The notes under the pieces: generated by a model
Told to the model about the DNA's origin: nothing
Databases searched by the model: none
Seen by the model: only the letters and a program-made list of their open reading frames with translations
In this document: positions 1 to 64,000 of the stretch, piece after piece
Position numbering within the stretch: position 1 is the stretch's first letter
How the letters are laid out: every line of letters begins with the position of its first letter
Assembly (NCBI RefSeq): GCF_016734765.1
Contig: NZ_JAERQE010000006.1
Span: forward strand, 118,534-182,533
Reading direction: 5' to 3'
DNA length: 64,000 nt
Source: Microvirga soli
GTDB lineage: Bacteria; Pseudomonadota; Alphaproteobacteria; Rhizobiales; Beijerinckiaceae
Program-made: the position numbers and the translations under genes

Positions 1-449
1 TCGACGAGCCCGAGCACCCGATGAAGCAGAACTACCACCATGCCCATACCAAGGCATGGGCCGAGAGCGTGTCTGCCGCGGATGCCTTCGTGTTCGTCAC
101 GCCCGAGTACAACTACGCTCCGCCGCCGGCACTGGTGAACGCGCTGAACTACCTGTCGCGCGAATGGAACTATGCGCCCGCCGGCTTCGTCAGCTATGGC
201 GGCATTTCCGGCGGCCTGCGTTCGGTCCAGGTGGCCAAGCAGATCGTCACGACCCTGAAGATGATGCCGATCCCGGAAGGTGTGCCGATGCCGATGGTGT
301 TCCAGAATCTGGACGAGAACGGCAAGCTCAAGCCCGTCGACATCTACAGGACATCGGCAGCGACGATGCTCGACGAACTCTTCCGCTGGACGGAGGCTCT
401 CAGGTCGCTGCGGGCCGAACGCAAGACCAAAATGAAGGCTGCGGCCTAA
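1..449 (+). CDS. NADPH-dependent FMN reductase family protein, C-terminal part
   Basis: The frame is open from the first bases of the window, so the 5' end of this gene lies outside. The visible ~148 residues match the flavodoxin-like NAD(P)H-dependent FMN reductase family: a predicted FMN-binding 'TPEYNY' segment near the middle followed by 'ALVNALNYLSREWNYAP', then 'SYGGISGG', both typical of the family. Such enzymes reduce free flavin or quinones with NAD(P)H in the cytoplasm. A strong hairpin terminator follows about 20 bases after the stop, so this gene ends its own transcript and is not part of the next operon, which is on the opposite strand. Family assignment is firm; substrate is unknown. 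Confidence 0.85.
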   Translation, partial: DEPEHPMKQNYHHAHTKAWAESVSAADAFVFVTPEYNYAPPPALVNALNYLSREWNYAPAGFVSYGGISGGLRSVQVAKQIVTTLKMMPIPEGVPMPMVFQNLDENGKLKPVDIYRTSAATMLDELFRWTEALRSLRAERKTKMKAAA

Positions 450-468
450 GAACCGAGAATATCAGAAC

Positions 469-502
469 AAAGGCACCGCTGAAGCTTGTCAGCGGTGCCT
501 TT
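469..502. terminator. Bidirectional rho-independent terminator
   Basis: A 12-bp perfect stem (arms 469-480 and 491-502, GC core GGCACCGCT) with a 10-base loop. It starts with AAA and ends with TTT, so it can act on both strands. It lies between the convergent FMN reductase and alcohol dehydrogenase genes. Confidence 0.85.
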
Positions 503-521
503 CTCGTTCGCACTATGGATT

Positions 522-1685
522 TCAGACCCGCCCGGCCAGCGCATCCTCGAAGAGCTTGCGGGCGCTTTCCTTCGTGATCGGCACCGGATTGCCGCCGGCG
601 GTGGGGTCGTTCGGCGCCATCTCGGACATCTCGTCGAAGCGGGCGCTGTCCACCTTCAGGCCTTCCAGCGTGTGCGGCACGCCGAGATCCTTGCGCAGCT
701 GCAGCACCCAGTCGAGGAAGGCCTGGAACGAAGGCTCAAGTCCGATATAGGCGGCGAGCCGCTCAATCCGCTCCTCGATGGCCTTGCGATTGTAGACCAG
801 TACGTAGGGCATGAAGACCGCGTTGGTCAGGCCATGATGCGTGTCATAGAGCGCGCCGGTCGGGTGCGAGAGGGCATGGATAGCGCCGAGCCCCTTCTGG
901 AACGCCGTGGCGCCCATGGCAGCCGCCGACATCAGCTGCGCGCGAGCCTCGATGTCTTTCCCGTCTTTATAGGCGCGCGGCAGGTACTCCTTCACGAGGC
1001 GGATGCCTTCGACCGCGATACCATCGGCCAACGGGTGATAGCCTGGTGCGCAATAAGCCTCGAGGCAATGCGCGAGCGCATCGAGACCCGTGCCGGCCGT
1101 GATGTGAGGCGGCATGCCCACCGTCAGCTCCGGATCGCAGATCACGATCTTCGGCATCATCAGTGGATGGAAGATCACCTTCTTGGTGTGCGTCGCCTCC
1201 TGCGTGATCACACCGGCGCGGCCCACTTCCGAGCCCGTGCCGGCGGTGGTCGGCACGGCGATGATCGGCTGGATGCCGTTCGGGTCGGCGCGGGTCCACC
1301 AGTCGCCGATATCCTCGAACTCCCACATGGGCCGGGTTTGGCCCGCCATGAAGGCGATGACCTTGCCAGCATCGAGCGCCGAGCCGCCGCCGAAAGCGAC
1401 GACGCCGTCATGCTTGCCGGCCTTCAGGGCTTCCAAGCCCTTGTACACGTTCGTCTCGACCGGGTTCGGCTTGATATCGGAGAAGATCGCGGCCTTCAGC
1501 CCTGCGGACAAAAGCTGATCGAGCGCCGCCTTCGTCATCGGTTGCGTGGCCAGGAACGGATCCGTCACGATGAGCGGAGCCTGCATGCCGACCGACTTGC
1601 AGGCCTCAGCCAGTTCGGCAATGCGGCCTGCGCCGAAACGGATGGCGGTGGGATAGCTCCAGTTGGAACGGGGAGACATGGTCAT
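522..1685 (-). CDS. Iron-containing alcohol dehydrogenase
   Basis: Group III Fe-dependent alcohol dehydrogenase of 387 residues, the normal family length. Visible features are the nucleotide-binding GGGS (99-102), 'PTTAGTGSE' (145-153), and the metal ligands D202, H206, H270 and H284 in 'GLDALAHC' and 'HALSHPTGALYDTHHG'. It is the last gene of a five-gene operon, 11 bases after the aldehyde dehydrogenase. Next to a gamma-glutamyl ligase, an ethanolamine-type permease and an aldehyde dehydrogenase, the likely role is oxidation of the hydroxyl group of a gamma-glutamylated amino alcohol. That substrate is inferred from context; the enzyme family itself is certain. Confidence 0.9.
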   Translation of the reverse strand: MTMSPRSNWSYPTAIRFGAGRIAELAEACKSVGMQAPLIVTDPFLATQPMTKAALDQLLSAGLKAAIFSDIKPNPVETNVYKGLEALKAGKHDGVVAFGGGSALDAGKVIAFMAGQTRPMWEFEDIGDWWTRADPNGIQPIIAVPTTAGTGSEVGRAGVITQEATHTKKVIFHPLMMPKIVICDPELTVGMPPHITAGTGLDALAHCLEAYCAPGYHPLADGIAVEGIRLVKEYLPRAYKDGKDIEARAQLMSAAAMGATAFQKGLGAIHALSHPTGALYDTHHGLTNAVFMPYVLVYNRKAIEERIERLAAYIGLEPSFQAFLDWVLQLRKDLGVPHTLEGLKVDSARFDEMSEMAPNDPTAGGNPVPITKESARKLFEDALAGRV

Positions 1686-1696
1686 GATGCTTTCAA

Positions 1697-3088
1697 TCAG
1701 ATCTGGCGGAGATGGTAGGATTTCGGACGGGTGAGCGATTCATAGGCCAGCCGCGACAGGCTCGCGCCGCGGCCCGTATCCTTCACGCCGGTCCAGGCAA
1801 GAGCGGGATCGAGATAATCGCAGCGGTTCATGAACACGGTGCCGGTTTCGAGCTTCTCGCCGATGGCCTCAGCCGCATCGACATCGGACGTCCAGATCGC
1901 AGCCGAAAGGCCATAGGGCGAGTCGTTCATGAGGCGGATCGCCTCCTCGTCGCCCTTCACTTTCATGATGCCGACGGTGGGGCCGAAGCTCTCCTCGCGC
2001 ATCACGCTCATGGAGTGATCCACATCGGTGAGCACCTGCGGCGCGAGATAGGCGGTGTTGCCGGTATCAGAAGCAAAGCGTTTCGTGTCGATATGCGCCT
2101 TCGCGCCTTTCGCCACCGCCTCCGCATTCTGCCCTCGCACGAGATCGGCAAAGCGCTTGTGCGCCATCGGGCCGAGCGTCGTCGCCTCGTCGAGCGGATT
2201 GCCGAGCGCGTACTTGTTCACGAGTTCGACTGCGCCCTCAACGAAGCGGTCGTAATGCTTCTCGTGCACATAGATGCGCTCGATGCCGCAGCAGCACTGG
2301 CCCGAGTTGAAGAAGGCACCGTCTACGAGGTTCTCGATGGCATGATCGAGATTGGCATCCTCGCGCACGTAGGACGGATCCTTGCCGCCGAGCTCGAGTC
2401 CAAGCGATGTAAAGGATCCCGCCGCCGCACGCTCGATGGAGCGCCCGCCGGAAACGGAACCGGTGAAGTTGCAGTGATCGATGAGGCCGCCGCTCAGGAT
2501 GCGGCTCGTCTGATCGTGGCTGAGATGCAGGTTCTGGAACAGACCCTTCGGCATCCCGGCCCGATCCATCGCCATCTGGAAGCGCTCGCCTGCCAGCACG
2601 GTCTGCGAGGCGTGCTTCAGGAGCACCGCGTTGCCTGCCATGAGTGCCGGCACGATGGTGTTGATGGCGGTGAGATAGGGATAGTTCCAAGGCGCGATCA
2701 CCAGCACGAGACCCACGGGCTCGCGCTTGATCATGCGACGGAAGCCCGGCTTCTCGTCATCGGCCGGAATCGGCTGCAGGCTCTTCTCGGCAATGCCGAT
2801 CATATGGCGCGCCCGCTCTTCGACGCCACGGAACTCGCCGCCATAACGCACCGGGCGGCCCATCTGCTGGGCGATCTCCGGCACCACCTCCTGGTTCATG
2901 GCGAGCAGCGCGTCGAGGAAGGCTGAGACCCTGCTCGCACGCTCCGCGATGGTGGTGTTGCGCCACGCCTTCTGCGCCTCACGGGCGGACGTGATCGCCG
3001 CGTCGATGGCGGCCTCGGACATGATGGGACGTCGGACGAGTTCACGCCCGTCGATGGGGGAAATGCAGACGATATCGGTATCGGCCAT
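1697..3088 (-). CDS. NAD(P)-dependent aldehyde dehydrogenase
   Basis: Complete 463-residue aldehyde dehydrogenase. The PWNY motif is at 133-136, the general base Glu in 'LELGGKDP' at about 232, and the catalytic cysteine in 'SGQCCC' at about 266. It oxidises an aldehyde to the acid, probably the product of the neighbouring alcohol dehydrogenase. It lies about 70 bases after the glutamine-synthetase-like gene in the same direction. The run of three cysteines at the active site is found in several family members and does not indicate loss of function. Substrate specificity cannot be read from the sequence. Confidence 0.9.
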   Translation of the reverse strand: MADTDIVCISPIDGRELVRRPIMSEAAIDAAITSAREAQKAWRNTTIAERASRVSAFLDALLAMNQEVVPEIAQQMGRPVRYGGEFRGVEERARHMIGIAEKSLQPIPADDEKPGFRRMIKREPVGLVLVIAPWNYPYLTAINTIVPALMAGNAVLLKHASQTVLAGERFQMAMDRAGMPKGLFQNLHLSHDQTSRILSGGLIDHCNFTGSVSGGRSIERAAAGSFTSLGLELGGKDPSYVREDANLDHAIENLVDGAFFNSGQCCCGIERIYVHEKHYDRFVEGAVELVNKYALGNPLDEATTLGPMAHKRFADLVRGQNAEAVAKGAKAHIDTKRFASDTGNTAYLAPQVLTDVDHSMSVMREESFGPTVGIMKVKGDEEAIRLMNDSPYGLSAAIWTSDVDAAEAIGEKLETGTVFMNRCDYLDPALAWTGVKDTGRGASLSRLAYESLTRPKSYHLRQI

Positions 3089-3160
3089 GATGTGATGCCT
3101 GAAAGACCATGACCCTCGCGGATCATGGTCTTCTCCTGTGATTGAGTCTCGATAAGGCTT

Positions 3161-4531
3161 TTAGATGATCTCGAAGTAACGGGCGAGCTGCCAATCGGTG
3201 ATAGCCTTGCGCGCCTCGCGCTCCTCCCATTCCCGGGTTGCAGCGTAATGCTCGACGAAGGTGTCGCCGAAGAGCTGGCGCGCGGCCTGCGATCCTTTCA
3301 GCCGCTCGGCCGCCTCGCCGAGGGAGCGCGGCAGGGCCCGCTCCTTGGGGTGCTCGACCGCATAGGCATTGCCCTGGATCGGCTCGCCCGGATCGACCCG
3401 GTTCTCGATGCCCCAGAGACCCGAGCCGATGGCAGCGGCGAGCGCGATATACGGGTTGATATCGGCAGCCGCGACCCGGTACTCCACCCGCTGCGATTTC
3501 TCGGAACCCGGAATCACACGCAAAGCCGTGGTGCGGTTCTCCACGCCCCAGGCGGAATCGGTCGGCGCCCAGAAGCCGGGGATCAGCCGCGTGTAGCTGT
3601 TCACCGTGCAGGCCACCATGGCGAGGATTTCCGGCATCAGCTGCTGCTGCCCGCCAACGAACCAGCGCATGGTCTCCGACATATTGTGCTTGGCGTGCGG
3701 ATCGTAGAACGCGCCCTTGCCGGTGTTGAGATCCCTGAGCGACGCATGCAGGTGGCCGGACTGACCGGGCCAGTCCCGCGACCACTTAGCCATGAAGGTC
3801 GCCATCCAGCCACGGCGCTGAGCCAGGATCTTGGTGTAGGTCTTGAACAGAGCCGCCTTGTCGGCAGCCTTCAACGCGTCGTCGACGCGGATCGCCGCCT
3901 CCAGCACGCCCGGTCCGGTCTCCGTGTGAAGACCCTCGATCTCGAAATCCATCTTTTTTCCGAGGTCGAGAAGCTCGTGGTAGAAATCCGCGTGCACGCC
4001 GGAGCGCAGTACCGAATAGCCGAAGAAGCCAGGCGTGATGTTCTTGAGATCGCGATAGCTCTTCTCGCGCACGGAATGCGGCGTCTCCTCGAACAGGAAG
4101 AACTCGAACTCGGCCGCAGCCGAGACCGCGAACCCCATGTCCTCTGCTTTCTTGAGCACGCGCCGCAGCACGCCGCGTGGGCAGGCCGCCTCCGCATAGC
4201 CTTCGAACTCTGCCAGGAAGAATGGGAGATCGTTCTCGAAAGGAATGAGACGCATGGATTCCGGGATCACCCGTGCCGTCGCATCGGGATAGGCCGTATG
4301 CCAGCCGGTCAGCGTGGTGTTGTCGTAGAGCTGATCGTTGGAGTCCCAGCCCAGCACCACGTCGCAGAAGCCGAAGCCCTTCTCGAGGGCCGACTCGAAC
4401 TTGTCGCGAGCCATGTACTTGCCGCGCATGATGCCGTCGATATCCGTGAGGCCGATCTTCACGAAAGGAAGATCGCGGCTGCGCACATATTCCAGCGCAT
4501 CAGTGGCATTCTTGATCTTGGGAGCGTCCAT
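3161..4531 (-). CDS. Glutamine synthetase family protein (gamma-glutamyl-amine ligase type)
   Basis: A 456-residue member of the glutamine synthetase superfamily with the beta-Grasp N-domain ('KIGLTDIDGIMRGKYM' near residue 25) and the catalytic domain ('GHLHASLRD', 'NSYTRLIPGFWAPTDS', 'RVEYRVAAADINPY'). The sequence type fits PuuA, GlnA3/GlnA4 and IpuC proteins, which attach glutamate to the amino group of polyamines, ethanolamine or alaninol using ATP, rather than GlnA proper. It lies between an ethanolamine-type permease and the aldehyde and alcohol dehydrogenases. This suggests that it makes gamma-glutamyl-ethanolamide or a similar amide as the first step of the pathway. The amine substrate is inferred. 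Confidence 0.85.
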   Translation of the reverse strand: MDAPKIKNATDALEYVRSRDLPFVKIGLTDIDGIMRGKYMARDKFESALEKGFGFCDVVLGWDSNDQLYDNTTLTGWHTAYPDATARVIPESMRLIPFENDLPFFLAEFEGYAEAACPRGVLRRVLKKAEDMGFAVSAAAEFEFFLFEETPHSVREKSYRDLKNITPGFFGYSVLRSGVHADFYHELLDLGKKMDFEIEGLHTETGPGVLEAAIRVDDALKAADKAALFKTYTKILAQRRGWMATFMAKWSRDWPGQSGHLHASLRDLNTGKGAFYDPHAKHNMSETMRWFVGGQQQLMPEILAMVACTVNSYTRLIPGFWAPTDSAWGVENRTTALRVIPGSEKSQRVEYRVAAADINPYIALAAAIGSGLWGIENRVDPGEPIQGNAYAVEHPKERALPRSLGEAAERLKGSQAARQLFGDTFVEHYAATREWEEREARKAITDWQLARYFEII

Positions 4532-4591
4532 ACGAATAACCTTGACCGCGATAGGAGAAAGGGAGCGCGCGGCTTGCGCGCTCCCGACGTG

Positions 4592-6127
4592 TCAGTAGGA
4601 CTTGTACTCGCTCTCGCCCTTGGTGAGCGCGAACTCCTCCTCCGGGGAGAGGATGAGCTTATGCCGTCCGATGAGCAGGAAGTAGGCCATCATGACTGCG
4701 TAATAGACTGCAACGCCGATGACGGCGGTCTGGAAGACCGAGTCGGTGAGCTGGAAGTAGAGCGTCACCGCCGCGATCACCATGCAGACCACCGCGCCCG
4801 CGATGCCGAATGGGCTCCTGTAGGGTCGGTGCAGGTTCGGATACTTCTTCTTGAGCACGATGTAGGACATGCCCTGCATGAAGTAGGCCAGCATCGCGCC
4901 CGCCACCGCCATGTTCAGCAACGTGCCGCCGATGACTGTCGCACCTGCCTCGGCTCCCGCCGAGAACCAGATGATCAGCATCACAAGGAGGCCCAGCACA
5001 GCGCCTGCGATCAGCGCCACATGCGGCGTCTTGCGTTCGCCATGCGTAACCGACAGGAAGCTTGGGAAGTAGCCGGCTCGCGACAGCGAGTAGATCTGCC
5101 GCCCGAAGGCGAAGATGATGGTGTGGAACGAAGCGATGAGGCCGATGACCGCAACCGCCGCGAGGACTTTTGCAATGTCCGTGCCGAACAGGGTGCGGAA
5201 CCCGTCGAGCAGCGGCTCGCCCGACTTGCCAAGGCCCACCGCACCCGGTGCGATACCGGTGTTCAGGAAGAGCACGAGGAAGGCCGAAGCGATCAGCGTC
5301 AGGATACCGGCGATAATGCCTTTGGGCATGTCGCGCTGCGGATCGTGCGATTCTTCGGCCGCCAGTGGCAGTTGCTCAATGGCGAGGAACAGCCAGACCG
5401 CGAAGGGCAATGAGGCCAGGATGCTGCCGACGCCCAAGGGCAGGAAAGGACCGTTGCCGCTTGGAAGCTCTGCACCGTCGGGCCCGATGTTCAATGCCCA
5501 GCGCGAGAAATCGAACTGGCCGGAGAACAGAACCGAAAGGTAAAAGGCGGCGAGCACGGCAAGGGCCGCCAATGTGACGCCCACGGTGACCCTGAACGAC
5601 AGCTCGACACCGATGATGTTGAGGCCGACGAACAGTGCGTAGCACAGCACCCAGTATACGGGCTGGAACGCCGGTGCCGTCTCGAAGATCGCCGACAGGT
5701 AGGAGCTGATGAAGAACACGATCACGGCCGGGGTCAGCACGAACTCGATGTTCTCCGCGATGCCCGTGATGTAGCCGGCCCAAGGCCCCATGGATGTGCG
5801 GGCAAAGGAATAGGCACCACCTGTGTGCGGCAGGGCCGGCGACATCTCGGCGAGCGAGAAGGTCAGGCCCAGATACATGGTGGCGATGATGATGGTGGCG
5901 AAGAACATCGCCCCGAAGCCATTGGCGAGGCCGAGATTCCAGCCCGAGTAGTGCCCTGAGATCACCGCCCCAACGCCGAGCGCCCAGAGCGACCAGACGC
6001 GTGCATGACGCTTGAGGCGCCGGGCTTCGAAATAGTTTTGATCCACCGTGGTGTAGGTGACGCCGGCGGCGTTCTGCACCCCGGCTGGCGGGGCGTGAAC
6101 CCCGGGATTTCCTTGTCCGACTGACAT
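4592..6127 (-). CDS. APC-family permease, ethanolamine permease type
   Basis: A 511-residue integral membrane transporter with about twelve hydrophobic segments. The first one carries 'VISGHYSGWNLGLANG', typical of the ethanolamine permease branch of the amino acid-polyamine-organocation superfamily. The start at 6127 is chosen because GGAGG lies 8-12 bases upstream; an in-frame ATG at 6172 has no such site and would add 15 unlikely residues. It is the second gene of the catabolic operon, about 60 bases before the ligase gene and 64 bases after the hydrolase gene. Import of ethanolamine or a related amine is likely but not proven. Confidence 0.85.
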   Translation of the reverse strand: MSVGQGNPGVHAPPAGVQNAAGVTYTTVDQNYFEARRLKRHARVWSLWALGVGAVISGHYSGWNLGLANGFGAMFFATIIIATMYLGLTFSLAEMSPALPHTGGAYSFARTSMGPWAGYITGIAENIEFVLTPAVIVFFISSYLSAIFETAPAFQPVYWVLCYALFVGLNIIGVELSFRVTVGVTLAALAVLAAFYLSVLFSGQFDFSRWALNIGPDGAELPSGNGPFLPLGVGSILASLPFAVWLFLAIEQLPLAAEESHDPQRDMPKGIIAGILTLIASAFLVLFLNTGIAPGAVGLGKSGEPLLDGFRTLFGTDIAKVLAAVAVIGLIASFHTIIFAFGRQIYSLSRAGYFPSFLSVTHGERKTPHVALIAGAVLGLLVMLIIWFSAGAEAGATVIGGTLLNMAVAGAMLAYFMQGMSYIVLKKKYPNLHRPYRSPFGIAGAVVCMVIAAVTLYFQLTDSVFQTAVIGVAVYYAVMMAYFLLIGRHKLILSPEEEFALTKGESEYKSY

Positions 6128-6191
6128 TGAGTTGATCCTCCAAGAAGTTCTGCGTTTCGGGTCACGGCACATGTGTGCGCCATGCCCGTCA

Positions 6192-6980
6192 TCAGAGCGT
6201 CCGTGCCCCCTCCCTCAAAAGCGGCGCCAGACGATTGGCCCACGACGCCTGTCCGTCTTCTGTGCGGATCAGGTCGTTGCGGATTTCGATCATCAGCGGG
6301 GGAAGACCGCGCCTCTCGGCGTGGCGTTCCAGGGTGTGGAACACCCGGTCCGCTGGTGAATAGGGTTCGTTCATGCCGACGGTGAGCGCCGGATCCTGCT
6401 TCAAGCCGGCTTCGACATAGCGGGCATAGCGCTCGTCGCGATTGAAGATGAGGCCGATCTGCCAGGGGCGCGGCACATCCCGGTAGACGGGCGTGAAGGA
6501 ATGGATGGACACGACGGCACCGAGCTCTCCTGCCGCCATGCGGGCATTCGCGAAGGTGTCGACCGCATCGTGGAAGGCATCGTAGACCTCGCGCGCACGA
6601 TAAGTCCGCTCGTCGTCATCGAGGTCGAGATTGCCCGGGATCGTGGTTCGCTCGCTCAGCGTCCAGATCGAATCCGGCGCAGACGGTTCACGATTGAGGT
6701 CGAGCACGAGGCGCGAGACGGTTGCATGGACCAGCGGCGCGTCGAGAAGGCGCGAAAGCTCCTTGGCCACTCCGAGTGCACCGGGGTCCCAGGCAATGTG
6801 GCTTTCGAGTTCCTCAGGTCCGAGACCTAGGGTGCCGTAGCGGGCAGGCAGACGATTGGAGGCATGTTCGCAGATAAGCAGGATGGGCGAGCGCCCTTGC
6901 GGGTTCTCAATCGCGGCAACCGGCTGCTCCGCCGTTTCGGCAGAGGCTGGACTGGCTGTCACCTGACTCGCCTGCGTCAT
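6192..6980 (-). CDS. N-formylglutamate amidohydrolase family protein
   Basis: A 262-residue zinc amidohydrolase of the N-formylglutamate deformylase (HutG-like) family. It has 'LLICEHASNRLP' near residue 30 and 'VVSIHSFTPVY' in the middle, both metal-site segments of the family. The ATG at 6980 follows GGAG; a TTG at 6995 is also in frame and overlaps a 16-bp palindrome. It is the first gene of the operon and lies divergent from the RpiR regulator. No histidine-utilisation genes are near. In this context it may cleave a gamma-glutamyl-amino acid such as gamma-glutamylglycine at the end of the pathway; that is inference. Confidence 0.8.
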   Translation of the reverse strand: MTQASQVTASPASAETAEQPVAAIENPQGRSPILLICEHASNRLPARYGTLGLGPEELESHIAWDPGALGVAKELSRLLDAPLVHATVSRLVLDLNREPSAPDSIWTLSERTTIPGNLDLDDDERTYRAREVYDAFHDAVDTFANARMAAGELGAVVSIHSFTPVYRDVPRPWQIGLIFNRDERYARYVEAGLKQDPALTVGMNEPYSPADRVFHTLERHAERRGLPPLMIEIRNDLIRTEDGQASWANRLAPLLREGARTL

Positions 6981-6995
6981 GCGGTTCTCCGTCAA

Positions 6996-7011
6996 CCTGC
7001 CTTAAGGCAGG
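6996..7011. promoter_or_regulatory. Perfect 16-bp palindrome in the divergent promoter region
   Basis: CCTGCCTTAAGGCAGG is its own reverse complement. It lies immediately upstream of the amidohydrolase gene, in the space shared with the divergent RpiR regulator. It is a candidate operator for that regulator. The remaining 90 bases up to the regulator are AT-rich and probably hold the two promoters. Confidence 0.45.
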
Positions 7012-7105
7012 GATTGTCCCCGGTTGAACGCTTGATACGTTTCTTATTAAATTCTCAGGTTTTGAAATTTCTGATACAGCTTTTCAGAACCGTCAAGGAG
7101 GGGCT

Positions 7106-7993
7106 GTGAATCAATCCGGTATGCGTGGCAAAAGCCGCCTCCATCCCACAGACCCGCCGAGCCTCGCCGAGCGCATCCGGCTCGAGATGGAATCCTTCAC
7201 GCCCAGCGAAAAGCGCGCCGCCCACCTGCTCCTGAGCCATTATCCCTTTGCCGGCCTTGATACCGTTGCGGAATTCGCCTCCCGCGCCGGCATCTCTGCC
7301 CCGTCCGTCCTGCGCTTTGTCACCCGGCTCGGCTTCGGCGGCTTCCCGGACTTCCAGAAGCACCTGCGGGAGGAACTCGAGGCTCAGCTGCTCTCACCGC
7401 TTGCCAAATCTGGGCCCTCCGACAAGGGGCAAGGCGCACCGGCGCTCGCCTCCTTCGCGGAAGCCGTGATCGGTAACCTGAAGGCAACAGTGGAGAACAT
7501 CGCCCCGGCCGAATTCGAGGCGGTGGTGGCGCTCCTGTCCGACCCGCGCCGGCACATCCACTTCACCGGTGGGCGCTTCACGGGCGCGCTCGCGCGCTAC
7601 GCCGAGAGCCATTTCCGCATCGTGCGCAGCCATGTGGACTTCATCGAGGGCCAGCCTGCCCTCTGGCGCGACCGGATGATCGAGATCAGCCGGAAGGACG
7701 TGATCGTCGCCTTCGACATCCGCCGCTATCAGGAGGATGTGACGGCGCTCTGCGAAGCGGCGTCGAAGCAGGGAGCAACCGTCGTCCTGCTCACCGATCC
7801 ATGGCTCTCGCCCATCGCCCGCGTCGCCCGGCACGTGCTGCCCGCCCACATCGTCGCTCCGTCCAATTGGGATTCCTCGGCGGGCCTGCTGCTTCTGACG
7901 GAGGCGCTCGTCGCGGCCGTCACCAAGCGCCTGTGGGAGACTGCCAAGCCGCGCATGGAGGCGGTGGAGCGCCTGCGGGGCGAGAGATCGTAG
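7106..7993 (+). CDS. RpiR/MurR family transcriptional regulator
   Basis: A 295-residue regulator with an N-terminal HTH_6 domain (about 20-95, 'SEKRAAHLLL', 'EFASRAGISAPSVLRFV') and a C-terminal SIS sugar-phosphate-type sensing domain (about 125-265, 'HIHFTGGRFTGALARY', 'DIRRYQEDV'). The start is GTG at 7106, preceded by AAGGAGG. It is transcribed divergently from the five-gene amine catabolic operon and ends 3 bases before the convergent AbrB-type gene. It most likely controls the divergent operon in response to a pathway intermediate. The sensing ligand is unknown. Confidence 0.88.
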   Translation: MNQSGMRGKSRLHPTDPPSLAERIRLEMESFTPSEKRAAHLLLSHYPFAGLDTVAEFASRAGISAPSVLRFVTRLGFGGFPDFQKHLREELEAQLLSPLAKSGPSDKGQGAPALASFAEAVIGNLKATVENIAPAEFEAVVALLSDPRRHIHFTGGRFTGALARYAESHFRIVRSHVDFIEGQPALWRDRMIEISRKDVIVAFDIRRYQEDVTALCEAASKQGATVVLLTDPWLSPIARVARHVLPAHIVAPSNWDSSAGLLLLTEALVAAVTKRLWETAKPRMEAVERLRGERS

Positions 7994-7996
7994 GCT

Positions 7997-9046
7997 TTAT
8001 TCCGCTGCAGCCGTCTTGTTCCGCTGCAGCCAGCCGATCAGGATGGGCAGCACGAGGCCGATGCCGAGAAAGCGGACGAGGTGGTGGATGCCGACATAGA
8101 GCGGATCCAACCCGAGAATGAGCGCGAGAACGGTCATAGCCTCAAGGCCGCCGGGCGCGAAGGCCACCAGACCGTTGGCGAAACTGACCCCTGCGAGCCA
8201 GGCGGCCACGCCTGCAAAGAGTGCAGCCACCACCATGCCGACCGTAAAGGAGCCGAGTGCCGCGATGAAGGCGCGCTTCAGGGTCGAGCGCTGGATGTTG
8301 CGAAACCGCTCGGCGATGAAGAGACCGATCAGAACAAGACCGCCCGTCGCAATGACAGGAGGAATGACGCCGGTGACCCATGCAGTGCCGTGACTGACCG
8401 AACTCATCACCGTCGCGCCGAGCAGAATGGGAGCCGCAACCTTCAGCTGCTTGAGCACGGCTCCCAACAGCAATCCACCGAGGAGGATCAGAGCCATGCC
8501 GCCCGGGCTCTCGACAGGCATGCCCTCGCCGATCAGCGCACCGGTGTTGCCGCCATCACCTGTGAGCACGACGAAGCTCGGCAGCAGGGCGATCAGCACG
8601 AAAAGACGGAAGTTCTGCACGATGGCAATGGAGGCGACCTCAGCCTTGCGCTCGGCTGCCACGGCAAGAACGGTGGAGAGCGCGCCCGGTACGGAGGCCA
8701 GCACCGCATCGGCCCTGCGCCAGCCCGACATGCGCGTGAGCCACGCCGTCGAGGCCGCTGAAATCGCCACCACGCCGATGACCAAAAGAATGAGGCTGCC
8801 GGGATAACGGCCCATGGCAGCAATGGCCTCGGGCGTGACCGCCGCGCCCATGGCGGCACCCGAGATCAGCATGGCTGCGTCGGCAAGAGCACGCGGCATG
8901 GGCACAGCCCATCCGGTAAGGCCCCACAGAGTCGCCCCAATGGCAGCCCCCGACAGCCAAGCCGCCGGAACGCCGAGCCAGTGGAAGACGAGGCCACCGA
9001 GGGCGGCGATCAGAATCTGGACGAGATGGGCGAGAAAGGGACGCAT
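7997..9046 (-). CDS. AbrB-family membrane protein (duplicated AbrB domain)
   Basis: A roughly 349-residue, highly hydrophobic protein with two homologous halves, each with glycine-rich membrane helices ('GVPAAWLSGAAIGA' and 'APGGLEAMTVLALILGLDP'). This matches the AbrB duplication family (PF05145), misleadingly also called ammonia monooxygenase-like or AbrB regulators. Members are inner-membrane proteins of unclear function, possibly transporters. The ATG at 9046 is used; a TTG at 9061 would add five residues. It lies about 120 bases downstream of the aminotransferase gene on the same strand. No function is assigned beyond family. Confidence 0.8.
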   Translation of the reverse strand: MRPFLAHLVQILIAALGGLVFHWLGVPAAWLSGAAIGATLWGLTGWAVPMPRALADAAMLISGAAMGAAVTPEAIAAMGRYPGSLILLVIGVVAISAASTAWLTRMSGWRRADAVLASVPGALSTVLAVAAERKAEVASIAIVQNFRLFVLIALLPSFVVLTGDGGNTGALIGEGMPVESPGGMALILLGGLLLGAVLKQLKVAAPILLGATVMSSVSHGTAWVTGVIPPVIATGGLVLIGLFIAERFRNIQRSTLKRAFIAALGSFTVGMVVAALFAGVAAWLAGVSFANGLVAFAPGGLEAMTVLALILGLDPLYVGIHHLVRFLGIGLVLPILIGWLQRNKTAAAE

Positions 9047-9165
9047 CACGATGTTGCTCAATGGACGCCGTTTCCTTGCCCGTCAAATGCCGTTGGCGCG
9101 CACAAGCCATGCGAAGAGCGTCTGCGAAGCCGCAGCCTGGTATTCTGAATACGGCCTCGCAGACC

Positions 9166-10368
9166 TTAGGCGACGAGCCGCTGCAGGGCCTCGCTGATGC
9201 GGCGAACCGCCTCTTCCACATCCTCGGGCTTGCGCAGGTAGCACAGGCGCAGATACCCCTCGCCCGCCTCGCCGAAGGCCGAGCCCGGCGCCAAGCCTAC
9301 ATTCGCCTCGTCGATGAGGCGGAAGGCAATGTCCTTGGAACTGCTGGCGCCCTTGATCTTCAGGAATGCATAGAAGGCCCCGCTCGGCGGCGGCAGTTCG
9401 ACGAGACCGGTTTGCGCAAGCCGCCCGACGATCTCGCGCCCTTGGCGTGCGCGAACGATCTGCTCGGCGAGGAAGCTCTCGCCCTGCTCGATGGCGGCGA
9501 CGCCGGCGCGCTGGACGAAGACCGGCGTTCCCGAGGTCTGGTACTGCACCAGGTTCTCGATGACCTGTCCTAGAGCGGGCGGGGCTTCGAGCCAGCCGAG
9601 CCGCCAGCCGGTCATGGCCCAGTTCTTGGAGAAGGTTTGGACGAAGATGATCTTGTCGTCCGGCTCCATCACGTCACGGAACGAAGGCGTGCGCCCGTCG
9701 ATGGTGAGAGCGGGGTCGTGAATGAAGCGGCTGTAGATCTCGTCCGCCACGATCCAGAGGCCATGACGGCGGGCGAGATCGAGCGCAGCGCGCAGATCGG
9801 CGTGGCTCGCCACCCATCCGGTTGGGTTCGAGGGCGAGTTAATGACGAGCACACGGGTGCGCGGCGTGATTGCCTTCTCGAGTCGCTCGAAGTCGAGGTG
9901 CCAGCCTTTGTCGTCGATCGCCATCGGAACCGGCACGGGGCGTGCACCGGCAATGGTGATAGCGCCGGCGAAGTTTGGCCATGCGGGCGTAGGGATGAGC
10001 ACCTCATCGCCGTTGCCCGCGAGCATGCGGAAGGCAAGCTGCATGGCCGGCATGCCGCCGGAGGTGACGAAGAAGCGCTCCGGATCGAAAGCTTTGCGGT
10101 AGACCTGCTCATGATAGCGGGCAATCGCCTGACGCAGCTCGGGGATGCCGCGCTGGTAGGTGTAGAAGGTTTCGCCCTTCGCGAGCGACTGGGCCGCCGC
10201 CTCGCAGATGAACGACGGGGTCGGCAGATCGCCCTCGCCCACCCAGAGCGGAATGATGCCGGGCTTCAAGCGACCGTAGCTGAACACGTCGACGATGCCG
10301 CTGGTCGGCGCCTGCTCCGCCTCGGGGCGCAGGTTGAGAACAGACGGAATCGACACGGACGCATTCAT
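9166..10368 (-). CDS. Pyridoxal phosphate-dependent class I/II aminotransferase
   Basis: A 400-residue fold-type I aminotransferase. It shows 'VINSPSNPTGW' (substrate and PLP phosphate region), 'IVADEIYSRF' (the Asp that contacts the pyridine ring) and the PLP lysine in 'FSKNWAMTGWRLGW'. The start at 10368 is chosen for an AAGGA site 8 bases upstream; an upstream in-frame start at 10449 would add 27 residues unlike the family. It is likely an aspartate/aromatic or alanine-type transaminase, but the substrate cannot be read from sequence. MscL lies upstream in the same direction, separated by about 115 bases. Confidence 0.88.
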   Translation of the reverse strand: MNASVSIPSVLNLRPEAEQAPTSGIVDVFSYGRLKPGIIPLWVGEGDLPTPSFICEAAAQSLAKGETFYTYQRGIPELRQAIARYHEQVYRKAFDPERFFVTSGGMPAMQLAFRMLAGNGDEVLIPTPAWPNFAGAITIAGARPVPVPMAIDDKGWHLDFERLEKAITPRTRVLVINSPSNPTGWVASHADLRAALDLARRHGLWIVADEIYSRFIHDPALTIDGRTPSFRDVMEPDDKIIFVQTFSKNWAMTGWRLGWLEAPPALGQVIENLVQYQTSGTPVFVQRAGVAAIEQGESFLAEQIVRARQGREIVGRLAQTGLVELPPPSGAFYAFLKIKGASSSKDIAFRLIDEANVGLAPGSAFGEAGEGYLRLCYLRKPEDVEEAVRRISEALQRLVA

Positions 10369-10482
10369 GGGAGATTTCCTTGGGAAGCCAGCGAACAGGG
10401 ATGGCCCGTTCGGCCCCTCAAGGCAAGTCTTGAATACGTCGCATGACAAAAGACGAAGGGTTCGATCGATACCGGTGATGAA

Positions 10483-10917
10483 TCAGAGCGTCCGGCCCGT
10501 CTTCATCAGGTCGCGGATTTCGGTCAGCAGCTTTACGTCGGCGGGAATTTCGGCCGGCTTGTCGGCTGTGCCGGTCTTGGCATCTTCCTTGCGGCGCAGG
10601 CGGTTCATGCCCTTGACCAGGAGAAAGAGAATCCACGCGATGATGATGAAGTTGATGGCAGCCGTGATGAAGCTGCCCCAGGCGAGCACAGCCCCCTGGT
10701 TCTTGGCCTCCGTCAGGGCCGGCGCTGTGACGGTCTCTGACAGGGGCGTGAAGTAGTTCGTGAAATCGAGGCCGCCGGTGACGGCCCCGATGACGGGCAT
10801 GAAGATGTCGCCCACCAGCGAATCCACGATCTTGCTGAAGGCGGCGCCGATGATGATGCCGATGGCGAGATCGACCACATTGCCGCGAAGTGCGAACTGC
10901 TTGAACTCGTTCCACAT
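10483..10917 (-). CDS. mscL: Large-conductance mechanosensitive channel MscL
   Basis: A 144-residue MscL with the characteristic N-terminus '[16 protein letters not shown]', a first pore helix rich in Gly and Ala ('[17 protein letters not shown]'), a periplasmic loop, a second helix ('[16 protein letters not shown]') and a charged cytoplasmic helix. AGGAGGT lies 6 bases before the ATG. The channel opens under membrane tension and releases solutes during hypo-osmotic shock. It is slightly longer than the E. coli protein owing to the C-terminal tail. Monocistronic by spacing. Confidence 0.96.
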
Positions 10918-10974
10918 AACCGGACCTCCTGTCGCTTGCTCCCAAGCTTCAAGCTGCCCGACTTAAGAATTTCG

Positions 10975-11502
10975 TCAAGTGCTGCGGCTCGCAAGCAGGT
11001 CCTGCAGATCCAGGCGTTGGGTGACCATCTGGAGTTCGCCGCCCGACGTTCTCGGCCATTGATCCTCGGGCCGGTCCACGTAAAGCTCGATGCCATTGCC
11101 ATCGGGATCGCTCAGGTAGAGAGCTTCGCTGACCCCGTGGTCGCTCGCCCCCTGGAGCGGAATACCAGCCTCGGCGAGCCTGTAGAGCGCATCGGCCAGT
11201 GCCGCCCGCGTCGGGTAGAGGATTGCCAGATGGTAGAGCCCCGTGGTGCCGGGAGGCGGCGGCGAGCCGCCCTGGCTCTCCCAGGTGTTCAGGCCGATGT
11301 GGTGGTGATAGCCTCCAGCCGACACGAAGGCCGCCTGGGTGCCATAGCGCTGCATCAGCTCGAAGCCGAGCACGCCGCAATAGAAGGCGAGCGCGCGATC
11401 GAGATCCGCCACCTTGAGATGAACGTGGCCGATCCTGACGCCTGGATCGATGGGCCTCGCCGCCGGTTGTCCGGTGGCTTCATGAGAGGTTTGGTTCAGC
11501 AT
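10975..11502 (-). CDS. VOC-family (glyoxalase / extradiol dioxygenase-like) protein
   Basis: About 175 residues with the vicinal-oxygen-chelate fold. The first module begins 'RIGHVHLKVADLDRALAFY', carrying the metal-binding His, followed by 'GGYHHHIGLNTWE' and 'GIELYVDRP', which supply further metal ligands. It resembles catechol-2,3-dioxygenase-like or CatE proteins. The stop of DoxX is 12 bases upstream, so the two are co-transcribed and possibly translationally coupled; a TTG at 11517 overlapping that stop is an alternative start. Together with DoxX it is divergent from a LysR regulator, a common alphaproteobacterial layout for quinone or aromatic stress genes. Confidence 0.82.
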   Translation of the reverse strand: MLNQTSHEATGQPAARPIDPGVRIGHVHLKVADLDRALAFYCGVLGFELMQRYGTQAAFVSAGGYHHHIGLNTWESQGGSPPPPGTTGLYHLAILYPTRAALADALYRLAEAGIPLQGASDHGVSEALYLSDPDGNGIELYVDRPEDQWPRTSGGELQMVTQRLDLQDLLASRST

Positions 11503-11513
11503 CGGTTTGTCTT

Positions 11514-11948
11514 TCAAGCAGACCGTGTGGATAACGCAGGAGCAGCCTTGGCCGATCCGCCCTGAAGGGCAAATGCGCCATTGCCGAGCAGTGCCTGAGC
11601 TGCAAGAGCCGCGATCCAGAAGGCGAGGAATTCCCAGCCGCCGTTCGGGTTGCTGAAGAAGAAGCCGGCCTTGCCGTGAACGAGAACGATGGCGCCGAGC
11701 AGGATCGGGATCAGGGCCAGGGACACCCAGCGGGTGAAGACGCCGAGGATCAGGGCGATGCCACCGACAGCTTCGGCCGCGATGGTGAGGTAGGCAAGCG
11801 ACGGCGGCAGGCCGAGGCTGCCGAAGAACTGGGCGGCGCCGGCAGGCGTGAACACGAAGAATTTTAGGCCGGCATGGGCGAGGAACACGATGCCGAGGGT
11901 GATGCGCAGGATCAGGGCGGCGTAAGGGGCGGTACGGGTGTCAATCAT
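11514..11948 (-). CDS. DoxX family membrane protein
   Basis: A 144-residue protein with four hydrophobic helices and the DoxX signature 'ILRITLGIVFLAHAGLKFF' near the N-terminus, followed by 'TIAAEAVGGIALILGVF'. GGAG is 9 bases before the ATG. DoxX proteins are inner-membrane proteins linked to thiosulfate:quinone oxidation or redox and quinone stress in different bacteria. The partner VOC gene and divergent LysR gene suggest induction by a quinone or aromatic compound. The reaction is unknown. Confidence 0.87.
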   Translation of the reverse strand: MIDTRTAPYAALILRITLGIVFLAHAGLKFFVFTPAGAAQFFGSLGLPPSLAYLTIAAEAVGGIALILGVFTRWVSLALIPILLGAIVLVHGKAGFFFSNPNGGWEFLAFWIAALAAQALLGNGAFALQGGSAKAAPALSTRSA

Positions 11949-11979
11949 CGAACGATCTCCGGAATGGGACCTTCATATG

Positions 11980-12041
11980 ATCTCAAACCGGAGATATGAT
12001 AATCTTCCCCTCTGAATATTACTTCACACCGAGAGAGTGAA
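11980..12041. promoter_or_regulatory. Two inverted repeats between divergent doxX and lysR genes, candidate LysR operators
   Basis: Two dyads lie in the 101-base divergent region. ATCTC-N6-GAGAT spans 11980-11995, and TTCAC-N9-GTGAA spans 12023-12041, ending 9 bases before the LysR start codon. The second has the T-N11-A spacing of LysR boxes. The likely reading is that the LysR protein autoregulates at the second site and controls doxX from one or both. Confidence 0.5.
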
Positions 12042-12049
12042 ATCATCCC

Positions 12050-12964
12050 ATGCTCGACCGCGTCACCAGCATGCAGGTCTTTGTTCGCGTCGCAGCCCTC
12101 GGCAGCTTCTCGGCAGCAGCACGGGCGCTCAATCTTTCCCAAACTATGGTGACGAAGCATGTGGCTGCCCTCGAGGACAGGCTCGGGGTCAAGCTGCTGC
12201 ATCGCTCCACCCGCAAGCTAGTGCTGACCGAAGGCGGCCGGGATTATCTCTCCGCCTGCGAGCGCATCCTGGCCGAGATCGAGGAGGCGGAGGCCTCCGC
12301 CAGCCTCGACCGGATCGAGCCGCGCGGGACCCTGCGGCTCAATGTGCCCCTCACTTTCGGCTTCCGCCACATCGCCCCGGCGCTGCCCGAATTCAACCGT
12401 CTCCACCCGGCCGTTTCCTTCGATCTCGGTCTTGCGGACCGTTACGTGGATCTTATCGAGGAAGGGTGGGACCTGGCGATCCGGATCGGGCGGCTGAAGG
12501 ATTCGAGCCTCGTCGCCCGGCGCCTTGCTCCCTGCCGCACCGTGGTCTGCGCCGCTCCCTCTTACCTGAAGCAGCATGGGACACCGGGAAAACTCGACGA
12601 TCTCGCCCGGCACAACTGCCTGGGCTATACCCTGCCGAGCGCCATCGGGGCGAACCGCTGGACCTTCGGCCAAGATGGCGAGATCGTCGTGCCGGTTCAG
12701 GGGAACCTTCGCGCCAACAATGGCGATGCTCTGCTGGCTGCGGCCGTCGCCGGACAGGGGCTGATCTACCAGCCCACCTTTATTGTCGGAGATTGCCTGC
12801 GCGACGGCAGGCTCGTGCGGGTGCTCGGGGACCACTCCACCTACCAGCCGGGCATTCATGCCGTCCTGCCCTCCGGCCGCCAGGCCCCGGCCAAGGTGCG
12901 TGCCTTCATCGCGTTCCTGGCGCAGCGCTTTGCGCCTGAACCCGCTTGGGATCGAGGCCTGTGA
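12050..12964 (+). CDS. LysR family transcriptional regulator
   Basis: A 304-residue LysR regulator. The N-terminal winged helix (residues about 1-60) has 'MQVFVRVAALGSFSAAARAL' and 'VTKHVAALEDRLGVKLLHR'. The remainder is a periplasmic-binding-like effector domain beginning 'GTLRLNVPLTFGFRHIAP'. It belongs to the AaeR/DmlR-like branch that often controls divergent DoxX or quinone genes. It is transcribed away from doxX-VOC with shared operator-like dyads in between. The inducer is unknown. Confidence 0.92.
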   Translation: MLDRVTSMQVFVRVAALGSFSAAARALNLSQTMVTKHVAALEDRLGVKLLHRSTRKLVLTEGGRDYLSACERILAEIEEAEASASLDRIEPRGTLRLNVPLTFGFRHIAPALPEFNRLHPAVSFDLGLADRYVDLIEEGWDLAIRIGRLKDSSLVARRLAPCRTVVCAAPSYLKQHGTPGKLDDLARHNCLGYTLPSAIGANRWTFGQDGEIVVPVQGNLRANNGDALLAAAVAGQGLIYQPTFIVGDCLRDGRLVRVLGDHSTYQPGIHAVLPSGRQAPAKVRAFIAFLAQRFAPEPAWDRGL

Positions 12965-13036
12965 TCGGCTGGCGGTGGCCTTCGCATCGCTAACCGGCTA
13001 AAGCTAATCCACGTCTGTTTTCGAGGATTCACGCCT

Positions 13037-16000
13037 ATGGTCGCCACCTGGGCCGTCGTGTTGTCGGCGCTGGTCTATCTCTGCTTCCTGTTCACGGTGG
13101 CCTATTGGGGTGACAACTGGGGGCGGCGCTTCGTTCAGGGGCCGGCCCGCTCGACGATCGCGGCCCTCGCGCTCGCGGTCTATTGCACGTCCTGGACCTT
13201 CTTCGGATCGGTCGGGCTCGCCAGCCATTCGGGCTTCGACTTTCTCGCCATCTATATCGGCCCGATCCTGGTGATCGGTCTGGGCTTCCCGCTCGTCGCC
13301 CGGGTGGTGCGCGTGGCGAAGACCCAGAACATCTCCTCCATCGCCGACTTCGTGGCCGCGCGATACGGCAAGAGCGAGAGGGTCGCGGCCCTCGTCAGCC
13401 TCATCGCCCTCGTCGGCTCGGTTCCTTACATCGCCCTGCAGCTGAAGGCGGTGTCGTCCTCGCTCGACGTGTTCCTGACGGCAGCGAGCGGCGCATCCCT
13501 GAGCCAACTGCCGATCCTCGGCGATCTGGCCCTTGTGGTTGCCCTTGTTCTTGCAGGCTTCGCCGTCGCCTTCGGCACGCGTCACACGGATGCGACCGCG
13601 CACCAGAACGGACTTCTGCTCGCCATCTCCATCGAGTCCTTGGTGAAGCTGATCGCCTTCCTGATGATCGGCGGCTACATCACCTTCGTGATGTTCGGCG
13701 GCTATGACGACATCGTCCAGCGCCTCAACGCACAGGGCACCACCTCCGCCCTGATGGAGCGGACATCGGGTTTCGGCAGCTATATCACGCTCATCCTGCT
13801 CTCGACCTGTGCGACCCTTCTTCTCCCGCGCCAGTTCCATGTCACCGTGGTCGAGAACCACGACATCGCGGATCTGAAGCGCGCCGCGTGGCTGTTTCCG
13901 CTCTACCTCGTCCTCATCAATCTCTTCGTGATCCCGGTCGCTCTGGCAGGCATGTCCGCCTTTCCCGAAGGGAGCATCGACCGAGACATGACCGTGCTCG
14001 CGCTGCCGCTGATGGACAAGGCCGGCACTCTGGCGGTGATTGCCTTCCTCGGCGGCTTCTCGGCCGCCACCGCCATGGTGATCGTCGATTCCGTCGCCGT
14101 GGCCGTGATGATCTCGAACCACCTCGTCATGCCCATCGTCCTGCGGCGGCGCGCCTTTGCCGGCATCGATCCCGGCGGCTTCGTGATCGGCGTGAGGCGG
14201 GTCTCCATCGTCCTCGTCATCCTGCTGGGCTATGCGTATTACCGCGCCTCGGGAGAAGCGGCGCTCGCCGCCATCGGGCTTCTGTCCTTTGCGGCCATCG
14301 CCCAGGTGGCGCCGGCCTTTCTCGGCGGCCTCATCTGGTCGCGCGGCACGGCGCTCGGCGCCAGCGTCGGGCTCGTGGTAGGCTTCGTCACCTGGGCCTA
14401 CACGCTCCTTCTGCCGAGCCTCGTCTGGGACGGCGTGTTCTGGTCGGATGTGGTCGTCACAGGGCCCTTCGGCATCACGGCGCTGAAGCCGACATCCCTG
14501 TTCGGGGTCGATCTGCCCCAACTGACCCACGGCGTGATCTGGAGCCTGACGCTCAACATCCTGTGCTACATCGCCTTCTCCCTGTGGCGGCCGGTGACGG
14601 CCATGGAGCAGATCCAGGCCAATGTCTTCCTCGGCGAGGCTGCCGCGTCCGCCACGCCGAGCTTCCGCCTGTTCCGCGCCAGCGTGGGCGTCGGCGAGCT
14701 GCGCGCCACCGTCGCCCGCTATCTGGGTGAGGAGCGGACGGCCCGCTCCTTTGAGGGCTTCGCTCACAGCCGCGGGCAGAATATCGATCTGCGTGCCGAG
14801 GCGGACATCCATCTCCTGCGCTATGCGGAGCACCTTCTGGCCTCGGCCATCGGCACCGCGTCCTCACGCCTTGCGCTGTCGCTGCTGCTGCGCCGACGCA
14901 CCGTCTCCACGGAAGCGGCCCTCAAGCTGCTCGACGATGCATCGGCGGCGATCCAGCACAGCCGCGATCTTCTCCAGCACGCGCTCAACTACGCCAAGCA
15001 GGGCATCACGGTGATCGACGGCGATCTGCGGCTGCTCGCCTGGAATCAGGCTTTCCTCGACCTCTACGACATGCCGCCCAACTTCGTGCAGGTAGGGATC
15101 GGTATGGAGCAGATCGTGCGCTACAACGCTTCGCGCGGATCTTACGGACCCGGCAAGATCGAGGATCTTGTGGAAGCCCGCCTCCATTCGTTCCGGCACG
15201 ATGTGGAGCCGGTGCGCCTCAGGCTCTATCCCTCGGGCAAGGTGATCGAGATCCGCTCGAACCTGCTGCCCGACGGCGGCCATGTGACCACCTACACGGA
15301 CGTCACGGAAACCGTTCTGGCCGAAGAAGCGAGCCGCCGCGCCAACGAGACCCTGGAGCAGCGGGTGCGCGAGCGAACAGAGGAGCTCACCCGCCTCAAC
15401 GAAGCGCTCAGGAACGCCAAGGCGGAGGCCGACGAGGCCAACATCTCCAAGACGCGGTTCCTCGCGGCTGCCTCGCACGACATTCTGCAGCCGCTCAATG
15501 CAGCGCGCCTCTATGCCACTTCGCTCGTGGAGCGGGATCGCGAGGCTGGCGATGTAACGCTGGCCGAGAACATCGATGCGTCGTTGGATGCCGTCGAGGA
15601 GATCCTGACCGCCATTCTCGACATCTCGCGCCTCGATACGGGCGCCATGAAGCCGCAATGGTCGAGTTTCCGCATCGACGAGATGTTCCGTCAGCTGCAG
15701 CGCGAATTCGAGCCGATCGCCCGGGCCAAGAACCTGAAGCTCACCTTCATCCCCTCCTCCATGACGGTGCGCTCGGACCGGCGCCTCATGCGCCGCCTTT
15801 TGCAGAACCTGATCTCCAACGCGATCAAGTACACACCGTCCGGGCGCGTGCTCGTCGGCGGACGCCGCCGCGGCGGGCACTTCGCTCTGGAAGTCTGGGA
15901 CACGGGTCTCGGCATCCCGGCCTCCAAGCAGCGCGTGGTCTTCCGCGAGTTCCAGCGCCTGGATCAGGGCATGAAGGTTGCGCGTGGTCTGGGCCTGGGA

Positions 16001-16546
16001 CTGTCCATCGTCGAGCGCATCGGCCGCGTGCTGAAGCACCCGATCACGTTGAACTCCGAGGTCGGGCGCGGCTCCGTGTTCCGGCTGGAGGTGCCTGTGG
16101 TCGCTGCCCTTCCGGCAACGGCCGCAAGCCCCGAGCCGCCGAAGGCTCCAGCGACCGTACTGTCGGGCCTTCGCGTGCTCGTCATCGACAACGAGCCCGC
16201 CATTCTGGAAGGCATGCGTCTTCTGCTCACGGGATGGGGATGCGACGTCTGGACAGCATCCGACCTGGAGACCGCACACCAGGCCCTGCGCACGAACAAG
16301 GGTCTGCCGGAGGTGATCATCGCCGATTACCACCTGGACGAAACCGACGGGCTCGAAGTCATCAAGGCCCTGCGCTGGAAGACCCAGGTCGATATGCCGG
16401 CCCTGCTCGTCACCGCCGACCGCACGCCTGTCGTTCGCGACGCCGCGGCTGCGATGAACATCCATGTTCTCAACAAGCCGCTGAAACCCGCAGCCCTGCG
16501 CGCATTGCTGACGCAATGGCGGGCGACGAAAGTGGCAGCGGAGTAG
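13037..16546 (+). CDS. Hybrid sensor histidine kinase with sodium:solute symporter-like N-terminus
   Basis: A 1169-residue membrane kinase. Residues 1 to about 520 hold about thirteen membrane helices resembling SLC5/PutP symporters ('FGTRHTDATAHQNG'). Then follow a linker, a PAS-like domain (about 640-755, 'GITVIDGDLRLLAWNQ'), a coiled coil, the HisKA domain with phosphorylated His in 'AASHDILQPLNAARLY' (about 810), HATPase_c ('NLISNAIKYTP', 'DTGLGIP') and a C-terminal receiver ('VLVIDNEPA' at about 1047, acceptor Asp in 'IIADYHLDE' near 1096, 'LNKPLKP' at about 1144). The architecture is that of the NahK/ErcS/CbrA-like kinases, which may couple solute transport to signalling. GAGG precedes the ATG. 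No partner regulator is adjacent; a NarL-type regulator at 41784 is a possible partner only by analogy. Confidence 0.9.
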   Translation: MVATWAVVLSALVYLCFLFTVAYWGDNWGRRFVQGPARSTIAALALAVYCTSWTFFGSVGLASHSGFDFLAIYIGPILVIGLGFPLVARVVRVAKTQNISSIADFVAARYGKSERVAALVSLIALVGSVPYIALQLKAVSSSLDVFLTAASGASLSQLPILGDLALVVALVLAGFAVAFGTRHTDATAHQNGLLLAISIESLVKLIAFLMIGGYITFVMFGGYDDIVQRLNAQGTTSALMERTSGFGSYITLILLSTCATLLLPRQFHVTVVENHDIADLKRAAWLFPLYLVLINLFVIPVALAGMSAFPEGSIDRDMTVLALPLMDKAGTLAVIAFLGGFSAATAMVIVDSVAVAVMISNHLVMPIVLRRRAFAGIDPGGFVIGVRRVSIVLVILLGYAYYRASGEAALAAIGLLSFAAIAQVAPAFLGGLIWSRGTALGASVGLVVGFVTWAYTLLLPSLVWDGVFWSDVVVTGPFGITALKPTSLFGVDLPQLTHGVIWSLTLNILCYIAFSLWRPVTAMEQIQANVFLGEAAASATPSFRLFRASVGVGELRATVARYLGEERTARSFEGFAHSRGQNIDLRAEADIHLLRYAEHLLASAIGTASSRLALSLLLRRRTVSTEAALKLLDDASAAIQHSRDLLQHALNYAKQGITVIDGDLRLLAWNQAFLDLYDMPPNFVQVGIGMEQIVRYNASRGSYGPGKIEDLVEARLHSFRHDVEPVRLRLYPSGKVIEIRSNLLPDGGHVTTYTDVTETVLAEEASRRANETLEQRVRERTEELTRLNEALRNAKAEADEANISKTRFLAAASHDILQPLNAARLYATSLVERDREAGDVTLAENIDASLDAVEEILTAILDISRLDTGAMKPQWSSFRIDEMFRQLQREFEPIARAKNLKLTFIPSSMTVRSDRRLMRRLLQNLISNAIKYTPSGRVLVGGRRRGGHFALEVWDTGLGIPASKQRVVFREFQRLDQGMKVARGLGLGLSIVERIGRVLKHPITLNSEVGRGSVFRLEVPVVAALPATAASPEPPKAPATVLSGLRVLVIDNEPAILEGMRLLLTGWGCDVWTASDLETAHQALRTNKGLPEVIIADYHLDETDGLEVIKALRWKTQVDMPALLVTADRTPVVRDAAAAMNIHVLNKPLKPAALRALLTQWRATKVAAE

Positions 16547-16558
16547 AGAAGCCTCCAA

Positions 16559-16641
16559 CGTCATCCCCGGGCGTGTCCCGGGGATCCACGTCTTAACCGC
16601 GCGCAAAGACGTGGATGGCCGCAACAAGTGCGGCCATGACG
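16559..16641. repeat. Palindromic intergenic repeat, 'ATCCACGTCTT' family
   Basis: Three successive hairpins (CCCCGG..CCGGGG, ATCCACGTCTT..AAGACGTGGAT, GGCCGC..GCGGCC) bounded by GTCAT and ATGAC. The same composite element occurs at 31757-31846 (opposite orientation) and 37559-37645. It lies between the convergent kinase and racemase genes. Confidence 0.85.
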
Positions 16642-16647
16642 GGTGTG

Positions 16648-17346
16648 CTAGACGGGCCTCAGCGCATGATCCACCGCCGCAATGGCGTGGATTGTCGTCG
16701 TATCGAACAGCGGCACGGCGCTGTCCTCGTCCTTCACCAGCAGCATGATCTCGGTGCAGCCGAGGATGACGCATTGCGCGCCGCGCTCGATCAGGCGGGC
16801 GATGATGTCGCGATAGGCCTGACGGGATTCCGGCCTGACCTGCCCAAGCACCAGTTCCTTATAGATGATCTCGTGCACGATCCGGCGGTCGTCCTCGTCC
16901 GGCACCAGAACGTCGAGACCGTGGCGCTGCTGCAGACGGCCTTTGTAGAAATCCTGCTCCATGGTGAAGGCCGTGCCGAGGAGACCAACGCGCTCGAAGC
17001 CCGCCGCCCTGATCTTCTCGGCCGTGGGGTCGGCGATGTGGAGCAGCGGGATGCCAACCGCCGACGAGATAGCATCCGCCAGGCGGTGCATGGTGTTGGT
17101 GCACACCACGATGAAATCGGCTCCGCCGCGCTCCAGCCGGAGTGCCGCGTCCTTCATCAATTCGGCAAGCTTCTCCCATTCACCGTCGTGCTGAAGTCGT
17201 TTGATCTCTTCGAAATCGAAGGACCACATCAGGCATTGCGCCGAATGCACCCCGCCGAGCCGCCGGTTCGTCTCCTGATTGACAATGCGGTAATACTCGG
17301 CCGAGCTCTCCCAGCTCATACCGCCGATAAGTCCGATGGTCTGCAT
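16648..17346 (-). CDS. Aspartate/glutamate racemase family protein
   Basis: A 232-residue protein of the Asp/Glu racemase family. It begins 'MQTIGLIGGMSWESSAEYY', typical of the YgeA-type branch. The two catalytic cysteines are visible in 'VVCTNTMH' (about 82) and 'ILGCTEI' (about 194). It interconverts L- and D-forms of an acidic or other amino acid without a cofactor. The chromene-carboxylate isomerase-like gene is 8 bases upstream in the same direction, so the two are probably co-transcribed. Both catalytic Cys are present, so it should be active. Substrate is unknown. Confidence 0.9.
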   Translation of the reverse strand: MQTIGLIGGMSWESSAEYYRIVNQETNRRLGGVHSAQCLMWSFDFEEIKRLQHDGEWEKLAELMKDAALRLERGGADFIVVCTNTMHRLADAISSAVGIPLLHIADPTAEKIRAAGFERVGLLGTAFTMEQDFYKGRLQQRHGLDVLVPDEDDRRIVHEIIYKELVLGQVRPESRQAYRDIIARLIERGAQCVILGCTEIMLLVKDEDSAVPLFDTTTIHAIAAVDHALRPV

Positions 17347-17354
17347 GTTGGGCT

Positions 17355-17978
17355 CTAAAGATTCGGAGTGTAGGGCGCGCGGCTGCTCGCCAGCGCGTCG
17401 GCGAGAAGATCGAGCCTGTCCTGGCCCCAGAACACCTCACCCTCGAGCACATAGGCCGGAGAGCCGAAGACATCGGCGGCAATCGCATTCTCGAGGTTGA
17501 GGGCATAAATCGCCTCGGTGGTGCTGCCGGTGGCCACATCCATCAGCGAGGATGAGTCGAAACCGGCCTGCTCCGCCAACTCGGTGAGAACCAGCGGATC
17601 GCCCAAGTTGCGCTCCTCCTCCCACACGGCTGCGTAAGCGCGGCGCAGGAAGGCATCGGGGTTCTTGCCGGTGGCATTGATGGCGATCACAAAGCGGTCG
17701 GCCAGGTTCACGTCGAAGGGCCAGTGCTTCGGAGTGATGTTGAAGGAAAGGCCGCGCTTTTCGCGCCAGCGCTGCAACTCCAGGATCCTGTAGCGTTGCC
17801 GGGCCGGATGGCGCTGGGCGAGCGGCAGGCCGCCGGTTTCAGCAAAGACCCGGCCCAGGAAAACCGGCTTGTAGTTGACCTCGGCGCCATGCCTCTGGAC
17901 GATGTCCATGAAGGGCGCATGGCCGATATAGGCCCAGGGGCTCACGAGGGAGAAGTAGTAGTCGATGATGCGGGGCAT
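17355..17978 (-). CDS. 2-hydroxychromene-2-carboxylate isomerase / DsbA-family protein
   Basis: A 207-residue glutathione-S-transferase kappa/DsbA-like protein. 'IDYYFSLVSPWAYIGH' at the N-terminus carries the serine that replaces the thioredoxin CxxC, and 'ENAIAADVFGSPAYVLEGEVFWGQDRL' contains the cis-Pro region. The start at 17978 is the conserved one; upstream in-frame residues (to 18032) look non-coding. Family members use glutathione to isomerise aromatic degradation intermediates, but many have other roles. It precedes the racemase by 8 bases. Confidence 0.82.
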   Translation of the reverse strand: MPRIIDYYFSLVSPWAYIGHAPFMDIVQRHGAEVNYKPVFLGRVFAETGGLPLAQRHPARQRYRILELQRWREKRGLSFNITPKHWPFDVNLADRFVIAINATGKNPDAFLRRAYAAVWEEERNLGDPLVLTELAEQAGFDSSSLMDVATGSTTEAIYALNLENAIAADVFGSPAYVLEGEVFWGQDRLDLLADALASSRAPYTPNL

Positions 17979-18031
17979 GGGCTCGATTCGAGGTTGATGG
18001 GCCTTGAGCGGCGATGCTCCAGCTTGGACCA

Positions 18032-18580
18032 TCAGGCCGCGCTCTTCAATGTCTCTTCTGCCCTGAGAAAGGCCTCGACCTCGGGGGCGGCCGCCGGTGC
18101 CTTGGCCTCGATGCCGATCTCGGCCAGCAGGCGATCCATGGAAACGAAGCGCCTCTGCTTGCGGTCATAGAGCCCGGCCCGCACGAGGGCGATGGCGTTG
18201 AGAACAGGACTACCGTCCTTGGCCTGCGACATCACGCGATGCTCCATCACCACATGGCTGTCGGACCAAGTGAGGATGCGGGTCTCCAGAGTGAAGGCGC
18301 GAAACGGCCTCAGCTCGCGCCGGAACCGGATCTGCGCGGAGCCCACCACGGGCACCCAGCCCTTCTTGAGGATAGGCCGCCACAGGCCTGAGCGGATCAT
18401 CATGTCGGTGCGCCCGAGATCCATGAGCGTCCAGTAGCGCCCGTTGTTCATGTGCAGCGATGTATCGAGATCATGCGGCCACACGCGAAAGGCGAGGCGC
18501 GACACGTCCCGCACCGGATCGAGCCTCAGTCGAGCAAACGAGGCGATGATCAGGTGAAGGAGGCGCAGCCACAGGTTCAT
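18032..18580 (-). CDS. Thioesterase-fold (hotdog) protein
   Basis: A 182-residue hotdog-fold protein of the 4-hydroxybenzoyl-CoA thioesterase type. The motif 'HDLDTSLHMNNGRYWTLMD' carries the catalytic Asp/His and the 'NNxxY' element. The ATG at 18580 overlaps the stop codon of the upstream DinB gene as ATGA, indicating translational coupling. Upstream in-frame codons up to 18661 are inside the DinB gene and are not used. The likely role is hydrolysis of an acyl-CoA; the substrate is unknown. Confidence 0.85.
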   Translation of the reverse strand: MNLWLRLLHLIIASFARLRLDPVRDVSRLAFRVWPHDLDTSLHMNNGRYWTLMDLGRTDMMIRSGLWRPILKKGWVPVVGSAQIRFRRELRPFRAFTLETRILTWSDSHVVMEHRVMSQAKDGSPVLNAIALVRAGLYDRKQRRFVSMDRLLAEIGIEAKAPAAAPEVEAFLRAEETLKSAA

Positions 18581-19086
18581 GACATGCCAATCCCGGTCTG
18601 GCGCTGGAACAGCATGAGATCGAGGGCTGGCGACTCGCGGCCGAGGCCCGTCAGCAGGCAATGGACCTGCCCGCGATGGTGTGTCTGGTGGTTGAAGAAA
18701 TGCATCAGCGCCGGTGCCAGAGGCTGCTCGACATCTTTCGGGTTCGTGATCGTCCGGTAGCGGAAGCGCCCCGCGAGATCGGCATCGGACAGGCGGTCGA
18801 TATAAGCGACGATCCGCGCATCCTCCTTCTCGCGCGCAGCACGCAACTCGGCGAAGCTTTCGAAGAGGATGGCGTCGAGGCGGTTCGGCGCCTCGCCCTC
18901 GCCCGTGAACCGCCTCATCCAGATGCGGTCGGCAACGAGGATATGATTGAGGGTGCCGTGCACCGATTTGAAGAACGCCCCGCGATCCGCGCGGTAATCC
19001 GCCTCGGACAATTGCGCGGCAACCTCATAAAGGCGCTCGTTGCACCAGGCATTGTAGCCCGCCATCATGGCGAAGTGCTGTTTCAT
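18577..19086 (-). CDS. DinB family protein
   Basis: A 169-residue four-helix bundle protein of the DinB/YfiT superfamily, beginning 'MKQHFAMMAGYNAWCNERLY'. The metal-ligand histidines are in 'VHGTLNHILVADRIWMRRF' and 'LMHFFNHQTHHRGQVHCLL'. The name refers to B. subtilis DinB, not the E. coli polymerase. Members are often thiol-dependent metalloenzymes. The ATG at 19086 has AGGGAG just upstream; the frame is open further but crosses a palindromic repeat. It overlaps the thioesterase gene by 4 bases. Confidence 0.88.
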   Translation of the reverse strand: MKQHFAMMAGYNAWCNERLYEVAAQLSEADYRADRGAFFKSVHGTLNHILVADRIWMRRFTGEGEAPNRLDAILFESFAELRAAREKEDARIVAYIDRLSDADLAGRFRYRTITNPKDVEQPLAPALMHFFNHQTHHRGQVHCLLTGLGRESPALDLMLFQRQTGIGMS

Positions 19087-19119
19087 AAGGCTCCCTCGTT
19101 TCCGGAAGCGGCACCATAT

Positions 19120-19226
19120 CGTCATCCCGGACGAAGCGCAGCGCAGATCCGGGATCGCTTCAAGAATGTGGCGCCATTCTCGTCCGGCGATCCCGGGTTC
19201 TGCTGCGCAGAGCCCCGGGATGACGA
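19120..19226. repeat. Palindromic intergenic repeat, GTCATCCCGG family
   Basis: About 107 bases bounded by GTCATCCCGG and CCGGGATGAC, with inner self-complementary segments (AGCGCAGCGCAGAT, TGCTGCGCAGAG). Related elements are at 22808-22899, 35248-35346, 37457-37553 and 37988-38164. It fills the space between fadB-like and DinB genes. Confidence 0.8.
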
Positions 19227-19232
19227 TTGATG

Positions 19233-21437
19233 TTAAGCCGCCTTCTTGGCGGCCGCCCGTCCGTAGAAGGTCTCGCCACTGGCTGCCATGTCGACAAGCA
19301 GCTGCGGCGGCGAGAAGCGGTCGCCGTGCTTGGCCTGCAGCTTCCGGCACAATTCCACGAAGGCTTTCGCGCCCATGAAGTCGATGTAGGACAACGCGCC
19401 GCCCGTATAGGGCGCGAAGCCGAAGCCGAGGATCGAGCCCACATCCGCCTCGCGCGGATCGGTGACAACGCCTTCCTCGACCGTGCGGGCCGCCTCCAGC
19501 GCCTGCGTGACGAGCAGGCGTTGCTTCAACTCGTCCATGTCGATGAGTTCGGCCGCCGCCGTATCCACCTGCAGATCCCTCAATCCGGGCCAGAGACGCT
19601 TCTGCCCGCCTTCCGGATAATCGTAGAAGCCTTTCCGGTTCTTGCGGCCGAAGCGGCCTTCCTTCTCCACCAGCGTGGTGAGCAGTTGCTCCTGCTCCGG
19701 AATGATCGCTGCATCGCCCAGCTGCGCCTTGGTGGCGCGTAGGATCTTGAGGCCGAGATCGACCCCGACCTCGTCGTTGAGCGACAGAGGCCCGACGGGC
19801 ATGCCCACCTGCTTGCCGGCCTGCTCGATCATCGTGGCCGGCACACCCTCGGTGAGCATCAGATGGCCTTCGAGGATATAGGCGAGCACGCAGCGGTTGG
19901 CGAAGAAGCCGCGGGAATCGTTGACAACGATCGGCGTCTTCTTGATCAGGCGCACGTAGTCGAGCGCGGTGGCGAGCGCCTTGTCACCCGTTTCCTTGCC
20001 CATGATGATTTCGACCAGCATCATCTTCTCGACCGGCGAGAAGAAGTGGATGCCGATGAACTGACCGGCATTCTTCGACTGCTGGGCCAAGCCTGAGATC
20101 GGCAGGGTCGAGGTGTTGGAAGCGAAGATGCAGTCCGGACGGATGGCCGCTTCAACCTTCTGGATCACCTCGGCCTTCACCTTCGGATCCTCGAACACCG
20201 CCTCGATGACGAGATCGCAATCCTTCAGATCATTGTAGTCAGCAGACGCGGTGATGCGTGCAAGCAGCGCATCGCGATCCGCCGTCTTGGCGCGGCCCTT
20301 CATGATCTGGTCACTCATGAGCTTGTGCGAATGCGCCTTGCCCTTCTCGGCGGCTTCTACATCGCGGTCGATGAGCACGACCTCGAGGCCGGCATTCGCC
20401 GTAACATAGGCCACGCTCGCTCCCATGAAGCCCGCGCCGATCACGCCGACCTTCTTGAGGCTTGTGGCCGGCACATTCTTCGGGCGGCGCGCGCCCTTGT
20501 TGAGATCCTGCATGGAAATGAAGAGCGTCCGGATCATCGCCGCCGCCTCCTTCGAGCGCAGGATCTTGGCGAACCAGCGCGACTCCACCTTCAAGGCCAG
20601 ATCCATCGGCAGCTGCAGACCCTGATACACGGATTCCAGAATCGCGCGGATCGCCGGGTAATTGTCCTGCGTCTCGCGGCGGTAGATGGCGTTCGCCGGA
20701 GGCCAGATCTGCATGCCAGCGGCGGAAAACACCTTGTTGGAAGGCAGCTTGTAGCCCTTCTGGTCCCAGGGGGCCACGGCCGAACCGCCGTTCTTGATCC
20801 AATCCTTGGCTGCCTGCACGATCCCTTCGCGCGGCGCGACGGCATGGACGAGGCCCATGTTGCGCGCCATGAGAGGGCGGATCTGCTCGCCTTTGAACAG
20901 CATCTGCAGGGCATCGCCCGTCTGCATGAGGCGCGCCACGCGCTGTGTGCCGCCGGCGCCGGGGAAAAGACCGACCTTTACCTCGGGCAGGCCGACGCGG
21001 GTGGAATCCACATCAGACAGCACGCGGAAATGGCAGGCGAGCGCGAGCTCGAAAGCGCCGCCGAGGCACACGCCATGCACGGCCGCCGCAAACGGCTTGC
21101 CGCAGGTCTCCAGACGACGATAGAGCAGCGAAAGCTTGCGCGATTCATCGAAGAAGAACTGCATGGCAGCCTCTTCGCCCTTCTGCTTCGCGAGCTTGGC
21201 ATATTCCATGCCAAGGCCCTGGAGCATGGTGAGGTCCGCGCCGCCCGAGAACGCCTCCTTGCCGGAGGTGATCACGCAGCCCTTGATGGCCTCGTCGCCC
21301 GCAACCGTCTCGATGATCTGCTCCAGCTCGCCCATCACCTCGGGGGTGATGACGTTCATGGAACGTCCCGGCATGTCCCAGGTGGCGAGTGCAATGCCGT
21401 CGGCATCGGTCTCGAAGCGGAAATTGGTGAAGTTCAT
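19233..21437 (-). CDS. Bifunctional enoyl-CoA hydratase / 3-hydroxyacyl-CoA dehydrogenase
   Basis: A 734-residue multifunctional beta-oxidation enzyme of the FadB/FadJ type. Residues 1 to about 190 are an enoyl-CoA hydratase domain ('[12 protein letters not shown]', '[19 protein letters not shown]' and '[18 protein letters not shown]', carrying the catalytic Glu residues). At about 330 the NAD-binding Rossmann motif '[15 protein letters not shown]' starts the dehydrogenase part, with '[10 protein letters not shown]' and two C-terminal 3HCDH domains. GGGAGAACGAG precedes the ATG. It forms a beta-oxidation set with the downstream-numbered thiolase and acyl-CoA dehydrogenase genes on the same strand, although repeats separate them. 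Confidence 0.93.
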
Positions 21438-21453
21438 CTCGTTCTCCCTCGGA

Positions 21454-21560
21454 CCTCATCCTGAGGAGCAGCGCAGCTGCGTCTCGAAGGATGATCCAGT
21501 GTTCACTTGAACCGCATCCTCGCCCTTCGAGACGGCGCTTCGCGCCTCCTCAGGATGAGG
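21454..21560. repeat. Palindromic intergenic repeat, CCTCATCCTGAGG family
   Basis: About 107 bases with long inverted arms: CCTCATCCTGAGGAG at the left pairs with CTCCTCAGGATGAGG at the right, and inner CGTCTCGAAGG pairs with CCTTCGAGACG. This is a distinct repeat family from the GTCATCCCGG elements. It separates the thiolase and the FadB/J-like gene. Confidence 0.85.
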
Positions 21561-21579
21561 ATGCTTGCGTTGTGCTTCC

Positions 21580-22788
21580 TCAAACACGCTCGATGATCGC
21601 GGCCGTGCCCATGCCGGCGGCCACGCACAACGTCACGAGAGCCGTCTGCTTGTTGGTGCGCTCCAGCTCGTCAAGCACCGTGCCGAGGATCATGGCCCCG
21701 GTGGCGCCAAGCGGATGGCCCATGGCGATGGCGCCGCCATTCACGTTGACCTTCGCCGGATCGAGGTCCATCGCCTGGATGTAGCGCAGCACCACCGATG
21801 AGAACGCCTCGTTGATCTCAAAGAGGTCGATGTCGTCCTTCGTCATGCCAGCCTTGCGCAGCGCCAGCTCCGACACGTCGATAGGTCCGGTGAGCATGAG
21901 GGCGAGATCGGACCCGATGGAGGCAAAGCCCTTGATGCGCGCGCGCGGCTTCAAGCCAGCCTTCGTGCCGCCCTCCTTGTTGCCGACGAGAACGGCTGCG
22001 GCGCCGTCGACGATGCCCGAGGAGTTGCCGGCATGATGCACGTGGTTGACGAACTCCACATCCGGGTGGGCCGCAATCGCCACCGCGTCGAAGCCGCCCA
22101 TCTCGCCCATCTGCACGAAGGCAGCCTTGAGCTGACCGAGCGACTGCATGTCGGTCTGCGGCCGCATGTGCTCGTCCTTCGCCAGGATCGTGAGGCCGTT
22201 GATGTCCTTTACCGGAACGACAGACTTGGCGAACCGCCCTTCGTTCCAGGCCTTTCCGGCGCGCTTCTGCGACTCGACCGCGTAGGCGTCGACATCGTCG
22301 CGCGAGAAACCGTACTTCGTAGCGATAAGATCCGCCGAGATGCCCTGCGGCAGGAAGTAGTTGTCGATGGCGATCCCCGGATCGACCGGCCATGCGCCGC
22401 CCGACGCGCCCATGCCGATGCGGCTCATGGATTCCACGCCGCCCCCAATGGTGATGTCCTTCATGCCCGACATGACCTGCGCGGCCGCCAGCGCCACCGC
22501 ATCGAGCCCGGAGGCGCAGAAGCGGTTGATCTGGACGCCCGGAACCTCCTTGCCATAACCGGCCTTCAAGGCTGCCGCACGGGCGATGTCGCCACCGGCC
22601 TCGCCGACCGGATCGACGCAGCCGAGCACCACGTCCTCGACCAGCTTGGGATCGAGATCGTTGCGCTTGCGGATGGCGTCCAGCGTCGTGACGGCAAGGT
22701 CCACCGCCGGAACCTCGTGCAGCGAACCGTCCGGCTTGCCGCGCCCGCGCGGGGTGCGAACGGCGTCGTAGATATAGGCTTCAGCCAT
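21580..22788 (-). CDS. Acetyl-CoA C-acyltransferase (thiolase)
   Basis: A 402-residue thiolase. The nucleophilic Cys is in '[11 protein letters not shown]' (C91), with the '[14 protein letters not shown]' His motif and the second catalytic Cys in 'TLCVAAGMG' near the C-terminus. AGGAGG lies just upstream of the ATG at 22788; the frame extends further up through a repeat and is not coding there. It cleaves 3-ketoacyl-CoA with CoA in the last step of beta-oxidation, acting with the adjacent bifunctional enzyme and acyl-CoA dehydrogenase. Confidence 0.94.
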
Positions 22789-22807
22789 GGAGGCCTCCTG
22801 GGTCTCT

Positions 22808-22899
22808 GTCATCCCGGACGCTAAAAGCGATCCGGGATCGGTATCAGAATAGAGTGCTTTACGCGGCTTGCGACCCCGGCTCTTCGGCCGGGATGACAC
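22808..22899. repeat. Palindromic intergenic repeat, GTCATCCCGG family
   Basis: About 92 bases bounded by GTCATCCCGG and CCGGGATGAC, with the inner hairpin CCCCGGCTCTTCGGCCGGG. It lies between the acyl-CoA dehydrogenase and thiolase genes and could act as a transcript-processing or attenuating site. Confidence 0.8.
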
Positions 22900-22908
22900 T
22901 TATCATAA

Positions 22909-24702
22909 TCAGAACGCTTCCACCGGCATCGCCATGGTCGTGTCCGAGCCCGTGGTGATGAGAGCCAGACGCGTGGCGGTCTCGGGCATCATGCGCTCCA
23001 TGAAGAAGCGGCCAGTCAGGAGCTTGGCATCCATCTTCTCGGCGACGCCGTTGCCTTCAGCCTTCTTGCCTTGAGCGGCCTTTGCCATCCGGGCCCACAT
23101 ATAGCCGAGCACCACGAGGCCGAAGAGGTGCATGTAGTCGGTGGCGCCGGCGCCCGCATTGTCGGGCTTCGCCATGGCGTTCTGCATGAACCACATGGTG
23201 GCCTGCTGCAGATGGCCGAGGCCCTGCTGCAGCGGGGCGATGTAAGGCTTCAGAGACTCATCGCCAGCATTCTCCTGGCAGAAGGCGCCGACCTCGTTGA
23301 AGAAGGTCATGACCGCGCGTCCGCCATCCTTGCCGAGCTTGCGGCCCACGAGGTCCATGGCCTGGATGCCGTTGGCGCCCTCGTAGATCATGGCAATGCG
23401 GGCATCGCGCACGAACTGCGACATGCCCCACTCCTCGATATAGCCGTGGCCGCCGAACATCTGCTGTGCCTTCACGGCGTTGTCGAAGCCGAGATCGGTG
23501 AGCACACCCTTCGCCACCGGCGTCATGAGGCCCATGTAATCCTCGGCCACCTGACGCTGCGCCTCGTCGGAGGAGCGATGCGCGATATCGCTGTTCAGCC
23601 CGGTCCACACGATGAAGGCGCGGCCTGCCTCGTTGAAAGCCTTGATGGACAGGAGCGTGCGGCGCACATCCGGATGCACGATGATCGGATCGGCAGGCTT
23701 GTCGGGGAACTTCGCCCCGGTGAGCGAACGGCCCTGGAGACGGTCCTTCGCATAGGCCACGGCGTTCTGGTAGGCGACCTCGGATTGCGCGAGCCCCTGC
23801 ACGCCCACAGCCAGACGCGCCTCGTTCATCATCACGAACATGGCGTTGAGACCGCGGTTCTCCTGACCGACGAGCCAGCCCCTGGCGCCATCGTAGTTCA
23901 TGACGGCGGTGGCGTTGCCGTGAATGCCCATCTTGTGCTCGAGCGATCCGCAGGAGACGCCGTTGCGCTCACCGAGCGAGCCATCCTGGTTCACGAGAAC
24001 CTTCGGCACCACGAAGAGCGAGATGCCCTTGGTGCCTTGAGGCGCACCCTCGATGCGGGCGAGCACCAGATGGACGATGTTCTCCGCCATGTCATGCTCG
24101 CCGGCGGAGATGAAGATCTTGGTGCCGGAAATGGCGTAGGAGCCGTCGCCGTTCGGCACGGCCTTGGTCTTGAGCAGCCCGAGATCCGTGCCGCAATGAG
24201 GCTCGGTGAGGTTCATGGTGCCGGTCCATGTGCCCTCAATCATCTTCGGCAGATAGGTCTTCTTCTGCTCCTCGGTGCCGTGCTCGATGAGCGCCGCAAT
24301 CGCTCCTTGCGTCAGGCCCGGATACATGCCGAGCGCCAGGTTCGACGAGGAGACGAATTCCTGCATGATGGTGTTGAGGACTGAAGGAAGCCCCTGCCCG
24401 CCGAACTCCTCGGGCGCGGCCAGACCCATCCAGCCCCCGGCGGCGTAGGCCTCGTAAGCTTGCCTGAAGCCCTTGGGCGTGGTCACCGAACCGTCCGGGT
24501 TGCGGGTGCAGCCTTCCTGGTCGCCTGAGAGGTTGAGGGGCGCAAACACCTCCTCGCAGAGCTTGGCGCCCTCGGCCAGGATCGCCTCTGCCGTATCGGA
24601 TGTCGCATCGGCGAACCCCGGCAGGTTGTTGTAGCGCTCAATCGGAAACACGTCGTTTAAAAGGAACATGACGTCTTCGACGGGGGCCTTGTAGACCGGC
24701 AT
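22909..24702 (-). CDS. Acyl-CoA dehydrogenase (with C-terminal extension)
   Basis: A 597-residue FAD-dependent acyl-CoA dehydrogenase of the long bacterial type that carries an extra C-terminal domain. Motifs include 'YEAYAAGGWMGLAAPEEFGG', 'LTEPHCGTDLGLLKT' (flavin site) and 'QMFGGHGYIEEWGMSQ' containing the family signature. GGGAG lies 9 bases before the ATG at 24702. It introduces the first double bond in fatty acyl-CoA. It is the first gene of the beta-oxidation set and is preceded by an inverted repeat that could be the operator of the MerR regulator upstream. Confidence 0.93.
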   Translation of the reverse strand: MPVYKAPVEDVMFLLNDVFPIERYNNLPGFADATSDTAEAILAEGAKLCEEVFAPLNLSGDQEGCTRNPDGSVTTPKGFRQAYEAYAAGGWMGLAAPEEFGGQGLPSVLNTIMQEFVSSSNLALGMYPGLTQGAIAALIEHGTEEQKKTYLPKMIEGTWTGTMNLTEPHCGTDLGLLKTKAVPNGDGSYAISGTKIFISAGEHDMAENIVHLVLARIEGAPQGTKGISLFVVPKVLVNQDGSLGERNGVSCGSLEHKMGIHGNATAVMNYDGARGWLVGQENRGLNAMFVMMNEARLAVGVQGLAQSEVAYQNAVAYAKDRLQGRSLTGAKFPDKPADPIIVHPDVRRTLLSIKAFNEAGRAFIVWTGLNSDIAHRSSDEAQRQVAEDYMGLMTPVAKGVLTDLGFDNAVKAQQMFGGHGYIEEWGMSQFVRDARIAMIYEGANGIQAMDLVGRKLGKDGGRAVMTFFNEVGAFCQENAGDESLKPYIAPLQQGLGHLQQATMWFMQNAMAKPDNAGAGATDYMHLFGLVVLGYMWARMAKAAQGKKAEGNGVAEKMDAKLLTGRFFMERMMPETATRLALITTGSDTTMAMPVEAF

Positions 24703-24765
24703 TCGGATGTCTCCCAGATCGTTTGCCGGCCTAATCTTCCCATGCGGAAGCGCGCCAGCCAAGCA

Positions 24766-24787
24766 GATAGTTCACATATAAACTATC
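24766..24787. promoter_or_regulatory. Inverted repeat upstream of the acyl-CoA dehydrogenase gene
   Basis: GATAGTT-N8-AACTATC, two perfect 7-bp arms in an AT-rich patch about 65 bases upstream of the start codon. The dyad length and position fit a MerR-type or TetR-type operator, and a MerR gene lies just upstream. The assignment is by position only. Confidence 0.45.
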
Positions 24788-24911
24788 CGACCGTATTTGG
24801 AAGAGGCGGGGCGTTAAATCTTTCGAGGGAGGACGGCGATGAGCCTCCCGGCAGGAAAGCCCAAGGGTCGTTCCCGAGCCTTCCCTTCGCGATCACACGC
24901 GGGCAAAAGAA

Positions 24912-24955
24912 AAGCCCTCCGGCATCGAGGCGTGCAGCCTGATGCCGGAGGGCTT
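24912..24955 (-). terminator. Rho-independent terminator of the MerR gene
   Basis: A 15-bp perfect stem (24912-24926 and 24941-24955, GC-rich core GCCCTCCGGC) with a 14-base loop. Read on the minus strand it is followed by a TTTTCTTTT tract. It lies 30 bases past the stop of the MerR gene, separating it from the beta-oxidation genes. Confidence 0.88.
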
Positions 24956-24984
24956 GTTGCGAAGGCTCGTTGAGAGCGCGAGGA

Positions 24985-25410
24985 TCAGGCGGCGGCAGCC
25001 ATGCCGGCGCGGCGGGCCTGGAGCTCGGCCAGGGCTTCCTCGATTTCCTTCTTCTGCTGCTCCAGATGCAGGATCTGGTCCTCGATCTGGTCGAGGGACA
25101 GCTTGAGGTTCATGGCCGGGCCGTTGCCGGAGCGCTCCTCGGCCAGCATGGCGCGGATCTCGGTCAGGGTGAAGCCGAGCTGCTTGCCCTTGAGGATCAC
25201 CGAAAGGCGCTCACGGTCGCGGGCATCGTAAATCCGGGCGGTTCCGTCCCGGCGTGGGGACAGGAGGCCGCGATCCTCGTAGAAACGCAGGGTGCGGAGG
25301 GTCACGCCGAACTCGCGTGCGAGATCGCCGATCGTGTACTGCTTTGCACCCTCTGCTGCATCTCCAGCTTTGGCGCCGATTGCGTATTGGTCCATGGAAG
25401 GCCCCGTCAT
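24985..25410 (-). CDS. MerR family transcriptional regulator
   Basis: A 141-residue MerR regulator. The winged helix begins 'QYTIGDLAREFGVTLRTLRFYEDRGLL' (about 24-50), then comes the 'DRERLSVILKGKQLGFTLTEI' helix pair and a C-terminal dimerising coiled coil (about 100-135). There is no cysteine cluster for metal sensing, so it resembles LiuR-type regulators of fatty acid or branched-chain amino acid catabolism. It sits directly upstream of the beta-oxidation genes on the same strand but has its own terminator. ATG 25410 or 25395 could be the start. Confidence 0.88.
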   Translation of the reverse strand: MTGPSMDQYAIGAKAGDAAEGAKQYTIGDLAREFGVTLRTLRFYEDRGLLSPRRDGTARIYDARDRERLSVILKGKQLGFTLTEIRAMLAEERSGNGPAMNLKLSLDQIEDQILHLEQQKKEIEEALAELQARRAGMAAAA

Positions 25411-25761
25411 CTCATTGTTCTCGGCTCAGTGCCCAGCGCACCTCCCCTTTGGTAACGAAATGATATAACATATAATTCAACAGATGCAAGAGTATAACAG
25501 ATATTCGGTGCCGATGGGGCAGAAGAACCCGCTCTCTGCGGCATGACGCAAGGGAATATTCTGCCTTCCAAATGAGCAATTGCCCTCAAACCCCCTCCAT
25601 TTAACGGGTTTTTTACTACGCTCGACGAAAGCTGCGCTGGCAGATGAAGGGTTTGGAGGTGGCGTGATTCGCCTCGTCTCCGGTGCTCTTCGTTCGCCAG
25701 GCGGAGATCGGCACGGGGCCTCCATCCGCCTTGAGAGGTTTCAGCGTATCCCCGCGAGTCC
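25411..25761. other. 351-bp divergent intergenic region
   Basis: The space between the MerR gene and the PodJ-like gene on opposite strands. The first 100 bases next to MerR are AT-rich (about 25450-25510, several TATAAC-like hexamers) and probably hold the MerR promoter. No gene, repeat or clear terminator was recognised in the rest. Confidence 0.5.
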
Positions 25762-28700
25762 ATGATGAGACGACACGTCCCCTCAAGACCTGACGACCTC
25801 GAGCTGGCCATGGCCGCGGCACGCCGGGCCGACTTGAGCCTTGAGGAATGGGCCGCGGCCATTCTGGCCGGGCAGGACGACGAGCACGTTCCCTCCTATC
25901 GGCCCAAAGCCCGCCGGACTTCCACGGGCGATCTCGACAACCTGATTGCCCGGATGTCCTTTGCGCCGCGCCCGCAGCCGAAGAAGGATTACGAAGCGCT
26001 CATGGCCGCCATCGCGACCGAGAGCGAGCGGCAGGCGCAGGATCAGGCCTCGCGAACGGCCATCGCCCTGGAGTCGATGGCAAGCTGGATCGAGCAGGCC
26101 GAAACCCGCCTCAACGATGCCGCCCGCACCTCAACGGATCAGCAGGAGCGCATCGCGGCCATCCTGACCCAGGCCCTGGCATCCCTGAAGGAGCGCCTCG
26201 ACATGGTTGAGCGCCGGGTCTCCTCCGAACAGGCTGCTCCGCCCCGCATCGAATTCCCCATGGAGGAGGCGCTCAAGGCGCTCGCCCCCGTGTCCGAGAC
26301 CCTGTCCGGCCTGCGGACCGACATGTCCCGGCTCGCCGCGCGCCTGGAGCAGCCGAACACGGATTTCACCCCAGCCGTTGAAACGATCCGCTCTGAGATC
26401 GACACGCTCCGGTTCGGCATGGAGCATCTGGCGACCCGCAACGAAATCGCCGCCCTGGGCGCGTCTCTCGGCTCCATGGCCAAGGATCTCGAGCAGGGAC
26501 CGACAACCAAGGATCTGCACACCCTCGCCGGCTCGATGAGTGTTCTCTACGAAGAGGTCCAGACCCTCTCCGAGCGGGTCAATCATGAATTGCATCAGAG
26601 CCTCGGACTCGGCATCGATCGCATCACCGACAAGATCGACCGCATGGCCGAGGCGGGCATTGACCGCTCGGTGATTGATTTCCTGAGCAGCCAGATCGTG
26701 GACCTGCGCCAGGACCTGGCGAGCCGGGCCGCCCCGCAGCAGATGGACCGGCTCTCCGGCGAAGTCGAAGCACTCGGCAGGCAGATCGCCGAACTCCGCC
26801 TGCATCAGGTGGGCAAGAGCGATTTCACCGCTCTGAAGCAGTCCCTCGACGATGTCTGCTCGGCCCTCTATGTGACCGCCACGGCCCAGGACACGAGCAG
26901 GGTTCCGGAACTGCTGGAAAGCGTGGACCGCCGCCTCGATCTCCTCGTCCGGCGTCCGGACCCGAAGCCCGCCGATCTCGCACCGATCAGCGAGCAGCTG
27001 GCGCTCCTGACCGAACGCATGGCGGGCCTGTCCGGCAGCCGCTCCCCTGAGGGCAACGCGGCAGCCGAGCGCGAGGCGCTCTCCCAAAATCCTCTCCTGG
27101 AGCCTCTCCTGGAGCGGTTCGACCGGATAGAGCAGGAGCTGCGCCAGCTCGGCCAGCACTCCGATACGGCCAGCGTGGCCGAGATGCTCCGCTCCATCGA
27201 GGAAAAGCTAGAACGCACGCCCTCCCCGCCAGCGGGCTTCGAGGCCCTGGAGCGGCAGGTCGCGGCCCTTGCGGAGCGCATCGAATCCGCACCTGGGGAA
27301 CCGATCCATCAAGCCTTGGTGGAAGCCACAGGTCACCTGAAGAACCTGCAGAACGAGGCTGCCGGGATCGCTGAACGGGCGGCCAAGGCCGTGGTGAACG
27401 ACATCCGTTCAGCCTTGCCGGATACGGGCGACCTGGACAATCTCAAGCATGGCTTCGTCGAGCTGAAAGCCCTGCATACGCGCTCGGACAGGAAAACCCA
27501 GGAAACTCTGAAGTCGGTTCACGAAGCCCTGGAGGCCCTGGCGTCCCGCCTGCCGGGCCACGCTGCTCCGGCGGGCGCAACCGTCTCCCAGCCCGAGCCA
27601 GCCTCTACACCGCTGCCGCCGGCAGACCGTCTCGAGGCGGCCGTGCGCAAGCTTCATACGGTGACCCTGTCCCGGATCGAGGAGACCGCGCTGCAAGTCT
27701 CCGACACGCGTGTGCACGATTTGAAGCCTGCAGAGGCCACCCTCCTTGCAGCCTCGGACGAAGATCGCGGCCATGTGCGGGCAAGCTTCATTGCGGCGGC
27801 ACGAAGGGCCGCTCAGATTGCGGAGCCGGAATTCGTCGAACCCGTATCCCTGTCCCAAGGACAGGAGGCAGGCCTCTCCAGTGAAGAGCAGGACGGAGAC
27901 ACCGATGCGGCCGCACAGCTGCCATCGCTCTTCGAGCGCCTGCGCCGGACCCTGGACAGCCACCGACGCCCTCTCCTTCTGGGGCTCGCCTTCCTGGTTC
28001 TTGCAGCCGGCACCGCTCAGATCCTGTCCGGAGGCCACACCGTCTCATCCTCCGCATCGGCGAGCGCCCCGCAGGCGATCCGCGCTCCCGAGGCGGAAGC
28101 TCGTGGCATGCCAGCCGCTCCTGCGGCAAAACAGGATTTGAGCCTGTTCCAGCCCTCAAGCCTTGCCGCGCAATCCTCGACCCCGGCGCCGCTGGCGGCA
28201 GGCAGGTTCCTGGTGGACCCAGCAACCATTGGCGACATCCCGGCAGAGGTTCCAGCGGGCTTACGGCAGGCGGCCCTGTCGGGGGATGCGGCGGCCCTCT
28301 ACGAGATCGGGGCTCGTCTGACCGAGGGACGCGGCATGGTCGAGGATGCGGCGGCGGCCGTCCGCCTCTTCGAGCGCGCCTCCCAGGCAGGGCTTCCTCC
28401 GGCCCAGGAGCGTCTTGCCGGGATGTTCGAAAAAGGCCTCGGGGTCGGGCGCGATCTCAAGCAGGCCGTCTCCTGGTATGAGCGGGCGGCCCAGGGCGGC
28501 CATGTTCGCGCCATGCACAATCTCGCGACCCTGCTCGCCTCCGGGGCCCATGCTAAGCCAGACTATGTCACGGCCCTGCGCTGGTACACGGAGGCCGCAG
28601 AGGCGGGCTTTCGCGACAGCCAGTTCAACACGGGCCTGCTTCTCACCCGCGGCATTGGCTCGAAGCCCAACCTGCCCGGTGCTTTCCAGTGGTTTTCCGT

Positions 28701-28902
28701 TGCAGCCGCTCAGGGTGATGCGGAGGCCGCCCGGAAGCGTGACGAGCTGGCGGCTCGGCTTACCCCTGCCGATCTGAAGAACGCCAAAGCCGCCGCCGAT
28801 CAATGGCGCCCGCGCGCCGTGGACCCGATTGCGAACGAGCCGCCGGCCGCCATCCCCGAATGGACGGCCGCCCTGGATCGATCTTCGCCCGACAGGAGTT
28901 GA
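25762..28902 (+). CDS. PodJ-like coiled-coil, single-span membrane protein with Sel1 repeats
   Basis: A 1046-residue protein in three parts. Residues 1 to about 630 are acidic, alpha-helical and coiled-coil. A hydrophobic span at about 737-755 ('LLLGLAFLVLAAGTAQIL') crosses the inner membrane. The C-terminal part (about 830-1000) has four Sel1/TPR-like repeats ('ALYEIGARLTEGRGMVEDAA', 'AVSWYERAAQGGHVRAMHNL' and two more). This layout matches PodJ and PodJ-like polarity factors of Caulobacterales and Hyphomicrobiales, with the coils in the cytoplasm and Sel1 repeats in the periplasm. There is no C-terminal peptidoglycan-binding domain that I can recognise. Polar localisation is inferred. Confidence 0.75.
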   Translation: MMRRHVPSRPDDLELAMAAARRADLSLEEWAAAILAGQDDEHVPSYRPKARRTSTGDLDNLIARMSFAPRPQPKKDYEALMAAIATESERQAQDQASRTAIALESMASWIEQAETRLNDAARTSTDQQERIAAILTQALASLKERLDMVERRVSSEQAAPPRIEFPMEEALKALAPVSETLSGLRTDMSRLAARLEQPNTDFTPAVETIRSEIDTLRFGMEHLATRNEIAALGASLGSMAKDLEQGPTTKDLHTLAGSMSVLYEEVQTLSERVNHELHQSLGLGIDRITDKIDRMAEAGIDRSVIDFLSSQIVDLRQDLASRAAPQQMDRLSGEVEALGRQIAELRLHQVGKSDFTALKQSLDDVCSALYVTATAQDTSRVPELLESVDRRLDLLVRRPDPKPADLAPISEQLALLTERMAGLSGSRSPEGNAAAEREALSQNPLLEPLLERFDRIEQELRQLGQHSDTASVAEMLRSIEEKLERTPSPPAGFEALERQVAALAERIESAPGEPIHQALVEATGHLKNLQNEAAGIAERAAKAVVNDIRSALPDTGDLDNLKHGFVELKALHTRSDRKTQETLKSVHEALEALASRLPGHAAPAGATVSQPEPASTPLPPADRLEAAVRKLHTVTLSRIEETALQVSDTRVHDLKPAEATLLAASDEDRGHVRASFIAAARRAAQIAEPEFVEPVSLSQGQEAGLSSEEQDGDTDAAAQLPSLFERLRRTLDSHRRPLLLGLAFLVLAAGTAQILSGGHTVSSSASASAPQAIRAPEAEARGMPAAPAAKQDLSLFQPSSLAAQSSTPAPLAAGRFLVDPATIGDIPAEVPAGLRQAALSGDAAALYEIGARLTEGRGMVEDAAAAVRLFERASQAGLPPAQERLAGMFEKGLGVGRDLKQAVSWYERAAQGGHVRAMHNLATLLASGAHAKPDYVTALRWYTEAAEAGFRDSQFNTGLLLTRGIGSKPNLPGAFQWFSVAAAQGDAEAARKRDELAARLTPADLKNAKAAADQWRPRAVDPIANEPPAAIPEWTAALDRSSPDRS

Positions 28903-29004
28903 AGGCAGGCAGGCTCTGTCATCTTCCGTTCAGAACATGACCGTTACATCGCCTGCATGATGCTGTAACAACGATGTGGCTGCACCGGCCATAGGGGAAC
29001 CGGG

Positions 29005-29934
29005 TTGCAAATCTATTTGCCTATCGCTGAAATGCCTGTGAGCGTTCTTCTCATCCTCGGGATGGGTGCGGCGGTGGGCTTCATTTCCGGCCTTTTCGGC
29101 ATCGGCGGCGGCTTCCTCATGACGCCGCTTCTGATCTTCCTCGGCATTCCCCCGGCAGTGGCCGTGGCAACCCAATCGGCCCAGATCGTCGCCTCCTCCA
29201 CCACCAGCGTGCTCGGCGCGTTGAGACGCAACGCCCTCGATCACAAGCTCGGCGCCATCCTGGTGGCCGGCGGCTTCGTCGGGTCCGCGCTCGGCGTCTG
29301 GTTCTTTGCGGCCGCGCGCCGGGCCGGGCAGCTCGATCTCGTCATCGTCATCTCCTACGTGACGCTCTTCACCATCGTCGGCAGCCTGATGCTGAAGGAA
29401 AGCATCCGGGAGTTCTGGCACCGGCGCAAGGGCGGCACGGTGCGCTTGCGGCGCAAGGCGGGCGAGCATGCGCCCTATCTCGGCTGGCCCCTGCGCATGC
29501 GCTTCTACCGCTCCAAGCTCTATGTGAGCGTCATCCCGATCCTCGGGCTCTCGCTCTTCATCGGCTTTGCCGGCGCGCTCCTCGGCATCGGCGGCGGCTT
29601 CATCGTGGTGCCGGCGCTTCTCTATGTCTTCCGCGTGCCCACCACCGTCGTCGTGGGCACGTCCCAGTTCCAGATCGTCTGCACCACCCTCGTGGCCCTC
29701 ATCCTCCACGCAGTCACCAATCAGGCAGTCGACATGGTGCTGGCGATCCTCCTCATCGTCGGCGGCGTCTTCGGCGCTCAGTTCGGAGCCCGGATGGGAC
29801 GCCATCTGCGGGCGGAGCTGTTCCGCTTCCTGCTCGCGCTCCTGCTGCTAGCCGTGGGCCTGCGCTTCGGCCTCGAACTGGTGCTGAAGCCGGAGGAGCC
29901 GTTCTCCATCTCGGTTCAGGAGGTGCGCTCATGA
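29005..29934 (+). CDS. Sulfite exporter TauE/SafE family protein
   Basis: A 309-residue membrane protein with two TauE half-repeats. Each half carries 'GLFGIGGGFLMTPLL' or 'ALLGIGGGFIVVPALL', the family hallmark. The TTG start at 29005 is preferred because AGGGGA lies 7 bases upstream and the N-terminus then reads 'MQIYLPIAEMPV', as in alphaproteobacterial relatives; an ATG at 29032 is the alternative. It overlaps the next gene by ATGA. The transported anion is unknown. Confidence 0.88.
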   Translation: MQIYLPIAEMPVSVLLILGMGAAVGFISGLFGIGGGFLMTPLLIFLGIPPAVAVATQSAQIVASSTTSVLGALRRNALDHKLGAILVAGGFVGSALGVWFFAAARRAGQLDLVIVISYVTLFTIVGSLMLKESIREFWHRRKGGTVRLRRKAGEHAPYLGWPLRMRFYRSKLYVSVIPILGLSLFIGFAGALLGIGGGFIVVPALLYVFRVPTTVVVGTSQFQIVCTTLVALILHAVTNQAVDMVLAILLIVGGVFGAQFGARMGRHLRAELFRFLLALLLLAVGLRFGLELVLKPEEPFSISVQEVRS

Positions 29935-30692
29935 GGGCGCTCGGCCCCCTCCTGTTCCTGGTGGCGAGCCTTGCTCCCGCTCAGGCCGAGACCCTGATCA
30001 CGTCGCTGTCGAACCACAGGGTGCTGATCAACTCCAACTATACCGGCACGCAGATCGCCGTGTTCGGCGCCATCGAACGCGACGCCCAGACGGTCGCCCG
30101 CGCCACCGGCTACGACGTGGTGGTGACGGTCCGCGGCCCGCGCCAGTTCCTGACCGTGCGCGAGAGAGAGCGGCTCGGCCCCGTCTGGATCAACCAGGAA
30201 CAGCAGAAGTTCCCATCGGTGCCGGCCTATATCAGCGTGATGACCTCCCGGCCGATTGCGGAGATCACAAGCGACCAGCTGCGCCAGCGGCAGAAGGTCG
30301 GCCTTGAGGCCATCATCAACGCCAACGACTTCACCTATGCCCGCGACGGCGCGGACAAGCCATTCCGCGAGGCGCTGCACCGTCTGAAGGCGCAGGAAGG
30401 CCTTTATCTCGAAGACGAGCGCGGCGTGACGTTCCTGACCCCGAGCATCTTCCGCGCCGGCATTCCGCTGCCGGCCACAGCCCCGCCCGGCAATTACGAT
30501 GTGGATGTGACGCTGTTTGCCGACACCGTGATCCTGGCGCGCACGTCCACGGATTTCGAGCTGGTCAAGACGGGATTCGAGGAGCGGATCGGCGTCGTGG
30601 CCCGCGACTGGTCGCTGTTCTACGGCCTCGCCACGGCCGTGATCGCCATCTTCTTCGGCTGGCTCGCCAACGTGATCTTCCGGCGCGACTGA
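29931..30692 (+). CDS. TIGR02186-type transmembrane protein
   Basis: A 253-residue protein with an N-terminal signal peptide (about 1-19, 'LLFLVASLAPAQA'), a predicted periplasmic domain ('NHRVLINSNYTGTQIAVFGA', 'TPSIFRAGIPLP') and one C-terminal membrane span followed by RRD. This is the alphaproteobacterial TIGR02186 family, regularly paired with TauE-like exporters. Here the ATGA overlap with the TauE gene shows coupling, so the two probably form one transport system. The biochemical role is not known. Confidence 0.8.
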   Translation: MRALGPLLFLVASLAPAQAETLITSLSNHRVLINSNYTGTQIAVFGAIERDAQTVARATGYDVVVTVRGPRQFLTVRERERLGPVWINQEQQKFPSVPAYISVMTSRPIAEITSDQLRQRQKVGLEAIINANDFTYARDGADKPFREALHRLKAQEGLYLEDERGVTFLTPSIFRAGIPLPATAPPGNYDVDVTLFADTVILARTSTDFELVKTGFEERIGVVARDWSLFYGLATAVIAIFFGWLANVIFRRD

Positions 30693-30768
30693 ATAAGCAA
30701 CAAGGCTCCGCCTTTACAGGCCGGGATCGTCGGGCAATCCTGCTCGCTGCTTGAGGGGACCATGCACG

Positions 30769-31746
30769 ATGATGCTCAAAGCCGGGACGGTTCAGTTTCA
30801 CCACAGGGCCAATGACAAGGCCTACAACATGTCGGTGGTGGAGCGTTTCACCCAGGAAGCCGCCGAGCGCCAAGTGAAGATCCTGGCCTTTCCCGAAATG
30901 TGCCTGACCGGCTACTGGCATGTGCGCAATCTCAGACGTGATCAGCTTGAGGAGCTTGCCGAGCCCGTGCCCTCGGGCGCCTCTACGCAGGCGGTCCTGA
31001 GCCTCGCGGCCCGGTACGACATGGCCATCGGCGTCGGCCTGATCGAACGGGCGGAGGACGGGCTTCTCTTCAACACCTACGTGGTCTGCCTGCCCGACGG
31101 ACAGGTGCACCGGCACCGCAAGCTCCATGCCTTCGAGAGCGACGACATCGCCAGCGGCGACAGCTACACGGTGTTCGACACGCCCTGGGGCGTGAAGGTC
31201 GGCGTTCTCATCTGCTGGGACAACAACCTCGTCGAGAATGCCCGCGCGACGGCCCTGCTCGGCGCCGACATCGTCATGGCCCCGCACCAGACCGGCGGCT
31301 GCCACTCGCGCAGCCCTCAGGCCATGGGGTTGATCGACCCTGTCCTCTGGGAGAACCGGCACAATGCTCCCGAAGCCATCGAAGCGGAGTTCCGCGGCCC
31401 CAAAGGACGCGAGTGGCTGATGCGCTGGCTGCCGGCCCGGGCCCACGACAACGGCTATTTCCTGCTGTTTGCCAACGGGGTCGGCGAGGATGACGGCGAG
31501 GTGCGCACCGGCAACGCCATGATCATCGACTGCTATGGGCGGATCATCGCGGAAACCTGGAAAGCCCAGGATGCTTTGGTCGTGGCGGATCTCGACCTCG
31601 ACCTCCTGCCGCTGGCCACCGGCCGCCGCTGGATCCGCGGTCGGCGCCCGGAGCTCTACGGGCTTCTCACGCAGCTTCAGGGCCATGAACTCGCACCACG
31701 GCAGGCGCGGTTTTCGGAGGCACCTGTGGTGAAGACGGTGGAGTAG
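30769..31746 (+). CDS. Nitrilase-superfamily carbon-nitrogen hydrolase
   Basis: A 325-residue carbon-nitrogen hydrolase. The Glu-Lys-Cys triad is visible: E43 in 'FPEMCLTGYW', Lys in 'HRHRKLHAF' (about 119) and Cys in 'VLICWDNNL' (about 154). It hydrolyses an amide, carbamoyl group or nitrile; the sequence does not tell which. The ATG at 30769 follows GAGGGG; an adjacent ATG and an upstream TTG are alternatives. It stands alone between the TauE pair and a palindromic repeat. Confidence 0.88.
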   Translation: MMLKAGTVQFHHRANDKAYNMSVVERFTQEAAERQVKILAFPEMCLTGYWHVRNLRRDQLEELAEPVPSGASTQAVLSLAARYDMAIGVGLIERAEDGLLFNTYVVCLPDGQVHRHRKLHAFESDDIASGDSYTVFDTPWGVKVGVLICWDNNLVENARATALLGADIVMAPHQTGGCHSRSPQAMGLIDPVLWENRHNAPEAIEAEFRGPKGREWLMRWLPARAHDNGYFLLFANGVGEDDGEVRTGNAMIIDCYGRIIAETWKAQDALVVADLDLDLLPLATGRRWIRGRRPELYGLLTQLQGHELAPRQARFSEAPVVKTVE

Positions 31747-31756
31747 TACCCCCTCA

Positions 31757-31846
31757 CGTCATGGCCGCACTTGTTGCGGCCATCCACGTCTTTGAACCAC
31801 GGCGCCATGAAGACGTGGATACCCGGGACAAGCCCGGGCATGACGG
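31757..31846. repeat. Palindromic intergenic repeat, 'ATCCACGTCTT' family
   Basis: The same composite element as at 16559-16641, in the opposite orientation: GGCCGC hairpin, ATCCACGTCTT/AAGACGTGGAT pair, CCCGGG hairpin, bounded by GTCATGG and CATGACGG. It lies between convergent nitrilase and PdeM genes. Confidence 0.85.
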
Positions 31847-31858
31847 CGTTTTAAATGC

Positions 31859-32560
31859 TTAGTCCCGACAGAGCATAGACTTCGCAATCGCAAAAATCCG
31901 CTCCGTGCCGATGAGGTGCGCTGTGAAGCCGGTGGCGAAGAGCGGCTTGAACGCCGCATCGCAGGCATTCAGTCCGCCCGCATAGGCGCCGAGCGCCGGC
32001 ATCACGCAGCGGCTGCCGTCGGTGAGGAAGCAGCGCCGCCGCGTGGAGCGCCCGCGCATCACCACCTTGCCAACCGGATGCAAGTGGCCTGCGACCTCCG
32101 CCTGCTTGCCCGCCGCCGGCTCGTGGCGCAGGGTCAGCGATCCGAGCGCCATCTCCTCCACCACCTGCCCGCCGATGCTGTCGGGGAGGATGCGGTCGTG
32201 ATTGCCCGTGACCCAGATCCAGTCGCGGCCCTGCTGCACGCCCGAGAGCGTCGTGCGCTCCTCAGTCCCGAGGCGATCCGGTCCGCCGATATCGTGGAAG
32301 CTATCGCCAAGCGCAATGACGGTCTTCGGGTTGAAGCGGAACACCGCGTCGGAGAGGGCGAGAAGCGTCTCGCGTGTATCGTAGGGCGGCAGCATCATGC
32401 CGCGCCGGGCAAAGGACGAGCCCTTCTCGAAATGGAGATCGGCCACGAGCAAGGCATCGTGGGCTGGCAGATACATCGCCCCCGTCAGGTCGAGCAGCGC
32501 CAGCTGACCTTTCAGCTCGATTTCGTGCGTTGTCTGTTTGTTCTTTCGCAATGCCGTCAC
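31859..32560 (-). CDS. pdeM: Ligase-associated DNA damage response endonuclease PdeM
   Basis: A 233-residue calcineurin-like metallophosphoesterase. Motifs 'LLVADLHFEKG', 'VIALGDSFHD', 'WVTGNHDR' and 'AGHLHPVG' supply the two-metal site. The family PdeM is defined by linkage with the Lhr-like helicase, a metallo-beta-lactamase exonuclease and an ATP-dependent ligase, all present within 10 kb here. Its ATG overlaps the stop of the helicase by 4 bases, so it is translated downstream of it. It is proposed to process DNA ends during repair. Confidence 0.92.
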   Translation of the reverse strand: MTALRKNKQTTHEIELKGQLALLDLTGAMYLPAHDALLVADLHFEKGSSFARRGMMLPPYDTRETLLALSDAVFRFNPKTVIALGDSFHDIGGPDRLGTEERTTLSGVQQGRDWIWVTGNHDRILPDSIGGQVVEEMALGSLTLRHEPAAGKQAEVAGHLHPVGKVVMRGRSTRRRCFLTDGSRCVMPALGAYAGGLNACDAAFKPLFATGFTAHLIGTERIFAIAKSMLCRD

Positions 32561-35190
32561 GCCAAAGCCTCGTCGAGAAGCGCTGCTTCCGCCTCGGCCA
32601 GAATCTCGTCCGCGTTGTCGCTATAGACGCGCTCGCGGCCGATCTCCAGCATGACGGACACGCTCAAAGGAGAAACCCGGTCGAGCGGCTTGTGGATGAT
32701 TCGCCCCCGGATGCGCTCAAGCATCATGCCGAGGCGCCTCACGTCGAGGAGTCCCGTTGCCGCATCCGCCCTGGCGGCGCGCAACAGAACGTGATCGGGC
32801 TCGTGCTTGCGCAGCACGTCGTAGACGAGATCGGTGGAAATCGTCACCTGCCGGCCTGTCTTCTTCTCCCCCGGGAACCGGCGCTCGATGAGGCCCGCGA
32901 TCACCGCGCATTGGCGGAAGGTGCGCTTCATGAGGGAGGATTCCGCCAGCCAATCCTCTAGATCGTCGCCCAGCATGTCCTCGGAGAACAGCTCGTCCAG
33001 GAAACCGGGTTCGCGTGCGGCGCGGCCTGCGATGTCGCCCGAGGCATAGACCGCGATGCCGTAATCGTTCGCCACGAAGCCGAGCGGCTTAAGCTTGGCG
33101 CGTTCCAGACGGCGGGTGAGCAGCATGCCCAGCGTCTGGTGCGCGAGCCTGCCCTCGAAGGGAAAGCACGTCATGTAGAAGCGGTTACTCCGGGGAAACG
33201 TCTCGACCAGAAGATCGCGCGGCCCCGGCACGATGGAGCGGCGGCGCTGCTGCAGCAGCCACTCGGTCATCTGCGGCGGAAGGCGATCCCACTCGAACGG
33301 ATCGGCGAGGATTGCGCGCACACGGGCCGCGAGAAAGGTCGAGAGCGGGAACTTGCCGCCCTCATAGGACGGGATCATCGGATCGGTGCCTGCGCCCGCG
33401 CGGGTGGCCAGCACCTCGTCCTCGGAAATGCCCTCGAAGCGCAGCACCTCGCCGGCGAACAGGAACGTATCGCCTGGCGTCAGCGTCTCGGCGAAATACT
33501 CCTCGATCTCGCCGAGAATTCTTCCACGCGGCAGCACGGTGCCGGGGCGCGAGCGCATGGACTTGCCGAGCCGCACCTTGATCATGCTCGACTCGACGAT
33601 GGTGCCGACATTCAAGCGATATTGCTGCGCCACCCTCGCATCGCGCACGCGCCACAGGCCATCGTTGCCCTTCACGATCTTGGCAAAGCGCTCATAGGCA
33701 CGAAGCGCATAGCCGCCCGTCGCCACGAAGGCGACACAGGCCTGGAATTCCTCCCATGTCAGTCCCGCATAGGGTGCGGCGGAACGCACCTCCTCGTATA
33801 AATCCTCCAGGCCGAAAGGCCCGGCGCAGGCCATGCCGAGGATATGCTGGCACAGCACATCGAGGGCACCGACGCGGGCATCCGGCGTGTCCTGGGCGGC
33901 CTCGTGCACCGCATCGAGCGCGGCGCGGCATTCGAGAATCTCGAAGCGGTTCGCCGGCACGAGATAGGCTTCTGAGGGCTCGTCCATGCGATGGTTCGAA
34001 CGACCGATGCGCTGCATGATGCGGGATGCCCCTTTCGGCGCACCCACATTCACCACGAGATCCACATCACCCCAGTCGATGCCGAGATCGAGCGTCGCCG
34101 TGCACACCACCGCCTTGAGCTTGCCCGCCGCCATCGCTTCCTCGACGCGGCGGCGCTGCGAGACGTCGAGGGAACCGTGATGCAGCGCGATGGCGAGATT
34201 GTCGTCGTTGAGCTTCCACAGTTCCTGGAACGTGTACTCCGCCTGCAGGCGCGTGTTGACGAAAACCAGTGTGGTCTTGTGCGTGCGGATGAGCCCGTAG
34301 ATGGAAGGCATCGACAGCGATGCCGTGTGGCCGGCAAGCGGCAGGCGCTCGTCGAGGTCGAGCATGCGGATGTCAGGCTGCGCGCCGCCCTGCACCACGA
34401 CGAGGTCGGCGAGCGCCTCGTGCCCCATCTCCCCCTTGAGGGGGGAGGTCGCGCCAAGGGCGCGGGAGGGGGTGGGATCCTCCACCTTATCAATGTCGGT
34501 GCTGCCACCCCACCCCGACCTGTCGGTCGACCCTCCCCCTCCAGGGGAGGGTGAGTGCTGCGGCGCCAGGTAGCGCCTGAGATCGTCCGGCTCGCGCACC
34601 GTCGCCGACAGCCCCACGGCCGTCACCTGCGGGGCGATCGTCATCAGCCGAGCCAAACCCAGCGACAGCAGGTCGCCGCGCTTCGAGGTCACGAGCGAGT
34701 GCAGCTCGTCCAGCACCACGCGCCGCAGGTCCTTGAAAAACTCCTGCGCCTCCGCGTGCGCCAGCAGCAGCGCCAGCTGCTCCGGCGTGGTGAGCAGGAC
34801 GTCCGGCGGGCGCTCGATCTGGCGGGCGCGCTTGTGCGAGGGCGTATCGCCCGTGCGGGTCTCGACATGGATCGGCAGCCCCATCTCGGCTACCGGAATC
34901 TCGAGGTTGCGCGCCACGTCGGTGGCGAGCGCCTTCAGGGGCGAGATGTAGAGCGTGTGGAGGCCCCGCTTCTCCTTGAACCCGCGGCTTCCCCGCTCCG
35001 AGAGTTCCACAAGGCTCGGCAGGAACCCGGCCAGCGTCTTGCCCGCGCCTGTGGGCGCCACCAGCAGCACAGAGCGCCCTGCCCGCGCCTTGGCAAGCAG
35101 GTCCAGCTGGTGTGCCCTCGGCTTCCAGCCGCGGCTCTTGAACCAGTCACGAAAGGTCTTGGGGAGAAGGGTGGGGGGACGTTGGGACAT
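32557..35190 (-). CDS. Ligase-associated DEXH-box helicase (Lhr-like) with repeat-encoded insert
   Basis: An 877-residue superfamily 2 helicase: Walker A 'APTGAGKTLAGFLP' near residue 45, DEXH box 'VVLDELHSL' near 155, 'STDI..' region, then motif VI 'QRIGRSNHRMDE' and the Lhr-type winged-helix and C-terminal domain. It is the helicase of the ligase-associated damage response set. Residues about 212-255 do not belong to the family: they are encoded by a palindromic repeat of about 130 bases (34425-34554) that keeps the frame open and reads Gly/Ser/Pro-rich sequence. The insert lies between the two RecA-like domains, just before 'LADLVVVQGGAQPDI', where a loop is tolerated. PdeM follows with an ATGA overlap. 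Confidence 0.92.
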   Translation of the reverse strand: MSQRPPTLLPKTFRDWFKSRGWKPRAHQLDLLAKARAGRSVLLVAPTGAGKTLAGFLPSLVELSERGSRGFKEKRGLHTLYISPLKALATDVARNLEIPVAEMGLPIHVETRTGDTPSHKRARQIERPPDVLLTTPEQLALLLAHAEAQEFFKDLRRVVLDELHSLVTSKRGDLLSLGLARLMTIAPQVTAVGLSATVREPDDLRRYLAPQHSPSPGGGGSTDRSGWGGSTDIDKVEDPTPSRALGATSPLKGEMGHEALADLVVVQGGAQPDIRMLDLDERLPLAGHTASLSMPSIYGLIRTHKTTLVFVNTRLQAEYTFQELWKLNDDNLAIALHHGSLDVSQRRRVEEAMAAGKLKAVVCTATLDLGIDWGDVDLVVNVGAPKGASRIMQRIGRSNHRMDEPSEAYLVPANRFEILECRAALDAVHEAAQDTPDARVGALDVLCQHILGMACAGPFGLEDLYEEVRSAAPYAGLTWEEFQACVAFVATGGYALRAYERFAKIVKGNDGLWRVRDARVAQQYRLNVGTIVESSMIKVRLGKSMRSRPGTVLPRGRILGEIEEYFAETLTPGDTFLFAGEVLRFEGISEDEVLATRAGAGTDPMIPSYEGGKFPLSTFLAARVRAILADPFEWDRLPPQMTEWLLQQRRRSIVPGPRDLLVETFPRSNRFYMTCFPFEGRLAHQTLGMLLTRRLERAKLKPLGFVANDYGIAVYASGDIAGRAAREPGFLDELFSEDMLGDDLEDWLAESSLMKRTFRQCAVIAGLIERRFPGEKKTGRQVTISTDLVYDVLRKHEPDHVLLRAARADAATGLLDVRRLGMMLERIRGRIIHKPLDRVSPLSVSVMLEIGRERVYSDNADEILAEAEAALLDEALA
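34425..34554. repeat. Palindromic repeat inserted in frame within the helicase gene
   Basis: About 130 bases with inverted ends CTCCCCCTTGAGGGGGGAG and CCCTCCCCCTCCAGGGGAGGG, and an inner pair GGTGGGAT..CCACCCCA. It is homologous to 39327-39462. It contributes about 43 codons to the helicase on the minus strand without a stop. Confidence 0.85.
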
Positions 35191-35247
35191 GAGTCCTCAA
35201 GATAGGGCTACGGGAATGGTTCCGCTATGGCGGGACGTCGCTCTCAG

Positions 35248-35346
35248 TGTCATTCCCGGCCGGAGCGCAGCGAAGGGGAAGGGAATCCATAGCGACAGTG
35301 CGTGATTGCCGATCCCCTTCCCGGCCTACGGCCGCCGGGGATGACA
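35248..35346. repeat. Palindromic intergenic repeat, GTCATTCCCGG variant
   Basis: About 99 bases, GTCATTCCCGGCCGGAGCG at the left and CGGCCGCCGGGGATGAC at the right, with inner GGGGAAGGGAATCC and GATCCCCTTCCC arms. It fills the divergent space between the helicase and SDR genes; the SDR gene starts about 110 bases further on. Confidence 0.8.
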
Positions 35347-35456
35347 CGGGTGCAGCCTCGGAACATGTGAACGCCCCTATCTGCCCGCTTGCCATCAGGC
35401 CCAGGATCGCCTCAGTTCAACCAACGCCAAAAACGATACTCAAGAGGATCAGCGCC

Positions 35457-36275
35457 ATGCCGCACGAGACCCAGTTCCAGAACGCCGTCGCCGTCGTCAC
35501 CGGGGGCACGCAAGGGGTGGGCGAGGCCATTGCTCGAACCCTGGCCGAGCGGGGCGCCAAAGGCATCGTGATCTGCGGCCGCAACGAGGAGCGCGGGCAT
35601 GCGGTGGCCCGCGAGATCTCCAACCAGGGCTGCCACACGGAATTCGTGCGCGCCGATCTCGAAAACGTCGAGGAGGCCCGCCAGGTGGCCGCGCGGGCCG
35701 ACAGCGTCTTCGGGCGCGTCGACGTCCTGGTGAACGCCGCCGGCATCACCGACCGGGGCACCATCTTCGACACCACGCCGGAACTCTTCGACCGCATGTT
35801 CGCGGTCAATGTGCGCGCGCCTTTCTTCCTGATGCAGGAGGCCGCCACCATCATGCGGCGCGAAAAGATCGAGGGCACCATGGTCAACATCCTGTCCATG
35901 TCGGCCCATGGCGGCCAGCCCTTCATCTCGGCCTATTGCGGCTCGAAGGGAGCGCTTGCGACGCTGACCAAGAATGCCGCTTTCAGCCTCGTGCCCTGGC
36001 GCATCCGCGTGAACGGCCTCAACATCGGCTGGATGAACACGCCCGGCGAGGACCGGATCATGAAGACCTATCACGGCGCGCAGGACGGCTGGCTGGAGAA
36101 GGCGGCGTCAGAGCAGCCCTTCGGCCGCCTCCTGGATCCGCGCGAGGTCGCCCGCGCCGTGGCATTCCTCACTTCAGCTGAGTCCGGCATGATGACCGGC
36201 TCGATCATCGACTTCGATCAATCGGTGATGGGCTGCTACGAAAGCGCGCCGCATCCGTCGAAGCCGGCCGAGTAG
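35457..36275 (+). CDS. SDR family oxidoreductase
   Basis: A 272-residue short-chain dehydrogenase. Nucleotide binding 'VVTGGTQGVGEAIA' is at about 12-25, 'NAAG' near 96, the catalytic Ser in 'ILSMSAHGG', and 'YCGSKGA' with the catalytic Tyr and Lys. The start at 35457 is chosen for AGAGGATC upstream and the conserved N-terminus; the frame is open back to 35247, but that part is a repeat. It reduces or oxidises an unknown alcohol or ketone with NAD(P). It separates the two halves of the ligase-associated repair set. Confidence 0.9.
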   Translation: MPHETQFQNAVAVVTGGTQGVGEAIARTLAERGAKGIVICGRNEERGHAVAREISNQGCHTEFVRADLENVEEARQVAARADSVFGRVDVLVNAAGITDRGTIFDTTPELFDRMFAVNVRAPFFLMQEAATIMRREKIEGTMVNILSMSAHGGQPFISAYCGSKGALATLTKNAAFSLVPWRIRVNGLNIGWMNTPGEDRIMKTYHGAQDGWLEKAASEQPFGRLLDPREVARAVAFLTSAESGMMTGSIIDFDQSVMGCYESAPHPSKPAE

Positions 36276-36330
36276 ACCGCCCCACAAACACGACCTCTTC
36301 CTGAACAGCCAGTCGGCCCGTCACCCCCTT

Positions 36331-36419
36331 TGTCATCACCGGCCTTGTGCCGGTGATCTCGATGCGAAAGGCGCTACGCTCTTCCTGATCGCGATGGCCG
36401 GGACAAGCACGGCCATGAA
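36331..36419. repeat. Palindromic intergenic repeat
   Basis: About 89 bases with the hairpin CACCGGCCTTGTGCCGGTG at the left and GGCCGGGACAAGCACGGCC at the right, and GTCAT/CATGA ends. It is related to the 'GGCCGGGACGAGCCCGGCC' part of the element at 37559. It lies between convergent SDR and methyltransferase genes. Confidence 0.75.
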
Positions 36420-36438
36420 GCAGAAAGATATCGGCGGC

Positions 36439-37368
36439 TTAGCGCTGCATCACGCACAAAAACCCGGGAACCGGCACACCGCGATCCTCCCGGGTCGAGG
36501 CCCGTTCAAAAATCACCACCGTAAAACCAACCGCCTCCGCAAGCTGGCGCACGTAAGCCTCGCTGTGGGCATAGCGCGCATCCGCGCCGAGGATGAAGCC
36601 TTCGCCCTCATGGGCCTGCACCGTGAAGGCGAAGAGCCCTTCGCCCTTCAGGACTCGATGCACCTCGCGGAACGCGGAATCGAGCGCCGCCATATAGACG
36701 AACACGTCGGCCGCCACCACGAGGTCGGCTTCAGCACTGGCACGACCTGAGAGAAACGCGACGAGCTCACCTTCGTGCAACGCGTCATAGAGCGTGGTCT
36801 TCCCAGCTTTCTCCAGCATGCCAGGCGAAAGGTCGACGCCCTCGACGGACGCGCACGATCCGTCGAGGGCCTGCGCCATCAGCCCGGTGCCGCAGCCGAG
36901 GTCGAGAGTCGGGCCGAAGCGATACTCCCGCGCCTGCTTGGAGCAGGCACGGCGAAGCGCGTCTGCGATCAGCTCCGGTCCGCGATAAGACAGGCTCTTG
37001 GTCAGGTGCTGGTCGAATTTCGGCGCGTAATCGTCGAAAAGCGCCCGCACATAGCCTTCCGTGATGGCCTCATCGGGCGCGAGCGCGCCGAGCCGGGCGA
37101 GGTCGAGCCGCACGCCCAGTTCATCGGCGGGCTCCAGGGCAAGCGCCTGGCGGAGAGCGCCCACCGCCTCCTCCTGTACGCCGAGTTCGGCAAGCGAGCG
37201 TCCCAGCATGGCATGAGCAGCCGCGAAATCCGGCGCGAGCTCCAGCACCTGCCGGGCGAGATCCGCCGCCGCCTCGAAGTCGCGCTCGTCGAAAGCGGCG
37301 CGGGCATATTCGTAGCGGCGGTCGGCGCGAAAGTCGCCGGTGGATCGGGCGGTCGAGGTCGGTGGCAT
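36439..37368 (-). CDS. SAM-dependent methyltransferase with N-terminal TPR
   Basis: A 309-residue protein. The N-terminal third (about 15-95) has TPR-like helices ('ARAAFDERDFEAAADLARQV', 'AAHAMLGRSLAELGVQEEAV'). The rest is a class I methyltransferase with 'LDLGCGTGLMAQAL' (SAM motif I, about 158) and 'VVAADVFVYM'. This matches the COG4976 'predicted methyltransferase with TPR repeat' family. The substrate is unknown. It stands alone; its upstream side opens onto a 0.9-kb region of repeats. Confidence 0.87.
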   Translation of the reverse strand: MPPTSTARSTGDFRADRRYEYARAAFDERDFEAAADLARQVLELAPDFAAAHAMLGRSLAELGVQEEAVGALRQALALEPADELGVRLDLARLGALAPDEAITEGYVRALFDDYAPKFDQHLTKSLSYRGPELIADALRRACSKQAREYRFGPTLDLGCGTGLMAQALDGSCASVEGVDLSPGMLEKAGKTTLYDALHEGELVAFLSGRASAEADLVVAADVFVYMAALDSAFREVHRVLKGEGLFAFTVQAHEGEGFILGADARYAHSEAYVRQLAEAVGFTVVIFERASTREDRGVPVPGFLCVMQR

Positions 37369-37456
37369 GGCGTGTGGATGCGGGAGAGCGGAGAGGCTGT
37401 CAATAACGTGTTCCGCCTAACGCCACTCTCCTGCCATCACTGTCCAAGACGTGCCG

Positions 37457-37645
37457 GTGTCATCCCCGGCGGCCGTGAGGCCGGGAACGGGATCCATAGT
37501 GCTGAGGGTGTAAGTGGATTCCCTTCCCTCGCTACGCTCGCCGGGAATGCCCCTGTTCGTCATCCCGGACTTGTTCCGGGATGCACGTCTTGGAAGCCAC
37601 GCTGATATAAGACGTGGATGGCCGGGACGAGCCCGGCCATGACGG
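37457..37645. repeat. Two palindromic repeats in tandem
   Basis: The first (37457-37553) is of the GTCATCCCCGG family with GGGAACGGGATCC and GGATTCCCTTCCC arms. The second (37559-37645) is a third copy of the 'ATCCACGTCTT' composite element, with a hairpin GGCCGGGACGAGCCCGGCC. Together they fill most of the space between the methyltransferase gene and the SOS promoter at 37661. No gene is seen here. Confidence 0.82.
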
Positions 37646-37660
37646 TGCGGGTGAGGGTGT

Positions 37661-37704
37661 GTTCTTACTTTGTTCTTGACAATTCTCCTAACCTCGGCTA
37701 TAGC
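37661..37704 (+). promoter_or_regulatory. SOS-type promoter: LexA box abutting a consensus -35/-10 pair
   Basis: GTTC-N7-GTTC, the alphaproteobacterial LexA box, is at 37661-37675. It directly abuts TTGACA (37676-37681), followed after exactly 17 bases by TATAGC (37699-37704). This is the best-formed sigma-70 promoter seen in the window. It points right, into a 0.6-kb region without an evident conserved gene. Confidence 0.75.
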
Positions 37705-37710
37705 TAGGGA

Positions 37711-37928
37711 CATCCTCGTCCAATGAGGGGCGCGCTCGCGAGGCGTCGCAAGAGTGGGACGGGGAGCGGTCCTGCCGCAGGCCTCGCACGCCTGTGATCG
37801 CAGGGGGCCGATCTGGCATGCCTCCAGGTCCGCTAAAACAAACCGCGCGTGATGAGCAGCTTGGCTCTCACTTCTCACCACCATCCATCGAGCCGGGCTG
37901 CGCACCACGCCACCCTCGATTGACCTGA
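37711..37928 (+). ncRNA. Candidate SOS-induced small RNA or very short ORF transcript
   Basis: The region behind the promoter at 37661-37704. The predicted RNA starts near 37710 and quickly forms a hairpin (CCTC-loop-GAGG at about 37714-37727). No ORF of convincing family is present. Two short frames exist: 37723-37797 (24 codons, Arg-rich, no ribosome site) and 37818-37928 (36 codons, begins MPPGPLKQTARDEQ, with GGGGG upstream). No clear terminator was found before the next repeat at 37988. It could be a regulatory RNA, a leader for the exonuclease-ligase operon at 38304, or a small SOS peptide gene. Confidence 0.35.
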
Positions 37929-37987
37929 CGGCTTGAGGCCACCCGGCCTCAGGCCCGAAGGCGCTGGCTCTTTGACACCCCACCAGC

Positions 37988-38164
37988 GTCATCCCGGACG
38001 GCATAGCCGAGCCGGGATCGCAAGACGAATAAAGCACGGTCATCCCGGGGCTGCGCAGCAGAGCCCGGGATCCAGAACTGCCGACGAGACAGAACGAAGC
38101 GCGACGCTGCTCGCTCTCTCCCGAAACGTCCGCGGTTCTGGATCCCCGCCTGCGCGGGGATGAC
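37988..38164. repeat. Compound palindromic repeat, GTCATCCCGG family
   Basis: Two nested units. The first (37988-38035) is GTCATCCCGGACGG..CCGGGATCGC; the second (38039-38164) has GTCATCCCGGGGCTGCGCAG at the left and CCTGCGCGGGGATGACA at the right, with inner GGATCCAGAAC / GTTCTGGATCC arms. It ends about 140 bases before the exonuclease gene; that remaining stretch shows no other feature. Confidence 0.8.
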
Positions 38165-38303
38165 AATGTCGAGGTTCCGGCACCCCATTCTGTCTCCGAT
38201 CCCGGATTGCCTTGCAGCGTCCGAGGCGTCCGCCGGGAACCTCGGCAGGGACAGGGCTATTCCCCAACCTGACACCGACCGGCTCAACCCTATATCCAAA
38301 CCC

Positions 38304-39485
38304 ATGGCGCTGCGTTCCACCGACATCCTCACCCAGACCCCGCAAGGGCTCTACTGCCCCCTCGGCGACTTCCACATCGACCCGGTCAGGCCCGTGAAAC
38401 GGGCGCTGATCACGCACGGCCATTCGGACCATGCGCGGTCGGGCCACCGATCCGTCATGGCAACCCGGGAGACCCTGCGGATCATGGGGGTGCGCTATGG
38501 CGAGGATTTTGCCGACTCCACCCAGGAGGCCTCTCTGAGGGAGAGCCTTCGCGTCGGCGACGTGACGGTGCGCTTCACGCCGGCCGGCCATGTGCTGGGC
38601 TCGGCGCAGATTTCCATCGAGGCCGGCGGCACCCGGGTCGTGGTGTCCGGCGACTACAAGCGCGCCGAGGACCCCACCTGCCTTCCCTATGAGGTCGTGC
38701 CCTGCGATGTGTTCATCACCGAGGCGACCTTCGGCCTGCCCGTCTTCCGCCACCCCGACACGCGGGGGGAAGTGCGCAAGCTCCTCGATTCCGTCGCCCT
38801 GTTCCCTGAGCGAGCCCACATCGTCGGAGCCTATGCGCTGGGAAAAGCCCAGCGGGTCATGGCGCTCCTGCGCGAGGAAGGCTACGACCAGCCGATCCAT
38901 CTCCACGGCGCCATGGAGCGCCTGACCGAGCTGTATAAATCCGAAGGCATTCCCTTGGGCGAGACCCCTAAGGTCGTGGCCGCCGAGCGCTCGAAGCTCG
39001 CCGGGGCCATCGTGATCTGCCCGCCCTCCTCGATCCAGGACCTCTGGTCCCGCCGCTTCCCCGATCCGGTCACCTGCTTCGCCTCCGGGTGGATGCGGGT
39101 GCGGGGGCGGGCCCGGCAGAAAGGCGTGGAACTGCCGCTCGTGATCTCCGACCATTCCGACTGGGACGACCTCTGCCGCACGATCCAGGAGACCGGCGCC
39201 GGCGAGGTCTGGGTCACGCACGGCCAGGAGGACGCCCTGGTCCATTGGTGCACCACTCATGGCATCAGAGCCCGGCCCCTGCACATGCTGGGCTACGGCG
39301 ACGAGGGTGAGGCGGAGGAGGCTGCCCACCCTCCCCTTGAGGGGGAGGGTCGCGAGCGTAGCGAGAGGGGTGGGGTGGAAACACCAAGCTCGAAAAGTGC
39401 CGGCGCCAATCACCCCACCTCGGCTTTACAAGCCGATCCTCCCCCTCAAGGGAAGGATGAGAGTGGGCAAGGAGGCGCAGCATGA
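38304..39485 (+). CDS. Ligase-associated DNA damage response exonuclease with repeat-encoded tail
   Basis: A 393-residue metallo-beta-lactamase-fold nuclease of the ligase-associated exonuclease family. It has the 'LITHGHSDHARSGH' metal motif (about 34-47), 'TPAGHVLGSAQI' and 'VSGDYKR', and the C-terminal 'VISDHSDWDDL' and 'VWVTHGQED' segments. The family normally ends near residue 340. Here about 50 more residues are encoded by a palindromic repeat (39327-39462) read in frame, ending with an ATGA overlap with the ligase start. The start at 38304 is by homology; no strong ribosome site is visible. It acts with the adjacent ATP-dependent ligase. Confidence 0.9.
   Translation: MALRSTDILTQTPQGLYCPLGDFHIDPVRPVKRALITHGHSDHARSGHRSVMATRETLRIMGVRYGEDFADSTQEASLRESLRVGDVTVRFTPAGHVLGSAQISIEAGGTRVVVSGDYKRAEDPTCLPYEVVPCDVFITEATFGLPVFRHPDTRGEVRKLLDSVALFPERAHIVGAYALGKAQRVMALLREEGYDQPIHLHGAMERLTELYKSEGIPLGETPKVVAAERSKLAGAIVICPPSSIQDLWSRRFPDPVTCFASGWMRVRGRARQKGVELPLVISDHSDWDDLCRTIQETGAGEVWVTHGQEDALVHWCTTHGIRARPLHMLGYGDEGEAEEAAHPPLEGEGRERSERGGVETPSSKSAGANHPTSALQADPPPQGKDESGQGGAA
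39327..39462. repeat. Palindromic repeat forming the exonuclease C-terminus
   Basis: About 136 bases, with CCCTCCCCTTGAGGGGGAGGG at the left and a near-complement CCTCCCCCTCAAGGGAAGG at the right, and inner GGTGGGGTGG..CCACCCCA-like arms. It is homologous to 34425-34554. It is read through as coding sequence in the exonuclease gene. Confidence 0.85.
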
Positions 39486-41200
39486 ACCGCTTCGCCGCCC
39501 TTCTCGATCGCCTCGGCTACGAGCCCCGCCGCAATGCGAAGCTGCGGCTGCTCACGGATTATTTCCGCCACACCCCGGATCCGGACCGCGGCTATGCGCT
39601 CGCCGCCATGACCGGCGCGCTGATGTTCAAGGAGGCCAAGCCCGGCCTGATCCGCGGCCTCGTGGAGGAGCGCACCGACCCTGAACTGTTCCGGATGTCC
39701 TATCACTATGTGGGCGATCTCGCCGAGACCGTGGCCCTGATCTGGCCCGCTCCGGGGCATGAGAGCGTGGCGCCGGCCGATGGTGCGCCCACCATCGGCC
39801 ACAACAACCCGCCGCCCCATGTGCCGACGCTGACCGAGGTCATCGAGACACTGGCGACCACCAGCAAGAGCGATTTGCCCGCCCGGGTCGCCGGGTGGAT
39901 GGATGCGCTGGACGAGACAGGGCGCTGGGCGCTGATCAAGCTGATCACCCGAGAGCTGCGGGTCGGCGTCTCGGCGCGCCTTGCCAAGACCGCCGTGGCC
40001 CAGCTCGGGCAGATCGAGCCCGACGAGGTCGAGCTGGTCTGGCACGGGCTGGAGGCGCCCTACGAGGATCTCTTCGCCTGGGTCGAAGGCCGGGGCGAAA
40101 AGCCGGAATCCGGCAATCCCGCCCCGTTCCGCCCCTCCATGCTCTCGCATCCGCTGGAGGACGAGGATTTCGCGAAGCTCGAAGCCTCCGAGTTCCTGGC
40201 CGAGTGGAAATGGGACGGCATCCGCCTTCAGGCCGCTTCCGGCCACGGCAGCGACGGGCGCCCGGTGCGGCGCATCTATTCCCGCACCGGCGAGGATGTC
40301 TCTCGCGCCTTTCCCGACCTCGTGGAGGCGCTCGACTTCGAGGGCGCCATCGACGGCGAGCTGCTGATCGTGCGTGAGGGCCGGGTCCAGACCTTCAACG
40401 TGCTCCAGCAGCGCCTGAACCGGAAGGCCGTCACCCCGAAGCTGATCGCGGAGTTTCCCGCTCACCTGCGCGTCTACGACATCCTGTTCGAGGGCGAGGA
40501 AGACCTGCGCCCCCTGCCCTTCGCCGAGCGGCGCCGGCGCCTGGAGGCACTCGTTGCCCGGCTCGACGACCCGCGCATCGACCTCTCGCCCATGGTGCCC
40601 TTCGAGACCTGGGAGGATCTCGCGGCCGCCCGGTCCGACCCGGCCTCGGTGGGTGCAGGCCCCGATGCGGATGCTATCGAGGGCTGCATGATCAAGCGGG
40701 CGAGCAGCCCCTATCTGCCCGGGCGCCCCAAAGGCTACTGGTACAAGTGGAAGCGCGACCCATACCTTGTCGACGCCGTGATGATGTACGGCCAACGCGG
40801 CCACGGGAAGCGCTCGTCCTTCTATTCCGACTACACCTTCGGCGTCTGGCGCGAGGGCCCGGGCGGCGAGGAGCTGGTGCCGGTAGGCAAGGCCTATCAC
40901 GGCTTCACCGACGAAGAGCTGGTGAAGCTCGACCGCTTTGTCCGCAACCACACGGTCAAGCGCTTCGGCCCGGTCCGGGAGGTGGAATACGGCAAGGACA
41001 AGGGGCTTGTGCTGGAGGTGGCCTTCGAGGGTCTGCAGCGCTCGACCCGGCACAAATCCGGCGTCGCCATGCGCTTTCCCCGCATCAACCGCATCCGCTG
41101 GGACAAGCCTGCGGCCGAGGCCGACCGGATCGAGACCCTCGAGAAGATCCTGGAGCGGGGCGAACAGGAGGTTCATCCGTTGAAGGATCAGGAGGCCTGA
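39482..41200 (+). CDS. Cisplatin-damage-response ATP-dependent DNA ligase
   Basis: A 572-residue ATP-dependent DNA ligase. The N-terminal alpha-helical domain is followed by the adenylation motif 'EWKWDGIRLQ' with the nucleophilic Lys at 243, then 'FEGAIDGELL', 'EGCMIKRASSPY' and 'YWYKWKRDP' (motifs III, IV and V), and the OB domain. This size and context define the ligase of the damage response set with the neighbouring exonuclease, helicase and PdeM. Its ATG overlaps the exonuclease stop as ATGA. The YjbQ-like gene follows after 2 bases. Confidence 0.93.
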   Translation: MNRFAALLDRLGYEPRRNAKLRLLTDYFRHTPDPDRGYALAAMTGALMFKEAKPGLIRGLVEERTDPELFRMSYHYVGDLAETVALIWPAPGHESVAPADGAPTIGHNNPPPHVPTLTEVIETLATTSKSDLPARVAGWMDALDETGRWALIKLITRELRVGVSARLAKTAVAQLGQIEPDEVELVWHGLEAPYEDLFAWVEGRGEKPESGNPAPFRPSMLSHPLEDEDFAKLEASEFLAEWKWDGIRLQAASGHGSDGRPVRRIYSRTGEDVSRAFPDLVEALDFEGAIDGELLIVREGRVQTFNVLQQRLNRKAVTPKLIAEFPAHLRVYDILFEGEEDLRPLPFAERRRRLEALVARLDDPRIDLSPMVPFETWEDLAAARSDPASVGAGPDADAIEGCMIKRASSPYLPGRPKGYWYKWKRDPYLVDAVMMYGQRGHGKRSSFYSDYTFGVWREGPGGEELVPVGKAYHGFTDEELVKLDRFVRNHTVKRFGPVREVEYGKDKGLVLEVAFEGLQRSTRHKSGVAMRFPRINRIRWDKPAAEADRIETLEKILERGEQEVHPLKDQEA

Positions 41201-41202
41201 CG

Positions 41203-41655
41203 ATGCTGAACGTGGAAACCCTCTCCGAGGCGAGCGTCACCCAGCAGGTGAACGGCCGGCTCGTGGTGGAGACCGAAGGCCCGGGCTTTACCGATATCAC
41301 GGATGCCCTGTCGCGCTGGGTGTTCGGCACCGGAGTCCTGAACGGCCTTCTGACGATCTTCTGCCGCCACACCTCGGCGTCGCTGCTCATCCAGGAGAAC
41401 GCCGATCCCGACGTGCGCCGGGACCTGCTGACGGCCCTCGACCGCCTGGCGCCCCGCGAGGCCGGCTATGTTCACTCAACGGAAGGGCCGGACGACATGC
41501 CGGCTCATATCAGGACCATGCTGTCCGGAGTGTCCCTGAGCATTCCCGTGGTGGAGGGCCAGATGGTGCTCGGCACTTGGCAGGGGGTCTATCTGGCCGA
41601 GCACCGAGACCGGCCGCACACCCGCGATCTGATCGTCCATCTGATCGGGGCGTAA
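41203..41655 (+). CDS. YjbQ/UPF0047 family protein
   Basis: A 150-residue protein of the YjbQ (UPF0047) family. The conserved 'FCRHTSASLLIQENADPDV' lies near residue 52 and 'GTWQGVYLAEHRDRPHTR' near the C-terminus. Members show weak thiamine-phosphate synthase activity, and their true role is unclear. AGGAGG lies 8 bases before the ATG. It starts 2 bases after the ligase stop, so it is the last gene of the exonuclease-ligase operon. A role in repair is only suggested by position. Confidence 0.88.
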   Translation: MLNVETLSEASVTQQVNGRLVVETEGPGFTDITDALSRWVFGTGVLNGLLTIFCRHTSASLLIQENADPDVRRDLLTALDRLAPREAGYVHSTEGPDDMPAHIRTMLSGVSLSIPVVEGQMVLGTWQGVYLAEHRDRPHTRDLIVHLIGA

Positions 41656-41783
41656 TCCACATGATTGCATGTGATGCCTGCGTAGATTCCCGTAGAATAA
41701 CCAAGAAGAGCGTTTGCCGCCTTGCCATTCCCTCAAGGTTCCGGCTAAGGCACAAGGCAAGCGTCTCGTGGGAGTAGGCACAC

Positions 41784-42455
41784 GTGCAAAGTCAGTCCAC
41801 CACGATCATCATTGCCGACGACCATCCGCTGTTTCGCGGCGCGTTGAGGCAGTCCGTGGCCTCCATCATGCCCCAGGCCCGCGTGATGGAAGCAAGTGGC
41901 ATGGATGAGCTGAACGCCACCCTCTCCCAGGAACGCGACGTCGACCTGATCCTGCTCGACCTGACCATGCCGGGCGTCCAGGGCTTTTCCGGCCTGATGT
42001 CGCTCCGGGCGCAATATCCCGAGCTGCCCGTGGTGATCGTTTCCGCCACGGAGGAGCCCACCGTGATCCGCCGGGCCATGGATTTCGGCGCCTCCGGGTT
42101 CATTCCGAAATCCATCGACATCGACAGCATCGGCGGCGCCATCCAGGCGGTGCTCGCGGGCGACACCTGGACCCCGCCCGACGTCGATCTCTCGGCCACC
42201 GAGGACGCGGAAACCGCCGACCTTGTCCGTCGCTTGGGCACCCTTACGCCACAGCAGGTGCGTGTGCTGACCATGCTGTCCGAGGGCCTGCTCAACAAGC
42301 AGATTGCCTACGAGCTCGGGGTCTCAGAGGCCACCGTGAAGGCCCACGTCTCCGCCATCCTCGACAAGCTCGGGGTCGATAGCCGCACCCAGGCGGTCAT
42401 CGCCGCCTCCAAGATCGGCGTGACCCAGCGTCCCTCCCAGGCTGGAGCCGATTAA
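41784..42455 (+). CDS. NarL/FixJ-type response regulator
   Basis: A 223-residue two-domain regulator. The receiver has 'IIADDHPLFRGALRQSV' at the N-terminus and the acceptor Asp in 'LILLDLTMPG' near residue 57. The LuxR-type HTH is at about 155-210 ('LTPQQVRVLTMLSEGLLNKQIAYELGVS' region with 'EATVKAHVSAI'). The start is GTG at 41784 with GGAG 9 bases upstream. No kinase is adjacent. A symporter-like hybrid kinase at 13037 belongs to the type that pairs with such regulators, but the link is speculative. It overlaps the convergent hydrolase gene by 4 bases. Confidence 0.9.
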   Translation: MQSQSTTIIIADDHPLFRGALRQSVASIMPQARVMEASGMDELNATLSQERDVDLILLDLTMPGVQGFSGLMSLRAQYPELPVVIVSATEEPTVIRRAMDFGASGFIPKSIDIDSIGGAIQAVLAGDTWTPPDVDLSATEDAETADLVRRLGTLTPQQVRVLTMLSEGLLNKQIAYELGVSEATVKAHVSAILDKLGVDSRTQAVIAASKIGVTQRPSQAGAD

Positions 42456-43420
42456 AGCCCCTCGATAAACGCATCGATCCGCGACAGCGCCTGCTCGGCG
42501 AGCATACTGTCGAAACGGATGAACACGTGGGCGCCGCCCGGCCAGACCGCGAGATCGGCCTTGTTGCCGGCCGCGACCCAGCGGGAGGCCATGAACAGCG
42601 TGTCGTCGAGGAGCAGATCCCTGGTTCCCACTGAGAAGAGCGCCGGCGGCATTCCCTTCAGCTCGGCATAGAGCGGAGAGACGACCGGATCGCGCCGATC
42701 GAGATCCGGGCCGCAGAAATTATCCGCGAAAAGCTTGACCCCGGGGGTGTTCAGGATGAGGGGTTCGTCGCCCCAGTTGGCCGCACTCGGGGTCAGGCTG
42801 ACATCGTAGCAGCCGGCGAAGAGGTTGGCGCCCCTGAAGGGATTGAGGCCGTGCTTGTCTCGCAGGCGCAGCAGGGTCAGGGCCGAGAGATGTGCGCCGG
42901 CCGACTCGCCGCCGATGAACAGGCGCGAGGTGCCGAAGCGGCTTTCGGCTTCACGGATCAGCCAGAGGGCCGCCGCCTCGCAATCGTCGGGACCAGCCGG
43001 GAACCGATGCTCAGGGGCAAGCCGGTACTCCACCGACACCACCGCAAGGCCACACCGCTCCGCCAGTCGGTCGAGCCAGGGATCCTGCTCGTCGGCGGTG
43101 CCGATGGTCCAGCCGCCGCCATGGATGTGGAGATAGGCACCCCGTGGATTCTCCGGGGCAATGATGCGGAGCGGAAGCGGTCCGCCCGGCCCGTCGATGG
43201 TGATCGTTTGAGCCCTGCTGCTCAGGGGCATGAGCGGGAAGGCCCCCTTGCCCTTGCGACGGTTTTCCCGGATCAGGGCGGGAGGCGCCTCCCAGTAGCG
43301 GCCAAGCGGCGAGAGCCTCGCGACAATATCGGCATTCTGGGCACGGATCTCCTCGCTGATGGCGGAGGGATCGAAGAGGGCGGGATCGATCATGCGGCAC
43401 TCGGGTTGGGTTGCGTTCAT
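42452..43420 (-). CDS. Alpha/beta hydrolase (HSL/Aes-type esterase)
   Basis: A 322-residue alpha/beta hydrolase of the hormone-sensitive lipase family. The oxyanion motif 'HIHGGGWTIG' is near residue 98 and the nucleophile elbow 'GGESAGAH' near 168. The Asp and His of the triad fit 'VGTRDLLLDD' and 'GGAHVF'. It hydrolyses short-chain esters in the cytoplasm. It stands alone, convergent with the response regulator. Substrate unknown. Confidence 0.9.
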   Translation of the reverse strand: MNATQPECRMIDPALFDPSAISEEIRAQNADIVARLSPLGRYWEAPPALIRENRRKGKGAFPLMPLSSRAQTITIDGPGGPLPLRIIAPENPRGAYLHIHGGGWTIGTADEQDPWLDRLAERCGLAVVSVEYRLAPEHRFPAGPDDCEAAALWLIREAESRFGTSRLFIGGESAGAHLSALTLLRLRDKHGLNPFRGANLFAGCYDVSLTPSAANWGDEPLILNTPGVKLFADNFCGPDLDRRDPVVSPLYAELKGMPPALFSVGTRDLLLDDTLFMASRWVAAGNKADLAVWPGGAHVFIRFDSMLAEQALSRIDAFIEGL

Positions 43421-43504
43421 CGCCGGCCCCTGCGATGAAGCACACGCGAGACCCGAGGTCTATTACGCTTTCTTCCAGTGACGCTTTCCGGCGAGATGAG
43501 CAGC

Positions 43505-43768
43505 ATGTCCAACTTGAACCGTTTTCTCGGCGGCTCCCCCGGCTCCGTGCTGGTGAAGCTGATCTTCCTGTCGCTCCTCGTCGGCGCCTTCCTGGCCTTT
43601 CTGGGCATCACGCCCCTCGGGCTAATCGAGGGCTTGTTCGACTGGATCGCGTCGATTTTCGATCTCAGCTTCGAGACCGTGCAGGAGGTTGGGCTCTGGA
43701 TCCTCTACGGCGCCGTCATCGTGGTGCCGCTCTGGCTCATCTCCCGCCTGTTCGGCAGCCGGCGCTGA
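43505..43768 (+). CDS. Small membrane protein, DUF6460-like
   Basis: An 87-residue protein with two hydrophobic helices ('LVKLIFLSLLVGAFLAFLG' and 'GLWILYGAVIVVPLWLISRL') and an N-terminus 'NLNRFLGGSPGSV', which matches a conserved alphaproteobacterial family (DUF6460 as I recall it). The start at 43505 is by homology; ATGs at 43478 and 43496 are in frame. It ends 8 bases before the MATE gene and is probably co-transcribed with it. Function unknown. Confidence 0.75.
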   Translation: MSNLNRFLGGSPGSVLVKLIFLSLLVGAFLAFLGITPLGLIEGLFDWIASIFDLSFETVQEVGLWILYGAVIVVPLWLISRLFGSRR

Positions 43769-43776
43769 GCCCCGCC

Positions 43777-45114
43777 ATGGACGGCACACCGACCACGCAG
43801 CGGCTGGACATCTCCCACTACCGCATTCTGGCACTCGCCCTACCGATGACCCTGTCGCATGTGACGACGCCCCTGCTGGGGCTCGTCGACGCGACGGTGA
43901 TCGGACGCTTGGGCGAGGCGCATCTCCTCGGCGCGGTGGCGCTCGGCGCCGTCATCTTCGATTTCGTGTTCTGGAGCTTCGGGTCGCTGCGCATGGCCAC
44001 CGCCGGCCTCACGGCCCAGGCGACGGGCGCCGGCAATCGGCATGAGGTCGACGTGACGCTCGCCCGTGCGTTTCTGGTGGCGGCGATCACGGGCCTCCTG
44101 CTGATCCTGCTGCAATGGCCCATCGCCGCGATGGCCTTTTCCATGGTGGGCGCCAGCGCGGCGGTCACCGAGGCGCTCTCCACCTATTTCTTCATCCGCA
44201 TCTGGGCCGCACCCTTCACCCTGGCGAATTACGTGATCCTCGGCTCTACCCTGGGGCGCGGCCGCACGGATCTCGGCCTGCTGCTCCAGGTGGCGATCAA
44301 TGTGGCCAACATCGTGCTGACCATGGCGCTGGTGCTGGGTCTCGATCTCGGCATCGCCGGTGCGGCCATCGGCACAGCCCTGGCCGAGGTGCTGGGTGCA
44401 GGCCTCGGCATTCTCGTGCTGCGCCGCCTCGGCTCCAATCCGCTCGCCGTCACATGGGCCGAGGTGCTGAACCGGGCCGCGATGCTGCAGACGCTCGCCA
44501 TGAACCGGGACATCATGATCCGCAACGTGGCGCTCATCCTCGCCTTCTCGATCTTCAGCGCCATGGGGGCCCGATCTGGAGACGTGACGTTGGCTGCGAA
44601 TGCGGTGCTCTACAACATGTTCCTGATCGGCGGCTATTTCCTCGACGGCTTCGCCACCGCGGCCGAGACCCTGTGCGGGCAGAGCATCGGCGCCCGCGAC
44701 GAGCGCAGCTTCCGCCGCGCGATCAATTTAAGCCTGGGATGGAGCCTCGGCTTCGGACTCGCGGTATCCGCGCTGTTCCTGATTGCCGGCGGACCCTTCA
44801 TCGACTTCGTGTCGACCAATCCGGATGTGCGGGCTTATGCAAGGGACTATCTCGTCTTCGCTGCCCTGACTCCATTCTTCGGAGCCGCTGCCTTCGCCTT
44901 CGACGGCATCTACACGGGCGCGACCTGGACCCGGTCCATGCGCGACCTGATGGTCATCGCCTTCTTGGTCTATGCCGGCATCCTTTTCGCCGCCGGCGAT
45001 CTCGGCAACACGGCGCTCTGGATCGCGCTTCTCGTTTTCCTAAGCGCGCGAGGACTGGGCCAGTTCCTCCTCTATCCAAGGCTGGCGAGAAAGACCTTCG
45101 CCAGCCTTGCGTGA
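43777..45114 (+). CDS. MATE family efflux transporter
   Basis: A 445-residue transporter with twelve membrane helices arranged as two homologous halves. It begins 'ILALALPMTLSHVTTPLLGL', the DinF-like MatE signature, and the second half has 'LALIL' and 'FDGIYTGATWTRSMRDL'. It belongs to the DinF/NorM superfamily, which exports cationic or other drugs using Na+ or H+. The start at 43777 follows the small membrane protein by 8 bases; upstream in-frame sequence belongs to other genes. Substrate unknown. Confidence 0.9.
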   Translation: MDGTPTTQRLDISHYRILALALPMTLSHVTTPLLGLVDATVIGRLGEAHLLGAVALGAVIFDFVFWSFGSLRMATAGLTAQATGAGNRHEVDVTLARAFLVAAITGLLLILLQWPIAAMAFSMVGASAAVTEALSTYFFIRIWAAPFTLANYVILGSTLGRGRTDLGLLLQVAINVANIVLTMALVLGLDLGIAGAAIGTALAEVLGAGLGILVLRRLGSNPLAVTWAEVLNRAAMLQTLAMNRDIMIRNVALILAFSIFSAMGARSGDVTLAANAVLYNMFLIGGYFLDGFATAAETLCGQSIGARDERSFRRAINLSLGWSLGFGLAVSALFLIAGGPFIDFVSTNPDVRAYARDYLVFAALTPFFGAAAFAFDGIYTGATWTRSMRDLMVIAFLVYAGILFAAGDLGNTALWIALLVFLSARGLGQFLLYPRLARKTFASLA

Positions 45115-45123
45115 GTTCGAGCC

Positions 45124-46209
45124 TCAGAACTCTCCCTTGGCGATCGCCGATGCATCACGGCCGAGCGCCTGTGTCAGCGATGTCTTCTCAGCCGCGAGCG
45201 TCTGCACCAGACCGTTCTTGATGTCGCTGACGAGGCCGGGGCCCTTGTAGACCATGGCCGAGTAGAACTGCACCAAGCTGGCACCGGCGCGGATCTTCGC
45301 CAAGGCGGTCTCCGCGGAGTCGACGCCGCCGACGCCGATGAGCGGGATCTTGTGCTCCACACGCAGGAAGGCCTCGGCCAGAAGCTTCGTGGAGGGGATG
45401 AAGAGGGGCTTGCCCGAGAGGCCGCCGGTCTCCGATGCCAGCGCCCTCTCCTTCAGGCTCTCAGGCCGCGCAACTGTCGTATTGGAAACGGTGAGCCCGT
45501 CTATGCTGCGCTTGAGCGCCGTGGCGACGATCGCATCAAGCGTATCGAGCGAGATATCGGGCGCGATCTTCAGGAGCACGATGGTTTTATGCCTGCCCTG
45601 CTCGCTCTTATTCCGCGCCTCGATGCTGCGGGCGAGAAGATCGTCCAGGAAGGCTTCGCCCTGCAGGTCGCGTAGGCCCGGCGTGTTGGGCGAGGACACG
45701 TTGATCGTCAGAAAATCGGCAAGCCCGCACAGGCGCTGGATGCACAGCACGTAATCGGCGATGCGGTCAGCGGAATCCTTGTTGGCCCCGATATTGACGC
45801 CGACGATCCCGGGCCGTCCGCGGCGCTGTGCCAGGCGCCGGCATGCCGCATCGAGCCCGTCGCTGTTGAGCCCGAAGCGGTTGATGACCGCTTCGTCCTG
45901 CGTGAGCCGGAACACGCGGGGACGCGGATTACCAGCTTGCGGCTTCGGCACGACGCCGCCGAGTTCGACGAAGCCGAAACCGAGGCCCAGAAGCTGATCC
46001 GGCACCTCGCATTGCTTGTCGAAGCCCGCCGCAAGCCCGACGGGATTGGGAAAGTTCCTGCCGAACACCTCGATGGACAACCGGGGATCGTCTGCGGGCG
46101 CGGGCATCACCGGCATCAGGGACAGCCCCCTGATGGTCAGCTGATGCGCGGTCTCCGCATCGAGCGCATGCAGCGCGGGCTTAGCGAGAGAAAACAATGC
46201 GCCGATCAT
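45124..46209 (-). CDS. pyrD: Dihydroorotate dehydrogenase (quinone), class 2
   Basis: A 361-residue class 2 dihydroorotate dehydrogenase. The N-terminal helices ('[16 protein letters not shown]') contact the membrane and quinone. Then follow '[11 protein letters not shown]', '[16 protein letters not shown]' and the catalytic Ser in '[14 protein letters not shown]', as in the quinone-linked class, and FMN-binding 'GVGGVDS'. It carries out the fourth step of pyrimidine synthesis. Its ATG overlaps the DUF952 stop as ATGA. The pair pyrD-DUF952 is common in alphaproteobacteria. Confidence 0.95.
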
Positions 46210-46550
46210 GCGTCGAGATCCGGAAAGACATGGTGGCCATCCTGGCCGAGAGGCAGCGGCTTCACCCATCGTACAGCCGACAGAGGCAGGTGAGCGTAGA
46301 GATGCGGGAAGAGATCCCCGCCGCGGGACGGTTCGTAGCGCAGAGCATCCCCAAGTGAGTCGCCATCGATGGCGATCAGCAGGAGATCGCTTTGGCCTGC
46401 AAAGTGCCTGGCGGCCGTTTCTCGAACCTGCTCGGCGGTGGAGAAATGGAGGTACCCATCTTGGATGTCGATAGGCGCTCCGGCGAAGAATCCAGCCGCT
46501 TCGGCTTCGCGCCACAGCAATGCTGGGCAGATTTTGTAGATCAGGCGCAT
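46206..46550 (-). CDS. DUF952 family protein
   Basis: A 114-residue protein beginning '[20 protein letters not shown]', with '[20 protein letters not shown]' and '[11 protein letters not shown]', the conserved segments of DUF952. Its fold resembles ADP-ribosyltransferase-like small proteins, but no activity is established. The start at 46550 is by homology; in-frame ATG 46565 is also possible. It is the first gene of an operon with pyrD, overlapping it by 4 bases. Confidence 0.85.
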
Positions 46551-46704
46551 GATAGCTCGATTCATCGTGCGTCGCTTCAGGAGCAATCCTGATTAGACAT
46601 ATTGTCTCAAGAGGCGGGAGCCCATTGTCTATGCCTTAGAACAATCTTAATTCCTAATCATAGGTTCGCTTTCAGTTATTCGCTTCTAGCGAAGGTTTTT
46701 TACA

Positions 46705-47337
46705 ATGTTGTCCCACGAGCGCGTCTGGGCTGCGATCGATGCATTAGCATCACGTCATGGAATGACCGCATCGGGCCTCGCCCGCAAGGCCGGCCTCGAT
46801 GCAACAAGCTTCAACAGATCAAAACGCGTCAGTCCCGAGGGCCGTGAACGATGGCCCTCGACAGAGTCGATTTCAAAGATCCTGAAGGCAACCGGTGCGA
46901 CCCTCGAGGACTTCCTGCGCCTCGTCGAACCCACGGGCTCCCTGCGCCGTTCCATGATCCCGCTGATCAGCATGGAGGAGGCGACTTCGGCGAAAATCCT
47001 CAATGAGGATGGAACGCCGACAGAAGGCTCCGGCTGGGACGAACTCGAATTCCCGGATTTCGGCCAGGAGAAGGTCTTCGGCCTTGAGGTCGCCGGCGAC
47101 ACGCTTGCGCCGCTCTACCGGGACGGGGACGTGCTCATCGTCTCGCCCACCGCCAGCACCCGCAAGGGAGACCGCATCGTGGTGTGCACCGCAGGCGGCG
47201 AGATCCTGGCCAAGGAGCTCAAGCGCCGCTCGGCCAAGACCCTGGAGATGACGTCCCTCGTGAAGGACCAGGAAGACCAGGTGATCGCCACCGAGGAGAT
47301 CGCCTGGACGGCCCGGATCATGTGGGCACGGCAGTAG
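46705..47337 (+). CDS. XRE/S24-type repressor with Thr at the peptidase nucleophile position
   Basis: A 210-residue protein. The N-terminal HTH (about 1-70, 'GMTASGLARKAGLDATSFNR') is followed by a LexA/CI-like S24 domain. The family nucleophile motif GDSM reads 'AGDTLAPLY' here, so position 133 is Thr, not Ser. The general-base Lys is present (K170 in 'EILAKELKRR'). Such proteins are stand-alone chromosomal regulators in Hyphomicrobiales and are not the SOS LexA itself, whose DNA-binding domain differs. Autocleavage is doubtful. It is transcribed alone between DUF952 and lysK. Confidence 0.85.
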   Translation: MLSHERVWAAIDALASRHGMTASGLARKAGLDATSFNRSKRVSPEGRERWPSTESISKILKATGATLEDFLRLVEPTGSLRRSMIPLISMEEATSAKILNEDGTPTEGSGWDELEFPDFGQEKVFGLEVAGDTLAPLYRDGDVLIVSPTASTRKGDRIVVCTAGGEILAKELKRRSAKTLEMTSLVKDQEDQVIATEEIAWTARIMWARQ

Positions 47338-47340
47338 CCT

Positions 47341-49062
47341 TCAGGCTGCGCGGTCCCTCAGAAAAGTCTCGTGCTCACGCACGAGATCGCCATTGAGGGC
47401 CTTGCGGATCAGCGCCCGGCTCTCCTTCACGCCGTAGAGCGCCACGAACGAGCCGAAGCGCGGACCGCGTGGCTCTCCGAGCAGCACCTGATAGATCGTG
47501 TTGAACCACTCTATGGACACGCCTGGGCGCTCAGGCGTCGCACCCTTGGCCTTGAAATCCTGATAGCGCGGCTCGGCGCGGCCCACATTGTAGATCTCGT
47601 CCTGGATCGCTTCCGCGGTTGCGGGGCGCTCCCCTGACTCGAAGGATTCGAGCACCTCGTCCAACCGCCGAAGCGATGCGGCCTCGACCTCGTCCGCCAG
47701 ACGATAGGTCTTCTGCGGCTTCACGAAATCCTCGAAGTAGCGCACGGCACGCTTCGCGAGGCTGTCGAGACGCGGATGCGTCTCCGGCGACACGCCCGGC
47801 GCATAGCGGCGGATGAAGCCCCAGAGCACAGACGGATCCTCGGAATTCGCCACGGCCACAAGGTTGAGCAGCATGGAGAAGGAGATCGTCGTGCCCGGCT
47901 GATTGGAGCCCTCCGACGATACCAGCTCGGGTGCCGGCGGCTCGCCCGCGTGCAGGTGCCAGACCGGGTTCATCAGGCGCGTCTTCGCATCCTGCGCCGG
48001 ATACTTCTCCAGGAAGGTCAGGTAATCGTCCACCTGCCGCGGGATCACGTCGAAATGGAGCTTCTTGGCCTCGCGCGGCTTGTTGAACATGAACAGCCGG
48101 AGGCTGTCCTGTGTGCCGTAGGTGAGCCACTCGTCGATGGTGAGGCCATTGCCCTTGGACTTCGAGATCTTCTGGCCCTTGTCGTCGAGGAAGAGCTCGT
48201 AGTTGAACCCGTCCGGCGGCAGGCCGCCGATAGCCTTGGCGATTTCCCCGGAGAGCTTCACGCTGTCGATCAGGTCCTTGCCAGCCATTTCGTAATCGAC
48301 GCCGAGCGCCACCCAGCGCATGGCCCAATCGGGCTTCCACTGCAGCTTGGCATGGCCGCCGGTGACCGGAGTCTCGAAGCGCTCGCCCGTCTCGGGATCG
48401 CGCCACACGATGGTGCCGGCGTCCAGCTTACGCTCGTCGATGGGTACCTGCATCACGATGCCGGTCTTCGGATGGATCGGCAGGAACGGCGAATAGGATT
48501 GCTGGCGCTCCTGGCGCAGGGACGGCAGCATGATCGCCATCACGGCATCGTAGCGCTCGAGCACGGTGAGCAGCGTCTTGTCGAACTTGCCGGCCTTGTA
48601 GCACTCGGTTGCCGACATGAACTCGTAGTCGAAGCCGAAGGCATCGAGGAATTCGCGCAGGCGCGCATTGTTGTGATGCGCGAAGCTCTCATGGGTGCCG
48701 AACGGGTCCGGCACCTGGGTCAGCGGCTTGCCGAGGGAAGCGCCCACCAGCTCCTTGTTGGGGATGTTGTCCGGCACCTTGCGCAGGCCGTCCATGTCGT
48801 CCGAGAAAGCGACGAGGCGGGTCGGGATGGTGTCACCGGTCAGCACCCGGAAGGCATGGCGGACCATGCTGGTGCGGGCCACCTCGCCGAAGGTGCCGAT
48901 ATGCGGCAGGCCCGAGGGGCCATAGCCGGTCTCGAACAGAGCCTCTTTCTTCCCCGTTTTCTTGAGACGCTCGACAAGCTTGCGGGCCTCCTCGAAAGGC
49001 CAGGCATTGGCGGTCTGGGCGGCTTCAATCAGGGCGGGGTCGAGAGACAGATTTCGGGACAT
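47341..49062 (-). CDS. lysK: Lysine--tRNA ligase, class I
   Basis: A 573-residue class I lysyl-tRNA synthetase, the archaeal-type enzyme that replaces class II LysS in many alphaproteobacteria. The HIGH-like element is '[14 protein letters not shown]' (about 42-55) and the KMSKS-like element is 'KISKSKGNG'. It charges tRNA-Lys with ATP in the cytoplasm. The start at 49062 is by homology; upstream in-frame sequence is a palindromic repeat. It is convergent with the S24 regulator, 3 bases apart. Confidence 0.95.
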
Positions 49063-49108
49063 GGGCCTAGTGCTTAGAGGAAAATGCTTCCAGAAGCGCG
49101 GCACACTA

Positions 49109-49158
49109 GAGCATCGAACCCAAAAGTGGAATCCACTTTTGGGAACCATTGGATGCTC
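49109..49158. repeat. Perfect-core palindromic element upstream of lysK
   Basis: A 50-base dyad: GAGCATC at 49109-49115 pairs with GATGCTC at 49152-49158, and the core CCCAAAAGTGGAATCC..GGATTCCACTTTTGGG is a near-perfect palindrome at about 49120-49142. Elements of this type are dispersed in Hyphomicrobiales genomes. It is followed at once by a second element. Confidence 0.85.
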
Positions 49159-49171
49159 AATTTTTTAAACA

Positions 49172-49221
49172 GCTCATCGTTCGTACGGGAAAACCGGGCC
49201 CACTTTTCCGGACGATGCGCT
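49172..49221. repeat. Palindromic element 'GCGCATCGT' family, copy 1
   Basis: About 50 bases. Its reverse complement aligns over its whole length with 54571-54619 (GCGCATCGT..., GGGCCCGGTTTTCC core). The ends pair as CATCGT/ACGATG. It lies in the space between lysK and the solute-binding protein gene, which otherwise shows no gene. Confidence 0.8.
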
Positions 49222-49292
49222 GGACGACGCTGGCAAGGGTCAATGCGGTAAACCCAACCCTCAAGGGTCGGCAAGACTTAGTAAGGATGAAC

Positions 49293-50177
49293 TTAGTAGG
49301 GGCTGATCGGGAAGAAGCGCAGGTAGAGCTCGGCATATCTGCCCTCCCGCCAGAGCTGCTGGAGCGCGAAATCCAGCGCCCGACGAAGACCATCATCCTC
49401 GGTGCGGGTGATGAAGCCGATGCCCTCGCCGAAAAAGCGGCTTTCCAGGTAGGGGCCGCCCGAGAAGTCGCAGCATCCCGCCGCTTCCTCGCCGCCGATC
49501 CAGAGGGCAAGGCCAAGGCCATCGGCGAACAGGTAGTCGATCTCACCGGCCTTGAGAGCAGTCTGCGCCGCCGCCAGCTCCGGATAGGGCTTGAGGGAGG
49601 CACCTCCCATGAAAGACTTGGCATAGGCTTCATGGGCCGTGCCGCCGACGACGCCCAGGCTCTTGCCCTGCAGGGTCTTGGCGTCCGGTGCCGGCAGGTT
49701 CTTGTCCCGGCGCACGGCAAAACGGGCCGGGATCTTAAAATAGGGACCGGTCACGGCATAGCCCCGGCGCAGATCCGCCGTGATGGGAATGGCGGCCGCC
49801 ACCACATCGCCCTGCTTCTCGTTGAGGGCATTCAGAAGCGTGTCGAAGCGCCGGACCTGAACCGTGCAGGTCAGCCCCAAGCGCTCGCAGGCAGCCCGGG
49901 CGAGTTCCACGGACAGACCGGTCGGGTTACCGTCGAGGCCAGGAAAATGAAGCGGCGGGAAGTCGTCGTCGACCAGAAAGCGGATCGTGCGGGTGGCCGG
50001 CAGCTCCGGTCGCTCGAGCTGGGTCCTGGGATCCCAGAAATTGGGGATGTTCACCCCTTGAGCCTGAACCGCGCCGATGTTCAGCGCAAAAGTCAGGGGC
50101 AGTAGCATCCCGGCCCATCCAAGGGGCTTGATCTTGCGGGAAAGGCGGGCAACCAATGTAACGATATCTAGGACCAT
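49293..50177 (-). CDS. Periplasmic amino-acid-type solute-binding protein
   Basis: A 294-residue family 3 solute-binding protein. A signal peptide occupies about residues 1-40 (hydrophobic 'WAGMLLPLTFALNIGAVQA'). The mature part has 'FLVDDDFPPLHFPGLDGNPT' and 'LSVELARAACERLGLTC', 'KTLQGKSLGVVGGTAHE' and 'GEIDYLFADGLG', the pattern of polar amino acid receptors. No ABC permease or ATPase gene is near, so it is an orphan receptor. The ligand is unknown. Confidence 0.85.
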   Translation of the reverse strand: MVLDIVTLVARLSRKIKPLGWAGMLLPLTFALNIGAVQAQGVNIPNFWDPRTQLERPELPATRTIRFLVDDDFPPLHFPGLDGNPTGLSVELARAACERLGLTCTVQVRRFDTLLNALNEKQGDVVAAAIPITADLRRGYAVTGPYFKIPARFAVRRDKNLPAPDAKTLQGKSLGVVGGTAHEAYAKSFMGGASLKPYPELAAAQTALKAGEIDYLFADGLGLALWIGGEEAAGCCDFSGGPYLESRFFGEGIGFITRTEDDGLRRALDFALQQLWREGRYAELYLRFFPISPY

Positions 50178-50245
50178 CGAGGCGACATTCTCTTGCTCTT
50201 AGCTTTGCGCTGCTCAGGAATGCCTAAGGGAAGCACCCGACGCTC

Positions 50246-52129
50246 ATGATGAGGCAGGGTCTAGCGGACGGGGCCGCACAGTCAACAGCGCTGCCGATCG
50301 AGAGCGGATTTCTCAGCAGTCATGGGCATGCGCCCGACGCCCTCTGGCAGGCCGCAATCTTCGCTCAGGCCACGGGGGTTACAGCCGATGAATTCCTGAT
50401 GAGAGAAAGGATTGTCTCGGAGGACGATTTCTACAGGGCTCTTGCGGCCGAGCTCGGGTGCCCTTTCGTTGCCGCCCCGCACCTGTCATCGGGTGTGCGC
50501 TATCCCGACAGCATCCTGGCAGGTTTGGCCCCTATGGCCGGTAGGAAAGCCAGGTTCGTGGCGGCGCCGCGCGGCCGCGCCCTGGCGGACCTTCTCAAAG
50601 CCCGATCCCGCCGGCAGCTCGCCATCACCACACCGACCAAGCTGAGAGAGGCCGCCTTTGAGGCTCAAAGTCCGCTGATCGCCCGGCGGGCCGCCCATGA
50701 TCTGGCCGACAAGGCCCCTCAACTCGCAACCGATGTCAGCTACGGGCAGATCGCGGTTCTTTTCGTGGTTCTGACCTTGATCGTATTCGGCCTCGGGTTT
50801 GCCCCCGGGCTGAGCACCGGGATCCTAGGCGCCCTTATGGGTCCGTTGTTCCTCGGCATGATCGTACTCCGCATCGCAGCGGCATCCCTGAACAATCCTG
50901 TCGAGCCCGAAGAGCAAGAGCTCCGCATCGAGGATGCGGACCTGCCCGTCTACACGATTATCGCAGCCCTTTATCGCGAGAAGCGCGTCGTAGCCCGCTT
51001 CCTTGAGGCCCTCACGCGGCTCGATTATCCCGTGGCAAAACTCGACATCAAGCTCGTGCTCGAGGCAGACGACCGCGAGACGCCGGAGGCCCTGCGCTCC
51101 ATCGAGGTTCCAGGCAATGTCGAGATCCTGATCGCGCCGCCGGGTGGGCCGCGCACGAAACCCCGCGCGCTCAACGTCGCTCTGCCCTTGGCGCGGGGCC
51201 GCTACACGGTGATCTACGATGCTGAGGACGTGCCCGACCCGGGCCAACTGCGCCTGGCGATATCGCACTTTGCCGAAGCGCCTCCAAACGTCGCCTGCCT
51301 GCAGGCGCGGCTCACCATCGACAACACCGACGACACTTGGCTCACACGGCTCTTCACTATCGAATACGCGGCCCTGTTCGATGTGTTCAATCCAGGGCTG
51401 GCCGACATCGGCAGCCCCATTGCCCTGGGCGGCACCTCCAACCATTTTCGCACCGCCGTGCTGCGGACAATCTATGGCTGGGACGCCTGGAACGTCACCG
51501 AGGATGCCGATCTCGGCATTCGCTTGGCACGGCTCGGCTATGAGGTGAAGGATCTTCCCTCCTCCACCCTCGAGGAGGCGCCTGGTACCCTGCGGCTCTG
51601 GATGCGGCAGCGGACGCGATGGATGAAGGGCTATGTGCAGACTGCGGTGAGCCACACGCGCAAGCCCTGGATCATGCTGCGCCAGCTCGGATTCTGGCGC
51701 TTCTCCGGCGCCCTCGCCCTGACCTGGGGAACCGTGCTCAGCGCCCTCGTCTATCCGCTCTTCACCGGGCTCTATGTCGCATCATGGCTTCAAGAAGCCG
51801 AACAGTTTCCTGACATGCGCTGGACAGCGGCGTTCAATGCTTATGCCCTGACGCTGTTCGTGTCCGGTATGGCCTCGGTGTTCATACCGGCCTGCATGGC
51901 CCTGCACCGGCGCAAGCTCTGGCGCCTCATGCCCTGGCTCCTGCTGCTGCCGCTCTATTATGGCCTCGTCAGTGTTGCGGCCTGGAGAGGCTTGTGGGAG
52001 CTGGCCATCGCGCCGTTCCGCTGGAACAAGACGAGCCATGGGCTGGCCCGCACGTCGCGGGCCGGGCTGGTTCAGAAGCACCAGGCCAAGCCGGCGGTCA
52101 CCAGATCGGTGAACACGGCGCCACCATAG
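50246..52129 (+). CDS. Membrane glycosyltransferase family 2 (cellulose synthase-like)
   Basis: A 627-residue processive-type glycosyltransferase. The N-terminal about 150 residues resemble a GspE-N-like domain, two membrane helices follow at about 165-210, then a GT2 catalytic domain with 'YDAEDVPDPGQLR' (about 325), 'TEDADLGIRLARLGYEV' (about 420) and 'QRTRWMKGYVQT' (QxxRW, about 455), then further membrane helices. It would polymerise a sugar nucleotide and move the polymer across the membrane. No other polysaccharide genes are adjacent, so the product is unknown. A small gene overlaps its 3' end on the other strand. Confidence 0.88.
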   Translation: MMRQGLADGAAQSTALPIESGFLSSHGHAPDALWQAAIFAQATGVTADEFLMRERIVSEDDFYRALAAELGCPFVAAPHLSSGVRYPDSILAGLAPMAGRKARFVAAPRGRALADLLKARSRRQLAITTPTKLREAAFEAQSPLIARRAAHDLADKAPQLATDVSYGQIAVLFVVLTLIVFGLGFAPGLSTGILGALMGPLFLGMIVLRIAAASLNNPVEPEEQELRIEDADLPVYTIIAALYREKRVVARFLEALTRLDYPVAKLDIKLVLEADDRETPEALRSIEVPGNVEILIAPPGGPRTKPRALNVALPLARGRYTVIYDAEDVPDPGQLRLAISHFAEAPPNVACLQARLTIDNTDDTWLTRLFTIEYAALFDVFNPGLADIGSPIALGGTSNHFRTAVLRTIYGWDAWNVTEDADLGIRLARLGYEVKDLPSSTLEEAPGTLRLWMRQRTRWMKGYVQTAVSHTRKPWIMLRQLGFWRFSGALALTWGTVLSALVYPLFTGLYVASWLQEAEQFPDMRWTAAFNAYALTLFVSGMASVFIPACMALHRRKLWRLMPWLLLLPLYYGLVSVAAWRGLWELAIAPFRWNKTSHGLARTSRAGLVQKHQAKPAVTRSVNTAPP

Positions 52130-52239
52130 CGCCACCACAGAAGCCCGCCTGAGCCCACCAGGCACAGGATTGCCGCCGCAACGAGACCGACGCGGGCCCG
52201 CTGCTCCTGGCGTTCTGTGTGCTGGGTCTCCAAGCTCAT
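52072..52239 (-). CDS. 55-residue single-span membrane protein
   Basis: A short gene beginning ATG at 52239 with GGAG 6 bases upstream. The product has a polar N-terminus (MSLETQHTERQEQRARVG), a hydrophobic span ('LVAAAILCLVGSGGLLWW') and ends 'LAWCF'. The arrangement resembles small conserved alphaproteobacterial membrane proteins. It overlaps the last 58 bases of the glycosyltransferase gene on the opposite strand. It is about 65 bases downstream of the RecD2-like gene stop. Function unknown. Confidence 0.6.
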   Translation of the reverse strand: MSLETQHTERQEQRARVGLVAAAILCLVGSGGLLWWRYGGAVFTDLVTAGLAWCF

Positions 52240-52304
52240 TGCCTGCTCCGGAATAGGCTTTTGCAGGAGGAGATATAGAGCGTTTTGGCCCCAGGCGGAA
52301 GGGA

Positions 52305-54494
52305 TCAGGCTTGGAGCCAGTGCCTGAGCCGGGACAGGCGCGGCTCCTCCTCCGAGCCGACGGCCTGAACGAGGGCGGCGCGGCTGCCCACGAGGATCAC
52401 CAGACGGCTTGCCCGCGTCACCCCGGTGTAGAGGAGCTTGCGCCGCAGCATCGAGGCCTGCTGCAAGGCAACCGGTATGACCACGGCCGGATACTCGGAG
52501 CCCTGCGCCTTGTGGATCGTCACGGCGTAGGCCAAAGCCAGCTCATCGAGTTCCTGAAGCGAATAGACGACCAGCCTGTCCTCGAAGGCAACGGTGAGCT
52601 CGCCATGATCGCGGCGCACCTCGCGCACGATGCCGACTTCGCCGTTATAGACGTCACGCTCGTAATCGTTGCGAACCTGCATGACCTTGTCGCCGGGCCC
52701 ATAGCTCCAACCCGCCCGATGCAGGCTCTCAAGGCCGGGCGGATTGAAGAGCTGCTGCAGTTCTCCGTTCAGCATATGGGTGCCGAGGCGCCCGCGGTTC
52801 ATGGCGCACAGCACCTGCACGTCCCGCACCGGATCGAGTCCGAACCGCCGTGGAATCCGGTCCCGGATCAGAATGGTCATCTTGGCCATGACCTCGGACG
52901 GCGTGTCGGCTTCGACGAAATAGAAATCCGAGTCCGGCTGATGTCCGAGGTCAGGTACAAGCCCGCGATTGATTGCATGGGCGACGGTGATGATGCGGCT
53001 CTCCCGCTCCTGCCGGAACACCTCCTTGAGATGCACGACAGGAATAGCCTCGGATGCGATGATGTCCGACAGGATCTGCCCCGGACCGATGGAGGGCAGC
53101 TGATCCACGTCGCCCACGAGAACCAGCGACGCTTCATCCGGCAGCGCACGCAGCAGCGCGGCCATCAGGCGGATGTCGAGCATCGAGGTCTCATCGACCA
53201 CGAGAAGGTTGCAGTCGAGCGGCATCTTCGCATTGCGCCGGAAGCCGCCCTCGGATGCTTCCAGCAAACGGTGGACGGTCTTGGCCGGAAAGCCCGTACT
53301 TTCCGACAGCCGCTTCGCAGCCCGCCCGGTCGGGGCGCACAGGGCGATCGTCAGTTCGTGCTGCGCGCACAGATGCGTCAGGCTTCGGATCAACGTCGTC
53401 TTGCCCACACCCGGCCCGCCGGTGACGACGAGCACCTTCGAGCGGCAGGCAGAGGCCAGGGCCTCGCGCTGGCTCGGCGAGTACGACACACCGATGGCGG
53501 CTTCTGCCTCGGCGATCACTTGCTCAGGGTCAAACTCGTTCCAGGGATGCAGACCCTGGGCAATCTCCTGCAGGCGCTGCGCGATGAAGAGTTCGGCACC
53601 GTAGAGGCCTTTCAGGAAGATGCTGCGCTGCTCATCGAGTTGGTCGGCCACGAGCTGACCTGCCGCACATTGCGCATCGAGCACGGGCTTCACTTCAACT
53701 TCGGGAATCTCAAGCAGGCGGCTCGCCTGTCGCAGCAGCTCCTCTGCCGGCAACCCGGAATGGCCTTCCTTTACGGCCTCAGAGAGAACATGCGTGAGAC
53801 CGGCCTGAAGCCTGATTGCGGCGGTGGGTTCCACATTGAGTTGCAGCGCCACCTGATCGGCGAGCGCGAACTCGAAGCCCGGAATGTCGAGGACGAGCCG
53901 GTAGGGATTGGCTTTGACGATGTCGATGGCGCCGACGCCATAGGCGCGGTAGATGCGCGTGAGCAGAAACCCTCCGATGCCATGCGCATTGAGGAACGCC
54001 GCAATCTCCTTCAGGGCCCGGTGCTCGGCCCAGGCCTCGCCGATGCTCAGAGCCTTGGCCATCGCGATGCCATGCACGCGCGCGAGCTCATGTGGCTTCG
54101 TCTCGATCACGTCGAGAATGCGCGCGCCAAACGATGCAATGAGCCTCTGGGCAAGGGAAGGTCCAACACCTTTCAGGAGGCCGGAGCCGAGAAAGCGCTG
54201 CAGGTCTTCCGCGGTGGTCGGCGCTGTGGTCATCAGCTCGCTCGCGCGGAACTGAACCCCGTGATTGCGGTCGTGCAGCCATCCGCCGTTTGCTTCCACC
54301 ACCTCGCCGATGGCGACAGACGGCGCATGACCGACAACAACAACGGGCTTGCGGTGCCCGCGCGCTTTCACGCGCAGCACGCAGAAGCCGGTTTCATCGT
54401 TGTGGAACGTCACCCGCTCGATGGAACCGACGAGATGTTCGGAGAGGGATAGCGCCTCCTGATCGGAAGCAGCCATGGCGGAGGTTTTCGGCAT
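52305..54494 (-). CDS. RecD2-like ATP-dependent DNA helicase
   Basis: A 729-residue superfamily 1B helicase of the RecD2/TraA type. The N-terminal OB-like and HhH region ('GLLKGVGPSLAQRLIASFG', about 105-123) precedes Walker A 'VTGGPGVGKTTLIRSL' (about 360), Walker B 'LLVVDETSMLD' and the C-terminal UvrD-like motif 'AVTIHKAQGSEYPAVVIP'. It unwinds DNA 5' to 3' and is not in a RecBCD complex; no recB or recC gene is near. It begins the repair-gene-rich region that runs to 63.6 kb. A start at 54476 is also possible. Two short palindromes separate it from the next upstream gene. Confidence 0.9.
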   Translation of the reverse strand: MPKTSAMAASDQEALSLSEHLVGSIERVTFHNDETGFCVLRVKARGHRKPVVVVGHAPSVAIGEVVEANGGWLHDRNHGVQFRASELMTTAPTTAEDLQRFLGSGLLKGVGPSLAQRLIASFGARILDVIETKPHELARVHGIAMAKALSIGEAWAEHRALKEIAAFLNAHGIGGFLLTRIYRAYGVGAIDIVKANPYRLVLDIPGFEFALADQVALQLNVEPTAAIRLQAGLTHVLSEAVKEGHSGLPAEELLRQASRLLEIPEVEVKPVLDAQCAAGQLVADQLDEQRSIFLKGLYGAELFIAQRLQEIAQGLHPWNEFDPEQVIAEAEAAIGVSYSPSQREALASACRSKVLVVTGGPGVGKTTLIRSLTHLCAQHELTIALCAPTGRAAKRLSESTGFPAKTVHRLLEASEGGFRRNAKMPLDCNLLVVDETSMLDIRLMAALLRALPDEASLVLVGDVDQLPSIGPGQILSDIIASEAIPVVHLKEVFRQERESRIITVAHAINRGLVPDLGHQPDSDFYFVEADTPSEVMAKMTILIRDRIPRRFGLDPVRDVQVLCAMNRGRLGTHMLNGELQQLFNPPGLESLHRAGWSYGPGDKVMQVRNDYERDVYNGEVGIVREVRRDHGELTVAFEDRLVVYSLQELDELALAYAVTIHKAQGSEYPAVVIPVALQQASMLRRKLLYTGVTRASRLVILVGSRAALVQAVGSEEEPRLSRLRHWLQA

Positions 54495-54541
54495 CGATCA
54501 GCGGGACCACAAGCGCCGGGACGCCTCGGGAGAAATGAAAG

Positions 54542-54568
54542 GGCGAGACGGCTTAGATCCGTCTCGCC
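54542..54568 (-). terminator. Rho-independent terminator after the annealing-like gene
   Basis: Perfect 10-bp stem GGCGAGACGG / CCGTCTCGCC with a 7-base loop. On the minus strand it is followed by a CTTTCATTTC stretch. It ends transcription from 54650-55321 before the RecD2-like gene, so the two are separate units. Confidence 0.8.
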
Positions 54569-54570
54569 TA

Positions 54571-54619
54571 GCGCATCGTGCGGGAAAGTGGACCCGGTTT
54601 TCCGGTCCACACGATGCGC
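54571..54619. repeat. Palindromic element 'GCGCATCGT' family, copy 2
   Basis: Outer arms GCGCATCGTG (54571-54580) and CACGATGCGC (54610-54619), inner arms GTGGACC (54588-54594) and GGTCCAC (54604-54610). It is homologous to 49172-49221 in inverted orientation. Confidence 0.85.
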
Positions 54620-54649
54620 CAGTATAAAGAAGAAGCATCGGAGCGAAAG

Positions 54650-55321
54650 TTAGGCTGCCTTCTTGGTTGGCCAGCCGAGTTCGACGAGCCGCGCCTTGGC
54701 GTAATCGCGGATCTCGTCGCGAATGCCCTCCGGCAGCTCGGCGAGCACCTTCTGCGTGTCGGCATGGAGCATCAGGTCCGTGACCGCATTGATGGTCTTG
54801 GCCTTCTTGATCTTCGCCTTCAGATCATCCTCGACCTTGTCGTCGGAGGCAGCGGCTTCAACCCTGCCCTTCTGCGTCTGAGGCTCGGTCTTCTCGATCT
54901 CCACATGCGGATCGGCAAAGCCCGGGCGACCCTGCTTGAACTCATCCGCCTCTTCCTCGGAGTAGACGTAGCCGTGCAGCTCGATGAGCTTGAGAATCAC
55001 GCGGTCCTTCGCCCGCTTTTCGGCCATGGCATAGACATAAGCCGCCTGCTTGCCTGAGACGCGATAGTTCACGCCGATCAGCGCCTCACCGATCGACCAT
55101 TCGACCCGCTCGCCCATGCGGCCGGTGACTTGGATCACCGCCTCATCGCGCTCGGCGCGGATGATCTTGGGCTCGTCGAAGACGACATTGGCCTGGGCGG
55201 CGATGCGCTCAAGAGTCTTGTGGTAGACCACGGCCGTTCCCTGGACCCGCCACACATTGCCGGCCATCGGCTCACCGAACTTGGCCAGCACCTCGGAAAT
55301 TTTCTTATCGGTCGTATTCAT
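54650..55321 (-). CDS. SOS-controlled protein, possible Rad52/Erf-like strand-annealing protein
   Basis: A 223-residue protein of a family also seen, to my recollection, in phages of alphaproteobacteria. The N-terminal two thirds read 'VWRVQGTAVVYHKTLERIAA', 'VIQVTGRMGERVEWSIGEA' and 'AAYVYAMAEKRAKDRVILKL', a beta-rich then helical order that resembles Rad52/Erf-type single-strand annealing proteins. The rest is an acidic linker and a helical tail. I cannot prove the fold by reading. A LexA box (55396-55410) lies over its -10 element, so it should be induced by DNA damage. It has its own terminator. Confidence 0.6.
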   Translation of the reverse strand: MNTTDKKISEVLAKFGEPMAGNVWRVQGTAVVYHKTLERIAAQANVVFDEPKIIRAERDEAVIQVTGRMGERVEWSIGEALIGVNYRVSGKQAAYVYAMAEKRAKDRVILKLIELHGYVYSEEEADEFKQGRPGFADPHVEIEKTEPQTQKGRVEAAASDDKVEDDLKAKIKKAKTINAVTDLMLHADTQKVLAELPEGIRDEIRDYAKARLVELGWPTKKAA

Positions 55322-55395
55322 CCTCGATCCTAACTTTTATCAGGGCCCGCATATCGGCTCACGCTCTTCTGAGAATCATCTTCTGCGGCAGGCGT

Positions 55396-55438
55396 GTTCG
55401 GTTTTTGTTCTATACCAAATTTCGTCCTTGAGGTCCAA
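55396..55438 (-). promoter_or_regulatory. SOS promoter of 54650-55321
   Basis: On the minus strand: TTGGAC (55433-55438), 18 bases, TATAGA (55409-55414). The LexA box GAAC-N7-GAAC (55396-55410) begins inside the -10 element. The start codon is about 75 bases downstream. The 361-base region 55322-55682 also holds a second SOS promoter for the opposite strand and nothing else recognised. Confidence 0.75.
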
Positions 55439-55571
55439 TTCAGGCGCAGTGAATATTGCAATTTAAGCTATACAAAACAGTCACTTAAATGATGTGCCAT
55501 TTTGTCTCAATCGCAGTCGCCCCGGCTTGAATCATGTGTCTTGGTCAAGGGCTTTGATGAAGTGTCATGAT

Positions 55572-55603
55572 TTGACCACACCTACCATGTTCTATATATG
55601 TTC
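55572..55603 (+). promoter_or_regulatory. SOS promoter of 55683-56333
   Basis: TTGACC (55572-55577), 17 bases, TATATG (55595-55600). The LexA box GTTC-N7-GTTC with a TATATAT spacer (55589-55603) covers the -10 element. The coding start is 80 bases downstream. Confidence 0.78.
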
Positions 55604-55682
55604 CCATCGGTCAGGATAGCAAAACACGCTGGATTTCACTGCGGCCTGACTGCTCGTCGCAACTGCCACCCTGGAGGACCGG

Positions 55683-56333
55683 ATGTCCGCGCAAGCGATC
55701 CTTGACCTTTCGGATCGACGCCCCGCCCGCCGTGGCGGCGCCCGTCGGGCTGCCAAGCGCCCGGCGACGCCGCTGACGCGAAACGCCCTGATCGCGGACT
55801 TCCTGGCGCTCTGCGAACTTGATGCGGACGTGGAATCTCTGCGTGCGCCGGCCGATCCGGCAAACTTCACCATCGGTGATGAGACGGTCGAGCATGTGGC
55901 CGATTTCGAAATCGTCCGCGACGGCTCGGCTTACCTCATCGATGTGGTGACGGACGACGACCTGCTGGCCCATCCCCTGCGCGCGGCTTCGATCCATGGC
56001 ATCACGGCCGGCGACGGACGTCCCTTCCGGGTCGAGACGGCAGCCAATATACGGGCCGAGCCGCGTTTTACCACCATGCGTCTGATCATGGCCTGCAAGC
56101 GCACGCCGGTGACGGCTGGCGACCGGGTGCGCATTCTGCACCAACTCGACGAACTCGGCACTATGCGGCTTGTCGATTGCGCCAGTGCCGTGATGAACAC
56201 GCAGGATGGGGTTGCGGCCGTTCTGGCGCTCGCCTGTGAGGGCCTGGTCGCGGTCGATATCAGCCGCCCGATCCTGCCCGAGACGCAGGTGCGCCGGCGG
56301 CGCCTGCCCTTCGCGGATCCTTTTGCCTTCTAG
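55683..56333 (+). CDS. SOS-controlled protein of unknown function, weak nuclease-like segment
   Basis: A 216-residue protein. The N-terminus is very basic (RRPARRGGARRAAKRP). The middle reads 'VADFEIVRDGSAYLIDVVTD', which resembles the D-x(n)-E/D-x-V core of TnsA-like and other restriction-fold nucleases, although no clear catalytic Lys follows. The tail is 'RRRRLPFADPFAF'. I do not recognise the family with certainty. GGAGG lies just upstream of the start (55674-55678). It is under its own LexA box and overlaps the convergent nuclease gene by 4 bases. Confidence 0.65.
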   Translation: MSAQAILDLSDRRPARRGGARRAAKRPATPLTRNALIADFLALCELDADVESLRAPADPANFTIGDETVEHVADFEIVRDGSAYLIDVVTDDDLLAHPLRAASIHGITAGDGRPFRVETAANIRAEPRFTTMRLIMACKRTPVTAGDRVRILHQLDELGTMRLVDCASAVMNTQDGVAAVLALACEGLVAVDISRPILPETQVRRRRLPFADPFAF

Positions 56334-57331
56334 CCTTGCGCGGCGTGCCGCTCTACCGCCTCGCCCAGCAGCGAGCGCACGATGGCGCGGACCGCATCCG
56401 AGGTGCTGTCGGTCGCGAACTTGGAATCGATCTCATCGCGAATGATCGAGCCGTCGCCGCTGCGCTTCAGCTCCGTCGAGGATTCCGCCTGGAGCAGGGT
56501 CACGAAGGCGCTCTCCACCTCCCGCGCCACCAGCGCCTCGTCGGCCGCGTCGACCACCCGTCCCGTGAGATCGAAAACATTGCTCTCGAACGGCAGCGCT
56601 TGTGCTTCCAGTTGCCCGCTGCCATCGAGAATCCAGGCGCGCGGCACGTGATCCACCAGATCGACGGATTGACGCGTGATGTTGCCGGGGTTGAGCCAGC
56701 GTGTGCGGCCCGCAAGAACAGCCTTCTGCGTCTTGTGGATGTGCCCGTTGATCAACACATCGCAGCCCTCCACCGCGAAAGGCGGAACGGCACCGGGATA
56801 GCCGCCGTCGAAGGCGATGTCATGATGCGTGAACCAAGCCTGGAAATCGGCCCCGACAAAGGAGCCGCGCGCATCGGTCGGGATGGCTTGGCCGTAGGGC
56901 GTCATGCCGACACCAACTCGGCGGCTCCCTATCTGGAACTCGGTCACGGGAGCCGATGTGGCCACCACATCGACCACATCGCAGAGCCCGAGCAGCGCCA
57001 GCGAGTCGCTGTCGGTGAGCGTCGTGTGCTGGATGTCGTGGTTACCCACGTTCACGATGGGCCGGTGGTGGAAGTTCTTCAGGATGCGGACGAGCTGGTT
57101 CTTGAGTGCCATGTCGGTCTCGACCGGCCGGTCGAAAAGATCGCCGAGGATGACCACCGCGAGCTGCCGCTCATTGGCGATGGACACACAGCGCTCCAGC
57201 TTGCCCAGCACCGCCTGAGGCCAGACGGCATCCTTGCGCCGCCCGGGACGCCGCGATCCCACATGCGGATCCCCGATCACGAGGATGCCCTCGCAGGCAA
57301 CGGCGGGAAGACGATCTCCGGTCAGGATCAT
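56330..57331 (-). CDS. Mre11/SbcD-like metallophosphoesterase
   Basis: A 333-residue calcineurin-like nuclease. The phosphoesterase motifs are complete: 'VIGDPHVG' (D21, H23), 'ILGDLFDR' (D64), 'VNVGNHD' (N97, H98), 'FTHHD' and 'LINGHIHK'. After about residue 230 comes a short acidic tail that could be a capping region. The gene overlaps the permuted Rad50-like ATPase by ATGA, as sbcD and sbcC do elsewhere. This supports a nuclease-ATPase complex acting on DNA ends or hairpins. It differs from PdeM at 31859. Confidence 0.88.
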   Translation of the reverse strand: MILTGDRLPAVACEGILVIGDPHVGSRRPGRRKDAVWPQAVLGKLERCVSIANERQLAVVILGDLFDRPVETDMALKNQLVRILKNFHHRPIVNVGNHDIQHTTLTDSDSLALLGLCDVVDVVATSAPVTEFQIGSRRVGVGMTPYGQAIPTDARGSFVGADFQAWFTHHDIAFDGGYPGAVPPFAVEGCDVLINGHIHKTQKAVLAGRTRWLNPGNITRQSVDLVDHVPRAWILDGSGQLEAQALPFESNVFDLTGRVVDAADEALVAREVESAFVTLLQAESSTELKRSGDGSIIRDEIDSKFATDSTSDAVRAIVRSLLGEAVERHAAQG

Positions 57332-59148
57332 GCGGTGAGCCGCTCCGTGGGCGCATGGGTGTGGTGGTCCAGCAGGGTCTCAGGCTTCACGGGCGAACCG
57401 CAGGTGGGGCACAATCCGCCTGTTTCCTCGACGAGGCGCGCCATCTCGGCCTGCAAGGATGCTAGCCCCTCGTCGACCTGAGTCATACGGCTTCTGGCGA
57501 TTTGGGAGGCCGCATGAAGATCCTTCATCCGCTTGAGAATATTTTGTGCCGAAGCGGTGTTTTCAAGGGCCGGCACGATTTCCGGCAAGCCATGCAACGC
57601 CTTCAGTCTCGCTTGGGCACGCTTCAGATCACGACCGAGTTGCAGCACCTGCCGCCCGATGCGCTCACGCTCGCGGGCGCGCTCGACCGCACGGGTGAGA
57701 TCGGCAAGCTGCTCCGCCGGGGGCAGCATCTCGGTGATGCGGGCGCGCCCCTCGGCTGTCATGAGCCTCTTGCGAGTCGTGGCAAGCTGCGCCGCATGAT
57801 TTTGCAATCGCTCAAGCTGCGCGGCTTCCATGGCTAACCGCTCCGCCTGCCGGCGCGCAGCGGAAATCTTTTCCTTCAGCGGCTCGAGTTCGGCAAGCCC
57901 GTCGAGCGTTTCGCTCAACGCGATCAGTTCCCGCTCGCCGTTTCGCACGAGATCGTTGTCACGGCGGCAGCGCTCGCGGTGGATGACGAGCATGTCGCGG
58001 ATATAGCCCGCCTCCTGCCCGATAGAGAGAACCGCGGAGCGGCGTGATGGCGTTTCGCCGAGCAGGAACACGGGAAATTTCTGGTGCGCGATATGGACGT
58101 CGAGATCCTCGACCTTGCGGATGCGGATGAGATCGGCCACCCAATCCGGCACAGCACGCCCGCCGGTCTCGTAGCGCATGCCCTGAGCCTCGACCACGGA
58201 CCCATCCGCCTCATGCAGCGACCAGATGTTGACGGGCGAACGACGCGGCTGTCGCGTGAAGCGTAAAAGACGGTTTCCGGCAACGCCGATCTCGACCATG
58301 GCAGCCTTCGCGCCGGCACGCACCAAGCTGTCGCGAGCCTCGCCGTAGAAAACGGCGCGCAGAGCACGGATAAAGGTGGACTTGCCGCGGTTGTTCGGCC
58401 CGATCAGCGCATTGACGCCGGGACCCAGATGCAGCGTCGCATCCGTATAGGCCTGCACGTTGAAGAGACGGATGAAGCGCAGACCCGGCTGGGCATCGTC
58501 CCACTGTGCGCTGGTGTCGGAGGACAGCACCTCGACGCCGGTGGCGGGCTCGCCGGCGATACGTGCGATGTGAAACTTGCCGGAGAACTGCGACAGGTCA
58601 TGGTGCGAGACGGCAAGGCACTGCACGCCAAGCCGCGCCGCGCCGTCTTCCAGCACTGTGTAGAAGGACGACACGCGCTCCGGCGCGATCCAGCAATCCG
58701 CTTCGTCCAGCGCCAGGAAACGCGCCACATCGGCCTTGACCACGGCAATCAGGCGCAGGGCCATGCCGATCACATTGGTGAGCGCGCCGCCATTGTCCTC
58801 CAGCACGTCCTCAAGTGAGCCGTCGGGACGCCGCACGCAGATGTCGAGGGACGCCAGCCCCCGCTCCGTCGACAGCTCCAGCGCCACGGGCTTCTCGCCC
58901 GGCAGAACCTCCTGCACGAGCGCCGTCAGCAGCGTTTCGAAGGCCGACAGGCTGCGGCGGCTCGCTGAGCCGTGAACGGCCTCGATGAAGGCTTCCACCT
59001 CGTCCTTGACCGCGAGACGGCCCTTGGCGAACTCGATCTCACGCGTCAGCTCATCGACCCGCGCGCGGATGGCGTCGCGCCGGCCCTCAAGCCGCGCGAG
59101 CAGCGCTTCCGCGCGGGTGACGTCGTGCGTGGCGGACGGCAGCATCAA
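57328..59148 (-). CDS. Rad50/SbcC-like ATPase with a circularly permuted head
   Basis: A 606-residue ABC-type ATPase whose motifs occur in an unusual order. N-terminal coil about 10-75; signature-like 'EDNGGALTNVIGMAL' (GG at 120-121); Walker B 'FLALDEADCW' (D148, E149); H-loop 'AVSHHD' (H182); then Walker A 'GPNNRGKST' (250-258) and a Q-loop-like 'HIAHQKFPVFLLGE'; a long coiled coil about 370-575; and a zinc-hook CPTCG at 580-584, close to the C-terminus. In Rad50/SbcC the order is Walker A, coil, hook, coil, signature, Walker B. This protein equals that order cut at the hook and rejoined at the termini. All catalytic motifs are present, so it should be active. It lies between a coiled-coil gene and an Mre11-like nuclease, with ATGA overlaps on both sides. 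Confidence 0.85.
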   Translation of the reverse strand: MMLPSATHDVTRAEALLARLEGRRDAIRARVDELTREIEFAKGRLAVKDEVEAFIEAVHGSASRRSLSAFETLLTALVQEVLPGEKPVALELSTERGLASLDICVRRPDGSLEDVLEDNGGALTNVIGMALRLIAVVKADVARFLALDEADCWIAPERVSSFYTVLEDGAARLGVQCLAVSHHDLSQFSGKFHIARIAGEPATGVEVLSSDTSAQWDDAQPGLRFIRLFNVQAYTDATLHLGPGVNALIGPNNRGKSTFIRALRAVFYGEARDSLVRAGAKAAMVEIGVAGNRLLRFTRQPRRSPVNIWSLHEADGSVVEAQGMRYETGGRAVPDWVADLIRIRKVEDLDVHIAHQKFPVFLLGETPSRRSAVLSIGQEAGYIRDMLVIHRERCRRDNDLVRNGERELIALSETLDGLAELEPLKEKISAARRQAERLAMEAAQLERLQNHAAQLATTRKRLMTAEGRARITEMLPPAEQLADLTRAVERARERERIGRQVLQLGRDLKRAQARLKALHGLPEIVPALENTASAQNILKRMKDLHAASQIARSRMTQVDEGLASLQAEMARLVEETGGLCPTCGSPVKPETLLDHHTHAPTERLTA

Positions 59149-59441
59149 CGCTCGTCTCCGAGCTGCCTGAGGCGCGTCTCGACTTCGCGCAGAGCCACAC
59201 CGAACTCCTCTGCGAGCGCCGCATTTCGTGCCTGCGCTTCCTCGATCAGGCTTTGAATCTGCACCTCGTCATCGGTGCCGAGCTCGGCCTTGGCGAGCGC
59301 ACGCGCCTCGTCGATTTCACGCGTCAGGCGCTCGACCTCGCCCTCCGCCCGGATGCGTTCCGCCCGCAGCTTGTCGAAGGTCTTGCGCATCTCCTCCAAG
59401 CGGCGAAGCTGGTCTGTTTCGAGGCGTGACAGGCTGGTCAT
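59145..59441 (-). CDS. Small coiled-coil protein encoded with the permuted ATPase
   Basis: A 98-residue, strongly charged helical protein, almost wholly heptad-like ('RLEEMRKTFDKLRAERIRAE', 'EVERLTREIDEARALAKAEL', 'VALREVETRLRQLG'). The ATG at 59441 has GGAG 10 bases upstream; a TTG at 59462 is also in frame. It overlaps the ATPase start by ATGA and is the first gene of the three-gene operon. The ATPase has a long C-terminal coil but a shorter N-terminal one, so this protein may pair with the coil. That is inference; no known family was recognised. Confidence 0.75.
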   Translation of the reverse strand: MTSLSRLETDQLRRLEEMRKTFDKLRAERIRAEGEVERLTREIDEARALAKAELGTDDEVQIQSLIEEAQARNAALAEEFGVALREVETRLRQLGDER

Positions 59442-59619
59442 GGAATTGCGGCTCCGCTGCAAAGGAATGGTCGAGCTTCAGTTATCGTCAGCGCTATTTC
59501 GTCGCAACGACTTTGCCTCTTTTTGGTCTGGATCGGGGACGATGTCTTCAATCCTGGCACCCGACCCTCCACATAGTATCCGTTACTCCAAGATTACAGT
59601 CTTAAACAGCGGACTTTGC

Positions 59620-59659
59620 TTGACACAGAGCCCGCCGAGGCTATGTTCTTGTTTTGTTC
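59620..59659 (+). promoter_or_regulatory. SOS promoter of the 59733-61062 operon
   Basis: TTGACA (59620-59625), 16 bases, TATGTT (59642-59647), with the LexA box GTTC-N7-GTTC at 59645-59659 covering the end of the -10 element. It points right. The same 270-base region must hold the promoter of the divergent coiled-coil/ATPase/nuclease operon; I see no separate LexA box for that side. Confidence 0.78.
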
Positions 59660-59732
59660 ACATCGTCTGTATGCGTCGTGGATGTGACCTCATTAGGGCA
59701 GTGCGAAACGGCCCTTGGCAAAGGAACTCGTG

Positions 59733-60338
59733 ATGAGCGTCATGACGGAAGAACGGCCGATCTTCGAGAACGAGGAATGGCTCCTGAGCGAGAGCGGCCT
59801 CGAGCACAAGACGACGGGCTATTTCATCGACCGCGAGAGCCTCGGCCAGCGGCGTGAAGACGGGCTGTGGTCGTGGCCGCTGCACATGGCGGAGAAGACC
59901 TGGTGCGGGATGGAGCCGTTCTCGGAAGCCTTCACCTGCGCCCTCTCCGTTTTCGGGATCGGCACGGGCGTGGAACTGGCACAGAGCCTGAAGGTCGCGC
60001 GCTTCGAAGTCTCGCCTTGGCCGAAGGCCGCGCGGGCTCATTCCGGCTCCGTTCCGGCGGTCCCGCGCACCTTGCATTCCGAGGGCTCAAACCCCATTTT
60101 AGTGAAGCCGCGCTCCTCGCATAAACCGTTGAATGGTCAAGGTTTTCAGGGCTCGGCTGAGGCCTGGCGCATTCGCACCAAATTGGGTGCGCGCCTCGTT
60201 CTGAAGAACCCGCGTCAACGTTCCGAACGCCTGAACCCAGCTCGTGAAGCCGGCCCCTCCTGGCAGGCTCCGCGCCGGATTCGAAAGACCGGAACGAAGC
60301 TCGTCCGGCTGCTGCAGGCAGCCTGGAACATACGGTGA
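59733..60338 (+). CDS. SOS-operon protein 1, unknown
   Basis: A 201-residue protein starting at ATG 59733 with AAGGA about 8 bases upstream. The first ~95 residues look like a compact domain ('FENEEWLLSESGLEHKTTGY', 'LWSWPLHMAEKTWCGMEPF', 'EAFTCALSVFG'). The last ~100 are Arg/Lys/Ser/Pro-rich and low in predicted structure, as in a DNA-binding tail. No known family was recognised. The stop overlaps the GTG of the next gene (GTGA), showing coupling. It is the first gene behind the SOS promoter. Confidence 0.65.
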   Translation: MSVMTEERPIFENEEWLLSESGLEHKTTGYFIDRESLGQRREDGLWSWPLHMAEKTWCGMEPFSEAFTCALSVFGIGTGVELAQSLKVARFEVSPWPKAARAHSGSVPAVPRTLHSEGSNPILVKPRSSHKPLNGQGFQGSAEAWRIRTKLGARLVLKNPRQRSERLNPAREAGPSWQAPRRIRKTGTKLVRLLQAAWNIR

Positions 60339-60757
60339 GAGCAATGCCGAACTTTGGGCTTGAAGAGATCATGCGCAACGGCGCAAGCGCTTTTCAGGGC
60401 GACATCTCCGGTGCGGAGACGCCGGCGCCTGAAACGGCGGATGAGTTCGCGCAGCATGTGATTGAAACGATCTGCCATGCCAGCGTCACACCGGCCATCG
60501 GTCGGCGCACATTCGAGCGCTGCATGCGTGCGCTGAGCTTCGGCTCTACGACCCGTGTAGGCCTCCGTCATCCGGCAAAGGCCGAGGCCATCGATAAGGT
60601 CTGGCGCGAACGTGAGCACCTGTTCGAGGAATACACGGCGAGTCCGGACAAGCTGCAGTATCTCGCGACGCTGCCCTGGATCGGACCTGTGACGAAACAC
60701 TCGTTGGCCCGCCGGCTCGGCATCTATGCCGCGCATGGAGAACGGGCCGTTGCCTGA
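60335..60757 (+). CDS. SOS-operon protein 2 with a helix-hairpin-helix
   Basis: A 140-residue protein. The central helical part has 'IGRRTFERCMRALSFG' and 'HPAKAEAIDKVWREREHLF'. The C-terminal 'LATLPWIGPVTKHSLARRLG' (about 110-130) fits a helix-hairpin-helix of the kind that contacts the DNA backbone in glycosylases and nucleases. No catalytic motif was recognised. The start is the GTG at 60335 that overlaps the upstream stop, or ATG 60344. It ends 29 bases before the third gene. Confidence 0.7.
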   Translation: MRAMPNFGLEEIMRNGASAFQGDISGAETPAPETADEFAQHVIETICHASVTPAIGRRTFERCMRALSFGSTTRVGLRHPAKAEAIDKVWREREHLFEEYTASPDKLQYLATLPWIGPVTKHSLARRLGIYAAHGERAVA

Positions 60758-60786
60758 GACGAAACAACAAGAAGAGGTATCAACCC

Positions 60787-61062
60787 ATGGCTAAGGTTCG
60801 CGCAAGCGATGTCGGCTTCTGCGTTGTCGACGGCAACGCCAATGTCATCGCAGACAATCTCGTTCACCGCATCCGCGAAGCCGCCGCGGAGATGGAAAGC
60901 CAAGTCAACCGGTTGTACCGGGGACGCAGGGCTTACGATCTTGAGGCCGGCACAAAGGACGATCTCGACAAGGCCATCGAGCAGCTCACCTACATGGCGC
61001 GCACCCTGCGCGAGGTGAAGAGCGAGCAGTCGACAGTGGTCTATCTTCAAGCGGCTGAATAA
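60787..61062 (+). CDS. SOS-operon protein 3, small helical protein
   Basis: A 91-residue protein, largely helical and charged ('IREAAAEMESQVNRLYRGRR', 'DDLDKAIEQLTYMARTLREV'), with a short N-terminal beta-like part ('VGFCVVDGNANVIAD'). AAGAGG is upstream of the ATG. It is the last gene of the SOS operon, followed by a strong terminator. No family was recognised. Confidence 0.7.
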   Translation: MAKVRASDVGFCVVDGNANVIADNLVHRIREAAAEMESQVNRLYRGRRAYDLEAGTKDDLDKAIEQLTYMARTLREVKSEQSTVVYLQAAE

Positions 61063-61074
61063 ACCCTACATTTC

Positions 61075-61104
61075 AAATAGCGGTGACTCCCATCACCGCT
61101 ATTT
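61075..61104 (+). terminator. Rho-independent terminator of the SOS operon
   Basis: A 12-bp stem (AAATAGCGGTGA / TCACCGCTATTT) with a 6-base loop, followed by T-rich sequence, 12 bases after the stop of the third gene. By symmetry it can also act on the convergent methyltransferase transcript. Confidence 0.88.
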
Positions 61105-61136
61105 TCATATCCGCTGCTGCTCCGAATTGATTGCCC

Positions 61137-61949
61137 TCAGGCTTTGACCGCGCAGATGAACAGCACGAGGGGCGCATGCTGGTACCAGCGGTTCAGCCAC
61201 GCGTGCTCTCGCGCCATTTCCTCCCTTGGCCGCGGCTCCTCCATCTTCACAACCCGAAATCCCGCTTCACTGATGGCGTTGACGTAATCGGAGATGGTCC
61301 GCGGGAAGCGCGGCACTTCGAAGGGTTCGTCATAAGCAACGGGCTTGGCCGTCTGAGGACGCCTGCCGAACCGCCAGCGTTCGACGAAGGGTGTCGTCTC
61401 GAAATAGCGGCCGACACGCAGTCCCTGGTAGGTGCCCTCCTCGTTCGTCAGCCACTGGAGGACGGGCGTGATGAAGCAGGGATGAAGAATGCTGAAGCAT
61501 AGGCTCCCGCCAGGCTTCAGAACCCGGCAAGCTTCACGCATGGCGGACGGGAAGTCCGGGCCGTCCATGAGCGCCATGGTGGACAGTGCGCAGTCGAACT
61601 GCTCGTCGGCAAAAGGCGAGAGCTTGCTGAAGGAGCCAAATTCATAAGCAATGCCGAGAGGCTCTTCCGCCTCCTTCTGGCGGGCGCGTTTGATCATCTC
61701 AGGAGAGAGATCGATCCCGGTCATGATTCCACCCCGCTGCGCGAAGCGGCGTGTGTTGGAGCCTTCGCCACAGCCCAGATCGATGACCTGCTTTCCCGCA
61801 ACAGACGGCATGAAATCCAGAAAGGCAGGAAGCGTATAAAGCTCGCGGTAGAAGTCGAACCCGGACCGCACCTCCTCCGCCCAGAGGGCGGCGTTGCGAT
61901 CCCATGCAGCTGCGACAGCCGCGTCGTTCAAGGTCGTCTCATCGGTCAT
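61137..61949 (-). CDS. Class I SAM-dependent methyltransferase
   Basis: A 270-residue methyltransferase. SAM motif I is 'VIDLGCGEGSNTRRFA' (about 55-70), followed by 'GIDLSPEMIKRAR' and 'FDCALSTMALMDGPDFPSAM'. It belongs to the UbiE/Methyltransf_11 type. Its substrate is unknown. It is convergent with the SOS operon and divergent from ssb. Confidence 0.88.
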   Translation of the reverse strand: MTDETTLNDAAVAAAWDRNAALWAEEVRSGFDFYRELYTLPAFLDFMPSVAGKQVIDLGCGEGSNTRRFAQRGGIMTGIDLSPEMIKRARQKEAEEPLGIAYEFGSFSKLSPFADEQFDCALSTMALMDGPDFPSAMREACRVLKPGGSLCFSILHPCFITPVLQWLTNEEGTYQGLRVGRYFETTPFVERWRFGRRPQTAKPVAYDEPFEVPRFPRTISDYVNAISEAGFRVVKMEEPRPREEMAREHAWLNRWYQHAPLVLFICAVKA

Positions 61950-62048
61950 GGCAAGGCTCCGGAGGCTCAGCTTGGCTGCTCCGTTCTAGCCTATTCACAC
62001 TGTCATCAACACTCGAACGCAGCCAACTCGCCTCTTGTGTTTCACGTG

Positions 62049-62063
62049 GAACAAATATAGAAC
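62049..62063 (+). promoter_or_regulatory. SOS box upstream of ssb
   Basis: GAAC-N7-GAAC with an AAATATA spacer, 105 bases before the ssb start. A TATAGA -10-like hexamer (62056-62061) lies inside it. SOS control of ssb is known in other bacteria. The box could also serve the divergent methyltransferase gene. Confidence 0.75.
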
Positions 62064-62168
62064 ATTAGGTGATGCCCACCTTGGGGCAGGAATGTGCAAC
62101 CGACCTGAAAACGTGCGGCACTCCTTAATGCCCCAGCTGTTCAGGAGAGATGAAGTGGAGAGGCCATT

Positions 62169-62666
62169 ATGGCTGGATCTGTGAACAAGGTGATTTTGGT
62201 GGGTAATCTGGGGCGTGACCCTGAGGTCCGCCGTCTCGGCAGCGGGGATCCGGTGGTGAACCTGCGGATTGCGACCTCCGAGACCTGGAAGGACAAGGCG
62301 TCTGGCGAGCGCAAGGAGAAGACCGAGTGGCACTCGGTGGTGATCTTCAACGAGAACCTGGCCCGGGTGGCCGAGCAGTACCTGAAGAAGGGCTCGAAGG
62401 TGTACCTGGAGGGCCAGCTGCAGACCCGCAAGTGGACGGACCAGCAGGGGGTGGAGAAGTACTCCACCGAGGTGGTGCTGCAGCGTTTCCGCGGTGAGCT
62501 GACGATCCTGGACAGCCGCGGCGGCGGCTCATCCGAGTTCGGCGAAGAAGAGCCGGGCCAGGTCAGAACCGGCGGCGATTTCGGACGATCCTCGCCCATG
62601 GAGCGCAGGCCCGAACCGGCAGGCGCTTCCCGCCACAGCGACTTCGATGACGACATTCCGTTCTAA
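62169..62666 (+). CDS. ssb: Single-stranded DNA-binding protein
   Basis: A 165-residue SSB. The OB-fold domain (1 to about 110) begins '[20 protein letters not shown]' and includes '[20 protein letters not shown]' and '[16 protein letters not shown]'. The linker is Gly/Pro/Ser-rich, and the C-terminus is the acidic tip 'DFDDDIPF', which recruits repair and replication proteins. GGAGAGG precedes the ATG. A strong terminator follows. Confidence 0.97.
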
Positions 62667-62690
62667 TTGACAAAGAACCGAGGCTTTTCG

Positions 62691-62715
62691 AAATCCGGGC
62701 TCCACGCCCGGATTT
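62691..62715. terminator. Terminator between ssb and the HARP-like gene
   Basis: Perfect 10-bp stem AAATCCGGGC / GCCCGGATTT with a 5-base loop, followed by TTC on the plus strand and preceded by AAA-rich sequence, so it may serve both convergent genes. Confidence 0.9.
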
Positions 62716-62732
62716 TTCATGCCGCTGTAGCC

Positions 62733-63620
62733 TTAAACCTCCGCAGAAGTTTTCCTTGCCTCGTTTCGCGCGCGTTGCGCCCTCTCCCGCAGCTCCTCAC
62801 GGCTTGCCCACCACCAGCCTCGGACCGAGCGAAGCTCGGGACCCTCATCCATACGAGAGGGCCTTGTGCGATAGACCTCCTGCAGGGTGGGTATCCGCCA
62901 GCGAGCCCAGACGTAACGGGCCGGATCGCTCCGCACATGCGGATACAGATCAATTATCCCAGCGTCTTGTATGGGATCGCTCTCGATACCCTCGAAAACC
63001 ACAACGCCCCAACGCTCGGTCGACACCGGGCAGCCTAACGGCGGCAGGTCGTCTCCAGGCACGGGGTAGCGCCTGCGGCGGCGCTCGGCCTGAACCCTGG
63101 TGGATTCTTCGGAAACATGGGCCTTCTGCTCCTCGCGCCGTTTCTGACGGGCCGCCGGCTCGTTGCGTCGAGCCGCCTCTTCGATCTCGGGCCAGCGCGT
63201 TTTCAGCTCCTCGTAGGATCGGAACGGCACCCGCCAGATCCGCTCCTCAGAATCCCAATGGGCCCAGGGAATGGACCGGAGCGCCTCCACGATGGTGCGG
63301 GAATAGGGCGTGCGCACCCTCAGGTCGTCCGCGATCGTCAGGTAAGGGCTCTCCAGAGGCTCAAACGCGAAAGCATCCCGTCCCTTCGCGTCCGCGTGCC
63401 GATCCAAATCCTGCAGCTCCTGGGCCATCCAGGTGTCGAGCCGCTGGACGGCCGTCGAGCCGGGCACGAACCAGCGCTCGTCGGCTCCACGCCACCGGGC
63501 TCTCGGGAACGCCTCGCGAAAGCGCCGCACCAGATCACGGTCGTAAGGAAAGACCGCGCAAGCGCCCGGTTTCTCTTCGTCATCAGACGGAACGACCCGG
63601 AAGGCGGATGCAATCTCCAT
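62733..63620 (-). CDS. Stand-alone protein with two HARP-like modules
   Basis: A 295-residue protein. Residues about 24-66 ('FPYDRDLVRRFREAFPRARW', 'ERWFVPGSTAVQRLDTWM') and 102-148 ('YSRTIVEALRSIPWAHWDSE', 'RIWRVPFRSYEELKTRW') repeat the same pattern: Tyr, a helix, a pair of Trp around an acidic turn, and a helix. This is the pattern of the HARP domain of SMARCAL1-type annealing helicases, which binds forked DNA. There is no helicase domain. The rest (about 150-295) has a basic linker and a Trp-rich C-terminus. Relation to HARP is by pattern reading and should be tested with a profile. Confidence 0.65.
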   Translation of the reverse strand: MEIASAFRVVPSDDEEKPGACAVFPYDRDLVRRFREAFPRARWRGADERWFVPGSTAVQRLDTWMAQELQDLDRHADAKGRDAFAFEPLESPYLTIADDLRVRTPYSRTIVEALRSIPWAHWDSEERIWRVPFRSYEELKTRWPEIEEAARRNEPAARQKRREEQKAHVSEESTRVQAERRRRRYPVPGDDLPPLGCPVSTERWGVVVFEGIESDPIQDAGIIDLYPHVRSDPARYVWARWRIPTLQEVYRTRPSRMDEGPELRSVRGWWWASREELRERAQRARNEARKTSAEV

Positions 63621-63899
63621 GGAGGACCGGCTTTTCAGCTCATGATGTATCGAACCCTGAAGTCACAACAGGATTACAGGGGGATTGGATCCCGCTTGTC
63701 TACACATGCTTGAGTCAGGGACCTGACCAGCGCCTTCGGCTTGTTTGAAGGGACTTGAGGCGGCGTATGCGGTTCAGCTGGAGCGGTTCTCCTTGAGCGC
63801 TGATTTGGACCCGGTCGGGCAGGTGGCCTGACCGCGCTTTTCGCGCGTCGGAGCCCGACGGGATGAAGCCGTTGGGGTGCTTGGCCCCTGGACGCGCCA
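63621..63899. other. Intergenic region between the HARP-like gene and tRNA-fMet
   Basis: About 280 bases. No ORF, SOS box or known repeat is recognised. The HARP-like gene's promoter should lie in the first ~100 bases (upstream on the minus strand). A short CGCGCTTTTCGCGCG hairpin is at about 63834-63848. Confidence 0.4.
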
Positions 63900-63900
63900 A

Positions 63901-63929
63901 AGCCCCTGAAGCTGTCGCTTTCAGGGGCT
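63901..63929 (-). terminator. Terminator downstream of tRNA-fMet
   Basis: Perfect 10-bp stem AGCCCCTGAA / TTCAGGGGCT with a 9-base loop, 19 bases past the tRNA 3' end on the minus strand and followed there by TTTGG. Confidence 0.75.
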
Positions 63930-63947
63930 TATGTGTGTGTTGTGTGT

Positions 63948-64000
63948 TGGTTGCGGGGACAGGATTTGAACCTGTGACCTTCAGGTTATGAGCCTGACGA
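63948..64000 (-). tRNA. Initiator tRNA-fMet (CAT), 3' part
   Basis: Read on the minus strand, the window's end holds the anticodon arm with CAT, then the variable loop, the T-arm (ACAGG TTCAAAT CCTGT) and the acceptor strand CCCCGCA-A-CCA with CCA encoded. The acceptor end CCCCGCAACCA is that of initiator tRNA-fMet, not elongator Met. The 5' half lies beyond the window. Confidence 0.9.

What the first reader, a model, noticed from the sequence alone, without database searches (positions are those of the whole stretch)
57328..59148. Rad50/SbcC-like ATPase with a circularly permuted head and a C-terminal zinc hook
Seen in the sequence: the signature-like GG (120-121), Walker B (D148-E149) and H-loop (H182) come before Walker A (250-258), and a CPTCG hook is at 580-584 of 606. 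In Rad50/SbcC these occur as Walker A, coil, CxxC hook, coil, signature, Walker B. The observed order is exactly what arises if the canonical protein is cut at the hook and the old termini are joined. All motifs are intact and the gene is coupled by ATGA overlap to an Mre11-like nuclease, so it looks functional. I know of no described Rad50-family member with this order. A hook at the chain terminus would change how the coils close and dimerise.
Basis: partly seen in the sequence, partly recalled or inferred. Interest (0 to 1): 0.93.

Follow-up and report, generated by a model that had tools for sequence, protein, structure and literature searches.

The report
Rad50-type ATPase with reversed halves
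Microvirga and scattered other bacteria and large plasmids carry a Rad50-like ATPase whose two head halves are joined in reverse order; it likely arose when a gene already split into pieces, as relatives in phages and other bacteria have it, was fused back the other way round, and it is predicted to work with a neighbouring nuclease on DNA ends.

Summary
Residues 1-212 match Rad50 C-lobes and 220-376 Rad50/SMC N-lobes (models against solved structures). In 91 ORFs holding both lobes, C comes first in all; 73 are distinct, six named catalytic residues never vary in them, and all 70 not cut by a contig end finish in CxxC. 'Cut at the hook and rejoined' needs changing: (1) about 45 residues of coil 2 remain against about 200 of coil 1, and a small coiled-coil match lies upstream of 91 of 91; (2) phages, Bacillota and one unnamed phylum have the same parts as separate genes; (3) the fused form is one clade (support 99), sister to split systems whose gene order is its cyclic rotation, so fission then fusion is likelier; (4) CxxC is usually followed by two more His/Cys (65 of 70 fused, 110 of 120 split, 2 of 9 canonical hooks), suggesting a one-chain zinc site, not half a dimerising hook. 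Function (ATP-gated DNA-end nuclease or tether) is inferred. Ten open-access searches showed me no such protein.

The parts
57328..59145 (-).
58510..59145 (-). Residues 1-212: short coil-2 remnant (about 1-45) plus Rad50 C-terminal lobe (signature GG 119-120, Walker B D147-E148, H-loop H181)
58018..58488 (-). Residues 220-376: Rad50/SMC-type N-terminal lobe with Walker A (G249, G254, K255)
57424..58014 (-). Residues 378-574: coil 1 in four predicted helices (378-416, 420-472, 477-518, 531-574)
   Evidence: NCBIfam Rad50 model PRK03918 aligns 391-588 to 259-447 of 878, E 3.7e-9, far below its cut-off
57331..57411 (-). Residues 579-605: C-terminal CPTCG with His-containing tail, predicted zinc site
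   Evidence: low model confidence at the end; no zinc measured
59145..59441 (-). Small coiled-coil protein, 98 aa from ATG (105 aa from the TTG at 59462); stop overlaps the ATPase start (TGATG)
   Evidence: small-coil match upstream of 91 of 91 permuted ORFs
56330..57331 (-). Mre11/SbcD-like metallophosphoesterase, 333 aa; ATGA overlap with the ATPase; all five catalytic motifs looked for are present
   Evidence: Metallophos 3e-7; phrog_100 SbcD-like 5.1e-14; own copy L001: DxH, GDLFD, GNHD, THHD, GHxH; no PDB sequence match at 0.01

Best explanation
The gene encodes a Rad50/SbcC-type ATPase whose head lobes are joined in reverse order (C-lobe, then N-lobe) and whose chain ends in a CxxC motif with a short tail; with the small coiled-coil protein and the Mre11-like nuclease encoded beside it, it likely forms an ATP-gated complex that processes or holds DNA ends. 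SHOWN by calls: the order, the invariant catalytic residues, the match of each half to the matching half of solved Rad50/SMC heads (model against structures), the recurring three-gene set, and separate-gene relatives. INFERRED, origin: an ancestral Rad50 was split after the hook and inside coil 2, giving N-lobe+CxxC, small coil and C-lobe genes; from a gene order N / nuclease / small / C, a rotation of the operon (for example tandem duplication and loss) put C before N and the two fused through a variable linker. INFERRED, working: two chains would dimerise head to head when ATP binds, the signature of one against the Walker A of the other, as in Rad50, and so gate the nuclease. Coil 1 would fold back on itself rather than run as a long two-stranded rod, with the small protein packing against part of it, and its tip would be closed by a zinc site within one chain.
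For: C-lobe alone folds (pLDDT 90.3) and its five best Foldseek matches are Rad50 C-lobe chains; whole model pLDDT 86.4, best Foldseek matches the two chains of P. furiosus Rad50, residues 220-376 on the N-lobe. 91 of 91 ORFs C-lobe first; invariant motifs. A Bacillota split C-lobe finds fused copies directly by tblastn: 3e-7 (Pseudomonas sp. FeN3W, not fetched), 9e-7 (Leaf58, fetched). Split sets: 31 of 33 viral contigs N/small/C/nuclease, 27 distinct C-lobes; N/nuclease/small/C in all 8 genomes with a standalone C-lobe of 199 searched. Tree of 57 taxa: permuted monophyletic 99, sister clade = those 8; C-lobe alone 98, N-lobe alone 78. Gap between the two lobe matches 4-76 residues. Extra ligands: 65 of 70 and 110 of 120 against 2 of 9 canonical hooks. 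Nuclease motifs DxH, GNH, HH and GHxH all found in 75 of the 87 partners found.
Against: No activity, complex or zinc content has been measured. The N-lobe match does not tell Rad50 from SMC: VIA Z for both is 10-11, and the top row is an unrelated helical protein. Small-coil length is nearly constant (64-97 aligned) while estimated coil 1 runs from 155 to 428 residues (53 of 55 loci; Spearman -0.44), so the small protein cannot be the full antiparallel partner of coil 1. Five loci of one clade (Pseudomonas x2, Vibrio, Alteromonas, Aeromonas plasmids) keep the ATPase but their partner lacks DxH, GNH, HH and GHxH, so nuclease activity is not the conserved function there. The hook control is small (9, three of them picked because a hook was seen), its windows (12 and 23 residues) are not the same as the tails compared, canonical hooks mostly have one His there too, and related sequences make the Fisher p values too strong. 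Support from the N-lobe alone is only 78, and the tree has one outgroup. Tail and zinc site are low-confidence in the model.
Confidence: 0.72

Rival explanations
1. True circular permutation of a single-chain Rad50: cut at the hook, old termini joined, and the terminal CxxC still pairs two chains through one shared zinc.
For: Lobe order and terminal CxxC fit; a Rad50 model aligns coil 1 up to about its hook. The five fused and ten split chains with fewer than two extra ligands could only work this way.
Against: Most of coil 2 is missing; split relatives exist and the fused clade is nested among them; two extra His/Cys ligands in most copies.
Confidence: 0.1
2. A DNA tether or chromosome/plasmid organiser rather than a nuclease machine; the metallophosphoesterase is a structural subunit.
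For: In five Pseudomonas, Vibrio, Alteromonas and Aeromonas plasmid loci the partner lacks the nuclease motifs while the ATPase is intact; closest single-chain NCBIfam model is the archaeal SMC-related ASRP, 8e-16, below its cut-off.
Against: All four motifs searched are present in 75 of 87 partners, the window's included, and the split phage systems also carry the phosphoesterase (their motifs were not counted).
Confidence: 0.2
3. An anti-phage or anti-plasmid defence system of the Lamassu kind.
For: PADLOC's best match is LmuB, 1e-10, over N-lobe to hook only.
Against: The nuclease and the small protein match no PADLOC model at 0.01; plasmids carry the fused and phages the split system themselves; in most Microvirga loci fetched the neighbouring genes are conserved.
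Confidence: 0.06
4. Assembly error or local rearrangement.
For: None.
Against: Same order in 91 ORFs from independent genomes, plasmids and public assemblies.
Confidence: 0.005

Closest known systems
Rad50/SbcC with Mre11/SbcD
   Same: Both head lobes, catalytic motifs, a coil running to a CxxC, and a calcineurin-type phosphoesterase partner
   Different: Lobe order reversed; CxxC at the chain end and not at a coil apex; most of coil 2 absent; extra small coiled-coil gene; extra candidate zinc ligands
Archaea-specific SMC-related proteins (ClsN/Sph; PMC9389158, passages read)
   Same: Best single-chain NCBIfam match (NF045487, 8e-16, cut-off not reached; model 593 positions); zinc hook motif
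   Different: Canonical order with Walker A at the N-terminus and the hook in the hinge; that paper reports no consensus in flanking genes
Mre11/Rad50 fusion proteins of PMC3175470 (2011; passages read)
   Same: Plasmids and phages; in Anaerostipes and Bacillus phage 0305phi8-36 one P-loop NTPase segment 'was not observed', as expected if the C-lobe is a separate gene
   Different: Nuclease fused in front of the ATPase; no permutation or split described in the passages. Similar nuclease/N-lobe fusions with separate small coil and C-lobe genes are seen here in Geobacillus and Paenibacillus plasmids. I did not examine the 2011 loci; two tblastn searches of phage records with split C-lobes did not list that phage
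Lamassu LmuB
   Same: SMC-like ATPase model of 611 positions; N-lobe to hook match 1e-10
   Different: Single chain in canonical order with a hook (recalled); partners of the LmuA/LmuC kind not found
PHROG families 16465 (exonuclease) and 15167 (ATPase)
   Same: These are the split N-lobe and C-lobe proteins; the window's gene matches both, 4.7e-19 and 1e-7
   Different: Two separate families in PHROGs; fused in one chain here

Membership tests
Rad50/SbcC | N-terminal lobe with Walker A | tested here: met
   located in the middle of the chain; the fold alone fits SMC as well
Rad50/SbcC | C-terminal lobe with signature, Walker B and H-loop | tested here: met
Rad50/SbcC | Order Walker A - coil - hook - coil - signature - Walker B in one chain | tested here: not met
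   C-lobe before N-lobe in 91 of 91
Rad50/SbcC | CxxC hook at the apex between two coil arms of similar length | tested here: not met
   CxxC is followed by only 7-58 residues (70 chains); coil-2 remnant about 45 residues
Rad50/SbcC | Zinc hook that joins two chains | tested here: inconclusive
   CxxC present in 70 of 70, but two or more His follow in 65 of 70; no zinc or dimer data
Rad50/SbcC | Mre11/SbcD-type phosphoesterase partner | tested here: met
   found downstream of 87 of 91 (three of the other four end at a contig end; L069 not explained); all four motifs in 75 of 87; none of the four in five loci
Rad50/SbcC | ATP-dependent head dimerisation and nuclease gating | not testable with these tools
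   no complex prediction or biochemistry available
SbcC (PF13558 Walker B model) | Match over the curated cut-off | tested here: not met
   no match at 1e-3 in the window's genome; control genomes ring in 12 of 14
Archaea-specific SMC-related proteins | NCBIfam NF045487 cut-off (300 bits) and canonical order | tested here: not met
   57.8 bits; order reversed
Lamassu (LmuB) | LmuA/LmuC partners in the operon | tested here: not met
   the two partner proteins match no PADLOC model at 0.01

The most novel reading that the evidence does not exclude
There is an unrecognised branch of Mre11-Rad50 machines in which Rad50 is not one chain: its two head lobes and a piece of its coil are separate proteins in phages, plasmids and some bacteria, its arm ends in a one-chain zinc knuckle that replaces the dimerising zinc hook, and one descendant has sewn the lobes together backwards. 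The two-armed rod joined by a zinc hook would then be dispensable for this class of machine.
Probability: 0.5. Interest if true: 0.88.

Novelty: new variant of a known kind. Interest (0 to 1): 0.78.

Why it matters
Rad50 and SMC proteins are defined by lobes at the two chain ends held together by a folded-back coil. A working permuted head, with its split relatives still extant, would show that this wiring can be broken and rebuilt. It would give a natural test of what the coil and the zinc hook are for, and would explain orphan 'half Rad50' genes in phages and plasmids. In Microvirga it appears to be the usual Rad50-type ATPase: 32 of 36 relatives have a match, while the SbcC model PF13558 reaches its cut-off in 4 of 36 (12 more have weak matches at 1e-3 or better).

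Tried and rejected
Considered and dropped: natural in-frame fusion of the small coil with the ATPase (P0112, 711 aa): the small-coil part runs into what reads as a frameshifted stretch, so it is not evidence for a fusion and was not folded. Small coil as full antiparallel partner of coil 1: rejected by lengths. Fused copies in viral contigs: none (10 stretches matched the pattern, no relative confirmed); a scan with the L094 C-lobe also found none; a scan with A7 gave 8 loci, of which L166 and L167 were new and looked at. Scan of 398 Pseudomonadota genomes: 377 give a hit at 1e-3, but at most three candidates a genome were scored, and only G000 and G225 match strongly over both lobes; the other rows shown cover short stretches, mostly around Walker A, so the tally is not a count of the family. 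In one search, 17 of 199 genomes pass 1e-8: 8 standalone C-lobes and 9 single-chain frames of 1210-1236 aa. First canonical-hook control failed because the held DNA was too short in 27 of 31 loci; of the 20 longer regions then fetched 5 had a CPxC and 15 no CxxC. PDB sequence search with the nuclease gave nothing at 0.01. C-lobes without an N-lobe found in the stretch held: L095, L137, L138, L164, L167. The neighbours p216 and p223 gave no convincing family. The split chains counted are the 120 listed of 273 found.

Paper searches: (on ASRPs); they list at most 20 papers each, and held more than were listed. None of the titles or abstracts listed names a permuted or split Rad50; subscription papers and bioRxiv are not held. 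Papers opened, passages only: PMC3175470, PMC7824862, PMC3710099, PMC9389158, PMC10853773; all others seen as search listings only.
Full report
What is there. On the minus strand of a Microvirga contig (genus from named matches at 95% identity) lie three overlapping genes: a 98-aa coiled-coil protein (59145-59441), a 605-aa ATPase (57328-59145) and a 333-aa metallophosphoesterase (56330-57331). Stop and start overlap as TGATG and ATGA. Pfam finds the Walker A half (AAA_23, 6.9e-11, residues 226-459) and nothing in the first 212 residues. PHROGs sees both halves as two families: phrog_16465 at 223-519 and phrog_15167 at 3-184.

It is conserved. In 91 ORFs with both lobes (20 from genome relatives, 10 from plasmids, one Microvirga paralogue, 60 from named genomes) the C-lobe comes first in all. 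Among 73 distinct sequences D147, E148, H181, G249, G254 and K255 never change; the terminal CxxC is present in 70 of 70, the other three being cut by contig ends. Small-coil matches lie upstream of 91 of 91 and phosphoesterase matches downstream of 87 of 91. Of the 62 relatives found in named genomes, 60 are fused, one is split (L094) and one is a fragment (L095). The range is narrow but wide-flung: 32 of 36 Microvirga relatives, Methylobacterium and scattered Proteobacteria, and large plasmids of Bosea, Rhizobium, Methylorubrum, Acidiphilium, Variovorax, Pseudomonas, Vibrio, Alteromonas and Aeromonas. Only 2 of 398 sampled Pseudomonadota genomes gave a strong match over both lobes (three candidates a genome scored). 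The SbcC model PF13558 finds nothing in the window's genome and reaches its cut-off in 4 of 36 Microvirga relatives; it also misses 2 of 14 control genomes, so absence of canonical SbcC is not proven.

Split relatives. In Bacillus phage vB_BboS-125 the same parts are three genes: N-lobe with coil and terminal CPLC (471 aa), small coil (78 aa) and C-lobe (211 aa), with a phosphoesterase ORF downstream. Of 33 viral contigs, 31 (27 distinct C-lobes) carry N-lobe / small coil / C-lobe / phosphoesterase in that order; L134 ends inside the N-lobe, and L130 ends 1.5 kb after it with no further part found. Plasmids of B. velezensis and Alkaliphilus have split sets; Geobacillus and Paenibacillus have the phosphoesterase fused to the N-lobe piece, with small coil and C-lobe separate; Cetobacterium has the N-lobe and its hook segment apart too. 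In the unnamed phylum of L094, 8 of 199 genomes hold a standalone C-lobe, and all 8 have the order N-lobe / phosphoesterase / small coil / C-lobe, as do a Microcystis phage and L166. That order, rotated, is small / C-N / phosphoesterase, the order of the fused operon. Five loci show a C-lobe but no N-lobe in the stretch held (L095, L137, L138, L164, L167).

Direction of evolution. In a tree of 57 taxa (27 fused, 29 split, one canonical; 398 columns, LG+G4) the fused form is one clade (99) inside the split ones, sister to the L094 clade (100). C-lobe alone gives 98, N-lobe alone 78, and fused plus L094 clade 100 and 94. The outgroup is one haloarchaeal Rad50, so the root is weak; the fused-versus-rest division does not depend on it. 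The gap between the two lobe matches varies from 4 to 76 residues, median 9, as expected of a fusion joint. I infer fission first, then one reversed fusion.

Arm and tip. Coil 1 is predicted as four helices with breaks; coil 2 survives as about 45 residues. The small coil is near-constant in length while estimated coil 1 varies from 155 to 428 residues (53 of 55 loci), so it cannot pair along the whole arm; the arm presumably folds back. After the terminal CxxC, 65 of 70 fused proteins have two or more His (tails of 7-58 residues), and 110 of the 120 listed Bacillota split proteins two or more His/Cys within 6-17 residues, at 20% against a 1.8% background. Of 9 canonical hooks examined, 2 had two such residues in the next 12 or 23 and the rest one. 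A one-chain zinc site is therefore more likely than a half hook; this is a prediction.

Function. By family knowledge (Rad50-Mre11, SbcCD), I infer ATP-gated end processing and holding. All four motifs searched (DxH, GNH, HH, GHxH) are found in 75 of 87 partners. Against a universal nuclease role, none of the four is found in five loci that form one clade (Pseudomonas x2, Vibrio, Alteromonas, Aeromonas), although in three of four tested the N-terminus still matches a profile built without them (E-values for a four-sequence search 3.5e-18, 3.5e-8, 2e-7; the fourth, 0.008, is weak). A gammaproteobacterial MAG outside that clade (Agitococcus, L093) keeps them. PADLOC gives only ATPase matches, LmuB best.

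Known or new. The parts are known kinds; the arrangement is not named in anything I saw in ten searches of the open-access library (limits under Tried and rejected). A 2011 paper noted Mre11/Rad50 fusions missing one NTPase segment (PMC3175470, passages), which the split arrangement would explain, but I did not confirm it in those loci and the phage named there was not among the C-lobe hits. I file this as a new variant of the Rad50 kind, not as a member, since two defining features, order and apex hook, are tested and not met.

Noticed in passing
L025, L026, L027, L030, L033: In one clade (Pseudomonas, Vibrio, Alteromonas and Aeromonas plasmids) the phosphoesterase partner lacks DxH, GNH, HH and GHxH while the permuted ATPase is intact: a probable pseudo-nuclease subunit.
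   Followed up: partly
L031 2414-4894 (G007): One Microvirga relative carries a second, 826-aa permuted ATPase (33% identical) with a much longer coil that shows LPxLP-like spaced repeats by eye, beside its own small coil and nuclease.
   Followed up: partly
window 54650-55321 and 55683-56333: Two proteins of unknown family lie near the operon and are kept beside it in most Microvirga, Methylobacterium and Aurantimonadaceae-type loci fetched (57-99% identity); the first faintly recalls phage single-strand annealing proteins (recalled, not tested).
   Followed up: partly
L161 1121-3526; L162 1073-3598: Geobacillus and Paenibacillus plasmids encode a phosphoesterase fused to a Rad50 N-lobe ending in CPxC, with small coil and C-lobe as separate genes.
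   Followed up: partly
L165 2442-4453: Cetobacterium plasmid (Fusobacteriota): N-lobe and coil-hook segment are also separate ORFs, so the Rad50 equivalent is in four pieces.
   Followed up: no
L138, L139, L137: A 485-kb uncultured phage, a Microcystis phage and Microbacterium phage Magritte carry standalone Rad50-type C-lobes (unannotated, 'hypothetical protein' and 'exonuclease').
   Followed up: partly
P0004, P0008, P0077: Sources name some permuted copies 'phage shock protein A' or 'Tfp pilus assembly protein PilO', perhaps misled by the coil.
   Followed up: no
L228-L242: 15 of 20 canonical SbcC regions fetched, chosen among the best PF13558 scores, have no CxxC in the ORF stretch looked at: hookless SbcC may be common in Pseudomonadota.
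   Followed up: no
window 52305-54494: RecD2-type helicase near the operon, found there in many but not all Microvirga loci; the Pseudomonas Leaf58 and Vibrio plasmids have a UvrD-type helicase gene beside theirs.
   Followed up: partly
L042 (and L013): In Microvirga lupini Lut6 the nuclease ORF found is short (267 aa) and lacks the later motifs, so the partner may be broken there.
   Followed up: no
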